Below, in pieces: positions 1-48,723 of a DNA stretch of 48,723 nt. The stretch comes from Wenzhouxiangella sp. 15190 (GTDB taxonomy: Bacteria; Pseudomonadota; Gammaproteobacteria; Xanthomonadales; Wenzhouxiangellaceae). A program made the translations under genes and the position numbers. Numbering within the stretch: the first letter of the stretch is position 1; each line of letters starts with the position of its first letter. The notes beneath the pieces are model-generated. The model was given only the letters and a program-made list of their open reading frames with translations. It had not been told where the DNA came from and did no database searches. The stretch is taken from the NCBI RefSeq assembly GCF_003417465.1, contig NZ_QVMV01000045.1, positions 1 through 48,723 on the forward strand. Direction: 5' to 3'.

Positions 1-35
1 AAAGGAATTCGCCGCAAGAGCGCGCGAAGCGCGCC

Positions 36-71
36 GGGCGAAACCGCCTTTGACTTGTCGAGGATCGCACA
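36..71 (+). repeat. degenerate dispersed repeat, copy 1
   Basis: These 36 bases match positions 30696-30731 upstream of mnmE without gaps at 30 of 36 positions, with shared blocks AACCGCC, TTGAC and TGTCGA. Both copies are GC-rich and intergenic. The function is unknown. The rest of the left edge (1-150) shows only this copy and a hairpin beside the yidC stop; no gene is supported there. Confidence 0.45.
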
Positions 72-119
72 ACGTGCGGTGGCGCCAACCGGCCCAGCGC
101 CTCATACCATGAAGCGCCC

Positions 120-141
120 CGAAACCCCGCCCCAGGCGGGG
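120..141 (-). terminator. hairpin terminator after yidC
   Basis: On the minus strand, just past the yidC stop, a 7-bp stem CCCCGCC/GGCGGGG with a 3-base loop is followed by a short T run (TTT). It is a plausible intrinsic terminator for rpmH-rnpA-yidC, though the T tract is short. Confidence 0.5.
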
Positions 142-150
142 CACAAAACC

Positions 151-1875
151 TTACCGCTTCTTGCGCTCTTCTTCCTTATCGAGCCGGCGCAGGATGTACC
201 ACTGCTGCGCCAGGGAAACGCCGGCGTTGGTTGCCCAGTAGAGCACCAGCCCGGCCGGGAACAGGGCGAACAAGAAGGCGAAGACGATCGGCAGCCCCTG
301 CATGATCTTGCGCTGCATCGGATCCATGCCGGCTGCCGGCATCAAGCGCTGGGTGATGATCATGAAGATGCCGTTGAGGACCGGCAGGATGAACAGCGGG
401 TCCGGCTGGCTTAGATCGGGCACCCACAGGAACGACGCCTGTCGCAACTCGACTGACTCGAGCAGTACCCAGTAGAGCGAAATGAAGATCGGGATCTGTA
501 CCAGGATCGGAAGGCAGCCTCCGAGCGGGTTGACCTTCTCCTTCTTGTAGATCTCCATCATGGCCTGACCGAACTTCTGGCGGTCGTCGCCGTAGCGTTC
601 CTTGAGCTGCTGGATGCGCGGCTGCAGTTTTCTCAACTTGCCCATCGAGCGGAACTGCGCTTCGGTGAGCTTGTAGAAGAGCAGCTTGATGAGCAGGGTC
701 AACACCACGATCGACCAGCCCCAGTGCTGGATCAGGGTGTGAATCTTGTCCAGCGCCCAGAACAGCGGGCGCGAGATGATGGTGAAGAAGCGATAGTCGA
801 CGGTCAGGCGCAGGCCCGGGGCGATTTCGTCGAGTCGATTCTGCAGCTTGGGGCCGGCGAACAGCCGTGCCGTGAACTGGTGACGGCCGCCGGCGGGCAC
901 GGTGACCTGGGGCGAGGTGGCCGCCAGAAGGTAACGCGGCAGCTGGCCGTTTTCGATTTCACGCGTCGTGTAGCGGTGACGCTGATCCTCGGGCGGAATC
1001 CAGGCGGCGAGGAAGTAATGCTGAATCATCGCGGCCCAACCTCCGGCGTGGGTCGCCTGATACGGCTCCTCGGCGATATCGCCCCAGCCACGCTTGGTCA
1101 GCGCGTCTTCCGGTGAATAGATGGCCGCGCCGTTGTAGCTGATGCGCTCGGGGTTGGTGAAGACCCAACCGGCTTCGCTGGTGTCGGGCCGGGTGCGCTG
1201 GAGCTGGACGTAACGCGCGCCCTGCCAGGGTTCACCAGAGTCGTTGATGACCTCTATCTCGAGGTCGACCACGTAATTGCCCCGGTGGAAGATCCAGGTG
1301 GCAACCACTTCCAGGCCGGACTCGTGCTGCCAAGTCAACGGCACTTCCAGTCGATCCTCGCCGGGTTGCATTTCGTAGAAGTCGCGCTCGAATTGCCAAC
1401 GGGTACGGTGATTGGGTGCCGGCCGATCGGCACTGACCAGGCCGGCCTGGGCAACAAACAGTTCCGGTAAATTCTGAACAAGGAGGACAAAGGGCTGATC
1501 GGGCCGGTCGACGCTGACCGGATAGTCCTTCAGGCGCAGGTCGACCAGGGTGCCGCCGTTGGCGTCGAGGTCAACATTGAGCACATCGGTATCAATGGTG
1601 ATGCGTCGACTCGCCCGCGCTTCCGGCTGCGGCGTCGGGACTTCGGATGAGGAGGCAGCCTGCTCTTCATCGGGATCGTCCGAAAAGTCGGGGACGTCGG
1701 GAACATCGCCGGCTTGGGTATCCGTCCGGGTTTCCGGAGTGTCTTGTTCGCTGCCAGCCTGCTGTTCGGATTCGGTCGCGGGTCGCGGCGGCGGTGCATA
1801 GTCCTTCTGCCACTCCAGGTAGACCATGAAGCCCAGCAGGCCGATGAGAAGAAGAAGAAAACTGCGCGTATTCAT
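151..1875 (-). CDS. yidC: membrane protein insertase YidC
   Basis: YidC/Oxa1 insertase, 574 aa, the usual proteobacterial length. It inserts and folds inner-membrane proteins alone or with SecYEG. Visible are an N-terminal membrane anchor (about residues 5-20), an acidic low-complexity linker (about 25-90), a large periplasmic beta domain (about 90-340) and a C-terminal five-helix Oxa1 core with the PLGGCLPILVQIPIF segment. The tail is basic (KEEERKKR). The ATG at 1875 overlaps the rnpA stop by four bases (ATGA), which indicates translational coupling. No yidD lies between rnpA and yidC, although many gammaproteobacteria have one there. mnmE, a common next gene, is about 29 kb away. Confidence 0.97.
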   Translation of the reverse strand: MNTRSFLLLLIGLLGFMVYLEWQKDYAPPPRPATESEQQAGSEQDTPETRTDTQAGDVPDVPDFSDDPDEEQAASSSEVPTPQPEARASRRITIDTDVLNVDLDANGGTLVDLRLKDYPVSVDRPDQPFVLLVQNLPELFVAQAGLVSADRPAPNHRTRWQFERDFYEMQPGEDRLEVPLTWQHESGLEVVATWIFHRGNYVVDLEIEVINDSGEPWQGARYVQLQRTRPDTSEAGWVFTNPERISYNGAAIYSPEDALTKRGWGDIAEEPYQATHAGGWAAMIQHYFLAAWIPPEDQRHRYTTREIENGQLPRYLLAATSPQVTVPAGGRHQFTARLFAGPKLQNRLDEIAPGLRLTVDYRFFTIISRPLFWALDKIHTLIQHWGWSIVVLTLLIKLLFYKLTEAQFRSMGKLRKLQPRIQQLKERYGDDRQKFGQAMMEIYKKEKVNPLGGCLPILVQIPIFISLYWVLLESVELRQASFLWVPDLSQPDPLFILPVLNGIFMIITQRLMPAAGMDPMQRKIMQGLPIVFAFLFALFPAGLVLYWATNAGVSLAQQWYILRRLDKEEERKKR

Positions 1876-2219
1876 GGGGTGTCGCTAAACCGCTGCCAAA
1901 GTTGTTCGAGGTTTTCTCTCAGGGCGCGACGGTCTGCCTGACGGGCAGCCGATCGGGCCACGACCACGTAGTCCATGGGTGCGAGCCGGTCACGCCACAG
2001 CCGGAAGGATTCCCGAATCTGGCGCCTGATGCGATTGCGATCGACCGCTCGCTTCGAGATCCGGCGCGAGACGGCCATGCCGAGTCGCGCCTGATCCGAG
2101 GGCGTGTAGTGAACCCGGAAGAGTGCATTGCCGCAGGAGCGGCGTGCGGCGAAGATCGCCTTGAACTGCGCGCCCGACAAAAGGCGCGCCGTTCGCGGCA
2201 GGCGGTGCCGCCGTAGCAT
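1872..2219 (-). CDS. rnpA: ribonuclease P protein component
   Basis: RNase P protein subunit, which supports the RNA subunit in maturing tRNA 5' ends. The conserved RNR-type signature appears as KRAVDRNRIRRQIRESFR. I chose the start at 2219 (MLRRHRLPRTARL, 115 aa), which fits the family length and lies 13 bp after the rpmH stop. A longer reading from 2285 would overlap rpmH. No strong Shine-Dalgarno sequence precedes this ATG, so translation may be coupled to rpmH. Its stop overlaps the yidC start. Confidence 0.93.
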   Translation of the reverse strand: MLRRHRLPRTARLLSGAQFKAIFAARRSCGNALFRVHYTPSDQARLGMAVSRRISKRAVDRNRIRRQIRESFRLWRDRLAPMDYVVVARSAARQADRRALRENLEQLWQRFSDTP

Positions 2220-2232
2220 TCGACTAAGGAAC

Positions 2233-2379
2233 TTACCGACCCGGGTTGGCGCCCAAGCGCTTGCGACCCTTGGCCCGGCGGGCATTGATGATCGCGCGGC
2301 CCGACTTGCTGGCCATGCGCGCTCGAAAACCGTGTCGGCGAAGGCGCTTGATTCTGCTGGGTTGGAATGTCCGTTTCAT
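2233..2379 (-). CDS. rpmH: 50S ribosomal protein L34
   Basis: Ribosomal protein L34, 48 aa, highly basic, beginning [12 protein letters not shown] and carrying the diagnostic HGFRARM and RAKGRKRL segments. It is a large-subunit protein and heads the rpmH-rnpA-yidC unit. The start at 2379 follows from the conserved N-terminus; an upstream in-frame ATG is not supported. A good sigma-70 promoter lies about 130 bp upstream. Confidence 0.97.
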
Positions 2380-2506
2380 GACCGAATCCGTAAACGTTTG
2401 GCGATAAAATGAGTGGCCCGGTTGCGCGGTCTCCGGCCGGGCCGGACACGACAACACGTTCCCGCACGGCGGCCTGCCGCGCAGGGATGCCTAACAAAAG
2501 ACATCA

Positions 2507-2536
2507 AGAATACCGTTCGAACCGTTTGTGTGTCAA
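2507..2536 (-). promoter_or_regulatory. sigma-70 promoter for rpmH
   Basis: On the minus strand a perfect -35 (TTGACA, complement of 2531-2536) is separated by 18 bp from TATTCT (complement of 2507-2512), a -10 with two mismatches. It points at rpmH and leaves a leader of roughly 120 nt. Confidence 0.7.
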
Positions 2537-2633
2537 GATTTGGGGGCAATTCAGGTGATTGCCGCACCCCCTTTCCCGAGGCGCCCCGGGGCGGGATGAA
2601 TTTGCCTGCCATGGAGACTAGACTGAGCAACTT

Positions 2634-3962
2634 ATGACCGAGCCGCAGCACAACCGTTCCGTCGCCGACCTGTGGCAGCAATGTCTCGAGCGCCTGGAGC
2701 GACAGATTCCCCTCGAGGAGCTCAATACCTGGATACGCCCGCTGCAGCTCGATGGAAACGGGGGTAGCCGCATTCGCCTGACCGCACCCAACGACCTGGT
2801 GCGCGACCAGGTGCGCCAGCACTACCTCGACATGATGCGCGAGTTCTTCGCCTACCACGGGTTCGATCGTGAACTCGTCACCATCGACGTGGGCAGTCGT
2901 AGCGAGCCACGCGTTGAACAACGGTCACAGCCCGAAGGCGGCGCCTGGGGCCTGGACGATCGCTATCGGTTCGACAATTTCGTGCTGGGCAAATCCAACG
3001 AATTGGCCTTTGCCGCCGCCCAGCAGGTTGCCAACAGCCCGGGCACCGTCTACAACCCCCTGCTGCTCTACGGCTCAACCGGCCTGGGCAAGACGCATCT
3101 GCTGCACGCCGCCGGCCGCTTCATTGCAGACGCCAATCCGAACGCCCAGGTCATGTACCTGCACGCGGAAAAGTTCGTCAGCGAGATGATCCAGGCACTG
3201 CGGCGCGACAGCATCGACGCGTTCAAGCGCCGCTATCGCTCGGTCGACACCCTGCTGCTCGACGATATCCAGTTTTTCGCCGGCAAGGACCGTTCGCAGG
3301 AAGAATTCTTCCACACCTTCAACGCCCTGCTCGAATCGCGCCAGCAGATAATCCTGACCTGCGATCGCTATCCCAAGGAAGTCGACGGCATCGAGGCCCG
3401 GCTTCGCTCGCGTTTCGGCTGGGGGCTGACGGTATCGATCGAGCCGCCCGATTTCGAGACCCGCGTGGCGATCCTCCAGAAGAAGGCCGCCGAACGTGAA
3501 CTGGAACTGAGCGACGATGTCACCTTCCTCATCGCCCGGCGAATGCGCTCGAACGTGCGCGATCTCGAGGGTGCGCTGAATTCACTGATCGCCAACGCCC
3601 GTTTTTCCGGTCGCACGATCGACCTCGACTATACCCAGGAAATCCTGCGCGACGTGCTGGCGGTCCACGACCGGCTGATCACCATCGAGAACATCCAGAA
3701 AGTGGTGGCCGACTATTACCAGCTACGCGTTGCCGACCTGCTTTCACGCCGCCGCAGCCGCTCGATCGCACGGCCGCGACAGATGGCGATGTACCTGGCC
3801 AAGGAACTGACCGAACACTCGCTGCCGGAGATCGGCAACGCCTTCGGCGGGCGCGACCACACGACAGTGCTTCACGCCTGTCGTAAAATCGAGAGTTTAT
3901 GCGAGTCAGACGGGCGTTTACGCGAGGAACACGCCCGTCTGACCAGGGAACTGACGAGCTGA
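2634..3962 (+). CDS. dnaA: chromosomal replication initiator DnaA
   Basis: DnaA, 442 aa, the AAA+ initiator that binds DnaA boxes and opens oriC. Domain I (about 1-85) begins [15 protein letters not shown]. The domain II linker is short. The AAA+ core has Walker A GSTGLGKT (about 147-154) and Walker B LLLDD (about 207-211). The C-terminal helix-turn-helix carries the signature [14 protein letters not shown]. The start at 2634 matches the usual N-terminus, but the only SD-like bases (GGAG at 2613) are farther upstream than usual. The gene diverges from rpmH, and its 254-bp upstream gap also holds the rpmH promoter. The origin lies immediately downstream. Confidence 0.98.
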
Positions 3963-4203
3963 TGAAAGAACCTGTGGGGATTGGCTGGGTAAGCTGTGGA
4001 CAGATTTTTCGACGGGAGTTATCCACAGACGGCCAACAACTTCCAGGGACAGTTGTACCGACCAGTTGTGGTATACAAGATATTGAAAATAAAGGGAAAA
4101 ATGGTTCATCAACAGTATCAACAGGCCCTACTACTACTGGTTATTTCTTTTATATACATAAACAGAAACAGTCATCCGACTGCCTCGACATGAAGGAGAA
4201 ATC
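3963..4203 (+). other. replication origin (oriC) between dnaA and dnaN
   Basis: This gap carries one perfect DnaA box TTATCCACA (4019-4027), a reverse box with two mismatches (3995-4003), and two tandem degenerate boxes with two mismatches each (4106-4114 and 4115-4123). A GC cluster at 4124-4128 is followed by CTACTACTA (4128-4136), which on the complementary strand reads 3'-GATGATGAT-5', the DnaA-trio motif. Past about 4140 the sequence becomes AT-rich. This order (boxes, GC cluster, trios, AT-rich DNA) is the basal unwinding architecture described in Bacillus and inferred in many bacteria. Placement between dnaA and dnaN supports an origin. Confidence 0.8.
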
Positions 4204-5301
4204 ATGAAGTTCTCGATTCCACGTGAGACGCTGCTGGCGCCGATCTCTCAGGTAGTCAACGTGGTCGAACGACGGCAGACATTGCCGGTTCTGGCCAATT
4301 TCCTGATCGAAGCCGTCGACGAGGGACTGCGCATCACGGGCACCGACATGGAAGTCGAGGTGGTTGCCCGGGCCCAGGCCGAGGTCGCACAAACCGGGTC
4401 CATCACGGTACCGGCCCGTAAACTGGTCGATATCTGTCGGGCGCTGCCCGAGGGTGTGCAGATGAACGTCCAGCTCAACGAAGACAAGCTGGCGGTTCAT
4501 GCCGGGCGCAGTCGTTTCAGCCTGGCCACGCTGCCGGCAAGCGAGTTTCCTTCCAGCGACCAGGCCGAGACGTTGCAGACCTACGAGGTCAACCAGGGGC
4601 GCCTCCGCTGGCTGCTCGAGAAGACCTCTTTCGCCATGGCCCAGCAGGACGTTCGCCACTACCTCAACGGCTTGCTGCTGGAGTTCCGGGAAGGTCAGCT
4701 TCGTGCCGTCGCCACCGACGGCCATCGATTGGCGCTGGCCGAGGCCGATGCGCCCATCGACGGGGAGGTGCGCAGCGTGATCGTGCCGCGCAAGGGGGTG
4801 ATGGAACTCAACCGGATTCTCGAGGATATCGACGAACCGCTCAAGATCATGCTCGGTCAGGGCTTCCTGCGCGTCGACCGGGATCGCATCGTCATGACCA
4901 CGAAGCTGATCGACGGCCGTTTCCCCGACTACGAGGCGGTCATTCCGCTGCTGAGCGAGGATCCGATGAAGGTCGATCGCGATGAGTTCACGCATGCCCT
5001 GCAGCGCGCCGCGATTCTCTCCAACGAGAAGTACCGCGGCGTGCGCCTGGAAATGCTGCCCGATACCCTGCGCATCGTGGCGCACAATCCGCAGCAGGAG
5101 GAAGCGACCGAGGAAATCGAGGCCGAACACAGCTTCGACAAGCTCAAGGTCGGTTTCAACGTCAATTATCTGATGGACGCGCTGAGCTCGATGGAAGGCG
5201 AGAAGGTGTCGATCTCGCTCAAGGACGCCAACAGTTCCTGCCTGGTCACCGACCCCGACAGCGAAGCGGTGCGTCAGGTCGTGATGCCGCTCAAACTTTA
5301 A
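4204..5301 (+). CDS. dnaN: DNA polymerase III beta subunit (sliding clamp)
   Basis: Beta clamp, 365 aa, with three repeated clamp domains of about 120 residues. It forms the ring that tethers polymerases, MutS, Hda and other partners to DNA. Recognisable parts are the N-terminal MKFSIPRETLLAPISQVVNVVERRQTL-type region, the mid-protein YLNGLLLE and DGHRLAL segments, and a C-terminal VVMPLKL, the typical VMPMRL-like end. A good SD (AAGGAG) precedes the ATG. recF follows after 15 bp. Confidence 0.98.
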   Translation: MKFSIPRETLLAPISQVVNVVERRQTLPVLANFLIEAVDEGLRITGTDMEVEVVARAQAEVAQTGSITVPARKLVDICRALPEGVQMNVQLNEDKLAVHAGRSRFSLATLPASEFPSSDQAETLQTYEVNQGRLRWLLEKTSFAMAQQDVRHYLNGLLLEFREGQLRAVATDGHRLALAEADAPIDGEVRSVIVPRKGVMELNRILEDIDEPLKIMLGQGFLRVDRDRIVMTTKLIDGRFPDYEAVIPLLSEDPMKVDRDEFTHALQRAAILSNEKYRGVRLEMLPDTLRIVAHNPQQEEATEEIEAEHSFDKLKVGFNVNYLMDALSSMEGEKVSISLKDANSSCLVTDPDSEAVRQVVMPLKL

Positions 5302-5316
5302 GTTACCGGGCATCCC

Positions 5317-8830
<3,514 letters not shown>

Positions 8831-8846
8831 CGACTTCGAGCGTGTC

Positions 8847-8877
8847 GCCCGGCGCGGACAGTCGCCGGGCTTCGTTT
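8847..8877 (+). terminator. intrinsic terminator after gyrB
   Basis: An 8-bp stem GCCCGGCG/CGCCGGGC (8847-8854 with 8863-8870) with an 8-base loop is followed by TTCGTTT. It begins 16 bp after the gyrB stop and would close the dnaA-dnaN-recF-gyrB block. Confidence 0.65.
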
Positions 8878-8883
8878 GAACGG

Positions 8884-8951
8884 CGAAATTCGAAATTCGA
8901 AGCACCAAATCTCAAACAAATTCGAATGACCGAAATTCGAATGATCCAAAC
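8884..8951. repeat. AATTCGAA-family dispersed repeat, copy 1
   Basis: AT-rich interspersed sequence with the ordered blocks AAATTCGAAGCACCAAA, CAAACAAATTCGAATGACC and GAAATTCGAATG. Related copies are at 17159-17345, 18893-18966 and 33543-33602. Pseudomonads have plsC between gyrB and gmhB; here the gap holds only this repeat and the terminator. Confidence 0.8.
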
Positions 8952-9039
8952 GATCGGGCGTTCTCGTCCGGAGTCTGGGTCGGTACGATTGAGCGTGCCG
9001 GTGGCTTGCAAGTTACAAGCGACAGCCTGTAACTGGTCA

Positions 9040-9519
9040 CTAATCGACGTTTGCCAGGGCGGTTTTGAGGTTTTCGAAGGTGGGGATGTTGGGGATGGGC
9101 GTCGATCCCACGACGCCGAGCTTGAGCCCGACACGGTCGGCGGCTTCGATTAGTGCCTGATCGGAACCGATGAGGGTCATTTCGCCGACGTTGCGGCCAT
9201 ATCGCTGCGCCGTCTGCTCGAATTCGTTTTTCTGGCGGTGCTTGCGGCTGAACAGGCCGGTGCCCAGGTAGAGAACGCCGTCGAGCTCGGCACCGGCGCG
9301 GGTGAACAGTTGATGGAGCTGTTGTTGCAGCGCCAGGTCGTGGTCCACGCTGCGTCGGGTCGGCCGCCATCCGCTCGGCTTGGGTGCGACCAGGACGATG
9401 CGATGGCCGCGGCGCTGAAAGGCCACCACGCGTTCGATGCGAGCGGCGTCGGGCGACCGTCCGCCGCGGCCGAGCAGCAACGCCCGTTCGATCAATACCG
9501 GAGCGGCCGGCCCACCCAT
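9040..9519 (-). CDS. degenerate GmhB-like HAD-family protein
   Basis: A 159-aa protein in the position where pseudomonads carry gmhB (gyrB, plsC, gmhB, glyS, glyQ). GmhB is the D-glycero-D-manno-heptose-1,7-bisphosphate 7-phosphatase of LPS core synthesis. The fold can be traced: a HAD-like start (VLIERALLLGRGG), a motif II-like strand (HRIVLVAPKPSG) and a motif IV-like segment (MTLIGSDQALIEAADRVG). The nucleophile DxD is missing (ERA in its place), the GDSxxD acidic pair is altered, and the Cys zinc ligands of GmhB are absent. It is probably a non-catalytic paralogue or diverged descendant. The ATG at 9519 overlaps the glyS stop by one base (TGATG), indicating coupling. Confidence 0.7.
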   Translation of the reverse strand: MGGPAAPVLIERALLLGRGGRSPDAARIERVVAFQRRGHRIVLVAPKPSGWRPTRRSVDHDLALQQQLHQLFTRAGAELDGVLYLGTGLFSRKHRQKNEFEQTAQRYGRNVGEMTLIGSDQALIEAADRVGLKLGVVGSTPIPNIPTFENLKTALANVD

Positions 9520-11600
9520 CAGCGACCCAGCCGGGCGACATCGGCGATGCGCAGAAACAGCGCACGGAGGTGGCCGAGCAAGGCCAGGCGATTGTTCCTG
9601 AGCGACTCGTCGTCGCACATCACCATGACCTCGTCGAAGAAGGCGTCGACCGGCTCGCGCAGCTTGGCCAGCGTTGCCAGCGCGGCCGGATAATCGGCCT
9701 GCTCCATGGCCCGGTCGAGTTCGGACTCGGTCGAGTCGATGGCCGCCGCCAGCCTGGATTCGGCCACTTCGGAAAGCAGTTGGCGGTCAATACGCTGCCC
9801 GGTCTGAAGCCCGGCCTGCTTGAGCAGGTTGCCCGCACGCTTGTTGGCCGCCACCAGCGAAGCCATGGCCGGGTCGTCGGCGAACTGCTGGACGGCACGG
9901 GCCCGCGCCAGGAAATCGGCGACCGAGCCGGCCTCGCCTGCGGCGACTGCATGTACGGTGTTGGTCTCCATGCCCTGCTCCGATGCCCAGGAACGCAGAC
10001 GTTCGAAGACAAACTGCTCGACTTCATCCACCAGCGTCTCATCGATGGCCACCGTCCCCTCGAGGGGCTGGGCGGCGGCTTCGAGGGCCTTTCGGATCGT
10101 CAAGGTCGTTCCGGAATCGGCGAGCAGGCGCACGATGCCCAGCGCGGCCCGGCGCAATGCGAATGGATCCTTGCCGCCCCTGGGTTTCTGACCGGCTGCA
10201 AAGACGCCCAGGACGGTGTCGAGCCGGTCGGCCAGGGCCAGGGCCCGGCCGGCCGCATCGTGGGCCAGCTCGTCGCCGGCGTGGCGCGGGCGGTAATGTC
10301 CCTCGATGGCGTCGGCAACGGCCTTCGGTTCACCGTCGGAGAGCGCGTAGTAGCGGCCCATGATCCCCTGCAGTTCGGGGAACTCGCCCACCATTTCGGT
10401 GACCAGATCGCACTTGCACAAGTGGGCGGCCCGGGCACTGATCTCGATATTGGCGTCCAGGGCGGGGGCCGTGGTCTCGACCAGCCTCTCGAGGCGCCGG
10501 ACCTTGTCGCCGATACTGCCCAGCTTTTCCTGGAACAGGATGGCGTCGAGCCGGTCCCTTTTATCGGCCAGGGTGTTGCGTCGGTCCTGGTCCCAGAAGA
10601 ATCGCGCATCGGCCAGCCGCGGACGAATCACGCGCTCGAAGCCGGCCGTCATCAGTTCCGGGTCGGTACTTTCGATATTGGCCACCGCGATAAAGCGCGG
10701 GGCCAGCCTGCCCTCGCCGTCTCTTAGCGCGAAACTCTTCTGGTGTTGCTCGAGCGAGGAAATCAGTGCTTCCTCGGGCACTTCGAGAAAGTCTTCGCTG
10801 AAGCGGCCCATGACCGCCACCGGCCATTCCGTCAGGCCGGCAACCTCGTCGACCAGCGCGTCATCGAGCACGGCCATAAGGCCGGACTCCCCAGCCAGGC
10901 GCTTGGCCTGCGCCACGATCCGCTCTCGACGGCGGGCCGGGTCCACGATGACCGAAGCTTTCTCGAGTACCTGGTCGTAAGCGCTGGCGCTATCGACGGC
11001 ATGCCAGCCCGGCGCATGAATGCGATGACCGCGGGTTTGTCGATCGGCCTTCAAGCCGAAGTATTCGAGCTCGATCGTTGCCTCACCGTGCAGCACGAGC
11101 AACCAGCGTACCGGTCGCAGGAAGCGATCGTCGCGATCGGACCAGCGCATGGAACGAGCCCCGGCCATGGACCGCACGGTGGCGTCGAACATTTCCGGCA
11201 GCAGTTCGGAAAGCGACTTGCCGGGCTGCTCGACGCGCGTGAAAAGCCAGCGGCCCTGGTCGTTCTCCAGCCACTCGAGTTCGTCGAACGACTTGCCCAC
11301 GCTGCGGGCGAAGCCCTCGGCCGCCTTGGTCGGATTGCCATCGGCGTCGAGGGCCACGTTCTCGGCCGGGCCCTTGCGATCGAGCACCTGGTCGGCCTGG
11401 CGTTCCCTGACTGCCGGAATGCGGACAGCCAGGCGGCGCGGTGTGCCGAGTTGAGCGATGTCGTCATCGCTGTCGATCAAGCCGGCGTCGACCAGGCGGC
11501 TGCCCAGGCCCTGGGCCAAAAGCTTCACCTGCCCCTGGAGCTGTCCGGCCGGCAATTCCTCGCAGCCGATTTCGATCAGCAGGTCCGCGTGCTCACTCAT
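9519..11600 (-). CDS. glyS: glycyl-tRNA synthetase beta subunit
   Basis: Beta subunit of the bacterial alpha2beta2 glycyl-tRNA synthetase, 693 aa, close to the E. coli length. The N-terminus ([13 protein letters not shown]) is diagnostic, followed by the [30 protein letters not shown] and HQKSFALRD segments, a central HD-like helical region ([21 protein letters not shown]) and a C-terminal anticodon-binding domain. It overlaps glyQ by four bases (ATGA), so the two subunits are translationally coupled. Confidence 0.97.
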
Positions 11601-12529
11601 GCCGCGTCCTCCCGCTCATGCTTGAGGCCGGGGAAACCCAGCTCCTCGCGCCTGGCGTAGTAGGCCTCGGCCACGCGGCGCGAGATATCACGTACGCGCA
11701 GGATGTAGCGCTGCCTTTCGGTCACGGATATCGCCTGGCGTGCGTCGAGCAGGTTGAACGTATGCGAGGCCTTGAGCACCTGGTCGTAGGCGGGCAGCGG
11801 CAGGTCGGCCTCGACCAGGCGTACCGCCTCGCGGTAGCAGGTATCGAACCAGCCGAACAGGCTGTCGACATCGGCCCACTCGAAGTTGTAGGTCGATTGC
11901 TCCACCTCGTTCTGGTGAAACACATCGCCATAGGTGACCTTGCCGAACGGCCCTTCCGTCCAGACCAGGTCGTAGACGCTGTCGACACCCTGCAGGTACA
12001 TCGCCAGGCGCTCGAGACCGTAGGTGAGTTCGCCCATCACCGGCTTGCAGGCCAGGCCGCCGGACTGCTGGAAATAGGTGAACTGCGTGACTTCCATGCC
12101 GTTGAGCCAGACTTCCCAGCCCAGGCCCCAGGCGCCGAGGGTGGGGGATTCCCAGTTGTCCTCGACGAAGCGGATATCGTGCACCTTCGGGTCGATGCCG
12201 ACCGCGTCGAGCGAGCCCAGGTAGCGTTCCTGGAAATCAAGCGGTGAGGGCTTCATGACCACCTGGTACTGGTAGTAGTGCTGCAGGCGATTGGGGTTTT
12301 CGCCGTAGCGCCCGTCCGTGGGACGCCGGCAGGGCTGCAGGTAGGCGGCGTTCCACGGCTCGGGGCCGATGGACCGAAGGAAAGTGGCCGGGTGAAAGGT
12401 CCCGGCGCCGATCTCGAGGTCCAGCGGCGCGGTCAGCACACAGCCCTGGTCGGCCCAGTAACGGTCCAGAGTGCGTATGAAGTCCTGAAAATACACGGTC
12501 TTGTCCGACGTTGTAAGGCAAGCCTGCAA
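11597..12529 (-). CDS. glyQ: glycyl-tRNA synthetase alpha subunit
   Basis: Alpha (catalytic core) subunit of class II glycyl-tRNA synthetase, 310 aa. Recognisable segments include the N-terminal [17 protein letters not shown], motif 2-like region [22 protein letters not shown] written in family order, [17 protein letters not shown] and [19 protein letters not shown]. It charges tRNA-Gly together with GlyS. The start at 12529 gives a few extra residues before [10 protein letters not shown]; an internal start is possible. It diverges from the amidotransferase gene across 90 bp. Confidence 0.97.
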
Positions 12530-12619
12530 GTATAACGGCCCATATACCGGACGGTGGCGCCCATCCGGTTATCATGATCGCCCCGAGCGGCCCTTCACCC
12601 CGCTGTAGATTGGACTGTC

Positions 12620-13375
12620 GTGACCCGCGACCGACTGCTTATCGTCAAGACCGGATCCGCCGCCATCGAGGCCCGACGGCGTTTCGGAGACTTCGAACGC
12701 TGGTTTGCCCGTGCCATCGGGCCGGATCGATTCGATTACGAAACGGTGGATGTCTCCGATCACGAGATCCTCCCGTCGCTCGAGACGGCCGGTGACTATG
12801 CCGGCGTCGTCGTGACCGGTTCGCCGGCCATGGTCTCCCACAGGCTGGACTGGTCCGAAAGGACCGCTCGCTGGCTGGCGGAGGTCATCGCCGACGATCG
12901 TCTGCCCGTGCTGGGTGTGTGCTATGGGCACCAGCTTATCGCCCATGCACTGGGTGGTCGTGTCGGCCCCAACCCGGACGGCCGCCGAATGGGCACTGAT
13001 CGGTTCAAGGTCGGGCAAGCCGACGACGGGCTGGTCGGCCCATTGGCGCCCGAAGCCCCGGTACAGGTCACGCATCTGGAAGTGGTACTCGATGCACCGC
13101 CGGGCGCGCGCGTGCTCGGCCGAACCGCAGTGGACGCCAACCATGCCTTGCACTTCGGTGGCCGAAGCTGGGGCGTGCAATTCCACCCGGAATTCGATGC
13201 GGTGATCATGCGATGCTATGTCGAGGCGCGCGCCGATTTGCTCGACGGGGAAGGCTTCGACAGCCGCGCCATTCTCGACAATGTCCGGGAGACGCGAGCC
13301 GGAATAAACGTGTTGCGGCGCTTTGCCGCAATTTGCGATGCAGACCGAGGTGGAGGAAATGGCGAAAGCCGCTGA
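12620..13375 (+). CDS. class I glutamine amidotransferase (GMP synthase-like)
   Basis: Stand-alone class I glutamine amidotransferase domain, 251 aa, GTG start at 12620. The catalytic Cys lies in VLGVCYGHQLIAHALGG and the His-x-Glu of the triad in WGVQFHPEFD. Such proteins hydrolyse gamma-glutamyl bonds, as in GuaA-like and PuuD-like families; the substrate here is unknown. It is the first gene of a tight plus-strand cluster and overlaps the downstream RNase gene by 17 bp. Purine metabolism is suggested by that context but not shown. Confidence 0.85.
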   Translation: MTRDRLLIVKTGSAAIEARRRFGDFERWFARAIGPDRFDYETVDVSDHEILPSLETAGDYAGVVVTGSPAMVSHRLDWSERTARWLAEVIADDRLPVLGVCYGHQLIAHALGGRVGPNPDGRRMGTDRFKVGQADDGLVGPLAPEAPVQVTHLEVVLDAPPGARVLGRTAVDANHALHFGGRSWGVQFHPEFDAVIMRCYVEARADLLDGEGFDSRAILDNVRETRAGINVLRRFAAICDADRGGGNGESR

Positions 13376-14732
13376 CAAGACAATCCGGTTTCTGGGTGCC
13401 GCTGGCACGGTCACCGGCTCGAAGTTCCTGCTGCGCTGCAAGCGCTCGCACTATCTGGTCGATTGCGGCCTGTTCCAGGGCTACAAGCAACTGCGCGCGC
13501 GTAACTGGCGATCGCTGCCGATCAAGCCTTCGCAGATCAAGCACGTCATCCTGACTCATGCGCATATCGACCATTCCGGCTGGCTTCCGGTACTCTGTCG
13601 CGAGGGCTTCGGCGGCAAGATTCTCGCCACGCCCGGTACCCGCGACCTGTGTCGCCACCTGTTGCCCGATAGCGGTTTCATCCAGGAAAAGGATGCCGAG
13701 GACGCCAATCGCCACGGCTGGACCAAGCATAAGCCGGCCAAACCGCTCTATACCAAGGCGGAAGCTGAAGCCTCACTGAAAAATTTCCGGGCGGTGCGTT
13801 TTCACGAGCCTTATCGGACCGATCACCTCGAGCTGCTTTTCAGGCATGCCGGCCACATCCCGGGTGCGGCGACCGCACAGATCGACATCGGCGGCACCCG
13901 CATCGTGTTCAGCGGCGACCTGGGCAACTACAACAGCGCCACGATGCCCGAACCCCGACCGGTAGCCGAAGCCGATTACCTGGTGGTCGAATCCACTTAC
14001 GGTGACCGGCGCCGTAATCAGGATGATCCGGAAACCGAAATCGCCCGCATCGTCAACGAAACGGTAAACCGCGGCGGCAGTGTGATCATTCCCGCCTTCG
14101 CCGTGGGGCGCACCCAGCTGTTGCTGCATCATCTCAACCGGCTGATTCAGTCCGCGCGAATTCCGACGCTTCCCGTCTACCTGGACAGCCCGCTGGCGAT
14201 CAACGCCACGGAAGTCTTTTCCAATCACCCCGACGATCACCGCCTCAGCGTGGCCGAGGCCGAGGCGGCCTGTTCGCTGCCCGAATACGTTCGCGACGTG
14301 GAGGGCTCCAAGGCCCTCGATCGCGACCCGCATCCCAAGATCATCATTGCCGGCAGCGGCATGGCGACCGGCGGTCGCGTCATCCATCACCTCAAGGTCT
14401 ATGCCCCGGACGAGCGCAACACCATCCTGTTCGCCGGTTACCAGGCCGGTGGCACCCGCGGCGCCAAGATGGTCGCCGGCGAGAAATCCGTGAAAATCCA
14501 CGGACAGTACTGGCCGGTCAAGGCGCAAGTCGAGAACCTCGACATGCTTTCGGCCCATGCCGATTGCGACGAAATCATGCGCTGGTTGTCGGGCTTCGAG
14601 AAGCCGCCGCGCAAGACATTCATCGTGCATGGGGAGTCGGCGGCGGCCGACACCTTGCGCCTGCGAATCGAGGAAGAGCTGGGTTGGGACTGCCTGGTGC
14701 CTGAACACGAATCGGAGCACGAACTGGCATGA
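13359..14732 (+). CDS. beta-CASP metallo-beta-lactamase RNase
   Basis: MBL-fold beta-CASP protein of the YSH1/CPSF73-like group, 457 aa. The metal site HAHIDHSG (motif 2) and later His/Asp residues (GHIPGAA, FSGDLGN) are intact. The beta-CASP motifs appear as VVESTYGDR (motif A), GSGMATGGRVIHH (motif B) and LSAHADCDEIMRWL with FIVHGE (motif C). The family cuts RNA as endo- or 5'-exonuclease. The start at 13359 (MAKAADK) sits just after GGAGG, which is very close; an ATG at 13338 is the alternative. The stop overlaps the next start by four bases. Confidence 0.9.
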   Translation: MAKAADKTIRFLGAAGTVTGSKFLLRCKRSHYLVDCGLFQGYKQLRARNWRSLPIKPSQIKHVILTHAHIDHSGWLPVLCREGFGGKILATPGTRDLCRHLLPDSGFIQEKDAEDANRHGWTKHKPAKPLYTKAEAEASLKNFRAVRFHEPYRTDHLELLFRHAGHIPGAATAQIDIGGTRIVFSGDLGNYNSATMPEPRPVAEADYLVVESTYGDRRRNQDDPETEIARIVNETVNRGGSVIIPAFAVGRTQLLLHHLNRLIQSARIPTLPVYLDSPLAINATEVFSNHPDDHRLSVAEAEAACSLPEYVRDVEGSKALDRDPHPKIIIAGSGMATGGRVIHHLKVYAPDERNTILFAGYQAGGTRGAKMVAGEKSVKIHGQYWPVKAQVENLDMLSAHADCDEIMRWLSGFEKPPRKTFIVHGESAAADTLRLRIEEELGWDCLVPEHESEHELA

Positions 14733-16252
14733 GGCCCCGGACCGATGCGGACGAGGGCAACAACCTGGTCGCGCGCAGGCTCGGACTGGATACCCACGAT
14801 GAACTCGTGGTCATCACGCGGCGCGACTGCCCGATCTGCCGCTCGGAAGGGTTTTCCGCACATGCACGGGTTCGCCTGAAGAACGGCCGGCGATCCATCA
14901 TCGCCACCCTCTACCAGGTGGATTCGACATTGCTCGGCCTCGACGAGCTGGGCCTGTCCGAGTCGGCCTGGAAACGTCTCGAGGCCGAAGAAGGCGATTT
15001 CGTACACATCGCCCACCCGCAACCCGTCGCTTCGTTGAGTGCCGTGCGCGGTCGCGTCTACGGCAAGCGTCTCGACCGGGCCCAGATGCACGCAGTCATC
15101 AATGACATTGCAGCCGGGCGCTACGCCGACGTTCACCTGGCCATGTTCCTGACCAGCGTGGCCGCCCGCGATCCCGACGACGACGAGCTTGCCGACATGA
15201 TTGCCGCCATGGTCGACGTCGGGGAACGACTCGAATGGTCTCGCGCCATCATCGTCGACAAACACTGTGTCGGCGGTCTGCCCGGCAACCGGACTACACC
15301 GCTGGTTGTCGCCATCGTCGCCGAACATGGCTTGTGGATGCCCAAGACCTCCTCGCGCGCGATCACTTCTCCATCCGGAACCGCCGATACGGTCGAGACA
15401 ATGACTCCTGTCGATCTCGATATCCGGATGCTCCGCGAGGTGGTCCAGAAGGAAGGCGGCTGCATGGCCTGGGGCGGCGCGATGCGGCTCAGTCCCGTCG
15501 ACGACACCCTGATTCGGGTCGAACGCCTGATGGATATCGACGCCGAAGGCCAGATGGTCGCCTCGGTTTTGTCCAAGAAGGTGGCGGCCGGGTCCACGCA
15601 TCTGGTGCTCGACGTGCCGGTGGGCGAGACAGCCAAGATCCGCTCTCAGGCCGACGCCGAGCGATTGGCCGCGCGGCTCGAAACCGTCGGCGAACGCTTC
15701 GGCATCAAGGTCCGGGTGTTGCTTACCGACGGCCGTCAGCCAGTGGGTCGTGGCATCGGGCCGGCGCTGGAAGCGCACGACGTGCTGGCGGTTCTGGCCA
15801 ACGCCGAGGAACAGCCGCGTGACCTGCGTGAACGGGCCGTTCTGCTTGCCGGTGCGCTGCTGGAGCTGGCCGGCGTGGCCGAGCAGGGACGGGGCGAGAT
15901 CATGGCCGAGGAAACCCTGGCCAGTGGCCGTGCGCGGGCACGATTCGAAGCCATCTGCCGGGCCCAGGGTGGCCTGAAACGCCCACCCCGGGCTGAATAC
16001 GAACACAAGATGCCCGCCAGGCACACCGGAGTGATCACCCGTTTTGACAACCGCAGACTGGCACAGGTCGCCAAGCTGGCCGGTGCGCCGGGTGCAGCCG
16101 CCGCGGGTGTGTTCATGCATGTGCGACTCGGCGATCGTGTTGAACACGGTCAGCCCCTCTATGCCATTCACGCCGAGTCGAACGGAGAGCTGTCCTATGC
16201 GCGCGAGTATGCCGAGCACAACGGCATCGTGACCATCTCGGCCAAGGCATGA
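14729..16252 (+). CDS. AMP phosphorylase / thymidine phosphorylase family protein
   Basis: Nucleoside/nucleotide phosphorylase, 507 aa, of the long archaeal-type class with about 80 extra N-terminal residues (including DCPIC), unlike DeoA of about 440 aa. Phosphate-site motifs are DKHCVGGLPGNRTT and KTSSRAITSPSGTADTVE. Archaeal homologues phosphorolyse NMPs to base plus ribose-1,5-bisphosphate. It overlaps its neighbours by four bases on both sides, between a beta-CASP RNase and a PRPP synthetase-like gene, which favours NMP salvage over thymidine catabolism. The substrate cannot be read from sequence alone. Confidence 0.88.
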   Translation: MRPRTDADEGNNLVARRLGLDTHDELVVITRRDCPICRSEGFSAHARVRLKNGRRSIIATLYQVDSTLLGLDELGLSESAWKRLEAEEGDFVHIAHPQPVASLSAVRGRVYGKRLDRAQMHAVINDIAAGRYADVHLAMFLTSVAARDPDDDELADMIAAMVDVGERLEWSRAIIVDKHCVGGLPGNRTTPLVVAIVAEHGLWMPKTSSRAITSPSGTADTVETMTPVDLDIRMLREVVQKEGGCMAWGGAMRLSPVDDTLIRVERLMDIDAEGQMVASVLSKKVAAGSTHLVLDVPVGETAKIRSQADAERLAARLETVGERFGIKVRVLLTDGRQPVGRGIGPALEAHDVLAVLANAEEQPRDLRERAVLLAGALLELAGVAEQGRGEIMAEETLASGRARARFEAICRAQGGLKRPPRAEYEHKMPARHTGVITRFDNRRLAQVAKLAGAPGAAAAGVFMHVRLGDRVEHGQPLYAIHAESNGELSYAREYAEHNGIVTISAKA

Positions 16253-17151
16253 AAGGTCGCGAGAAGGCACTGATCCTTCCCCTGCCTGGCAGCGATGATC
16301 TCGCGATCTCCCTGGCCGGGCGACTCGGCCTGGATCGCGGCGAGCTGGAGTGGCGCCGGTTTCCCGACGGCGAAAGCTACTTGAGGTTGCACGACGATCC
16401 GGCGGGCCGCGACATCGTCGTCGTCGCTCGCCTCGATCATCCCGACAGCATACTGGCCACCCTGCTTTTTGCCGCCGACCTGCTCCGGGAGATGGGCGCG
16501 CGAAGAATCGGGCTGGCCGCTCCCTACCTGCCCTACATGCGACAGGACATGCGGTTCAATCCCGGCGAGGCGGTGACCTCGAGATCCTTCGCGCGCCTGA
16601 TTTCGGCCGCGTTCGATTGGCTGGTCACGGTCGATCCACACCTGCACCGCTACGCCAGCCTGGATGAAATCTACTCCCTGGAATCCACGGTGGTCGAGGC
16701 CGCCCCCGCCCTGGCCGACTGGATAGCCGCCGAAGTCGAGGATCCGGTGCTGATCGGGCCCGACGGTGAAAGTGAGCAGTGGGTTTCGGCGGTAGCCGAA
16801 CTGCGCAAACTGCCCTGGCGAGTGTTTACCAAAAAGCGCCTCGGCGACCGGGATGTGGCCTTGCAGATGCCCGACCTGTCCGGCCTGGCCCGGCATACGC
16901 CGGTACTGGTCGACGACATCATTTCCTCGGGCACGACGATGGCCGCAGCGGGACGCCAACTGGTCCAGGCCGGATTCCGCGCACCCGTGGTCGTCGGCGT
17001 CCACGGCCTGTTCGGAGATTGCGCCCGCGAAACCCTGGCCGAAGCGGGGCTGAATCAGATCGTATGCACCAACAGCATTGATGTACCGGAGGGGGAGATT
17101 GATTTGAGCCCACTGCTGGCAGAAGGGGTTGGAGCGTGGTTGAAGGGGTAG
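16249..17151 (+). CDS. ribose-phosphate diphosphokinase (PRPP synthetase-like)
   Basis: PRPP synthetase family, 300 aa. The ATP/ribose-phosphate regions RRFPDGESYLRL, YLPYMRQDMRF and VTVDPHLHRYASL and the PRPP-binding loop VLVDDIISSGTTM are all intact. It makes phosphoribosyl pyrophosphate for nucleotide synthesis and salvage. It is a little shorter than E. coli Prs (315 aa) and diverged, so it is probably a second, specialised enzyme rather than the housekeeping Prs. The ATG overlaps the phosphorylase stop by four bases. It is the last gene of the four-gene cluster. Confidence 0.88.
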   Translation: MKGREKALILPLPGSDDLAISLAGRLGLDRGELEWRRFPDGESYLRLHDDPAGRDIVVVARLDHPDSILATLLFAADLLREMGARRIGLAAPYLPYMRQDMRFNPGEAVTSRSFARLISAAFDWLVTVDPHLHRYASLDEIYSLESTVVEAAPALADWIAAEVEDPVLIGPDGESEQWVSAVAELRKLPWRVFTKKRLGDRDVALQMPDLSGLARHTPVLVDDIISSGTTMAAAGRQLVQAGFRAPVVVGVHGLFGDCARETLAEAGLNQIVCTNSIDVPEGEIDLSPLLAEGVGAWLKG

Positions 17152-17158
17152 TGCCCTC

Positions 17159-17345
17159 AATCCCGCACAAAAAATTCGAAATCCGAAGCACCAAACCCGA
17201 AACAAATTCTAAAACCCAAATACGAAATGTGGCGAACTGAAATTCTTTGTTTTGAATTTCGAATTTCGTGCTTGTTTCGGATTTCGATATTCGGATTTCG
17301 GATTTGATTCAAGCTTGGTGCTTCGGATTTCGTATTTCGAAACAC
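17159..17345. repeat. AATTCGAA-family repeat, palindromic copy
   Basis: AT-rich island between convergent genes. The left part reads AATTCGAAATCCGAAGCACC and the right part gives the near-complement (GCTTGGTGCTTCGGATTTCG), so this copy is a large imperfect inverted repeat. Confidence 0.8.
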
Positions 17346-17348
17346 GAC

Positions 17349-17373
17349 CCCCCGGCCGAAGCCGAGGGGCTTT
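17349..17373. terminator. bidirectional hairpin between convergent genes
   Basis: A GC-rich stem CCCC..GGC/GCC..GGGG with a GAA-type loop, followed by CTTTCC on the plus strand. It lies past the stop codons of both the PRPP synthetase gene and the NSS symporter gene. Confidence 0.45.
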
Positions 17374-17390
17374 CCGGTCGGTTCAGGCCC

Positions 17391-18752
17391 TCAAATGAGA
17401 CCCACTAGGCTCGCCAACACGACCAGCACCAGCGCGGGAGTCACCACCCGCACCAGCCAAAGCCAGGTCTTGAAGGCCCAGTCGGGCATCTTTTTGTCGA
17501 GTTCTTCGTGGGTGACCTTGTCCGACAGCACCCAGCCGGCGAAAAGTGCGATCAACAGTCCGCCGAGCGGCATCATGATGTTGTTGGCGGCGTGCTCGAT
17601 GGCGCTCATGATGTCGCGCCCGCCGATCGACACGTGCGACCACACGTTGAACGAGAACACCGAGGCCATGCCGGCCAGCCACGCCAGGATACCTATGACC
17701 AGGGCGGCTGCCTTGCGGCCGAGGTTGGTGCTTTCGACCAGGTAGGCAGTGGCCGGCTCGAGCAACGAGATGGAACTGGTCCAGGCGGCCACCGAAAGCA
17801 GCAGGAAGAACATCATCCCGTAGAGAATGCCGAAGGGCATTTCGTTGAAGGCAAGCGGCAGGGAAGTGAAGATCAGGCCTGCACCCCCGCCGGCCGGGTC
17901 GATGCCGAAGGACAACACGATCGGAAAGATGGCCAGACCGGCGATGATCGCCACCGCCGTATCGGCTGCGGCCACGGTTATGCCCACGCGCGGAATGCTC
18001 ACCCCGGCCGGCAGGTAGGCACCGTAGGTCATGATGGCGCACATGCCCAGGCTCAGTGTGAAGAAGGCCTGGCCCATGGCGGTGACGACCATCGCACCGG
18101 AGACCTGCGACCAGTCGGGCTGGAACAGGAAGCCGACGGCCTCGGTGAAGTGACCGGTATTCATGCCATAGCCAAGCAGGATCAGCAGGAGGAAGAACAG
18201 CAATGGCATCAGGATGCTGACGGCCCGTTCCAGCCCACGCTCCACACCGAACGCCACGACACCGAGCGTCATTGTCATGAAGATGGCATGCCAGAAGGTC
18301 AACTCACCCGGGTTGGACAGAAGTGTGGTGAAGGTCGCTTCCGGATCGGTGATGGCGGCGCCGCCCAGCAACTGCTTGAAATAGGCGAACCCGTAGTGCA
18401 GCGTCCAGCCGGCGACGACCGAGTAAAAAGACAGCACCAGGAACCCGGCGATGATGCCCATCCAGCCGATGCCGGTCCAGGCCCGGCTGGCGCCGGCGTC
18501 GTCGGACAGTTCCTTGAGCGAATTGATCGGGCTCATGCGGCCCCGGCGGCCGATGACGATCTCGGAAAACATTACCGGCAACCCGACGACGGCGATGCAG
18601 GCCAGGTAGATCAGCACGAAGGCGCCGCCGCCGTTGTCGGAGGTGACGTAGGGAAAGCGCCAGATGTTGCCCAGGCCGACGGCCGAGCCGGTGGCGGCCA
18701 GGATGAAGGCCAGCCGCGACGACCACATGCCGTGAATGGAAGTGGTTTTCAT
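17391..18752 (-). CDS. NSS-family sodium-dependent symporter
   Basis: Neurotransmitter:sodium symporter family (LeuT/MhsT-like), 453 aa, about 11-12 membrane helices. TM1 shows the signature AATGSAVGLGNIWRFPY with the unwound sodium/substrate site, followed by NGGGAFVLIYL. Members take up amino acids with Na+; the substrate cannot be told. The start at 18752 (MKTTSIHGMWSSR) suits the family; an upstream extension is not conserved-looking. It stands alone. Confidence 0.92.
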   Translation of the reverse strand: MKTTSIHGMWSSRLAFILAATGSAVGLGNIWRFPYVTSDNGGGAFVLIYLACIAVVGLPVMFSEIVIGRRGRMSPINSLKELSDDAGASRAWTGIGWMGIIAGFLVLSFYSVVAGWTLHYGFAYFKQLLGGAAITDPEATFTTLLSNPGELTFWHAIFMTMTLGVVAFGVERGLERAVSILMPLLFFLLLILLGYGMNTGHFTEAVGFLFQPDWSQVSGAMVVTAMGQAFFTLSLGMCAIMTYGAYLPAGVSIPRVGITVAAADTAVAIIAGLAIFPIVLSFGIDPAGGGAGLIFTSLPLAFNEMPFGILYGMMFFLLLSVAAWTSSISLLEPATAYLVESTNLGRKAAALVIGILAWLAGMASVFSFNVWSHVSIGGRDIMSAIEHAANNIMMPLGGLLIALFAGWVLSDKVTHEELDKKMPDWAFKTWLWLVRVVTPALVLVVLASLVGLI

Positions 18753-18892
18753 TGTTTTCGAGTCCCCGAGTAATGAAGTTGTTATTACTGGCCGGCAATT
18801 GTGCGTCAAGGTCCTGGTGGGTGCAAACTTGGCGGAATTGGCGCCTTCGATCGAAGGACTCGCCGTCCGCCACTCCCGGGGGCGTGGTCTGG

Positions 18893-18966
18893 CTTCAAAT
18901 TTTCAAATTCGAAGCACCAAGTACCAAACAAATTCGAATGACCGAAATTTGAATGTTCGAAACGAC
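18893..18966. repeat. AATTCGAA-family dispersed repeat, copy 3
   Basis: It contains AAATTCGAAGCACCAAG, CAAACAAATTCGAATGACC and GAATGTTCGAAAC in the same order as copy 1. It lies upstream of the NSS gene in the 534-bp gap before the ABC operon. Confidence 0.8.
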
Positions 18967-18983
18967 AGCAGGCGAGCACATTC

Positions 18984-19243
18984 TCGCCTGTTGTCGTCCC
19001 GGCCTCCGAGCCGGGACGACACGTCGGGGAATCCCCCACCCTGTCGTCCCGGCCGGAGCGTAGCGGAGAGCCGGGACCTCGCACGCCAGGCATCTGTACG
19101 GCCCGACTGAAAGCCACCGAAATGTTGCGAGGTCCCGGATAGCCACGCGCTAACGGCATTCCGGAACTCCTTCTTTCGCCTGACGGCGAAAGCCGGGCCT
19201 CCTCCATTGCCTGCGCTGCGCGGCTTCCGGGACGATAGGGTGT
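18984..19243. repeat. GTCCCGG-family palindromic repeat cluster, copy 1
   Basis: Several short palindromes (GTCCCGGC...GCCGGGAC) joined by a spacer containing ATCTGTACGGCC and GCGAGGTCCCGGAT. The same order occurs at 40922-41041 and in part at 35690-35785. It fills most of the non-coding gap between the NSS gene and the ABC operon; I see no gene there. Confidence 0.75.
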
Positions 19244-19286
19244 TGCCTCACCAAATGTGGAACGCCATGCGGCAGAATGAGGGACC

Positions 19287-19976
19287 ATGAATCGCGTACT
19301 CGACATCGAAGACCTGCGTTTCACCTGGCCCGGCCAGGACGAGGCGGTGCTGGCGATCGAGCGGCTGACGATTGCGCCGGGGGAGAAGCTGTTTCTTCAC
19401 GGGCCAAGCGGTTCGGGCAAGTCCACGCTGCTTGCCGCCATTGGCGCACTGGTGGTGCCGCAGGCCGGGCGCATCGAATTGTGCGGGCAGGATTTATCGT
19501 CGCTGTCGCGCGGCGGTCGCGATCGGTTCCGGGCCGATCATCTCGGCGTGATATTCCAGCAGTTCAACCTGCTGCCCTGGCTGGACGTGACCGCCAACGT
19601 GACCCTGCCGTGCCGTTTCTCCAGGGCGCGCGCCCGGCGCGCCGGTGATGTCGAGGCTGCGGCCGCACGCCTGCTTGAAGGGATGGATCTTGAATCCTCG
19701 TTGTGGCATCGCCGGGCCGACCAACTCAGCGTCGGCCAGCAGCAGCGCGTGGCCGCGGCCCGGGCCCTGATCGGCCAGCCCGACCTGGTGCTGGCCGATG
19801 AGCCGACGTCTTCACTGGATGCCGATCGGCGCGATCGCTTTCTCGATTTGCTGTTCGAGCGTATCGAGGAAGCCGGCAGCGCCCTGTTGTTCGTCAGCCA
19901 CGACCGGCAATTGGCCGTACGCTTCGACCGCGTCGTCGATCTGCCGGAAATCAACCGGGCGGCGATGCCGGCATGA
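19287..19976 (+). CDS. ABC transporter ATP-binding protein (LolD/MacB type)
   Basis: ABC ATPase, 229 aa, of the LolD/FtsE/MacB mechanotransmission class. Walker A is GPSGSGKST (about 39-47), the Q-loop VIFQQFNLLPW, the signature LSVGQQQRVAAARAL, Walker B VLADEPTSSLD and the H-loop SHDR. A GAGGGA ribosome site precedes the ATG. The stop overlaps the permease start by four bases. With the FtsX-like permease and the DUF3299 periplasmic protein it forms a three-gene unit that resembles PA4064-PA4066 of Pseudomonas aeruginosa. Confidence 0.93.
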   Translation: MNRVLDIEDLRFTWPGQDEAVLAIERLTIAPGEKLFLHGPSGSGKSTLLAAIGALVVPQAGRIELCGQDLSSLSRGGRDRFRADHLGVIFQQFNLLPWLDVTANVTLPCRFSRARARRAGDVEAAAARLLEGMDLESSLWHRRADQLSVGQQQRVAAARALIGQPDLVLADEPTSSLDADRRDRFLDLLFERIEEAGSALLFVSHDRQLAVRFDRVVDLPEINRAAMPA

Positions 19977-21238
19977 CCCTGCTGCGCCTGGCTTGGCATT
20001 CCCTGCTCAATCGCCGAACAACGGTGATGCTCACGATCTTCACCATCGCCCTGTCGATTGCCCTGCTGGTGCTGGTCGAGCAATTGCGTCAGGACGTGCG
20101 TGACGGTTTCTACCGCTCGGTCTCGGGCACCGACATGATCGTCGGTGCGCGCACGGCACCCGTGCAGTTGCTGCTCAATACCGTCTTCGGTATCGGCACG
20201 CCCGGCAACAGCATTTCGCACGAGACCCTCGAACACATCCGGGACCAGCGTATGGTCGAGTGGACCATCCCGCTCTTGATCGGCGACAGCCATCGGGGCG
20301 AGCGCGTGATCGGCACCACGCAGGATTTCTTCGAGCACTATCGCTATGCCGACCGCCAATCGCTCGAGATGGCTGCCGGTGAACCTTTCGCGGACCTGTT
20401 CGACGTGGTTATCGGGCACCAGATCGCCCGTCGATTCGGATATTCCGTGGGCGACGAGATTCACCTGGCTCACGGTGGCGGTAACGTCAGCCTCCACGAG
20501 CACGAGGCCCATCCCTTCACCGTACGCGGCGCGCTCGAACCCACCGGCACGCCGGTCGATCGCAACCTCTACATCCCGGTCAACGCCTACGGCGTGATTC
20601 ACGTCGGCTGGGAATCGGGTGTGCACCGACCGGGAAGCGGGCTCGATCCCGACGAGGCGCGCGAACAAGCCCACGAACACGAACCCGAGGAAATCTCCGC
20701 CGTGCTGGTCGGCCTGACCACCCCGGCGGCGGTATTCGGACTTCAGCGCGACCTCAATGAATACGAGGCCGAACCGCTTACGGCATTGATGCCCGGAATC
20801 ACCCTGCAGCAACTCTGGCGACTGACGGGCGTGGCCGAACTGGTACTGCGCGCCGTCGCCGTGCTGGTGGTGATCACCGGCCTGCTCGGCATGGTCACGG
20901 TGCTGCTGACCACGCTCAACGAGCGACGCCGGGAGATGGCCATTCTCCGCGCCAATGGCGCGCGCGCCTGGCAGATCGCCGCCCTGCTGGTCTTCGAGGC
21001 CGGCCTGATCGTCGCCGGCGGTTTGTTGCTGGGCATCCTGCTGGCCTTCGGCGCAATCTACGCGCTCGGGCCGTGGCTGCTGGAGGTTTTCGGCCTGGCT
21101 GTCGGGGTGACCCTGCCCGAACCCTGGCAATGGGCGGTACTCGGCGGTATCTTCGTGATCGGCTTGCTGGTCGCGCTTGCCCCGGCCATCATGGCCTATC
21201 GCCGTACCCTGGCCGACGGCATGCAGGTTCGGCTTTGA
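19973..21238 (+). CDS. FtsX-like ABC transporter permease
   Basis: MacB/FtsX-type permease, 421 aa. TM1 is near residues 17-37, a large periplasmic domain spans about 40-275, and three helices follow in the last 145 residues with RREMAILRANGARAWQI between TM2 and TM3. The periplasmic domain is His/Glu-rich (HLAHGGGNVSLHEHEAHPF and EQAHEHEPEE), suggesting metal contact. It works with the overlapping upstream ATPase. Such complexes usually perform work across the envelope rather than classical import. Confidence 0.9.
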   Translation: MTLLRLAWHSLLNRRTTVMLTIFTIALSIALLVLVEQLRQDVRDGFYRSVSGTDMIVGARTAPVQLLLNTVFGIGTPGNSISHETLEHIRDQRMVEWTIPLLIGDSHRGERVIGTTQDFFEHYRYADRQSLEMAAGEPFADLFDVVIGHQIARRFGYSVGDEIHLAHGGGNVSLHEHEAHPFTVRGALEPTGTPVDRNLYIPVNAYGVIHVGWESGVHRPGSGLDPDEAREQAHEHEPEEISAVLVGLTTPAAVFGLQRDLNEYEAEPLTALMPGITLQQLWRLTGVAELVLRAVAVLVVITGLLGMVTVLLTTLNERRREMAILRANGARAWQIAALLVFEAGLIVAGGLLLGILLAFGAIYALGPWLLEVFGLAVGVTLPEPWQWAVLGGIFVIGLLVALAPAIMAYRRTLADGMQVRL

Positions 21239-21299
21239 ACCCACCACCGTATTAGACTGTCTGCATACTAACCAAACCGAAGCAGTGAACGGGAGTTTC

Positions 21300-21794
21300 A
21301 TGAATCGAACGATGATCCGGATCGTCGCGGCCTTCGGCCTGTTGTGGGCCGCAAGCGCGTTGGCCAACGACGTGCAGGAGGTCGAATGGATGGACCTCAT
21401 GCCGGAAGCGGAGCAGAAGGCCTGGGACGAGGCTTCCAACAATGTCGATCATTCCGGCTACGCCTCGGCTGAGGAGTTCCAGTCCTGGGAAACCGTGGGT
21501 GAACTCGACGGCCAGAAGTTGCGTATTCCCGGCTTCGTTGTGCCGGTCGAAACCGACGGCGAAGGCAAGCTCGAAACCTTCTTTTTGGTACCCTATTTCG
21601 GCGCCTGCATTCACGTGCCCCCGCCGCCGGCCAACCAGATCATCTACGGCCGCCTCGAAGAACCCATCGAGATGGTCAACATCTGGGACGCCTTTTACAT
21701 GGAAGGCACGCTCAATATCGAGGAAGTGTCCAACGAAACCGCCGACTCCGCTTACACGATGGCAGTGGATTCGTTGAAGCCGTACTCCGGTTAG
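21300..21794 (+). CDS. DUF3299 periplasmic protein
   Basis: Secreted protein, 164 aa, with a signal peptide MNRTMIRIVAAFGLLWAASA ending near Ala-Asn. The mature part contains VELDGQKLRIPGFVVPVE-type and FFLVPYFGACIHVPPPPANQ segments typical of DUF3299, the second of which holds one Cys-x-His. DUF3299 proteins are commonly encoded beside MacB-like ABC genes; in P. aeruginosa such an operon is induced by zinc depletion, to my recollection. I chose the start at 21300 after GGGAG, because an upstream in-frame reading overlaps the permease gene. Confidence 0.85.
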   Translation: MNRTMIRIVAAFGLLWAASALANDVQEVEWMDLMPEAEQKAWDEASNNVDHSGYASAEEFQSWETVGELDGQKLRIPGFVVPVETDGEGKLETFFLVPYFGACIHVPPPPANQIIYGRLEEPIEMVNIWDAFYMEGTLNIEEVSNETADSAYTMAVDSLKPYSG

Positions 21795-21814
21795 GAGTGC
21801 GGTAGAAAGCTTAC

Positions 21815-21926
21815 AAACCATTTGGCCACGGAAAACACGGAAGGCACGGATTCAGAAAATATCCTGCACAAGAACTTTCCTTTCTTGAGAAGCTGTTTCC
21901 GTGCATTTCCGTGTCTTCCGTGGTTA
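21815..21926. repeat. TTCCGTG-family inverted repeat, copy 1
   Basis: The left arm (CCACGGAAAACACGGAAGGC near 21826) and right arm (ending TTCCGTGTCTTCCGTGGTTA near 21926) form a long imperfect hairpin. The same family recurs at 24069-24136, 40240-40314 and 41346-41560. Confidence 0.82.
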
Positions 21927-22015
21927 CAGTTGTTTAGATTTTTATCTGCGAACTCCGCGTCTGTGTGGATCTGCGTGAGACCCAACTAGCAACGAAGAAC
22001 ATCGAGGGCATCGAT

Positions 22016-24055
22016 ATGAAGCGAATACTTCTCACTTTGTTACTCCTCCTTCCCATCCTGGCACTGGCCCAGGACGACAATGCTGACGATGACCGCAAGG
22101 TTCTCTCGGCCGAAGTGTTGTGGGAACTGGACCGCATCGGCTCGCCCGCGATCTCGCCTGACGGTGACTGGGTCGTCGCGCCGGTGACCGACTACGACGT
22201 CGAGGAAGACGAGGGCGAGACACGGCTGTGGCTGTTCGCGGCCGACGGCTCGGTCGAACGGCCTCTGACGGTTGAGGGGCAGGACGCCTCCAGCCCGGCC
22301 TTCTCGCCAGACGGTGATCAGCTGGCTTTTGTCGCCAAGCGCGGTGACGACGAGGAAGGCCAGATCTACCTGATCAATATGGACGGCCCCGGCGAGGCGC
22401 AACGCCTCAGCGACGTGCCCACGGGTGCGAGTGCGCTCAAGTGGGTCGGTGAGCATATCTACTTCGTCTCCAGCGTCTGGCCTGACAAGGACTGGGAGGC
22501 GATGGAAGAGAAACTCGAGGAGGAAGAGGAATCCAAGGTTTCCGCCCGCCAGTGGAACGCCCTGCCTTATTCGTCCTGGGATCACTGGATCGAGGAAGAT
22601 CGGCAGAACCACGTCTTTCGAATCCCGGCCGACGACGGTGAAGTGGAGCCGCTTACACAGCCGCTCGGCCGACAGCTTTCCCGTTCGGGCGCCGGTGCCG
22701 GCAGCTACGACATCCATCCCGACGAGACGCATATCGCCTTCGTTTCCGATCGAAAGCGTGACGGTGTCGATCCGGACTACGACGTATTCCTGGCCGAGGT
22801 CGGCAGCGAGTCGGCGGAGAATCTCACCGCGGAAAACGAAGCCAATGACGGCACGCCGATGTTCAGCCCCGACGGCGAAACCCTGGCCTACCTCAAGCAG
22901 AACATTCCCGGCTTCTACGGCGACACGCAGAACATCATCCTCGTCGATCTCGATTCGGGTGATGAGCGCAACATCACCGCGGACTGGGATCGCTCGGCCT
23001 CGGGCCTGGTCTGGGCGCCGGATGCCGACGGCTTCTACGGCAGTATCCAGGACGAGGGCACGGTACGCGTATTCTTCATCGACGCGCAGGGCCGCCAGCC
23101 GCGCGCGATCACGACCGACACAAGCTACGGCGATCTGGCCATTGCCGATAACGGCACGCTGGTCGGTACCAATCAAAGCTTCCTCTATCCGCCGCGCCTG
23201 GTGCGAATCGATACCGACAGCGGCGAGACCGATCGCCTGAGCACCATCAACAAGGAACTGCTGGATTCGCTCGATGCCGGCAGCTACGAGTCGGTGACCT
23301 ATACCGGCCACGACGGTGCCGAAATCCAGATGTGGGTCAACTATCCGCCGGGTTTCGACGACAGCAAGGAATACCCGCTGTTCCTGCTCATCCATGGTGG
23401 CCCGCACGGATCGATCAACGATGTCTTCCACTTCCGGTGGAACGCGCAGACTTTCGCGTCCTGGGGTTACGTCACGGCCTGGCACAACTTCCACGGCTCG
23501 TCGGGTTTCGGCCAGGATTTCGTCGACTACATCAATCCGGACTGGATCACCGCGCCCTACAACGACACCATTGCCGCGGCCGAGTGGTTCGAGGACGAGG
23601 ACTGGATCGACGAAGATCGCATGGTTGCCGGCGGCGGCAGCTATGGCGGCTACCTGTCTTCGATCCTGCTCGGCAAGGCGCATCCCTTCAATGCGCTGAT
23701 GATCCACGCGCCGGTCTACAACATGTATTCGCAGATGGCCGCGGATTTTGCCGTGCACGCCCAGCGTTTCGGCAATTTCTGGGAAGCCCCCGAGATCTAC
23801 CAGGAAATCTCGCCGCATTACTATGCCGAGAACTTCGACACGCCGGCCTTGATCATCCACGGCCAACAGGACCTGCGTGTGCCGGTCGGCCAGAGCTTCG
23901 AGTTGTTCCGAACCTTGCAGAGCAAGGACATCGAATCGCGTCTGATCTACTTCCCGGACGAGAATCACTGGGTGCTCAAACCCAACAACTCGTTGTACTG
24001 GTACGAAGAAGTCCGGAAGTGGTTCGCCGACTTCGCCGAGCCAGGTGCTAAGTGA
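22016..24055 (+). CDS. secreted S9-family prolyl oligopeptidase-like peptidase
   Basis: S9 serine peptidase (dipeptidyl/acylaminoacyl peptidase type), 679 aa. A signal peptide MKRILLTLLLLLPILALAQ is followed by a beta-propeller with repeated SPDG-type blades (ISPDGDW, FSPDGDQ, FSPDGETL). The C-terminal alpha/beta hydrolase has the nucleophile in GGGSYGGYLSS, Asp near QQDLRVPVGQ and His in DENHWVLKP. It hydrolyses short peptides in the periplasm or outside. The stop overlaps the start of the amidase gene (TGATG). Confidence 0.94.
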   Translation: MKRILLTLLLLLPILALAQDDNADDDRKVLSAEVLWELDRIGSPAISPDGDWVVAPVTDYDVEEDEGETRLWLFAADGSVERPLTVEGQDASSPAFSPDGDQLAFVAKRGDDEEGQIYLINMDGPGEAQRLSDVPTGASALKWVGEHIYFVSSVWPDKDWEAMEEKLEEEEESKVSARQWNALPYSSWDHWIEEDRQNHVFRIPADDGEVEPLTQPLGRQLSRSGAGAGSYDIHPDETHIAFVSDRKRDGVDPDYDVFLAEVGSESAENLTAENEANDGTPMFSPDGETLAYLKQNIPGFYGDTQNIILVDLDSGDERNITADWDRSASGLVWAPDADGFYGSIQDEGTVRVFFIDAQGRQPRAITTDTSYGDLAIADNGTLVGTNQSFLYPPRLVRIDTDSGETDRLSTINKELLDSLDAGSYESVTYTGHDGAEIQMWVNYPPGFDDSKEYPLFLLIHGGPHGSINDVFHFRWNAQTFASWGYVTAWHNFHGSSGFGQDFVDYINPDWITAPYNDTIAAAEWFEDEDWIDEDRMVAGGGSYGGYLSSILLGKAHPFNALMIHAPVYNMYSQMAADFAVHAQRFGNFWEAPEIYQEISPHYYAENFDTPALIIHGQQDLRVPVGQSFELFRTLQSKDIESRLIYFPDENHWVLKPNNSLYWYEEVRKWFADFAEPGAK

Positions 24056-25656
24056 TGAACACTATTGCAACCACGGAAAGCACGGAATTCACGGATCAAA
24101 AGAATTCTTCCGTGTTCTTCCGTGCCTTCCGTGGTTCCCTGTTGATGCTGATCGCGGTGCTGCCCTGGCCGGCCATGGCAGCGGTCGATGTGGCCGGGCT
24201 GGATGTGGCCGCCATCCAGGCGGGTTACGAGCGCGGTGACTTTACCGCTGAAGCAATTACCGCCGCCTATCTCGACCGGATCGAAGAACTCGATCGCTCC
24301 GGCCCGATGCTCAACGCGGTTCGTCACGTCAACGAAGATGCCCTTGAGCGGGCTGCCGCACTGGATCGCGAACGGGCCGAAGGCAAGGTTCGGGGCCCGC
24401 TTCACGGCATACCGGTGCTGATCAAGGACAACATCGACACCGCCGACATGCCGACCACGGCCGGCAGCATCTGGCTCGAAGGCGTGATTCCCCCGAAGGA
24501 TGCCTTCATCGTCGAGCGTCTGCGCGAGGCCGGCGCGATCATCCTGGGCAAGACCAACCTGAGCGAGTGGGCCAATTTCCACTCGAGCACCTCGTCCAGC
24601 GGCTGGAGTCGGCTCGGCGGCCAAGTCAGGAATCCCTATGGCGAGGGCCGCAATCCCTGCGGTTCGAGCGCTGGCTCCGGCGTGGCGGCCGCGGCAAGCC
24701 TGGCGGCCCTGGCCATCGGCACCGAGACCAACGGCTCGATCGTCTGCCCGTCCAACGCCAACGGTATCGTCGGTCTCAAGCCCACGGTGGGACTGTGGAG
24801 CCGTAGCGGCATCATCCCGATTTCACACACCACCGACAGCGCCGGCCCGATGACGCGTAGCGTGCGCGATGTGGCGGTACTGCTTGGCGCTTTGGCGCAC
24901 GAGGATCCGATTGACGACAAGACTGTCGGCGATGACGTTGTTCGCCATGACGACTACACGCAGTTTCTCGATGCCGGTGCGCTGAAGGGCAAGCGCCTGG
25001 GTCTGTGGACCGGCCCGACCGAACAAAACCATCGGGTCGAGGCATTGACGCGCGAAGCCGTTTCGACACTCGAAACTGCCGGGGCCGAAGTCATCGAAAT
25101 CGATACCATCACCGAGGAGAACATTGGCGGCGATGCCTTCAATGTGTTGCTCTACGAATTCCATCACGGCATGGATGCCTACCTTGCCGCACTGGGTGAG
25201 CGTGCGCCGTTCGAGAACTACAAGGACCTGGTCGAAGCCGTACGCAATGATCCGGAATCAACGGCGCGCTTCGATCGTTCGCTCCTGTTCCAGGCCGCCG
25301 AAAAGGAAGATATCGAAAGCAAGGAATACCTAGAAGCCCTCAAGCGCATGCTCGAGTACAGCCGCGAGAAAGGTATCGACCGCGTACTCGCCGAACATGA
25401 ACTGGACGCCGTCATCGCACCCACCGGATCACCGGCCTGGATGACCGACCTGGTGCTGGGAGACAACTTCCAGCTGGCCAGTTCCTCGCCTTCGGCCCGG
25501 GCGGGCTATCCGATCATCACCGTGCCGATGGGGCAGATCGAGGGATTGCCGGTGGGGTTGTCCTTCTTCGCCTCGGCCTGGAGCGAACCGAAGTTACTGG
25601 CACTGGCCTATGCCTACGAGCAGGCAACGAAGAAACGCGTGCCGCCGGAGCTGTAG
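24055..25656 (+). CDS. secreted amidase-signature family protein
   Basis: Amidase-signature enzyme, 533 aa, hydrolysing amide bonds with a Ser-cisSer-Lys triad. Lys lies in GIPVLIKDNID, the cis-Ser in NPCGSSAGSG and the nucleophile Ser in TETNGSIVCPS. The N-terminus is odd: codons for TTESTEFTDQKNSSVFFRAF come from a TTCCGTG-family palindrome at 24069-24136, and only after it comes a signal-peptide core (LLMLIAVLPWPAMA). Starts at 24055 or 24145 are both possible. It overlaps the peptidase stop, so the two are probably cotranslated and act on peptides in the same compartment. Confidence 0.92.
   Translation: MNTIATTESTEFTDQKNSSVFFRAFRGSLLMLIAVLPWPAMAAVDVAGLDVAAIQAGYERGDFTAEAITAAYLDRIEELDRSGPMLNAVRHVNEDALERAAALDRERAEGKVRGPLHGIPVLIKDNIDTADMPTTAGSIWLEGVIPPKDAFIVERLREAGAIILGKTNLSEWANFHSSTSSSGWSRLGGQVRNPYGEGRNPCGSSAGSGVAAAASLAALAIGTETNGSIVCPSNANGIVGLKPTVGLWSRSGIIPISHTTDSAGPMTRSVRDVAVLLGALAHEDPIDDKTVGDDVVRHDDYTQFLDAGALKGKRLGLWTGPTEQNHRVEALTREAVSTLETAGAEVIEIDTITEENIGGDAFNVLLYEFHHGMDAYLAALGERAPFENYKDLVEAVRNDPESTARFDRSLLFQAAEKEDIESKEYLEALKRMLEYSREKGIDRVLAEHELDAVIAPTGSPAWMTDLVLGDNFQLASSSPSARAGYPIITVPMGQIEGLPVGLSFFASAWSEPKLLALAYAYEQATKKRVPPEL
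24069..24136. repeat. TTCCGTG-family inverted repeat inside the amidase 5' end
   Basis: The left arm AACCACGGAAAGCACGGAAT and right arm ending CGTGCCTTCCGTGGTT are complementary. Unlike the other copies it lies in an open reading frame, just after the peptidase/amidase stop-start junction. Confidence 0.82.
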
Positions 25657-25688
25657 CCAGATTCGGGGGTTGCCTACTGGTCGTCCTG

Positions 25689-25805
25689 AAAATCTCTAAA
25701 ACGCAAAGACGCGAAGCAGCGAAGAGCGCAAAGGAAAACCAGAATTCATTTTCTCTTAGCGTTCTTTGCTGCTTCGCGTCTTTGCGTTTTAGAGATTTTG
25801 CTTTT
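25689..25805. terminator. very long hairpin, bidirectional terminator-like
   Basis: Arms of about 50 bases (25689-25740 and 25749-25799), nearly perfectly complementary, begin AAAATCTCTAAAACGCAAAG. TTTTGCTTTTTT follows on the plus side and a T run on the minus side. It separates the convergent amidase and PLP-enzyme genes. The arm sequence (CGCAAAGACGCGAAG) also occurs in the outer palindrome at 40191-40360. Confidence 0.75.
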
Positions 25806-25811
25806 TTTGGA

Positions 25812-26948
25812 TCAGTTTTCCAAGGCCTGATTCAGATCGGCCCAGATTTCGTCCACCCCCTCGATTCCAACCGACAGCCGCATCAGCCGATCGTCGATGC
25901 CGAGTGCCTGACGCTTTTCGTCGGTGAGCTTGGCGTGGCTCGTCTTCGACGGCTGGGAAATCGTCGACTCCACACCACCGAGGCTGATGGCCGGGGCGAT
26001 CATTTGGAGTCGCTCAAGGAATGCCTCCGGGTCGATCGAGTCGGCCAGCCGAAACGTCAGCATGCCCCCGAAACCGCTCATCTGCTTCGCCGCGACGGCA
26101 TGCCCCGGATGGTCGGGCAGGCCCGGGTAGCGCACTTCGGCAATGCGCGAATCGCTGTCGAGGCGTTTCGCCAGATCGCCGGCGTTCCCGGATGCGCGCT
26201 CGACGCGTACGGCCAGGGTCTTGATCGAACGTTCCAGCAGGGCCAGGTCCTGGCCGTTGAGGGTCGCGCCCAGGCGGACGATGTTGGGGTGGATGCGATC
26301 AATCAGCTCCTTCGAGCCGGCCAGAGCCCCGCAAAGCAGGTCGGAATGCCCGCCCAGGTACTTGGTGGCCGAGTGCATGATCAGCTCGAAGCCGTGTTCG
26401 GCCGGACGCTGCAGGACGGGGGTGGCGAAGGTGTTGTCGATAAAGCTCACCACGCCATGCTGGCGCGCGATGCCGGCCGTGGCCGCCAGGTCGACGATCG
26501 AAAGCAGGGGGTTGGTCGGGGACTCGACCATCAACAACTGTGTCTTGTCCTCGAACAACCCGGCCAGTGCATCCGGATCGCCATCCCACGTTGAAAAGTG
26601 CATCCCCAGGGGCTCGAGCAAGCCTTCGATCAGGTCCGTCGTGCCGCCATAGAGTCCGTCGAGAATCACGGCGTGTTCGCCGGGCTTCATCAGGCTGAGA
26701 AAGACGGCGCTGATCGCTCCCATGCCAGAAGCGGTGACCCGTGCCGCTTCCGTGCCCTCGAGCGCCGCGAGCTTCCCGGCGACCACGTCGTGATTGGGCG
26801 CGTTGACGTAGCGTGGGTAACGAACGCCCGACTGACGATAATCGAAGGCGGTGCTGGTCACGATGGGGCTGTTGAGCCCGAAGCGGCTGTCGTGATGCTG
26901 TTCGCCGGCGTGAACGCAGGCGGTCTCAATTGAGGCTTTTCGGGTCAT
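25812..26948 (-). CDS. trans-sulfuration PLP enzyme (cystathionine gamma-synthase/lyase family)
   Basis: Cys/Met metabolism PLP-dependent enzyme, 378 aa. The PLP lysine is in HSATKYLGGHSD, with YGGTTDLIEG and ESPTNPLLSIVDL upstream and the C-terminal RLSVGIEGVDEIWADL. Family members include cystathionine gamma-synthase, beta-lyase and gamma-lyase and methionine gamma-lyase; sequence inspection does not separate them. It stands alone on the minus strand, closed by the 25.7-kb hairpin. Confidence 0.93.
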   Translation of the reverse strand: MTRKASIETACVHAGEQHHDSRFGLNSPIVTSTAFDYRQSGVRYPRYVNAPNHDVVAGKLAALEGTEAARVTASGMGAISAVFLSLMKPGEHAVILDGLYGGTTDLIEGLLEPLGMHFSTWDGDPDALAGLFEDKTQLLMVESPTNPLLSIVDLAATAGIARQHGVVSFIDNTFATPVLQRPAEHGFELIMHSATKYLGGHSDLLCGALAGSKELIDRIHPNIVRLGATLNGQDLALLERSIKTLAVRVERASGNAGDLAKRLDSDSRIAEVRYPGLPDHPGHAVAAKQMSGFGGMLTFRLADSIDPEAFLERLQMIAPAISLGGVESTISQPSKTSHAKLTDEKRQALGIDDRLMRLSVGIEGVDEIWADLNQALEN

Positions 26949-26979
26949 GGTCTCGAACGGTTGAGGTTGCCGAAACTAT

Positions 26980-27186
26980 TTACTTCCCGCCGCGCAAGGC
27001 CATGATGAGGCCCACGACCAGCGCCGCCCCGCCACCGAGCAGGTACCAGGTGGTTTCGTCGGTGAAGCGACCGGTAAAGGTTTCGTGGACTTCTTCGGCA
27101 AACGAGCCGGTGGCCTGCAGGCCGAAGAACAGCAGTCCGCCGCCGACGATAATGAGGATGATGCCGATGATCCGATTGGTGCTCAT
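26980..27186 (-). CDS. DUF3185-like small membrane protein
   Basis: 68 aa with two membrane helices (RIIGIILIIVGGGLLFFGLQ and WYLLGGGAALVVGLIMAL) around a short polar loop. It resembles the DUF3185 family of unknown function. The start at 27186 is fixed by a perfect AAGGAGGT 6 bases upstream; the longer frame is not used. Confidence 0.8.
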   Translation of the reverse strand: MSTNRIIGIILIIVGGGLLFFGLQATGSFAEEVHETFTGRFTDETTWYLLGGGAALVVGLIMALRGGK

Positions 27187-27319
27187 GGATTTACCTCCTT
27201 GGTGAATCCCCCTGCCCAGAGCATAGCCCGCGCCGTGCCGACCTGTACAGCGTGGAGCATGCCGGGGCAAGGCCGATGGGACCACATGGTTGTTGGCAGC
27301 ATCGAACGGTTTCTGGCAA

Positions 27320-28132
27320 TCAACGCTGGCATCTTGGACAGAAGAAGGTGCTGCGCTGGCCGATGATCTCGCGCCGGACGGGCTCGCCGCAGCCGGGGCA
27401 CGGTAAGCCTTCGCGTCCGTAGACTTTCAGGGACTGCCCGAAATAGCCGGGCGTTCCATCGCCGACCGTGAAATCCCTCAGCGAAGTGCCGCCGAGTTCG
27501 ATGGCATCGGCCAGGGTCTGCCGGATGGTATCGGCCAGCACACCGTAGCGCGCCCGGCTGATGCGCCCGGCCGGCCGGCGCGGGTGAATACCTGCGTCAA
27601 ACAGGGCCTCGGAGGCGTAGATGTTGCCAACGCCGACCACGGTCTTTGCATCCATGATGAACAGCTTGACCGATGCTTTTCGACCACGGCTCAAGCGCCA
27701 CAGCCGCTCGCCGTGGAAATCATCGCCCAGCGGCTCGGGGCCGAGGTTGGCCACGCGCGGATGCTCGAGTGGCTGGTCTCCGCCCCACAAGAGGGCGCCG
27801 AAACGGCGCGGGTCGGTGAAGCGGATCAGGTAGCCGTTCTCGACCTGCAGGTCGACATGGTCGTGCGGTCCGGGAGCGGGGGGTTGTTGCCAGCCGCGAA
27901 AGGATCCCGACATGCCCAGGTGCCACAGCAGCGAGCCGGACTCCAGATGCCAGATCAGCCACTTTGCGCGCCGCTCCAGTGCCGTGATCGTCTGCCCGGC
28001 GATGCCGTCGACCTCCTCGGGAATCGGCCAGCGCAGCTGCCGCTGGCGAATCGTTACGGCGGCGATGCGCCGTCCCGCGACCAGCGGGCTCAGGCCCCGG
28101 CGGGTGGTCTCGACTTCGGGCAACTCGGGCAT
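27320..28132 (-). CDS. mutM: formamidopyrimidine-DNA glycosylase
   Basis: Fpg/MutM, 270 aa, bifunctional glycosylase/AP lyase removing 8-oxoguanine and other oxidised purines. The catalytic N-terminus is MPELPEVETTRRGL (Pro1 nucleophile after Met removal, Glu2). The H2TH region includes VGVGNIYASEALFDAGIHP, and the C-terminal zinc finger is CPGCGEP...FFCPRCQR. The start at 28132 is required by the N-terminal proline; the extension upstream is not real. Confidence 0.97.
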   Translation of the reverse strand: MPELPEVETTRRGLSPLVAGRRIAAVTIRQRQLRWPIPEEVDGIAGQTITALERRAKWLIWHLESGSLLWHLGMSGSFRGWQQPPAPGPHDHVDLQVENGYLIRFTDPRRFGALLWGGDQPLEHPRVANLGPEPLGDDFHGERLWRLSRGRKASVKLFIMDAKTVVGVGNIYASEALFDAGIHPRRPAGRISRARYGVLADTIRQTLADAIELGGTSLRDFTVGDGTPGYFGQSLKVYGREGLPCPGCGEPVRREIIGQRSTFFCPRCQR

Positions 28133-28194
28133 GGAATGGCGTGATCCAGGCGATGAATGGCGAAGGGCATTATCGCGCACGCCGGGTGAGTGCC

Positions 28195-28233
28195 TGCGCC
28201 AAATTTGACCAGCGTCTGCCCAGAATCGGGGCA
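28195..28233. promoter_or_regulatory. candidate NtrC sites upstream of glnK
   Basis: Two 17-bp stretches resemble the NtrC dyad TGCACC-N5-GGTGCA. The one at 28217-28233 (TGCCCAGAATCGGGGCA) keeps TGC..C and G..GCA symmetrically; the one at 28195-28211 keeps only the left half well. They lie 50-90 bp upstream of the sigma-54 promoter. Confidence 0.4.
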
Positions 28234-28281
28234 GTGGTCAGGAGGTCTGTTGGGAAAAATCACTAGAAATCAGGGCATTGA

Positions 28282-28674
<393 letters not shown>

Positions 28675-28690
28675 GGGAGGACCGACACAA

Positions 28691-29947
28691 ATGGAAGCCA
28701 TCATCGAAACACGCTACGCCCTCGATACCTTCTACTTCCTGGTCTGCGCCGCCCTGGTCATGTGGATGGCCGCCGGTTTCACCATGCTCGAGGCTGGACT
28801 GGTACGGGCCAAGAACACCGTCGAGATCCTGACCAAGAACGTCGCCCTGTATTCGGTGGCCTGCTTGCTGTACATGATCATCGGCTACAACCTGATGTAC
28901 CCGGCCGAAGGCATCAACGGCTTCTGGCCGGGCGTCGATTGGCTGCTTTCGGCCACGGATCACGGCACTGAAGCGGTGCTCGCCAGCGACGGCGAGATCT
29001 ACTACTCCCGCTTGTCGGACTTCATGTTCCAGGTCGTGTTCGTGGCCACCGCCATGTCGATCGTCTCCGGTGCGGTGGCAGAGCGCATGAAACTCTGGAG
29101 CTTCCTGGCCTTCGCCGTCATCCTGACCGGCTTCATCTATCCGGTTCAGGGTTACTGGAGCTGGGGTGGCGGATTCCTCGACGGCCTGGGCTACAGCGAC
29201 TATGCCGGCTCGGGTATCGTGCACATGGCCGGTGCGGCCGCCGCGCTCGCCGGTGTTGTGCTGCTCGGACCTCGCCAGGGCCGTTTCGGCCCCGACGGCA
29301 AGGCCCGCGCCATTCCCGGCGCCAACCTGCCCCTGGCCACCCTGGGGACCTTCATCCTGTGGATGGGCTGGTTCGGCTTCAACGGCGGCTCGGAACTGGC
29401 CGTCTCCAGCGTCGAGTCGGCGAACAACGTTGCCCGAGTCTTCGTCAATACCAATGCCGCGGCAGCGGCCGGCTTGGTTGCCGCTCTGCTGGTTGCCCGC
29501 ACGGCATTCGGCAAGGCCGACCTAACCATGGCGCTCAACGGCGCCCTGGCGGGCCTGGTCTCGATCACCGCCGAACCGTTGGCGCCCGCGCCGGTACAGG
29601 CCGCCCTGATCGGCCTGGTCGGCGGTGGCCTGGTGGTCGGCTCCATCGTGCTGCTCGACAAGCTGAAGATCGACGATCCGGTCGGCGCCATTTCGGTGCA
29701 CGGAACATGCGGCATCTGGGGTGTGCTGATCGTGCTCTGGACCAATTCGGACGCCACATGGGGCGGGCAGCTGGCAGGGCTGGCCGTCATCGGCGGATTC
29801 GTATTCGCCATGAGCTTCGCCTTCTGGGGCATCCTCCGGGCCACCGTGGGCCTGCGGGTTCATCCCGACGACGAAGCGGCCGGTCTCGACCGGGTCGACT
29901 GCGGCATGGAAGCGTATCCGGAGTTTGCCCCGGCTGGCGGTGACTGA
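28691..29947 (+). CDS. amtB: ammonium transporter AmtB
   Basis: Amt/Mep/Rh channel, 418 aa, with about 11 helices. Family hallmarks are AGFTMLEAGLVRAKN near the start, [46 protein letters not shown] and the late VHGTCGIWGVL with the second pore histidine region. There is no separate N-terminal signal peptide. It is cotranscribed with glnK, whose product gates it. The stop abuts a 145-bp palindromic element that may serve as terminator. Confidence 0.96.
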   Translation: MEAIIETRYALDTFYFLVCAALVMWMAAGFTMLEAGLVRAKNTVEILTKNVALYSVACLLYMIIGYNLMYPAEGINGFWPGVDWLLSATDHGTEAVLASDGEIYYSRLSDFMFQVVFVATAMSIVSGAVAERMKLWSFLAFAVILTGFIYPVQGYWSWGGGFLDGLGYSDYAGSGIVHMAGAAAALAGVVLLGPRQGRFGPDGKARAIPGANLPLATLGTFILWMGWFGFNGGSELAVSSVESANNVARVFVNTNAAAAAGLVAALLVARTAFGKADLTMALNGALAGLVSITAEPLAPAPVQAALIGLVGGGLVVGSIVLLDKLKIDDPVGAISVHGTCGIWGVLIVLWTNSDATWGGQLAGLAVIGGFVFAMSFAFWGILRATVGLRVHPDDEAAGLDRVDCGMEAYPEFAPAGGD

Positions 29948-30091
29948 GGAAGCCCCTGAAAACTACTGCGCACACGACTGACGGCGTCCGGCGGTGCTCG
30001 GAATCCTCATGTATTTCACACATACACTGCGGTTCCTGCGCTCCGGCGGCCACCGCCAGTCGCGCGCTCGCTACGTTTTCAGGCACTTCCT
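29947..30091. repeat. 145-bp palindromic element A with 17-bp terminal inverted repeats
   Basis: Ends AGGAAGCCCCTGAAAAC and GTTTTCAGGCACTTCCT are inverted with two mismatches. The internal core of about 95 bp is the reverse complement of the core of element B at 42395-42542, with shared blocks GTAGCGAGCG, GGTGGCCGCCGG, AACCGCAGTGTATGT, ATACATGAGGATT and CCGCCGGACGCCGTCAG. It starts on the last base of the amtB stop. Confidence 0.85.
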
Positions 30092-30136
30092 AGGATCATG
30101 GCACCATTGAAGAGTATCCAACCAAACGGAGGCAAG

Positions 30137-30628
30137 ATGCCCATCGAAATCGTTGAAGGAGATATCGCAAACCAACCCGGCCTCGATGCCGTGGTCAACG
30201 CCGCTAACGCGCAATTGATGCCCGGCGGAGGGGTGGCCGGCGCGCTTCATCGCGCCGCCGGCCCGGAGCTTGCCGAGGCCTGCCGGCCCATGGCGCCGAT
30301 CGAGCCCGGCGAAGCGGTCATCACCGAAGCCTTCGAGTTGCCGAATCGCTGGGTCATTCATGTACTTGGTCCGCGTTATGGGCTCGACGAACCGGCCGAT
30401 CGCCTGCTTGCCGACGGCTACCGCAATGCCTTGCGCCTGGCTGAGGAAAACAGTATCAAGTCGATCGGCTTTCCGGCCCTGTCGGCCGGGGCTTTCGGTT
30501 ATCCGCTGGAGGATGCGGCAACCATCGCAAGCGAAACGGTTCAGGCACATGCGCCTGCGAACCTGCAGGTTCGCTTTGTGTTGTTCGACAAGAAGACCCT
30601 GAAAGCCTTTCAGCGTCTCATGGAGTGA
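30137..30628 (+). CDS. macrodomain protein (O-acetyl-ADP-ribose deacetylase-like)
   Basis: Single macrodomain, 163 aa, the length of YmdB-type enzymes. The ADP-ribose binding motifs are GDIANQPGLDAVVNAANAQL and GGGVAGALHRAAG, followed by the loop FPALSAGAFGYPLEDA. These proteins hydrolyse O-acetyl-ADP-ribose or remove ADP-ribose from proteins or nucleic acids. The start at 30137 follows CGGAGG; the longer frame runs back towards the repeat. No DarT-like toxin lies alongside, so a toxin-antitoxin role is not suggested. Confidence 0.9.
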   Translation: MPIEIVEGDIANQPGLDAVVNAANAQLMPGGGVAGALHRAAGPELAEACRPMAPIEPGEAVITEAFELPNRWVIHVLGPRYGLDEPADRLLADGYRNALRLAEENSIKSIGFPALSAGAFGYPLEDAATIASETVQAHAPANLQVRFVLFDKKTLKAFQRLME

Positions 30629-30695
30629 CGGGGCGCCAAGCAACCCAGCAACTGGTAAGTTTGCGAACCACCCGCCATCAGCCTGCGGAGCAGGC

Positions 30696-30731
30696 GGGCG
30701 GAACCGCCCTTGACGTGTCGAAGCCCGCACA
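30696..30731 (+). repeat. degenerate dispersed repeat, copy 2
   Basis: Partner of 36-71 (30 of 36 identical). It lies in the leader region of mnmE, next to a GC-rich hairpin around 30670-30700. Confidence 0.45.
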
Positions 30732-30787
30732 GCGGCCAGTGTCACCCACCAGGTAACCAATCCCGCTGCATGGCAAAATCCCAAAAC

Positions 30788-32116
30788 ATGGATTCTCCCA
30801 CCGAAACAATTGTCGCCATTGCTACACCACCGGGTCAGGGCGGTGTTGGCGTCGTGCGTCTTTCAGGTCCGGATAGCCGCGCGATTGCGGAGAAACTCGG
30901 CGGCAAGCTGCCGTCGCCTCGAAATGCCAGCTTGCGCACGTTGAGGGCCCCCGGGGGTGAAACCCTGGATTCCGGCCTGGTGATCGTTTTTCCCGGGCCG
31001 AATTCATTCACCGGCGAGGACGTCGTCGAACTGCAGGGTCACGGATCGCCAGTGGTACTGGAGATGATGGTTGCCGCCTGCGTGGAACTCGGCGCCCGGC
31101 GAGCCGGGCCGGGGGAGTTCAGCCAGCGCGCCTTTCTTAACGACCGCATGGACCTGGCCCAGGCCGAGGCCGTGGCCGACCTGATCGCCGCCGCCACCGA
31201 TACCGCCGCACGCGCCGCTCACCGAAGTCTCGAAGGCGCGTTCTCCAAGGAAGTCGACGAACTTGCCGAAGCCTTGGTCGAACTACGCGTATGGGTCGAA
31301 GCCGCCCTGGATTTTCCGGACGAGGAAATCGACTTCCTGGCCGACGGTCAGGTGGCACAGCGTGTGGCCGACCTGCGTGCCCGTCAGGAAGAGTTGCTTG
31401 CCCGTGCCGGCACCGGCCGGCTGCTGTCCAGCGGGGTTCGCATCGCCATCGTCGGCCGGCCCAATGCCGGCAAGTCGAGCCTGCTCAATGCGCTCAGCCG
31501 CCATGACACGGCCATCGTCACCGAGGTTCCGGGAACCACGCGCGACGTACTGCGCGAGACCATCACCATTGCCGGTCTGCCGGTCACACTGGCCGATACC
31601 GCGGGCATTCGCGAGACCGCCGACCGGATCGAAACCGAAGGCGTTCGTCGGGCCGAACGCGAGATGCACGCCGCCGACCTCATATTCTGGGTAGTCGACG
31701 CCGCCGACCCCGAAGCCCATCCTCTGCCGGGACTTCCCGAGAATGTGCCGCTGATCCGTATCGACAACAAGATCGATCTCTTGGGGCAAGCGCCGACCAG
31801 GGAAGGGCGACACGTCCGCGTGTCGGCCAAAACCGGCAACGGTCTGGACCTGCTAGAGCAGCTGGTGGTCGAAGAACTCGGCCTGAACGAATCGGGTGGT
31901 GGCGAGTATTCCGCGCGGCAGCGACACGTCGACGCCATCGATCACGCCGGCGAGCATATCCGCCGCGGCCAGGCCGAGCTGGCCGCCAGCGGATCGGGAG
32001 AACTGCTGGCCGAGGAACTGCGCCTGGCGGCCGAAGCGCTGGGCGAGATCACCGGGCGAATGAGTTCCGACGAGTTGCTCGGTCGTATCTTCTCCAGCTT
32101 CTGCATCGGCAAATAG
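30788..32116 (+). CDS. mnmE: tRNA modification GTPase MnmE
   Basis: MnmE (TrmE), 442 aa. With MnmG it makes the cmnm5 group on wobble U34 of certain tRNAs. The N-terminal formyl-THF-binding domain begins TIVAIATPPGQGGVGVVRLSG. The inserted G domain has G1 GRPNAGKSSL, G2/G3 TTRD and DTAG, and G4 NKID. The C-terminal FCIGK is diagnostic. The start at 30788 (MDSPTETI) is preferred; 30770 (MAKSQN) is possible, and neither has a clear SD. Its usual neighbour yidC is about 29 kb away. Confidence 0.97.
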   Translation: MDSPTETIVAIATPPGQGGVGVVRLSGPDSRAIAEKLGGKLPSPRNASLRTLRAPGGETLDSGLVIVFPGPNSFTGEDVVELQGHGSPVVLEMMVAACVELGARRAGPGEFSQRAFLNDRMDLAQAEAVADLIAAATDTAARAAHRSLEGAFSKEVDELAEALVELRVWVEAALDFPDEEIDFLADGQVAQRVADLRARQEELLARAGTGRLLSSGVRIAIVGRPNAGKSSLLNALSRHDTAIVTEVPGTTRDVLRETITIAGLPVTLADTAGIRETADRIETEGVRRAEREMHAADLIFWVVDAADPEAHPLPGLPENVPLIRIDNKIDLLGQAPTREGRHVRVSAKTGNGLDLLEQLVVEELGLNESGGGEYSARQRHVDAIDHAGEHIRRGQAELAASGSGELLAEELRLAAEALGEITGRMSSDELLGRIFSSFCIGK

Positions 32117-32187
32117 CGTATTTGCCGACCCGGGCCCGGCAGGCCTATACTCGAATCCGACAACCGCATAGCAAGAGGGTGATGGTC

Positions 32188-32616
32188 ATGCACACGATTC
32201 GACAGATTCTCGCTGAGAAGGGCGATCAGATCTGGTCGGTCAGCCCGAAAGACACGGTCTACGACACCATTCGCCTGATGGCGACCAAGGGAATCGGCGC
32301 GTTGATCGTCCTGGACGACGATCAGCTCCACGGCATCGTCTCCGAGCGCGACTATGCCCGCAAGGTGATTCTTGAAGGCCGATCCTCACGCGACACCGAG
32401 GTAGGCGACATCTGTTCGAGTCCGGCCATCACCATCTCACCGAAGGCGACCGCGGAAGAGGGTCTGGCGCTAATGACCAATAAGCGCATTCGTCACTTGC
32501 CCGTCGTCGAGAAAGGCCAACTGCTGGGTGTCGTTTCCATCGGCGACCTCGTGAATGCCGTCATCGGTGACCAGAAGCAGCTGATTGAACAACTGGAACG
32601 CTACGTAACCGGCTGA
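32188..32616 (+). CDS. CBS-domain protein
   Basis: 142 aa made of two CBS motifs (about 10-65 and 75-135), with LIVLDDDQLHGIVSERDYARKV and IRHLPVVEKGQLLGVVSIGDLV as the clearest parts. Stand-alone CBS pairs bind adenine nucleotides and act as energy or redox sensors; no partner is evident. The start at 32188 sits 8 bases after GAGGG; an ATG two codons upstream is too close to it. Confidence 0.88.
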   Translation: MHTIRQILAEKGDQIWSVSPKDTVYDTIRLMATKGIGALIVLDDDQLHGIVSERDYARKVILEGRSSRDTEVGDICSSPAITISPKATAEEGLALMTNKRIRHLPVVEKGQLLGVVSIGDLVNAVIGDQKQLIEQLERYVTG

Positions 32617-32634
32617 CCCCGGTCAGGGGAAGCA

Positions 32635-33507
32635 ATGTCGCTGGATATAGAACAGGCATCTGCGGTCGCCAGAACCCTAGGGCTTGACGAGCACGGCCTG
32701 CACATCGAGAGGATTCCCGGCGGCGACATAGCCGATGCCTGGCTTCTTCGAGCCGCCGACTCGAAAATCTTTCTCAAGAGCCTGCCGCTGGAGCAATCCG
32801 GTCTTCTGTCAGCCGAAGCCGATGGTCTCTCGGCCCTGGCCGGGACCGGCACGATTCGTGTGCCCCGTGTTATCGGCCGCGGCATGCAGGCAGACTTTGC
32901 CTGGTTGGCGCTGGAATATCTCGAGCTCGGCCGACGAAACAGCCGCGCCGATGCCAACCTGGGTCAGCAGCTTGCGCAAATGCATCGCAGCACGGGCGAG
33001 CATTTCGGCTGGCACCGCAACAATTACATCGGCCGGACGCCACAAATCAATACCCCGGCCGGGGAGTGGGCGACCTTTTTCGCCTCGCACCGCCTGGCCG
33101 CGCAGTTCGACCGCCTGCGTCGCAACCTTCCCGACCAGGGCTGGAACGATCTCAAGCACGAGGTGATCTCCGCCTGGCAGACCGTTTCGGCCAGGCACGA
33201 TCCGCCGCCATCGCTGATTCACGGCGACCTCTGGCGTGGCAATGCCGCCGCCCTGGGCGACGACGAGCCGGTCATCTTCGATCCGGCCGTTCACTACGCC
33301 GACCGTGAATGCGACCTGGCCATGGCACATCTGTTCGGCGGCTTCGACAACGCCTTCTTTCGCGCCTATAACGAGGCGTGGCCCTTGCCTGAGGGATTTG
33401 AAACCCGCCGCCATTACTACAAGCTCTACCACATGCTCAACCACGCCAATCTCTTCGGTGGGCCGTACATTGAAGCGTGCCAGCAGTTCTGCAGGCGGAT
33501 CCTTTGA
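32635..33507 (+). CDS. fructosamine kinase-family protein
   Basis: Fructosamine-3-kinase/ketosamine kinase family, 290 aa, a protein-kinase-like fold. The catalytic loop is LIHGDLWRGNAA and the metal-binding Asp is in VIFDPAVHYADRECDLAM. Such enzymes phosphorylate ketoamines so that glycated proteins or small molecules decompose (deglycation). The gene starts 18 bp after the CBS gene with a GGGGAAG ribosome site, so the two are probably cotranscribed. Confidence 0.9.
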   Translation: MSLDIEQASAVARTLGLDEHGLHIERIPGGDIADAWLLRAADSKIFLKSLPLEQSGLLSAEADGLSALAGTGTIRVPRVIGRGMQADFAWLALEYLELGRRNSRADANLGQQLAQMHRSTGEHFGWHRNNYIGRTPQINTPAGEWATFFASHRLAAQFDRLRRNLPDQGWNDLKHEVISAWQTVSARHDPPPSLIHGDLWRGNAAALGDDEPVIFDPAVHYADRECDLAMAHLFGGFDNAFFRAYNEAWPLPEGFETRRHYYKLYHMLNHANLFGGPYIEACQQFCRRIL

Positions 33508-33542
33508 GAGTGAGTAACCCGGTTGGGCCATGGGATTGAGCC

Positions 33543-33602
33543 TTGGAAATCTCAAATTGCAAGCACCAAGTACCAAGCAAATTCGCATGTTCCAAACGGG
33601 CG
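33543..33602. repeat. AATTCGAA-family dispersed repeat, copy 4
   Basis: A more decayed copy: TTGCAAGCACCAAGTACCAA, then GCAAATTCGCATGTTCCAAAC. It lies in the gap between the fructosamine kinase and GST genes. Confidence 0.7.
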
Positions 33603-33712
33603 AGGCGCTGACAGCCGGTTGATTGTGGGCATGCTGACTTTGGCCGCTCCGGGGAACGTCCAAGCTGCATCTTGTTAAACTAGTTACATCAGAAACCAAT
33701 CCGGAGTGAAAG

Positions 33713-34699
33713 ATGGGACTTCTCGTCGACGGGGTCTGGCACGACCAGTGGTATGACACCGAATCCACCGGTGGCCGGTTCGAGCGCGACAAGGCGGCCT
33801 TCCGTAACTGGGTCACCGCCGACGGATCTCCCGGCCCGCAGGGCAAGGGTGGATTCAAGGCGGAGCCCGACCGCTATCACCTCTACGTCGCCTACGCCTG
33901 TCCCTGGGCCAACCGTGCGCTGATCTTCCGCAAGCTCAAGGGCCTGGAAGAGATGATTCCGGTTTCGGTGGTCAATCCCCTGATGCGCGAAAACGGCTGG
34001 ACTTTCCAGCCCGGTTACAAGGTCACGCCCGACCCGATTCATAACGCCGAGTTCCTGCACCAGGTCTACACCGCCGCCAAGAGCGACTATACCGGCCGCG
34101 TGACCGTGCCCGTCTTGTGGGACAAGCAGGAAAACACCATCGTCAGCAACGAATCGGCCGATATCATCCGCATGTTCAATTCGGCCTTCGACGAGGTCGG
34201 TGCCGCCGAGGGCGACTACTACCCCGAGGATCTGCGCGAAGAAATCGACGCCATCAACGAAACCGTCTACAACAACGTCAACAACGGCGTGTACAAGGCC
34301 GGGTTCGCCACCGCGCAGCATGCCTACGAAGAGGCGGTGATCCCGCTGTTCGAGACCCTCGACGAACTCGAGGCGCGTCTGGACGAGAATCGCTATCTCT
34401 GCGGGTCAAGAATCACCGAAGCCGACTGGTGCCTGTTCACCACCCTGATCCGCTTCGATGCCGTCTACGTCGGCCACTTCAAGTGCAATATCCGGCGCAT
34501 CGAGGACTACCCCAACCTGTCGAACTACCTGCGCGAGCTCTACCAGGTGCCGGGTATTTCAGAGACGGTCGACTTCCACGCCATCAAGCTGCACTACTAC
34601 GGCAGCCACGACACGATCAATCCGAACCACATCGTGCCGATCGGACCGGCGCTGGACTTTCATCGCAAGCACGACCGTGAGCGTTTGCCGGCTGACTGA
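33713..34699 (+). CDS. Xi-class glutathione transferase (glutathionyl-hydroquinone reductase)
   Basis: YqjG/ECM4-type GST, 328 aa. The catalytic Cys is in AYACPWANRALIF. Other family marks are GGWTFQPGYKVTPD, TVPVLWDKQENTIVSNES and ITEADWCLFTTLIRFDAVY. It reduces glutathionyl-hydroquinones. SD GGAGTG precedes the ATG. The last 83 bp overlap the 3' end of the convergent EamA gene, so the two messages are complementary at their ends. Confidence 0.94.
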   Translation: MGLLVDGVWHDQWYDTESTGGRFERDKAAFRNWVTADGSPGPQGKGGFKAEPDRYHLYVAYACPWANRALIFRKLKGLEEMIPVSVVNPLMRENGWTFQPGYKVTPDPIHNAEFLHQVYTAAKSDYTGRVTVPVLWDKQENTIVSNESADIIRMFNSAFDEVGAAEGDYYPEDLREEIDAINETVYNNVNNGVYKAGFATAQHAYEEAVIPLFETLDELEARLDENRYLCGSRITEADWCLFTTLIRFDAVYVGHFKCNIRRIEDYPNLSNYLRELYQVPGISETVDFHAIKLHYYGSHDTINPNHIVPIGPALDFHRKHDRERLPAD

Positions 34700-35636
34700 T
34701 CGGGGTCGTCTCGGATTCCTCGCTTGCGGCCGACAGCCGGTCGGTAGCGCGGCGCGAACCGCCCACTTGTGTGGCCAGGCGCCGCCGTCCCGCAGGACGG
34801 GTCGATTGCAGGGCCTGCACCAGCAAGGGCACCACGATCAGGGTCGTGCCGACCCAGAACCACAGGTCCGGCACCTCGGCGAACAACAACCAGCCGATCA
34901 CGAAGGCCCAGACGATACCGGTGTATTCCGAGGCGGTCACCTGGTTGGCGTCGACGTGACGGTAGGCCAGGATCACCGTCATGTTGTAGCCCAGGATGAA
35001 CAGCGCCGAGCCGAAAGCCGCGCCCAGTGAAGACACATCCAGCGGCGCGCCCTCGATGGCTGCCAGCACCAGTGCCGCGGGCAGTGCGAACAGGTAATTC
35101 AGCAGCAGGCTGTGCACCACCGACTGCTCGCGCGGCAGTTTGCGCACCAGCAAGGCGTTGACCGCCAGCGCCACGGCCAGGCCCAGCGCGGTGAAGCCGG
35201 CCAGGTTCATTTCGGTCGGGCGCAGGATGATCAGCACGCCGAGCATGCCGCCGATCACGGCGAACAGGCTCGACTTGTTCAGCCGTTCTCCGAATAACAG
35301 CACGCCGAAGACCATCACCAGCACCGGCGCGGCATAGAAGATGGCATTGGCCGTGGCCAGCGGCAGGGCGCCCAGGGCGACGACCATGCAAAGGATGCCG
35401 CCCAGGCCCACGTGCGAGCGCACCAGGTGAACGCGGGAACCGCCCCAGAAATTCTTCCAGTCCACCAGCGACAGAAACGGCACCAGCAACAGCACGGTGA
35501 ATACCAGGCGCACGGCCACGAACTGGAACACCGCCAGGTCGCCGCTGGCCCACTTGATCAGCGTGTCCGAGAAGATCGCCAGCAGGTTGCCGACGACCAG
35601 CAGGAAGATCGCGCTGTTGACGGTGCGTCCGGACAT
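34617..35636 (-). CDS. EamA/DMT-family transporter
   Basis: Drug/metabolite transporter superfamily, 339 aa, with ten helices in two EamA repeats. Clear pieces are KWASGDLAVFQFVAVRLV, LPLATANAIFYAAPVLVMVFG and HVDANQVTASEYTGIVWAFVIGWLLFAE. The start at 35636 is set by AGGAGGT 6 bases upstream. After the last helix (ending near STRPAGRRR) an unusual hydrophilic tail of about 55 residues runs into the GST gene in antisense; it may be stop-loss readthrough. The substrate is unknown. Confidence 0.9.
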   Translation of the reverse strand: MSGRTVNSAIFLLVVGNLLAIFSDTLIKWASGDLAVFQFVAVRLVFTVLLLVPFLSLVDWKNFWGGSRVHLVRSHVGLGGILCMVVALGALPLATANAIFYAAPVLVMVFGVLLFGERLNKSSLFAVIGGMLGVLIILRPTEMNLAGFTALGLAVALAVNALLVRKLPREQSVVHSLLLNYLFALPAALVLAAIEGAPLDVSSLGAAFGSALFILGYNMTVILAYRHVDANQVTASEYTGIVWAFVIGWLLFAEVPDLWFWVGTTLIVVPLLVQALQSTRPAGRRRLATQVGGSRRATDRLSAASEESETTPISQPANAHGRACDESPAPVRSARCGSD

Positions 35637-35682
35637 GCCGTACCTCCTGTATGGACGGTGACTCAACCAATACCAGTCGTTC

Positions 35683-35785
35683 CGGAAACGCCGAAGGCGT
35701 TATCCGGGACCATTGCATTGAAGCTCAACCGAACCGATCGACGAGGCCCCGGATAATCATTGCGTGATTTCCGGGGCGACAGCGG
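35683..35785. repeat. GTCCCGG-family palindromic repeat, partial copy
   Basis: It shares CCCGGATAATC..TTGCGTGATTTCCGGGGCGACA with 41006-41041. It lies between the divergent EamA and LysR genes. Confidence 0.65.
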
Positions 35786-35863
35786 CTCCGGTGGCCAACG
35801 TCGGGCTAACGGACGAGCATCTGCTCAGGCGCCAATTCTGGGACTGCAAATGGATTATGTAAA

Positions 35864-35878
35864 ATGATCAATAATCAT
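35864..35878. promoter_or_regulatory. dyad ATGAT-N5-ATCAT upstream of the LysR gene
   Basis: A perfect 5-bp inverted repeat with a 5-bp spacer in an AT-rich patch, 22 bp before the regulator's ATG. The 15-bp spacing (T-N11-A compatible) is like LysR-type sites, so autoregulation and control of the divergent EamA gene are possible. Confidence 0.45.
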
Positions 35879-35899
35879 CACACATGAGATATTTAGATA

Positions 35900-36838
35900 A
35901 TGCGCCTGCCTCCGCTCAGGGCCCTGCCGGTGTTCGAGGCCGTCGCCCGTACGCTCAGCTTCTCGGCCGCGGCCGAGGAACTGCACGTGACCCAGTCGGC
36001 GGTCTCGCACCAGATTCGCCAGCTCGAGGATCACCTGGGTGAATCGCTGTTCGAGCGCGGCGGCCGCCGCGTCGCGCTGACCGAGCAGGGCGAACGTTAC
36101 CTGGAGACCGTCGCCCCGGCCCTGGCCCAGATCGAGCGCGCCAGCGAACAGCTGCGCGGTGTCAGTGACTCCCGCATCCGGCTGGCGGTACCCAGCTCCT
36201 TCGCCGTGAGCTGGTTGATTCCCCGCCTGCCGCACCTGCAGCGCCAGCATCCCGAGCTCGATGTCGACCTGGAAATGCTCGCCGACATGCCGCTGATGTC
36301 CGAACGCCTGGCCGATTGCTACATCACCTTTCGCTACAAGCAACGCGGCTACCAGTCGCAGCGCCTCTACGTCGAGCGCTTGTTCGCCGTGTGTTCACGT
36401 CAGTACTGGAACCATATTCGAGACGAACTCGACGATGCCGGTCTGCGGAAGAAGGGTGGTGGCGCCATACGGCCCGAGTGGCTTGCGCGCTTTACCCTGC
36501 TGTCGGCCGCCAGCATCTTCGAGCGCCCGGGCGAGGACTGGCGCCGCTGGTTCGCCGCCGGCGAGGCGAAGCTGCCACCCGACGCGCACGTTCAGCACTT
36601 CTCGCACATGTTGCTGGCCCAGGAGGCGGCGCGTCACCACCAGGGCATCGCCCTGTCGAACGACTACATGCTCGATACCGCAACCGACCCGGACCTTGTG
36701 CGCCTGCCCACCCATGAGTTCAGAACCGGTGACGAATTCCACTTCGCCTGCAAGACCTCGCGTATGAACGAACCGGGCATCCGCCACCTCTCGCAATGGC
36801 TGGTCAAACAGGCCGAGGCCTCCGGCTGGAGCCGCTAG
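35900..36838 (+). CDS. LysR-family transcriptional regulator
   Basis: LTTR, 312 aa, of the GcvA-like subgroup. The N-terminal winged helix is LRALPVFEAVARTLSFSAAAEELHVTQSAVSHQIRQLE (quoted here only as the span 5-42), with LFERGGRRVALTEQGERYL after it. The effector domain begins near residue 90. It is divergent from the EamA transporter across 263 bp that hold a dyad and a repeat, the usual layout for a regulator and its transporter target. No SD is visible. Confidence 0.93.
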   Translation: MRLPPLRALPVFEAVARTLSFSAAAEELHVTQSAVSHQIRQLEDHLGESLFERGGRRVALTEQGERYLETVAPALAQIERASEQLRGVSDSRIRLAVPSSFAVSWLIPRLPHLQRQHPELDVDLEMLADMPLMSERLADCYITFRYKQRGYQSQRLYVERLFAVCSRQYWNHIRDELDDAGLRKKGGGAIRPEWLARFTLLSAASIFERPGEDWRRWFAAGEAKLPPDAHVQHFSHMLLAQEAARHHQGIALSNDYMLDTATDPDLVRLPTHEFRTGDEFHFACKTSRMNEPGIRHLSQWLVKQAEASGWSR

Positions 36839-36910
36839 GAAGTTTCTCTATCATCTGCAGGCTCGTGGCCTTGCTCGGCGACTGGGCAGCCGCGCTAAAG
36901 GAAAGACGCG

Positions 36911-37552
36911 TCAGGGCTTGAGCAGATCCGGCTGGCTTTCCGTGCGCACCGGTTCGAAGTCGCGCACCTTTTTGCCGCCGTAGAACACCAGCTTGAACTC
37001 GGCGCGCGAGACTGGGACGTAGCGCTCGTTGCCGCCGATCTCCACCTGCTCACCGTCGGTGACGGCATAGCCGTCGTCGCCGACGCGCACCACCATGGTC
37101 GCTTTCGAGCCGGTGTGGCAGATGGTCTTGAGTTCCTTGAGATTGTCGGCCCAGGCCAGAAGGTACTGGCTGCCTTCGAACAGCTCGCCGCGGAAATCCG
37201 TGCGCAATCCGAAGGCCAGCACCGGAATCTTCAGGCGGTCGACTACCTCGGTGAGCTGGTAGACCTGGTCGCGGGTGAAAAACTGCGACTCGTCGGTCAG
37301 TACGCAGTGGATGTTGCCGGAGTCGAGTTCGCCCTGGACCAGCTCGAACAGCTCGTCTTTGGGGCCCACCGCCAGCGCCGGCTGTTCGATGCCCACGCGG
37401 GAACGGATCACGCCGCCGCCGGCGCGGTCGTCAATACCGGGACTGAGCAGCAGCGGCCGCATGCCGCGTTCGAGGTAGTTGTAGGCCGACTGCAGCAAGA
37501 CCGTGGTCTTGCCGGCATTCATGGTCGAATAATAGAAATAAAGCTTGGCCAT
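36911..37552 (-). CDS. tdk: thymidine kinase
   Basis: Type II thymidine kinase, 213 aa. The P-loop is STMNAGKTT (about 9-17), the Walker B/DExQ region is VLTDESQFF, and the thymidine lasso segment GGNERYVPV is present. Type II kinases normally have four zinc ligands; here only the Cys of ICHTG remains and the later Cys pair is replaced, so zinc binding is probably lost. The start at 37552 is the family start. It lies 10 bp downstream of the thioredoxin-like gene and is probably cotranscribed with it. Confidence 0.95.
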
Positions 37553-37562
37553 GCTCGAACGT

Positions 37563-38081
37563 TCAGTCCGCTTCGTGCCGATCCACCCAGACGTCGAACC
37601 AGACCGCATTCAGGTTCTCTTGTTCATCCAGCCAGTCACTCAGGGTCGATTCCACCAGCCGGCAATCGTCACAGTCTTCGCGGCGATACAACAGCAGGTA
37701 GAGGTCGGCCTCGGGCAGGTCTTCATGGGTGTAGGGCTCGCCCTCGGGCGTGAGCGTGCGATCGAGGAGCCGCTCGAGGTTCACCATCGAGCGCTCGCGT
37801 CGACCGTGCTCGTAGGTCAGACCCAGTTCCCGCTCGAAGCCGCGCCGGAATCCCAGCAAATGCCAGGCGCTGCTCCGGTCGGTGAAATAGACGAAAAGCT
37901 GCGGCACCTTCACCACGATGCCCTCGCGCTGGGCCTGCGCACGCAGGTTGCCCACGAAACGCTGCTGCGCCTGCATCACGTCTTCGCGCTGGTGCAGCTC
38001 GATGCGGGTGACATCGGCAGCGAAAGATGGCGCGGCGGACAGGCTGGTCAGCACGATGGTGAGGCAAAGGAGTAATCGCAT
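37563..38081 (-). CDS. periplasmic protein with a CxxC motif, thioredoxin-like
   Basis: 172 aa with a signal peptide [20 protein letters not shown] ending before AADV. The C-terminal part has [15 protein letters not shown], a CxxC after a strand-like LYLLLY, which resembles a thioredoxin active site. The middle ([23 protein letters not shown]) does not match a family I can name. It may be a conserved hypothetical redox protein. No SD precedes the ATG. Confidence 0.7.
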
Positions 38082-38168
38082 AAACAGCAGTATATCGTTT
38101 CCGGTGCGCAGGCCGACGTCGGAAAATTCCGGCCTGTAGAATCGACTATCCGCTACAATGCCGCGCCC

Positions 38169-40163
38169 ATGTCGAAGCCCGCCATAAAACTCAACCCGGC
38201 CCAGCACACTGCGGTCACGCATATCGACACGCCGCTGCTGGTCCTGGCCGGGGCGGGCTCGGGCAAGACGCGGGTGATTACCGAGAAGATCGCCTGGCTG
38301 ATCGACAAGGGCCACTACGGTGCGCGCGAGATTGCGGCGATCACCTTCACCAACAAGGCCGCGCGCGAGATGAAGAGCCGCATCGGCAAGCGGCTGGGGC
38401 GCAAGAAGGTGGAGGGCCTGACCATTTCCACCTTCCACTCCCTGGGCTGGCAGATTCTGCGATCCGAGCCGGAAGCCGCCGGCCGGCGCAAGGGCCTGAG
38501 CATTCTCGACCAGCACGGCGCCGGCGACCTGGTGCGCGAACTGCTGCCCTCGGGCGCGCCCAACGACATGGTCTACGCGGTGCAGGCCGGGATCGGACGC
38601 TACAAGGATGCCGGGTTGAACGTCGAGCAGGCGCACGCCGCGGCAAAAAGCGAGAATGCCGCCCGCGCGGCCGAGATCTACGCTGGCTACCAGGAACGAC
38701 TGGCCGCGCTCAACGCCGTGGATTTCGACGACCTGATCGCGATTCCGGCCAGGATGCTCGAGGATCCCGTGCTGCGCACGCGCTGGCGCCACAAGCTCAA
38801 GTACCTGCTGGTCGACGAATACCAGGACACTTCCGAGGCGCAGTATCGCCTGCTGGGCAGATTGACCGCCGACACCGGTGCCTTCACGGCGGTGGGTGAC
38901 GACGACCAGTCGATTTACGGCTGGCGGGGCGCGCGGCCGGAAAACCTGGTCAGCCTCAAGTCCGACTGGCCCAATCTCGAGGTGGTCAAGCTCGAGCAAA
39001 ATTACCGCTCCACCGGCTATATCCTGACCGCCGCCAACTCGGTGATCGCCTGCAATCCGCACGAGTTCGAAAAGCAGCTCTGGAGCGAGCGCGGCCCCGG
39101 TAACAGGATCGAGATCGCCGAGTATGCCGACGAGGCCGACGAAGCCGAATCGATCGCACGCGCCATCATTACAGAGGTACACGGCGGCCACGCGCGCTAC
39201 GGCGACTGCGCCGTGCTCTATCGCTCCAATTTCCAGGCGCGGGCGATCGAACAGCAACTGCGCGAGTACGGCCTGCCCTACGTGGTCTCGGGCGGGCCGA
39301 GCTGGTTCGATGCGCGCGAGGTGCGCGACTGCCTCGCCTATCTGCGCTTGCTGGTCAATCCCGAGGACAACCCCGCCTTCATGCGCGTGGCCAACGCGCC
39401 GCGGCGCGGACTGGGCTCAGGCGCGATGTCGCGCCTGGCCACCTATGCCGACGCCACGCACAAGAGCCTGTTCGAGGCGGCCATCGATCCGATGTTCCAG
39501 TCCGAGCTGCCGACCCAGGCGCAGCGTGGTTTTCGCTCGTTCACCAACATGCTGATCGACTTCAACGACCGGGCCGAGCGAAACAGCATCAGCGAAGCCT
39601 ATGCCGAGATGCTCGACCACATGGGTTACATCGAGTGGTTGATTGACACCGACGACGACCCGAAAAAGGCCGATCGCCGCCGTCGATCAATCAAGGACCT
39701 CACCGGCTGGGTCGAGCGTCTGAGCGCCGACGTGCAGTCCGGCGAGGAGCTGATCGCCCGGGTCTCCCTGGCCGCCGGTCCCGACGACGATCGGAACGAC
39801 GGTGCCGACATGGTGCGCCTGATGACCCTGCACGCAGCCAAGGGGCTGGAATTCTCACGTGTCTGGCTCGCGGGATGCGAGGAAGGCCTGATGCCGCACA
39901 CCCGCTCGGTCGACGAGGACAGCATCGAGGAAGAACGCCGCCTGATGTACGTCGGCATCACCCGCGCGGAGCGCAAGCTCGCGATTTCCTACGCGCGCCG
40001 TCGCCGCCGCGGCGGTGAACAGGTCGAGACCACCCCCAGTCGCTTCCTCGACGAGTTGCCCGAAAGCGCCATCTCCTGGCCGGCGCGCCACGGCAGCGAG
40101 GAAGCCTCGGCCGAAGACGCCATGGACAACATCGCCGCCTTGAAGGCCATGCTCGAAGGCTGA
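38169..40163 (+). CDS. rep: ATP-dependent DNA helicase Rep
   Basis: UvrD/Rep superfamily 1A helicase, 664 aa, close to Rep (673 aa) and shorter than UvrD. Motif I is AGAGSGKTRVI (about 27-37), Ia ITFTNKAAREM, II VDEYQD, III GDDDQSIYGWRGA, IV YRS, V LMTLHAAKGLEF and VI YVGITRAERKL. It translocates 3'-5' and removes proteins ahead of forks or restarts replication. It is followed by nested palindromic repeats. Confidence 0.95.
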   Translation: MSKPAIKLNPAQHTAVTHIDTPLLVLAGAGSGKTRVITEKIAWLIDKGHYGAREIAAITFTNKAAREMKSRIGKRLGRKKVEGLTISTFHSLGWQILRSEPEAAGRRKGLSILDQHGAGDLVRELLPSGAPNDMVYAVQAGIGRYKDAGLNVEQAHAAAKSENAARAAEIYAGYQERLAALNAVDFDDLIAIPARMLEDPVLRTRWRHKLKYLLVDEYQDTSEAQYRLLGRLTADTGAFTAVGDDDQSIYGWRGARPENLVSLKSDWPNLEVVKLEQNYRSTGYILTAANSVIACNPHEFEKQLWSERGPGNRIEIAEYADEADEAESIARAIITEVHGGHARYGDCAVLYRSNFQARAIEQQLREYGLPYVVSGGPSWFDAREVRDCLAYLRLLVNPEDNPAFMRVANAPRRGLGSGAMSRLATYADATHKSLFEAAIDPMFQSELPTQAQRGFRSFTNMLIDFNDRAERNSISEAYAEMLDHMGYIEWLIDTDDDPKKADRRRRSIKDLTGWVERLSADVQSGEELIARVSLAAGPDDDRNDGADMVRLMTLHAAKGLEFSRVWLAGCEEGLMPHTRSVDEDSIEEERRLMYVGITRAERKLAISYARRRRRGGEQVETTPSRFLDELPESAISWPARHGSEEASAEDAMDNIAALKAMLEG

Positions 40164-40190
40164 GCGGCAGAAGCGAGACAAAAGCGCTTT

Positions 40191-40360
40191 AACCGCAAAG
40201 ACGCAAAGAGCGCAAAGAATATAGAACCTGAAAGATGGAAACCACGGAAGACGCGGAAAGCACGGAAACAAGGAATTAGTTTTTCATTCCGCGCCTTCCG
40301 TGATTTCCGTGGTTCCTCGGTTTTTGTTCTGTCCTTGTCGTTTCTCGCGTCTTCGCGGTT
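40191..40360. repeat. nested palindromes of two repeat families
   Basis: The outer arms (AACCGCAAAGACGCAAAGAG at 40191 and CTCGCGTCTTCGCGGTT at 40344) belong to the CGCAAAGACGC family of 25.7 kb. The inner arms (40240-40267 and 40287-40314, ending TTCCGTGGTT) belong to the TTCCGTG family. Both hairpins share one centre near 40277. Confidence 0.8.
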
Positions 40361-40438
40361 ATTCGCCTTTGACCATTACGCACCAGGCGAGACCACAAGC
40401 GGATGCCCCCAAACCTCGAAAACGCTATGATGCCCAAC

Positions 40439-40912
40439 ATGGCACACAAGCGGATCAAGCTGGTGGTGGCCGTCATGGCGATGCTGGCACTGGCCGGCTG
40501 CGATGCGGGCGAGCCCTACGTGACGGTCGAGGGCGAGCGCTTCAGCGTCGAAATCGCCGCCGACAACGCCACCCGTGCCCAGGGCCTGATGTTTCGCGAC
40601 GAATTGCCCGCCGACCACGGCATGCTGTTCATCTTTCCGAATGAACGGCCGCGCTCGTTCTGGATGAAGAACACCCGCATCCCGCTCGACATCATCTACC
40701 TCGACCGCGACCTGGAAGTGGTCAGCATCAGCGCCGATACCCCGCCGTGCCGATCGCGCACCGGACGCTGCCCGAACTATCCCAGCGACGGCCCGGCAAA
40801 GTACGTGCTCGAAATCAACGGCGGGCTGGCCGCGGAGTACGGCATCGAGCCGGGGGATCGCATCCAGGTGGGGAATGTCGCGCAACTGGAATCCCGCGAC
40901 CAGGGGAAATGA
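40439..40912 (+). CDS. DUF192 lipoprotein
   Basis: 157 aa. A lipoprotein signal (MAHKRIKLVVAVMAMLALAGC) has the lipobox LAGC, with the modified Cys near residue 21. The mature part is a DUF192 domain with EIAADNATRAQGLMFRDELP, MLFIFPNERPRSFWMKNTRIPLD and SISADTPPCRS. The function of this small beta-rich family is unknown. Starts at 40427, 40430 and 40439 are all in frame; I chose the last because it gives the shortest standard signal. Confidence 0.87.
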   Translation: MAHKRIKLVVAVMAMLALAGCDAGEPYVTVEGERFSVEIAADNATRAQGLMFRDELPADHGMLFIFPNERPRSFWMKNTRIPLDIIYLDRDLEVVSISADTPPCRSRTGRCPNYPSDGPAKYVLEINGGLAAEYGIEPGDRIQVGNVAQLESRDQGK

Positions 40913-40921
40913 CTGCACCAC

Positions 40922-41041
40922 CTGTCGTCCCGGCCACCGAGCCGGGACCTCGCAGGCGCGGAATCTGTACGGCCTAACGCAGTGCCACCCGGAAAGCTGC
41001 GAGATCCCGGATAATCGCTCGCGCGATTTCCGGGACGACAT
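40922..41041. repeat. GTCCCGG-family palindromic repeat, copy 3
   Basis: CTGTCGTCCCGGCC...GAGCCGGGACCTCGCA, then ATCTGTACGGCC, then GAGATCCCGGATAATCGC and ATTTCCGGGACGACA. The order is the same as in 18984-19243. Confidence 0.8.
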
Positions 41042-41106
41042 GGCACGATGGAGGCTCAACCGGGTGATAAGCTCGGGGTTTAGCTTCACCTCCAGGCGCA
41101 GCAAGC

Positions 41107-41340
41107 ATGTGGATCTTCAAGAAACTCTTCGGCCCCTTCCAGCGCTTTCTAGAGCGGCGGCGCTTTCCCACCCTGTTCCTGATCCTGGCCGGCCTGTTCG
41201 GCGCCAACCTGTTCATCCCGGATCCCATTCCCTTCATCGACGAAATGATCATGCTGGTCGTTACCGTCATCGTCGGCGCCTTCCGCGAGCGGCGAAAGAG
41301 CGACTCGGATGAAAGCGAGGCGTCTTCCTCAAAGGAATAA
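41107..41340 (+). CDS. small membrane protein (DUF6116-like)
   Basis: 77 aa with a basic N-terminus (MWIFKKLFGPFQRFLERRR), two hydrophobic segments (FPTLFLILAGLFGANLFI and MIMLVVTVIVGAF) and a charged Ser/Glu tail. It resembles a small uncharacterised family seen in xanthomonad-type bacteria, probably DUF6116. The function is unknown. Confidence 0.65.
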   Translation: MWIFKKLFGPFQRFLERRRFPTLFLILAGLFGANLFIPDPIPFIDEMIMLVVTVIVGAFRERRKSDSDESEASSSKE

Positions 41341-41345
41341 ATCCA

Positions 41346-41560
41346 GGGAACCACGGAAGACACGGAATTCACGGAAAGAGTTTTTCCGTCAACATTTTCA
41401 GAGACTCGGACCCGACGTGGGAGCGGCTTCCAAGCCGCGATGCAAAGCTGGACCGGGAGGTCGCGGTCTGGAGACCGCTCCCACTTGGGATCGAGGGCTC
41501 CTGGGTGCCACCGGGATTTTCTTCCGTGATTTCCGTGTCTTCCGTGGTTCCAGGTTTTTA
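41346..41560. repeat. TTCCGTG-family repeat with an inserted GTGGGAGCGG palindrome
   Basis: Left GGAACCACGGAAGACACGGA (near 41348) and right TTCCGTGTCTTCCGTGGTTC (near 41532-41551) form one palindrome. The middle holds another, GTGGGAGCGGCTTCCAAGCC at 41418 and its near-complement ending GGTCTGGAGACCGCTCCCAC near 41483, a REP-like sequence. Confidence 0.8.
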
Positions 41561-41597
41561 GCCGAGCTCAACCCGTCTCTGCGATATCCTGACCGGT

Positions 41598-42359
41598 ATG
41601 AATCTACCTGCTACCACTGCGCAACCCATTACCCTCCTGCAACTTTCGGACAGCCACCTGTCGAAGGACCCGCAGGCCCGCTATCGCGGCCAGCCCGCCG
41701 ACGCCAACCTGGCCAGCCTGCGCCCGGGCATTCAGGATCTCTCACCCGACACCATCGTCCTGTCCGGCGATGTCTCCGAGGACGGATCGCCGGAATCCTA
41801 CTGGCGCATGGGCGGCTTCGTGCGCGATCTGGCACCGCGGATTGCCTGGATCCCCGGCAACCACGACGAACGCGGGGTCATGGCCGAGGTTTTCGATGAA
41901 CTGGATTTCGAAGCCGGGCCGCTGATCGAAGACGGCGGCTGGCAGATCGCGCTGCTCGACTCGGCCTGGCCCAACCGACCCGAAGGCGAACTGACCGAGA
42001 AACGCCTGGCCGGGCTGGAGAACCTGGCCGAGGACAAGCCCGCACTGGTGTTTGTCCACCACCAGCCCCTGGCGGTCGGTTCACCCTGGATCGACAAGTA
42101 CCCGCTGATCGAGCCGGCACGATTGTGGGAGCGCCTGGCTGGCAAGCCCGTCAAGGCGGTGGCCTTCGGCCATGTCCATCAGATTTTCGAAGGAGAGCAT
42201 GACGGGGTGGCCTGCCTGTCGGCACCCTCGACGGCCGCCAACGGCGTACGCGAAGCGCCGAAATTCAGCCCGAGCGAGCAGGGCCCCTCCGCGCGCTGGT
42301 TCCGGCTGTGGCCGGACGGCAAATGGGAGACGGGAATCTTCGAAGCAACCGGAATCTGA
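41598..42359 (+). CDS. cpdA: 3',5'-cyclic-AMP phosphodiesterase CpdA
   Basis: Class III metallophosphoesterase, 253 aa. The metal-binding motifs appear in family order: LSDSHL, SGDVSEDG, IPGNHDER, VHHQP and FGHVHQ. It hydrolyses cAMP (and possibly other cyclic nucleotides) to AMP. Size and motif spacing match CpdA/Icc. No operon partner is evident; repeats lie on both sides. Confidence 0.92.
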   Translation: MNLPATTAQPITLLQLSDSHLSKDPQARYRGQPADANLASLRPGIQDLSPDTIVLSGDVSEDGSPESYWRMGGFVRDLAPRIAWIPGNHDERGVMAEVFDELDFEAGPLIEDGGWQIALLDSAWPNRPEGELTEKRLAGLENLAEDKPALVFVHHQPLAVGSPWIDKYPLIEPARLWERLAGKPVKAVAFGHVHQIFEGEHDGVACLSAPSTAANGVREAPKFSPSEQGPSARWFRLWPDGKWETGIFEATGI

Positions 42360-42394
42360 ACAGAGATCAGGTAAGTTCAGGCGTTGGATTCCGG

Positions 42395-42542
42395 AAGAAG
42401 CCGCCGCAGAGCGTAGCGAGCGGGCGAGTGACGGTGGCCGCCGGCACGCAGTAACCGCAGTGTATGTAGAAGATACATGAGGATTGCGAGTACCGCCGGA
42501 CGCCGTCAGTCGCCCGCGCAGTAGCTCTGCGGCGGCTTCTTA
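42395..42542. repeat. 148-bp palindromic element B
   Basis: The terminal stem AAGAAGCCGCCGCAGAGC (42395-42412) pairs perfectly with 42524-42541. The core from about 42413 to 42509 matches element A (29947-30091) in reverse complement, with roughly nine of ten bases alike by eye. The rubredoxin stop codon lies in the right-hand arm. Confidence 0.85.
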
Positions 42543-42722
42543 GATTTCGACCATCTCGAAGTCTTCCTTCCCCGCCCCGCAGTCGGGGCAGACCCAGTCC
42601 TCGGGAACATCTTCCCAGCGGGTTCCGGGCGGGATACCGTCATCGGGCCAGCCTTCTTCCTCTTCGTAGATGAAGCCGCAGACGATGCACATCCAGCTCT
42701 TGAAGGGTTGCTCTTCGCTCAC
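42540..42722 (-). CDS. rubredoxin
   Basis: 60 aa, a small iron protein with two Cys pairs, MCIVCGFIY and [10 protein letters not shown], holding a mononuclear Fe(SCys)4 site. The [20 protein letters not shown] stretch is typical. It carries single electrons, in gammaproteobacteria often to alkane hydroxylases or reductases, but no such partner is visible here. It is divergent from hemL. Confidence 0.95.
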
Positions 42723-42877
42723 GCGTTAAAATCCGTATTGGGAAATCAGATGCGCATTCTAAATGATGGAGCTCGTCTCCGGCAGCGTACCTGCTCGCCG
42801 TCGGGGCCGGATGCCGTAAACTGGTTGCCCGAAATTTCGACCCGTGCATGCCAATTCCAGGAGTTGTTCGAAACGCC

Positions 42878-44164
42878 ATGACCGTCAGCCACGACCTGTT
42901 CACCCGAGCCTGTGCCCGCATTCCCGGCGGCGTCAACTCGCCCGTACGCGCCTTTTCCGCCACCGGCGGCGAGCCGATTTTCTTCGAACATGCCGAAGGC
43001 GCCTACATGTTCGATGTAGACGGCAAGCGCTACATCGACTACGTCGGCTCCTGGGGCCCGATGATCTGCGGCCATGCCCACCCGCACATCATCGAGGCCG
43101 TACAAAAAGCTGCCGCCAAGGGCCTGAGCTTCGGCACGCCCGCCGAAGGCGAGGTCACCATGGCCGAAATGCTGTGCGAGCTGATTCCCTCGCTGGAACG
43201 CGTGCGCATGGTCAACTCCGGTACCGAGGCGACCATGTCGGCCCTGCGCGTGGCGCGTGCGGCCACCGGCCGTGACCGCTTCATCAAGTTCGAGGGCAAC
43301 TACCACGGCCACGGCGACAGCTTCCTGGTCAAGGCCGGGTCCGGTGCGCAGACCCTGGGCGTGCCGACGTCACCGGGCGTGCCCGCCGCGCTGGCGGAAC
43401 TCACCCTCAATGCCCGGTACAACGACCTCGACAGCGTTCGATCGCTGTTCGACCAGTATCCGGACGAGATCGGTTGCGTCTTCGTCGAACCGGTGGCCGG
43501 CAACATGAACTGCGTGCCGCCCGTACCCGGCTTCCTGGAAGGCCTGCGCCAGATCTGCGACGAGTACGGCGCCGTCCTGGTCTTCGACGAAGTCATGACC
43601 GGCTTCCGCGTCGGCCCCACCGGCGCCCAGGGCCGCTACGGCGTCACTCCCGACCTGACCACCTTCGGCAAGGTCATCGGCGCGGGCATGCCCGTCGGCG
43701 CCTTCGGCGGCAAGCACGAGATCATGAAGCTCATCGCCCCGGAAGGCCCCGTCTACCAGGCCGGCACGCTGTCGGGCAACCCGGTTGCCATGGCCGCCGG
43801 CATTGCCAACCTGGAGCTATTGCGCGAGGAAGGCTTCTACGAAAAGCTCGAGGCCCGCACGACGCAACTGGCAGAGGGCTTCAAGCAGGCCGCCGACAAC
43901 GCCGGCGTCCCCATGGCCACCGTGGCGGTGGGCGGCATGTTCGGTTACTTCTTTACCGACGCCGAGCAGGTCACCAACTTCGACCAGGCCGCCGCCTGCA
44001 ACATCGAGCACTTCAAGACTTTCTTCAATGCGATGCTCGATGCCGGCATCTACCTGGCCCCCTCGGCCTTCGAAGCCGGCTTCGTCAGCAGTGCCCACAC
44101 CGCCGCCGACGTCACCGAAACCGTGGGCGCGGCAGGCGAAGCGCTGAAGAAGATCGCGGACTAA
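42878..44164 (+). CDS. hemL: glutamate-1-semialdehyde 2,1-aminomutase
   Basis: GSA aminomutase, 428 aa, making 5-aminolevulinate in the C5 haem pathway. It is a PLP class III aminotransferase-like fold. [10 protein letters not shown] and [18 protein letters not shown] are near the start, [15 protein letters not shown] follows, and the PLP lysine is in [18 protein letters not shown]. The start at 42878 ([11 protein letters not shown]) is the family start; 42848 adds non-conserved residues. Confidence 0.97.
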
Positions 44165-44219
44165 AAAGCATCGAAGGGGATGCCGGTCGGGCCGGAAGTT
44201 GCCGGGCCCGGCGGAGTGG

Positions 44220-44558
44220 GCTAGTGTACCCCGTCACTCATTGTGTAACTTATAGAGCGTGCCTGAGCCGACAGTGCAAGGCGCGACCCGCAGTGAATGG
44301 CAGCGCCCTTTGCAAGGGGCGCAACACGGGCGACGGCTACGCTCGCATGGCTTTTTTCGCTCCGCGAAAGCCGCCATGCGGCTCCGCCTGCCCTGCAATG
44401 TCGGTTCAGGCGCGCTCCCGAAGGGCGAGCCGGAGAGCGTTCATCTGCGGCGTTCTGTCTCTTGAAAATGGCCCCACCATTCCCTGCGAGACAGGCCTTG
44501 CAGCTAAACGCTCTCCGACTCGCTATAAGTTGCAGAATGAGTGACGGGGTACACTAGC
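44220..44558. mobile_element. MITE-like element with 36-bp terminal inverted repeats
   Basis: About 339 bp ending in GCTAGTGTACCCCGTCACTC (44220 onward) and its inverted partner (GAGTGACGGGGTACACTAGC ending 44558). The inverted repeats run about 36 bp with two mismatches. No transposase ORF fits inside, so it looks non-autonomous. The interior holds a smaller hairpin (CATGGC...GCCGCCATG). Target duplication is not evident. It sits between hemL and pntA, ending 111 bp before pntA. Confidence 0.75.
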
Positions 44559-44669
44559 ATCCCAGAGGAGCAAGGGGATGGCGCTGATCCGGCGACGACC
44601 CCTTGATGGAGGGAATCGGCCTCACCGAATGCGGGGCCACCCCAACAGAAATTTCCAGGAGCGCATGGA

Positions 44670-46247
44670 ATGAAAGTAGGTGCACCGAAAGAGACCGCAG
44701 CGGGTGAAGCGCGGGTTGCGCTGACACCCGAGAGCGCGGGCCGGCTTCAGAAGCTGGGCTACGACTGCCTGGTCGAAAAGGGCGCGGGGCTGGCGGCCTC
44801 GTTCACCGACGAGGCGTACGAAAAGGCCGGCGTGGAAGTGGTCGATTCGGCCGAGGCGCTGTGGCAGCAGGCCGACATCATCGTGAAGGTGCGCGAACCC
44901 TCCAATGAGGAAATCGAGGCCGCGCCCGAGGGCAAGACCCTGATCAGCTTCGTCTGGCCGGCCGAGCACGAGGACCTGCTCGAGAAGATGAAAGCCAAAA
45001 ACATGTCCGTGCTGGCCATGGACATGGTGCCGCGCATCAGCCGGGCGCAGAAGATGGACGCGCTGTCGTCGATGGCCAACATCGCCGGCTACCGCGCCGT
45101 GATCGAGGCGGGCAACAACTTCGGCCGCTTCTTCATGGGCCAGATGACCGCCGCCGGCAAGGTGCCGCCGGCCAAAGTGCTGGTCGTCGGCGCCGGCGTA
45201 GCCGGGCTGGCCGCCATCGGCACCTCGACCTCGCTGGGCGCCATCACCCTGGCCTTCGACGTTCGCCCCGAAGTGGCCGAGCAGATCGAGTCGATGGGCG
45301 CGGAATTCGTCTACCTCGAGTTCGACGAGGAAGAACAGCAGGACGGTGCCGAGACCGGCGGCTACGCGGCGCCGTCGAGCCCGGAGTTTCGCGAGAAGCA
45401 GCTCGAGAAATTCCGCGAGCTCGCACCCGACGTCGATATTGTCATCACCACCGCGCTGATTCCCAATCGCCCGGCGCCGGAGCTGTGGACCGAGGACATG
45501 GTCGAGGCCATGAAGCCCGGTTCGGTGATCGTCGACCTCGCCGCCGAGCGCGGCGGCAACTGCACGCTCACCAAGAAGGACGAGCGCATCGTCACCGACA
45601 ACGACGTGACCATCATCGGCTACACCGACTTCCCCAGCCGCATGGCCACGCAGTCATCCAATCTATACGCCACCAACATCCGCCACATGCTCGACGACCT
45701 CACGCCGGAGAAAGACGGCACGCCGGTGATCGACATGGAAGACGACGTGATCCGCGGTTCGCTGGTCTGCTACGACGGCGAGATCACCTGGCCGCCGCCG
45801 GAACCCAAGACCAAGGCCATCGCCTCGGCCAAGCCGAAGAAGAAGGAGCCGGAAGAGACCAAGGAAGAAAAGGCCGAGCGCGAGGCCACGGAACTGAAAG
45901 CCTCGCTCAACCGCACCGGCTGGATGCTGGGCATCGGCGGCCTGCTGTGCCTGGGCGTGGGGGCGGTGGCACCGCCGAGTTTCATGCAGCACTTCATCGT
46001 GTTCGTGCTGGCGGTGTTCGTCGGCTACCACGTGATCTGGGGCGTGGCGCACTCGCTGCACACGCCGCTGATGGCCATCACCAACGCGATCTCGTCGATC
46101 ATCATCGTCGGCGCTTTGCTACAGGTGGCCTCGTCCAACGCCACGGTGATGTGGCTGGCCGCGGCTTCCATATTGATGGCCTCGGTGAATATCTTCGGCG
46201 GCTTCCTCGTGACCCGCCGCATGCTCGCCATGTTCAAGCGCAGCTAA
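44670..46247 (+). CDS. pntA: NAD(P) transhydrogenase alpha subunit
   Basis: Proton-translocating transhydrogenase alpha subunit, 525 aa, the single-chain PntA type (E. coli 510). The dI domain begins [20 protein letters not shown] and the NAD-binding glycine-rich turn is [16 protein letters not shown]. After a charged linker ([16 protein letters not shown], about 390-405) three or four membrane helices follow (about 420-520). With PntB it moves hydride from NADH to NADP+ using the proton gradient. SD CAGGAG precedes the ATG. Confidence 0.97.
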
Positions 46248-46257
46248 AGGAATAACG

Positions 46258-47694
46258 ATGCCTATCGGACTGATCACTGCCGCCTACGTCGTCGCGGCCG
46301 TACTCTTCATCCTCGCGCTGGGCGGGCTCGCCAACCAGGAAAAGGCCAAGCGCGCCATCTGGTACGGCATCGTCGGCATGGCGCTGGCGGTGTTCGCCAC
46401 CATCGGCACGCCGGGTGTCGGCCAGTATCCGCTGATCGCGCTGCTGGTCGCCATCGGCGGCCTGGTCGGCTGGTTCGTGGCCAAGCGCGTGCAGATGACG
46501 CAGATGCCCGAACTGGTCGCCGGCTTCCACAGCCTGGTCGGCCTGGCCGCGGTGTTCATCGGCATCAACGCGCACCTGGAAATGACCGTCGCACTCGCCG
46601 CGAAAGAGGCCGGCACCGTCGCCGAACTGGCCGGTTTCGCGGCCACCATCGCCAAGAAGTCGGCGGTGGAACTCAGCATCCTGCAGGTCGAGCTGTTCCT
46701 GGGCATCCTGATCGGGGCGATCACCTTCACCGGCTCGATCGTCGCCTACGGCAAGTTGTCCGGAAAGCTCAGCTCCGCCGCACTCACGCTGCCGGGCCGC
46801 CACATGCTCAACCTCGTCGCCGTCATCGCCTGCCTGGTGCTCGGCGGGCTTTACCTGGGCGGCGCGGGCCTGTGGACAATGATCGCCGTGGCCGTCATCG
46901 CCGGGCTGATCGGCTGCCACCTGATCATGGCCATCGGCGGGGCCGACATGCCCGTGGTCGTGTCGATGCTCAACTCCTACTCGGGATGGGCCGCGGCGGC
47001 CATCGGCTTCACCCTGGGCAACGATCTGCTCATCGTCACCGGGGCGCTGGTCGGCGCCTCGGGCGCGATCCTGTCCTACATCATGTGCAAGGGCATGAAC
47101 CGCAGCTTCGTCTCCGTCATCCTTGGCGGCTGGGGCGGGGAGTCCAGCGGCTCCGCGGAAGTCGACGGCGAGATGGTCGCCGCCGACGCCGATGCCGTGG
47201 GCTCGGCGGTGGCCGATGCCGATAGCGTGATCATCGTGCCCGGCTACGGCATGGCCGTCGCCCAGGCGCAGACCGCGGTGTCGGAGCTGACGAAGAAACT
47301 GCGCGAGCAGGGCAAGAGCGTGCGCTTCGCCATCCACCCCGTCGCCGGCCGGCTGCCGGGGCACATGAACGTGCTGCTGGCCGAGGCCAAGGTGCCCTAC
47401 GACATCGTGCTCGAAATGGAAGAGATCAACGAAGACTTCCCCGACACCGACGTGGTCATCATCATCGGCGCCAACGACATCGTGAACCCGGCCGCCCAGG
47501 ACGACCCGGGCAGTCCGATCGCCGGCATGCCGGTACTGGAAGTGTGGAAGGCAAGACAGGTGTTCGTGTGCAAGCGCGGCAGCGGCACCGGCTACTCCGG
47601 CATCGAGAACCCGCTGTTCTTCAAGGACAACACCCGCATGTTCTACGGCGACGCCAAGGCCTCGATGGAAGCGCTGCTCAAAGAACTCGAGTGA
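46258..47694 (+). CDS. pntB: NAD(P) transhydrogenase beta subunit
   Basis: PntB, 478 aa, starting 10 bp after pntA with AAGGA as ribosome site. The N-terminal membrane domain has eight or nine helices, including [15 protein letters not shown]. The C-terminal NADP-binding dIII has [32 protein letters not shown] and [20 protein letters not shown]. It completes the proton-translocating transhydrogenase, the main source of NADPH by this route. Confidence 0.97.
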
Positions 47695-47762
47695 ACCCCA
47701 AATTTGAACCCCGAATCCGGGCTCGCTAGACTGGCCCCGGGGACGCGGCGTGAATGCGGGCG

Positions 47763-47783
47763 GGCCACGGCGGTAGCGTGGCC
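47763..47783. terminator. hairpin between pntB and the integrase remnant
   Basis: The stem GGCCACG/CGTGGCC of 7 bp with a 7-base loop lies just past the integrase stop. No T run follows on either strand, so a terminator role is only possible. Confidence 0.3.
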
Positions 47784-47787
47784 AATC

Positions 47788-48038
47788 TCACATCCCGTCC
47801 ATCAGACTCCTCGCGCCCATCGCACCGCGATGGATCACGTGCGTGTAGATCATCGTGGTGCGCACCTCCGAATGGCTCAGCAACTGCTGGCCTGCCGCTT
47901 GCCCATATCCGCGGGATGCTTCTTGTCGTGAAACAGAATGAATCGCCGAGCCCAGTGCACGTAGGCCTCTTCGGTGCGAGAGCTGTAGTGCCGGGCCCGA
48001 ATCGCCGCCCGAAGCCGATCCAGCAATTTGCTCGCCAT
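47788..48038 (-). pseudogene. intI: integron integrase remnant (internally deleted)
   Basis: Reading the minus strand from 48038 gives MASKLLDRLRAAIRARHYSS then RTEEAYVHWARRFILFHDKK and HPADMG, the N-terminal DNA-binding domain of IntI tyrosine recombinases. The frame breaks near 47892. In the next frame comes QLLSHSEVRTTMIYTHVIHR followed by GAMGARSLMDGM, the IntI C-terminus with the nucleophile Tyr in MIYTH. The catalytic core with the first Arg and HxxR is gone, about 230 residues by comparison with typical length. The product cannot be an active recombinase. Confidence 0.88.
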
Positions 48039-48317
48039 GCCTGTTCAACCGTATCGAGTGAGCCTACGATTGAAGCGCACCGCATTGAGCGGCAAAATGA
48101 GAACAAAGCGCGCTGTGCGGTAGGAAAGTTGCTACTTAAAAGGAAAAGCGCCGCAATGAAGCCGCTCAGGTGTCTGGCCAAAGCTCTGAATTTATGAAGA
48201 AACTGCCAATCGAAACCCGTGAGGTCACAATTAAACGGAACTTTGCTTCCCCAATCGACCGCCCCACACTTAATCCACCTAGTTATTAGTTATGTTTCGA
48301 TCAGGAGATTGGCTTTG
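48039..48317 (+). other. integron attI/Pc region (inferred)
   Basis: About 280 bp between the integrase remnant and the first cassette, becoming AT-richer to the right. No ORF or attC-like fold is evident. The only GTTRRRY core-site match in the cassette-proximal part is GTTGAAT at 48317-48323, which would mark the attI/cassette junction. The promoter Pc was not identified. Confidence 0.45.
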
Positions 48318-48665
48318 TTGAATAGAGCAGCTCTGCTTCTTCGGTACAAAGAGCCAGCCATTCGGTGGATAAATGCTGCCGATCCTAATCCGGCTGCAAA
48401 AGAAGTTACCCTCGAAGACGCCAATTTAGACCGCCCTGTGTACTTGATAAGTGACGAGGACGCTGAGACGTCCGAGGCCGTTCGTGGTTGGGTTGAGACG
48501 AACTTTAGTGTCCTTTTTGAAAGTGAACTAGAAGGCTGGTATACCGATCCCGATCTCTGGCCTAGACAGCGGTCCCTTGAGCTATTTGACAATTGGTTCT
48601 CAGTTGAATGCCATTCTATGCTTTTCGATACGGTCGGCGGGCCAATAGTAGATGATGAAACATAA
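48318..48665 (+). CDS. integron cassette protein of unknown function
   Basis: 115 aa, TTG start at 48318 placed by AGGAGA 9 bases upstream; a longer reading from 48219 has no ribosome site. The sequence LNRAALLLRYKEPAIRWINA, then VTLEDANLDRPVYLISDEDA and WPRQRSLELFDNWFSVECHS resembles small acidic hypothetical proteins common in cassettes; I know no function for it. It is clearly AT-richer than the surrounding chromosome. The TAA stop runs into the first bases of attC, as in many cassettes, and the start coincides with the candidate core site, so the ribosome site would be supplied by attI. Confidence 0.7.
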   Translation: MNRAALLLRYKEPAIRWINAADPNPAAKEVTLEDANLDRPVYLISDEDAETSEAVRGWVETNFSVLFESELEGWYTDPDLWPRQRSLELFDNWFSVECHSMLFDTVGGPIVDDET

Positions 48666-48723
48666 CAAGTCGCTCAAGTACGTTCCGGCCCTGTCGGGCC
48701 TCCACCGGACGCGCTTACGCGCG
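48664..48723 (+). repeat. attC recombination site, left part (cut by window end)
   Basis: AACAAGTCGCTCAAG right after the cassette stop is the conserved left end of attC sites. It is followed by an imperfect stem (TCCGG...CCGGA) and GCGCGCTTACGCGCG. The right half, with the GTTRRRY core, is beyond the window. Confidence 0.75.

Follow-up and report, generated by a model that had tools for sequence, protein, structure and literature searches.

The overlapping genes and their families

The window analysed here, a stretch of 48,723 nucleotides from Wenzhouxiangella sp. 15190, carries four plus-strand open reading frames that overlap by 17, 4 and 4 bases. An earlier note on this DNA had described this arrangement, and its coordinates and reading frames proved real, as did its family assignments, which curated profile scores upheld for all four genes. 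The first gene (12620..13375, + strand) has a GTG start and encodes a class I glutamine amidotransferase of 251 residues (NF006562/PRK09065, 252.1 bits against a cut-off of 205; PF00117, 66.9 bits), whose translation carries the nucleophile Cys in GVCYG and the His and Glu of FHPEF, which we take to be the catalytic motifs of the class. The second (13359..14732, + strand) encodes an MBL-fold beta-CASP/RMMBL protein of 457 residues when counted from its ATG; the 17-base overlap depends on this choice, as the alternative in-frame starts at 13338 (ATG) and 13323 (TTG) would lengthen it to 38 and 53 bases. The closest solved relative of this protein is RNase TTHA0252, and the motifs D, HxHxDH, H, D, A (E), B (H) and C (H) are present; 86-88 of 89 rows keep the metal-site residues and 77-78 the motif-B histidines. 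The predicted RNase has the same metal-site motifs as TTHA0252 and the CPSF73-like beta-CASP nucleases, but its genomic partner is a different one.

That partner, which we call PHO (14729..16252, + strand, 507 residues), is a long-form NMP-phosphorylase-type enzyme with an N-terminal domain, and its gene meets that of the RNase in an ATGA stop/start overlap (14729..14732, + strand). PHO scores 592.0 bits against TIGR02645 (cut-off 434.6) and 665.7 against NF003338 (cut-off 434). It is homologous over residues 48-495 of 507 to the archaeal AMP/NMP phosphorylase of T. kodakarensis (TK0352; PDB 4ga4-4ga6), aligning with the solved structure 4ga5 at E 3e-94. Within residues 206-218 (KTSSRAITSPSGT; 15344..15382, + strand), K206, T207, S209, A211, I212, T213 and S214 agree with the T. 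kodakarensis AMP phosphorylase and are missing in E. coli thymidine phosphorylase, and the stretch PKTSSRAIT is common to the archaeal enzyme and PHO. In 126 unfused PHO rows, 100 columns are conserved at 95% or more; measured against one archaeal and two thymidine-phosphorylase-type references, 41 of these columns are AMP-phosphorylase-like only and 3 are thymidine-phosphorylase-like only. Unlike the archaeal AMP phosphorylase, PHO remains below the AMP_phos equivalog cut-off (TIGR03327; 473.9 bits, 535 required) and is partnered by the product of the fourth gene or by a fused PhnN. Family, residues and this fusion make it probable that PHO turns NMP and Pi into free base and ribose-1,5-bisphosphate (R15P), the product expected of both enzymes.

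The fourth gene (16249..17151, + strand; ATGA overlap with PHO at 16249..16252, + strand) encodes a PRPP-synthetase paralogue of 300 residues, here op-PRS. It exceeds the cut-offs of NF005537/PRK07199, named ribose-phosphate diphosphokinase (371.9 bits, cut-off 322), and of TIGR01251. F38, D40, E42, R98, Q99, D100, H131, D172, K195, R197, D222, D223 and T230 are each kept in at least 110 of 113 rows, among them what are presumably the catalytic Lys/Arg pair (K195, 113; R197, 111), the Mg-site His (H131, 113) and the R5P-loop aspartates (D222, 110; D223, 111). Residues 172-178 (DGESEQW; 16762..16782, + strand), which we take to be the pyrophosphate (PP) loop of PRPP synthetases, are remodelled: the loop reads GPDxESxQW in op-PRS and SPDxGGVxRAR in canonical paralogues. 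The expected D-x-G-G/A, with G at each position in 27 of 29 canonical rows, is replaced by D-x-E-S, and the GG and a later Arg give way to E, S and W (E174 in 113 of 113 rows, S175 in 111, Q177 in 108, W178 in 112). In a thinned tree of 57 rows, op-PRS falls on one side of a branch supported at 100/99. Compared with PRPP synthetase classes I-III and the bacterial classes II and IV-XI (preprint PMC13252144), op-PRS has the same family and catalytic residues and differs in its PP loop, in its tie to PHO and in the additional presence of a canonical enzyme in the genomes concerned; the words 'phosphorylase' and 'bisphosphate' do not occur in the available text of that preprint.

Conservation of the unit and alternation of op-PRS with a PhnN fusion

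Across 397 evenly drawn Pseudomonadota genomes, PHO was found in 47, op-PRS in 44 and both in 42, and in 41 of these 42 the matches are no more than 171 bases apart (4.4 kb in the other, G276). All 47 PHO genomes additionally hold a canonical PRPP synthetase. Among 135 collected loci, which contain duplicates (PHO differs by more than 10% among 114 of them) and of which the 80 named ones, as the best 80 of 581, lean toward close relatives, a PRS gene is near PHO in at least 117; this is a lower bound, because gene picking overlooked at least L066 and L080, where an HMM search found PRS beside PHO. The RNase gene is near PHO in 89 of the 135, and in 18 of 43 evenly drawn loci. The conserved unit is the trio of beta-CASP RNase, PHO and op-PRS, which occurs in many unrelated bacteria. 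The amidotransferase lies upstream of PHO in 14 of the 135 loci, all Wenzhouxiangella records or genomes of the same genus, with no match at E 1e-8 in any open reading frame of the other 121; among the loci collected, it is a local passenger added within one genus. The earlier note had proposed searching genomes for the four-gene order and regarded restriction to this lineage as evidence against its pathway: the trio is not so restricted, whereas the amidotransferase is, and its casting as a pathway step is not supported.

In 15 loci PHO is fused in frame to PhnN (TIGR02322, over cut-off in 4 of 4), the ribose 1,5-bisphosphate kinase of phosphonate breakdown, which makes PRPP from R15P (PMC9700705) and belongs to a different protein family from op-PRS. 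The two alternate as partners of PHO. Setting aside one genome with a truncated PHO that contains an in-frame TGA (G247), 42 of the 46 intact-PHO genomes of the first draw hold op-PRS and the remaining four are PhnN-PHO fusions. In a second draw of 35 PHO genomes, 8 of them common to the first, op-PRS was present in 0 of 13 fused genomes, which span six families, versus 21 of 22 with unfused PHO only; without the shared genomes these counts are 0 of 11 and 15 of 16. The alternation nevertheless represents few independent events, since the fusion arose once: a single branch (100/100) sets all 15 fused PHO apart. Two fused genomes also carry RNase-PHO, one without PRS (G553) and one with a PRS remnant (G657), but op-PRS has been lost without any fusion as well, and these two losses could therefore be chance. 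Genomes that have PHO but neither op-PRS nor the fusion are those of L115, L145, L168, L169 and L186, together with G747 and MAG G022, where the PHO contig ends, and op-PRS stands without PHO in G366 and G398. Adjoining the fusion is a NadC-type gene, a PRPP user. We had considered ModD for this neighbour, but in the one scanned with NCBIfam (L092) TIGR00078 scored 313.3 bits over a cut-off of 198.4 and TIGR01334 (modD) fell under its own. Some other loci, such as L012, also show long open frames around PHO; these overlap the RNase gene in another frame, have no PhnN match and were rejected as fusions. The fusion marks R15P as the predicted product of PHO, and op-PRS as a putative stand-in for PhnN.

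Other users of R15P were sought in the same genomes. In the archaeal NMP shunt, AMP, CMP and UMP undergo phosphorolysis (PMC9700705). The archaeal continuation through R15P isomerase and RuBisCO was rejected for the bacterial PHO genomes, as none of the 47 has an R15P isomerase (TIGR00511) over the 314.1-bit cut-off; weaker matches of 139-190 bits in 23 of them, the window's genome included, are probably MtnA-type. RuBisCO (PF00016) is found in 24 of the 47; the match in the window's genome scores no more than 52.2 bits and may be a RuBisCO-like protein. Among the PhnN candidates scored, up to 56 per genome, PhnN passes its cut-off in at least 12 of the 42 genomes that hold PHO and op-PRS. In 30 of these genomes neither this kinase nor the archaeal isomerase reaches its cut-off, and the best PhnN score in the window's genome is 50.4 bits where 156 are required. 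A heavy-metal P-type ATPase recurs near PHO in 35 of the 135 loci, but in none of them is it both on the PHO strand and within 300 bases; further recurrent neighbours include a MerR regulator (10 loci) and a universal stress protein (6 loci).

Candidate reactions of the module

We consider the conserved unit to be, with a probability of roughly 50%, a bacterial NMP-phosphorolysis module in which PHO would release R15P and free base from NMP and Pi, op-PRS would use the R15P, and the RNase would feed NMPs or short RNA to PHO. By analogy with PhnN in the fused version, a PRPP-synthetase paralogue recruited to R15P would most likely form PRPP, giving NMP + Pi + ATP -> base + PRPP + ADP overall. 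The components of this reading differ in strength. Action of op-PRS on R15P is somewhat favoured, PRPP as its product is suggested more tentatively, and supply by the RNase is a looser conjecture still, given that the RNase gene is near PHO in fewer than half of the evenly drawn loci. It is nearly an even chance that op-PRS represents a new enzyme family beyond the known PRPP-synthetase reactions, acting on the C1 phosphate of R15P to give PRPP, as a second and unrelated R15P kinase, or passing a phosphate to ADP or AMP. Against the module as a whole stand the shortfall of PHO at TIGR03327, the retention in op-PRS of catalytic residues found in ordinary PRPP synthetases, a remodelled PP loop that fits poorly with diphosphate synthesis, the single origin of the fusion, and the genomes with PHO alone or op-PRS alone.

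The retained residues and profile scores would also suit an ordinary PRPP synthetase under other regulation (R5P + ATP -> PRPP + AMP), whose by-product AMP would serve as substrate for PHO; PHO would then remove or recycle AMP, with R15P passing to an unknown enzyme or being hydrolysed. The preprint on PRPP synthetase classes (PMC13252144), in its available text, takes catalytic residues retained across the major classes to indicate a preserved reaction. We nevertheless regard this as unlikely, though it is the most serious alternative: op-PRS is probably not an ordinary R5P-fed enzyme, because all 47 PHO genomes of the first draw have another PRPP synthetase and PhnN-PHO genomes do without op-PRS, an absence that plain PRPP supply fails to explain. 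The changed PP loop with its invariant E174 also argues against it, as does R15P being left with no known user in the 30 genomes noted above.

Less likely again is that op-PRS moves a single phosphate reversibly, R15P + ADP (or AMP) -> R5P + ATP (or ADP), the module summing to NMP + Pi + ADP <-> base + R5P + ATP. It would conserve energy under oxygen shortage, and the R5P would pass to phosphoketolase and acetate kinase. The PRS scaffold is able to release ADP, given that human PRS1 H130A forms ADP instead of AMP (kcat 84.1 vs 89.0 per s), the acceptor not being identified there (PMC4363470), and the PP loop of op-PRS has E, S and W in place of GG and the later Arg. However, His131, the equivalent of human H130, is retained in every row, and replacement by PhnN points to PRPP, not R5P. 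Of the 135 loci, 18 have a divergent phosphoketolase near PHO and 15 an acetate kinase, but the phosphoketolase lies within 300 bases on the same strand in only 2 loci, and one PHO-adjacent example that was scanned reached 130.9 bits against a cut-off of 962. Co-occurrence is weak (15 of 47 PHO genomes vs 54 of 350 others, p 0.012 uncorrected for kinship), no phosphoketolase was found in the window's genome, and we rejected it as a required partner.

The link to oxygen comes from Bradyrhizobium diazoefficiens, where bll3117-bll3116-bll3115, the same three gene families in the order PHO-PRS-RNase, form a predicted operon that is induced at low oxygen and lower in a fixK2 mutant (PMC9104804, PMC6515984). 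The phosphoketolase and acetate kinase genes are also down in that mutant (PMC9104804). The three genes are listed with a box in PMC9104804 and left unmarked as direct FixK2 targets in PMC6515984, and the available text of both lists them without a pathway proposal. Low-oxygen control was rejected as a general feature: FNR/FixK boxes lie upstream of 4 of 127 operons vs 44 of 1573 control genes (p 0.78), or of 10 vs 76 with a relaxed box (p 0.14), and none was found in the window, so that the Bradyrhizobium regulation is not extended to the window's organism.

That PHO is instead a thymidine or pyrimidine nucleoside phosphorylase in a neighbourhood of ordinary nucleoside salvage appears very unlikely. 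NCBIfam names its family 'thymidine phosphorylase', and PHO keeps Ser279 and Lys283, which we take to be base-contacting residues of that enzyme and which are the same in both. However, PHO scores far under TIGR02643 (148.6 of 570.7 bits) and TIGR02644 (197.9 of 409.05), its residues agree with AMP phosphorylase, its relatives are fused to an R15P kinase, and another phosphorylase in the window's genome already carries thymidine-phosphorylase-type residues. The four-step RNA-salvage pathway of the earlier note, including the amidotransferase, is barely credible despite the tight overlaps in the window and the upstream position of that gene in 14 loci, all of which come from one genus.

Possible meaning for nucleotide metabolism in bacteria

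What stands of the earlier proposal is its theme of RNA and nucleotide recycling, in that an NMP-phosphorylase-type enzyme with R15P as predicted product, an RNase-type protein and a PRPP-linked enzyme make up one conserved unit; the four-step pathway does not stand. We found, in the open-access literature searched, no described bacterial pathway joining RNase, phosphorylase and PRPP-linked enzyme; the note had remarked the same of all four steps. Bacterial R15P is known mainly from phosphonate breakdown. The trio probably breaks nucleotides of RNA down so that the base and a ribose carrying two phosphates can be used again, as has hitherto been described chiefly in archaea. Finding such genes in bacteria is not in itself new, because the archaeal set was already reported from uncultivated bacterial phyla (PMC9700705).

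If the NMP-phosphorolysis reading is true, nucleotides are converted to R15P by an enzyme family that NCBIfam calls 'thymidine phosphorylase' and that 47 of the 397 evenly drawn Pseudomonadota genomes encode. The neighbouring enzyme may then catalyse a reaction other than the one in its name, ribose-phosphate diphosphokinase, and two database names would be corrected. A modified archaeal NMP shunt would be present in many cultured bacteria, and the low-oxygen-induced operon of a soybean symbiont would gain a role. Should op-PRS act on R15P, bacteria would have, through PHO and op-PRS together, a route between NMPs and the central ribose phosphates that involves one ATP -> ADP step, compared with two phosphate bonds in the classical PRPP route, and whose direction could follow the energy state of the cell.

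The four genes and their conservation

The four plus-strand genes at 12620-17151 belong to contig C28 of a genome of 3.1 Mb. An ORF check confirmed the positions given in the earlier note and the overlaps of 17, 4 and 4 bases; the first of these presupposes the ATG at 13359, and the gene has two further in-frame starts. Family models make protein 1 a class I glutamine amidotransferase (NF006562) and protein 4, a PRPP-synthetase paralogue (op-PRS), a PRK07199-type ribose-phosphate diphosphokinase. Protein 2 (13359-14732) is a beta-CASP/RMMBL protein with the RNase TTHA0252 as its nearest solved relative (E 3.3e-72); its score against the type VII CRISPR Cas14 model (380.8 bits) is far below the cut-off of 800, which leaves a risk of its being misnamed Cas14 through weak annotation transfer. 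Protein 3, a long-form NMP-phosphorylase-type enzyme (PHO), is above the NF003338 and TIGR02645 cut-offs; with 473.9 bits it falls short of the 535 needed for the model of archaeal AMP phosphorylase. By sequence its nearest solved structure is 4ga5 (E 3e-94), the T. kodakarensis enzyme. Upstream, an opposite-strand ORF pair looks, by eye from its translation, like glyQ and glyS. An A+T-rich repeat made largely of TTCGGATTTCG units occupies 17170-17340 and 8877-8901; directly 3' of op-PRS it makes an inverted repeat of 57 nt with 79% complementarity. Allowing up to two mismatches, the window holds 8 copies of the motif where 0.18 would be expected, and this is possibly a dispersed repeat of the genome.

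We collected 135 PHO loci, comprising the window, 54 from sampled genomes and the best 80 of 581 named loci, among which the closest matches are Wenzhouxiangella MAGs, presumably the genus of the window itself. A PRS was picked within about 9 kb of PHO in at least 117 of these loci and an RNase in 89. The amidotransferase was found within this distance in 14 (the window, nine from same-genus genomes and four named Wenzhouxiangella), and no further ORF in the 135 loci matched it at E 1e-8. Conservation beyond this lineage, a point raised in the earlier note, is borne out for the trio of RNase, PHO and op-PRS, which occurs in Pseudomonadota, in a Verrucomicrobia MAG and, among named Bacteroidota, in Arenibacter and Gillisia, but not for the amidotransferase, which among the loci collected is confined to one genus. 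Distance correlations were 0.82 for PHO and PRS (97 non-redundant loci) and 0.78 for PHO and RNase (70 loci), against maxima of 0.08 and 0.21 in shuffled controls (30 each, first 60 loci); the common descent of the species adds to these values. Five Bacteroidota operons (L141, L143, L149, L153, L159) carry an Mrr-type protein upstream of the trio, with an ATP-cone score just below cut-off, and a protein of about 216 residues with no Pfam match downstream of op-PRS.

Co-occurrence with op-PRS and alternation with a PhnN fusion

Across an even draw of 397 Pseudomonadota genomes, PHO (E 1e-100) was present in 47, op-PRS (E 1e-55) in 44 and both in 42 (Fisher p 1.3e-48, kinship ignored). The two matches lie no more than 171 bases apart in 41 of these 42, the remaining genome (G276) having a gap of 4.4 kb. 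Two genomes have op-PRS without PHO (G366, G398), and the 18 kb around it (L218, L219) hold no PHO or RNase homologue. Five have PHO without op-PRS: in G247 PHO is truncated, with the RNase adjoining, and in G243, G291, G365 and G375 PhnN is joined in frame before PHO (TIGR02322 164-186 bits, cut-off 156). PhnN converts ribose-1,5-bisphosphate (R15P) to PRPP (PMC9700705).

A second draw of 397 genomes from the order of G375 gave fusion-protein matches (E 1e-60) in 35, eight of them common to the first draw. Thirteen carry the fusion, and op-PRS (E 1e-55) was found in none of these. In the other 22, where every PHO is unfused, it was found in 21 (20 above the family cut-off; exception G747). 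Kinship ignored, Fisher p is 9.5e-9, or 9.2e-7 when the eight shared genomes are removed (0/11 versus 15/16). Two of the 13 fusion genomes have an unfused PHO as well: in G553 an RNase-PHO pair that lacks PRS stands some 4 kb away from the fusion, and in G657 the ORF after such a pair has 120 residues and matches PRS in part only. Since both unfused PHO group among PRS-bearing PHO in a tree of 69 chosen rows, op-PRS was probably lost from these genomes when the fusion arrived or later. Against this, op-PRS can be missing where there is no fusion: this is so in the genomes of L115, L145, L168, L169 and L186, in G747 and in the MAG G022. The 15 fused PHO fall on one side of a branch in this tree (support 100/100), and we therefore read the fusion as one event.

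Directly upstream of the fusion lies a gene that is NadC by score in L092 and QRPTase in L095, with homologues in the same place in the other two even-draw fused loci. Counting all 15 fused loci, 9 have such a NadC homologue next to the fusion (the four even-draw loci L092-L095, and five of the 11 others, L251, L252, L253, L255 and L259), which suggests that PRPP made there feeds NAD synthesis.

Residue comparisons and possible users of R15P

By our own count, with reference-gap columns included, PHO has 100 columns at which 95% or more of the 126 unfused rows agree. Of these, 41 are like 4ga5 and unlike E. coli thymidine phosphorylase, 3 show the reverse, 42 agree with both and 14 with neither. 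The fused PHO deviate at some of these columns (for example N at 249 and H at 254), and their base preference may therefore differ.

All 47 PHO genomes of the even draw have a canonical PRPP synthetase above cut-off and none has an R15P isomerase above cut-off. With up to 56 candidates scored per genome, PhnN exceeded its cut-off in 17; these are 12 of the 42 genomes with op-PRS, the four with the fusion, and G247. The other 30 op-PRS genomes are therefore without an R15P user known to us, unless op-PRS is one. In the window's genome, contig C24 carries a weak RuBisCO-family match (52.2 bits) and an R15P-isomerase-family match below cut-off (181.3 bits), at 16448-17122 and 65145-66029, which are perhaps methionine-salvage genes.

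The op-PRS sequences, 113 rows in all, were aligned with 29 canonical paralogues (30 fetched, one not extracted). Their catalytic residues are kept, whereas their loop reads GPDxESxQW instead of SPDxGGVxRAR and they have DPHLHR in place of DLHADQ or similar. This loop presumably has a role in pyrophosphate binding. The histidine equivalent to H130 of human PRS1 is kept. The H130A variant of that enzyme releases ADP instead of AMP with similar kcat (PMC4363470), and the PRS scaffold can therefore change what it transfers. In a 57-row tree (every third op-PRS, every second canonical), a branch with support 100/99 sets op-PRS, together with the two PHO-less PRS, apart from the other rows; GPDxES is common to the two PHO-less PRS, and one of them also has QW.

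Physiology and overall reading

Regulation is documented for the B. diazoefficiens operon bll3117-bll3116-bll3115 (PHO-PRS-RNase), in which a fixK2 mutation lowers bll3117 6.6-fold and bll3115 30.6-fold and which has a box, ATGATCTGGGTCAA, at -74 (PMC9104804). An identical box lies at -74 in L065; boxes like it were not enriched across 127 operons. Protein and transcript of all three genes are listed as raised at 0.5% oxygen in PMC6515984, whose table leaves them unmarked as direct FixK2 targets. Near PHO, 18 of the 135 loci have a divergent phosphoketolase and 15 an acetate kinase.

Searches of open-access full text found no bacterial pathway joining these genes. Metagenomic work cited in PMC9700705 indicates that an NMP shunt may operate in some bacteria; nothing relevant was found in PMC12999727. 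A preprint defines new, sequence-based classes of PRPS in bacteria, and the words 'phosphorylase' and 'bisphosphate' are absent from its main text (PMC13252144). The three genes make up a widespread module, and the literature searched gave no characterisation of it. Its gene order, the fusion, the alternation and the residue changes can be read directly from the sequences. It is best read as a route in which PHO would split NMP to R15P with op-PRS acting beside it as a dedicated partner enzyme, and, if these reactions hold, the trio would represent the archaeal NMP shunt in a new form.
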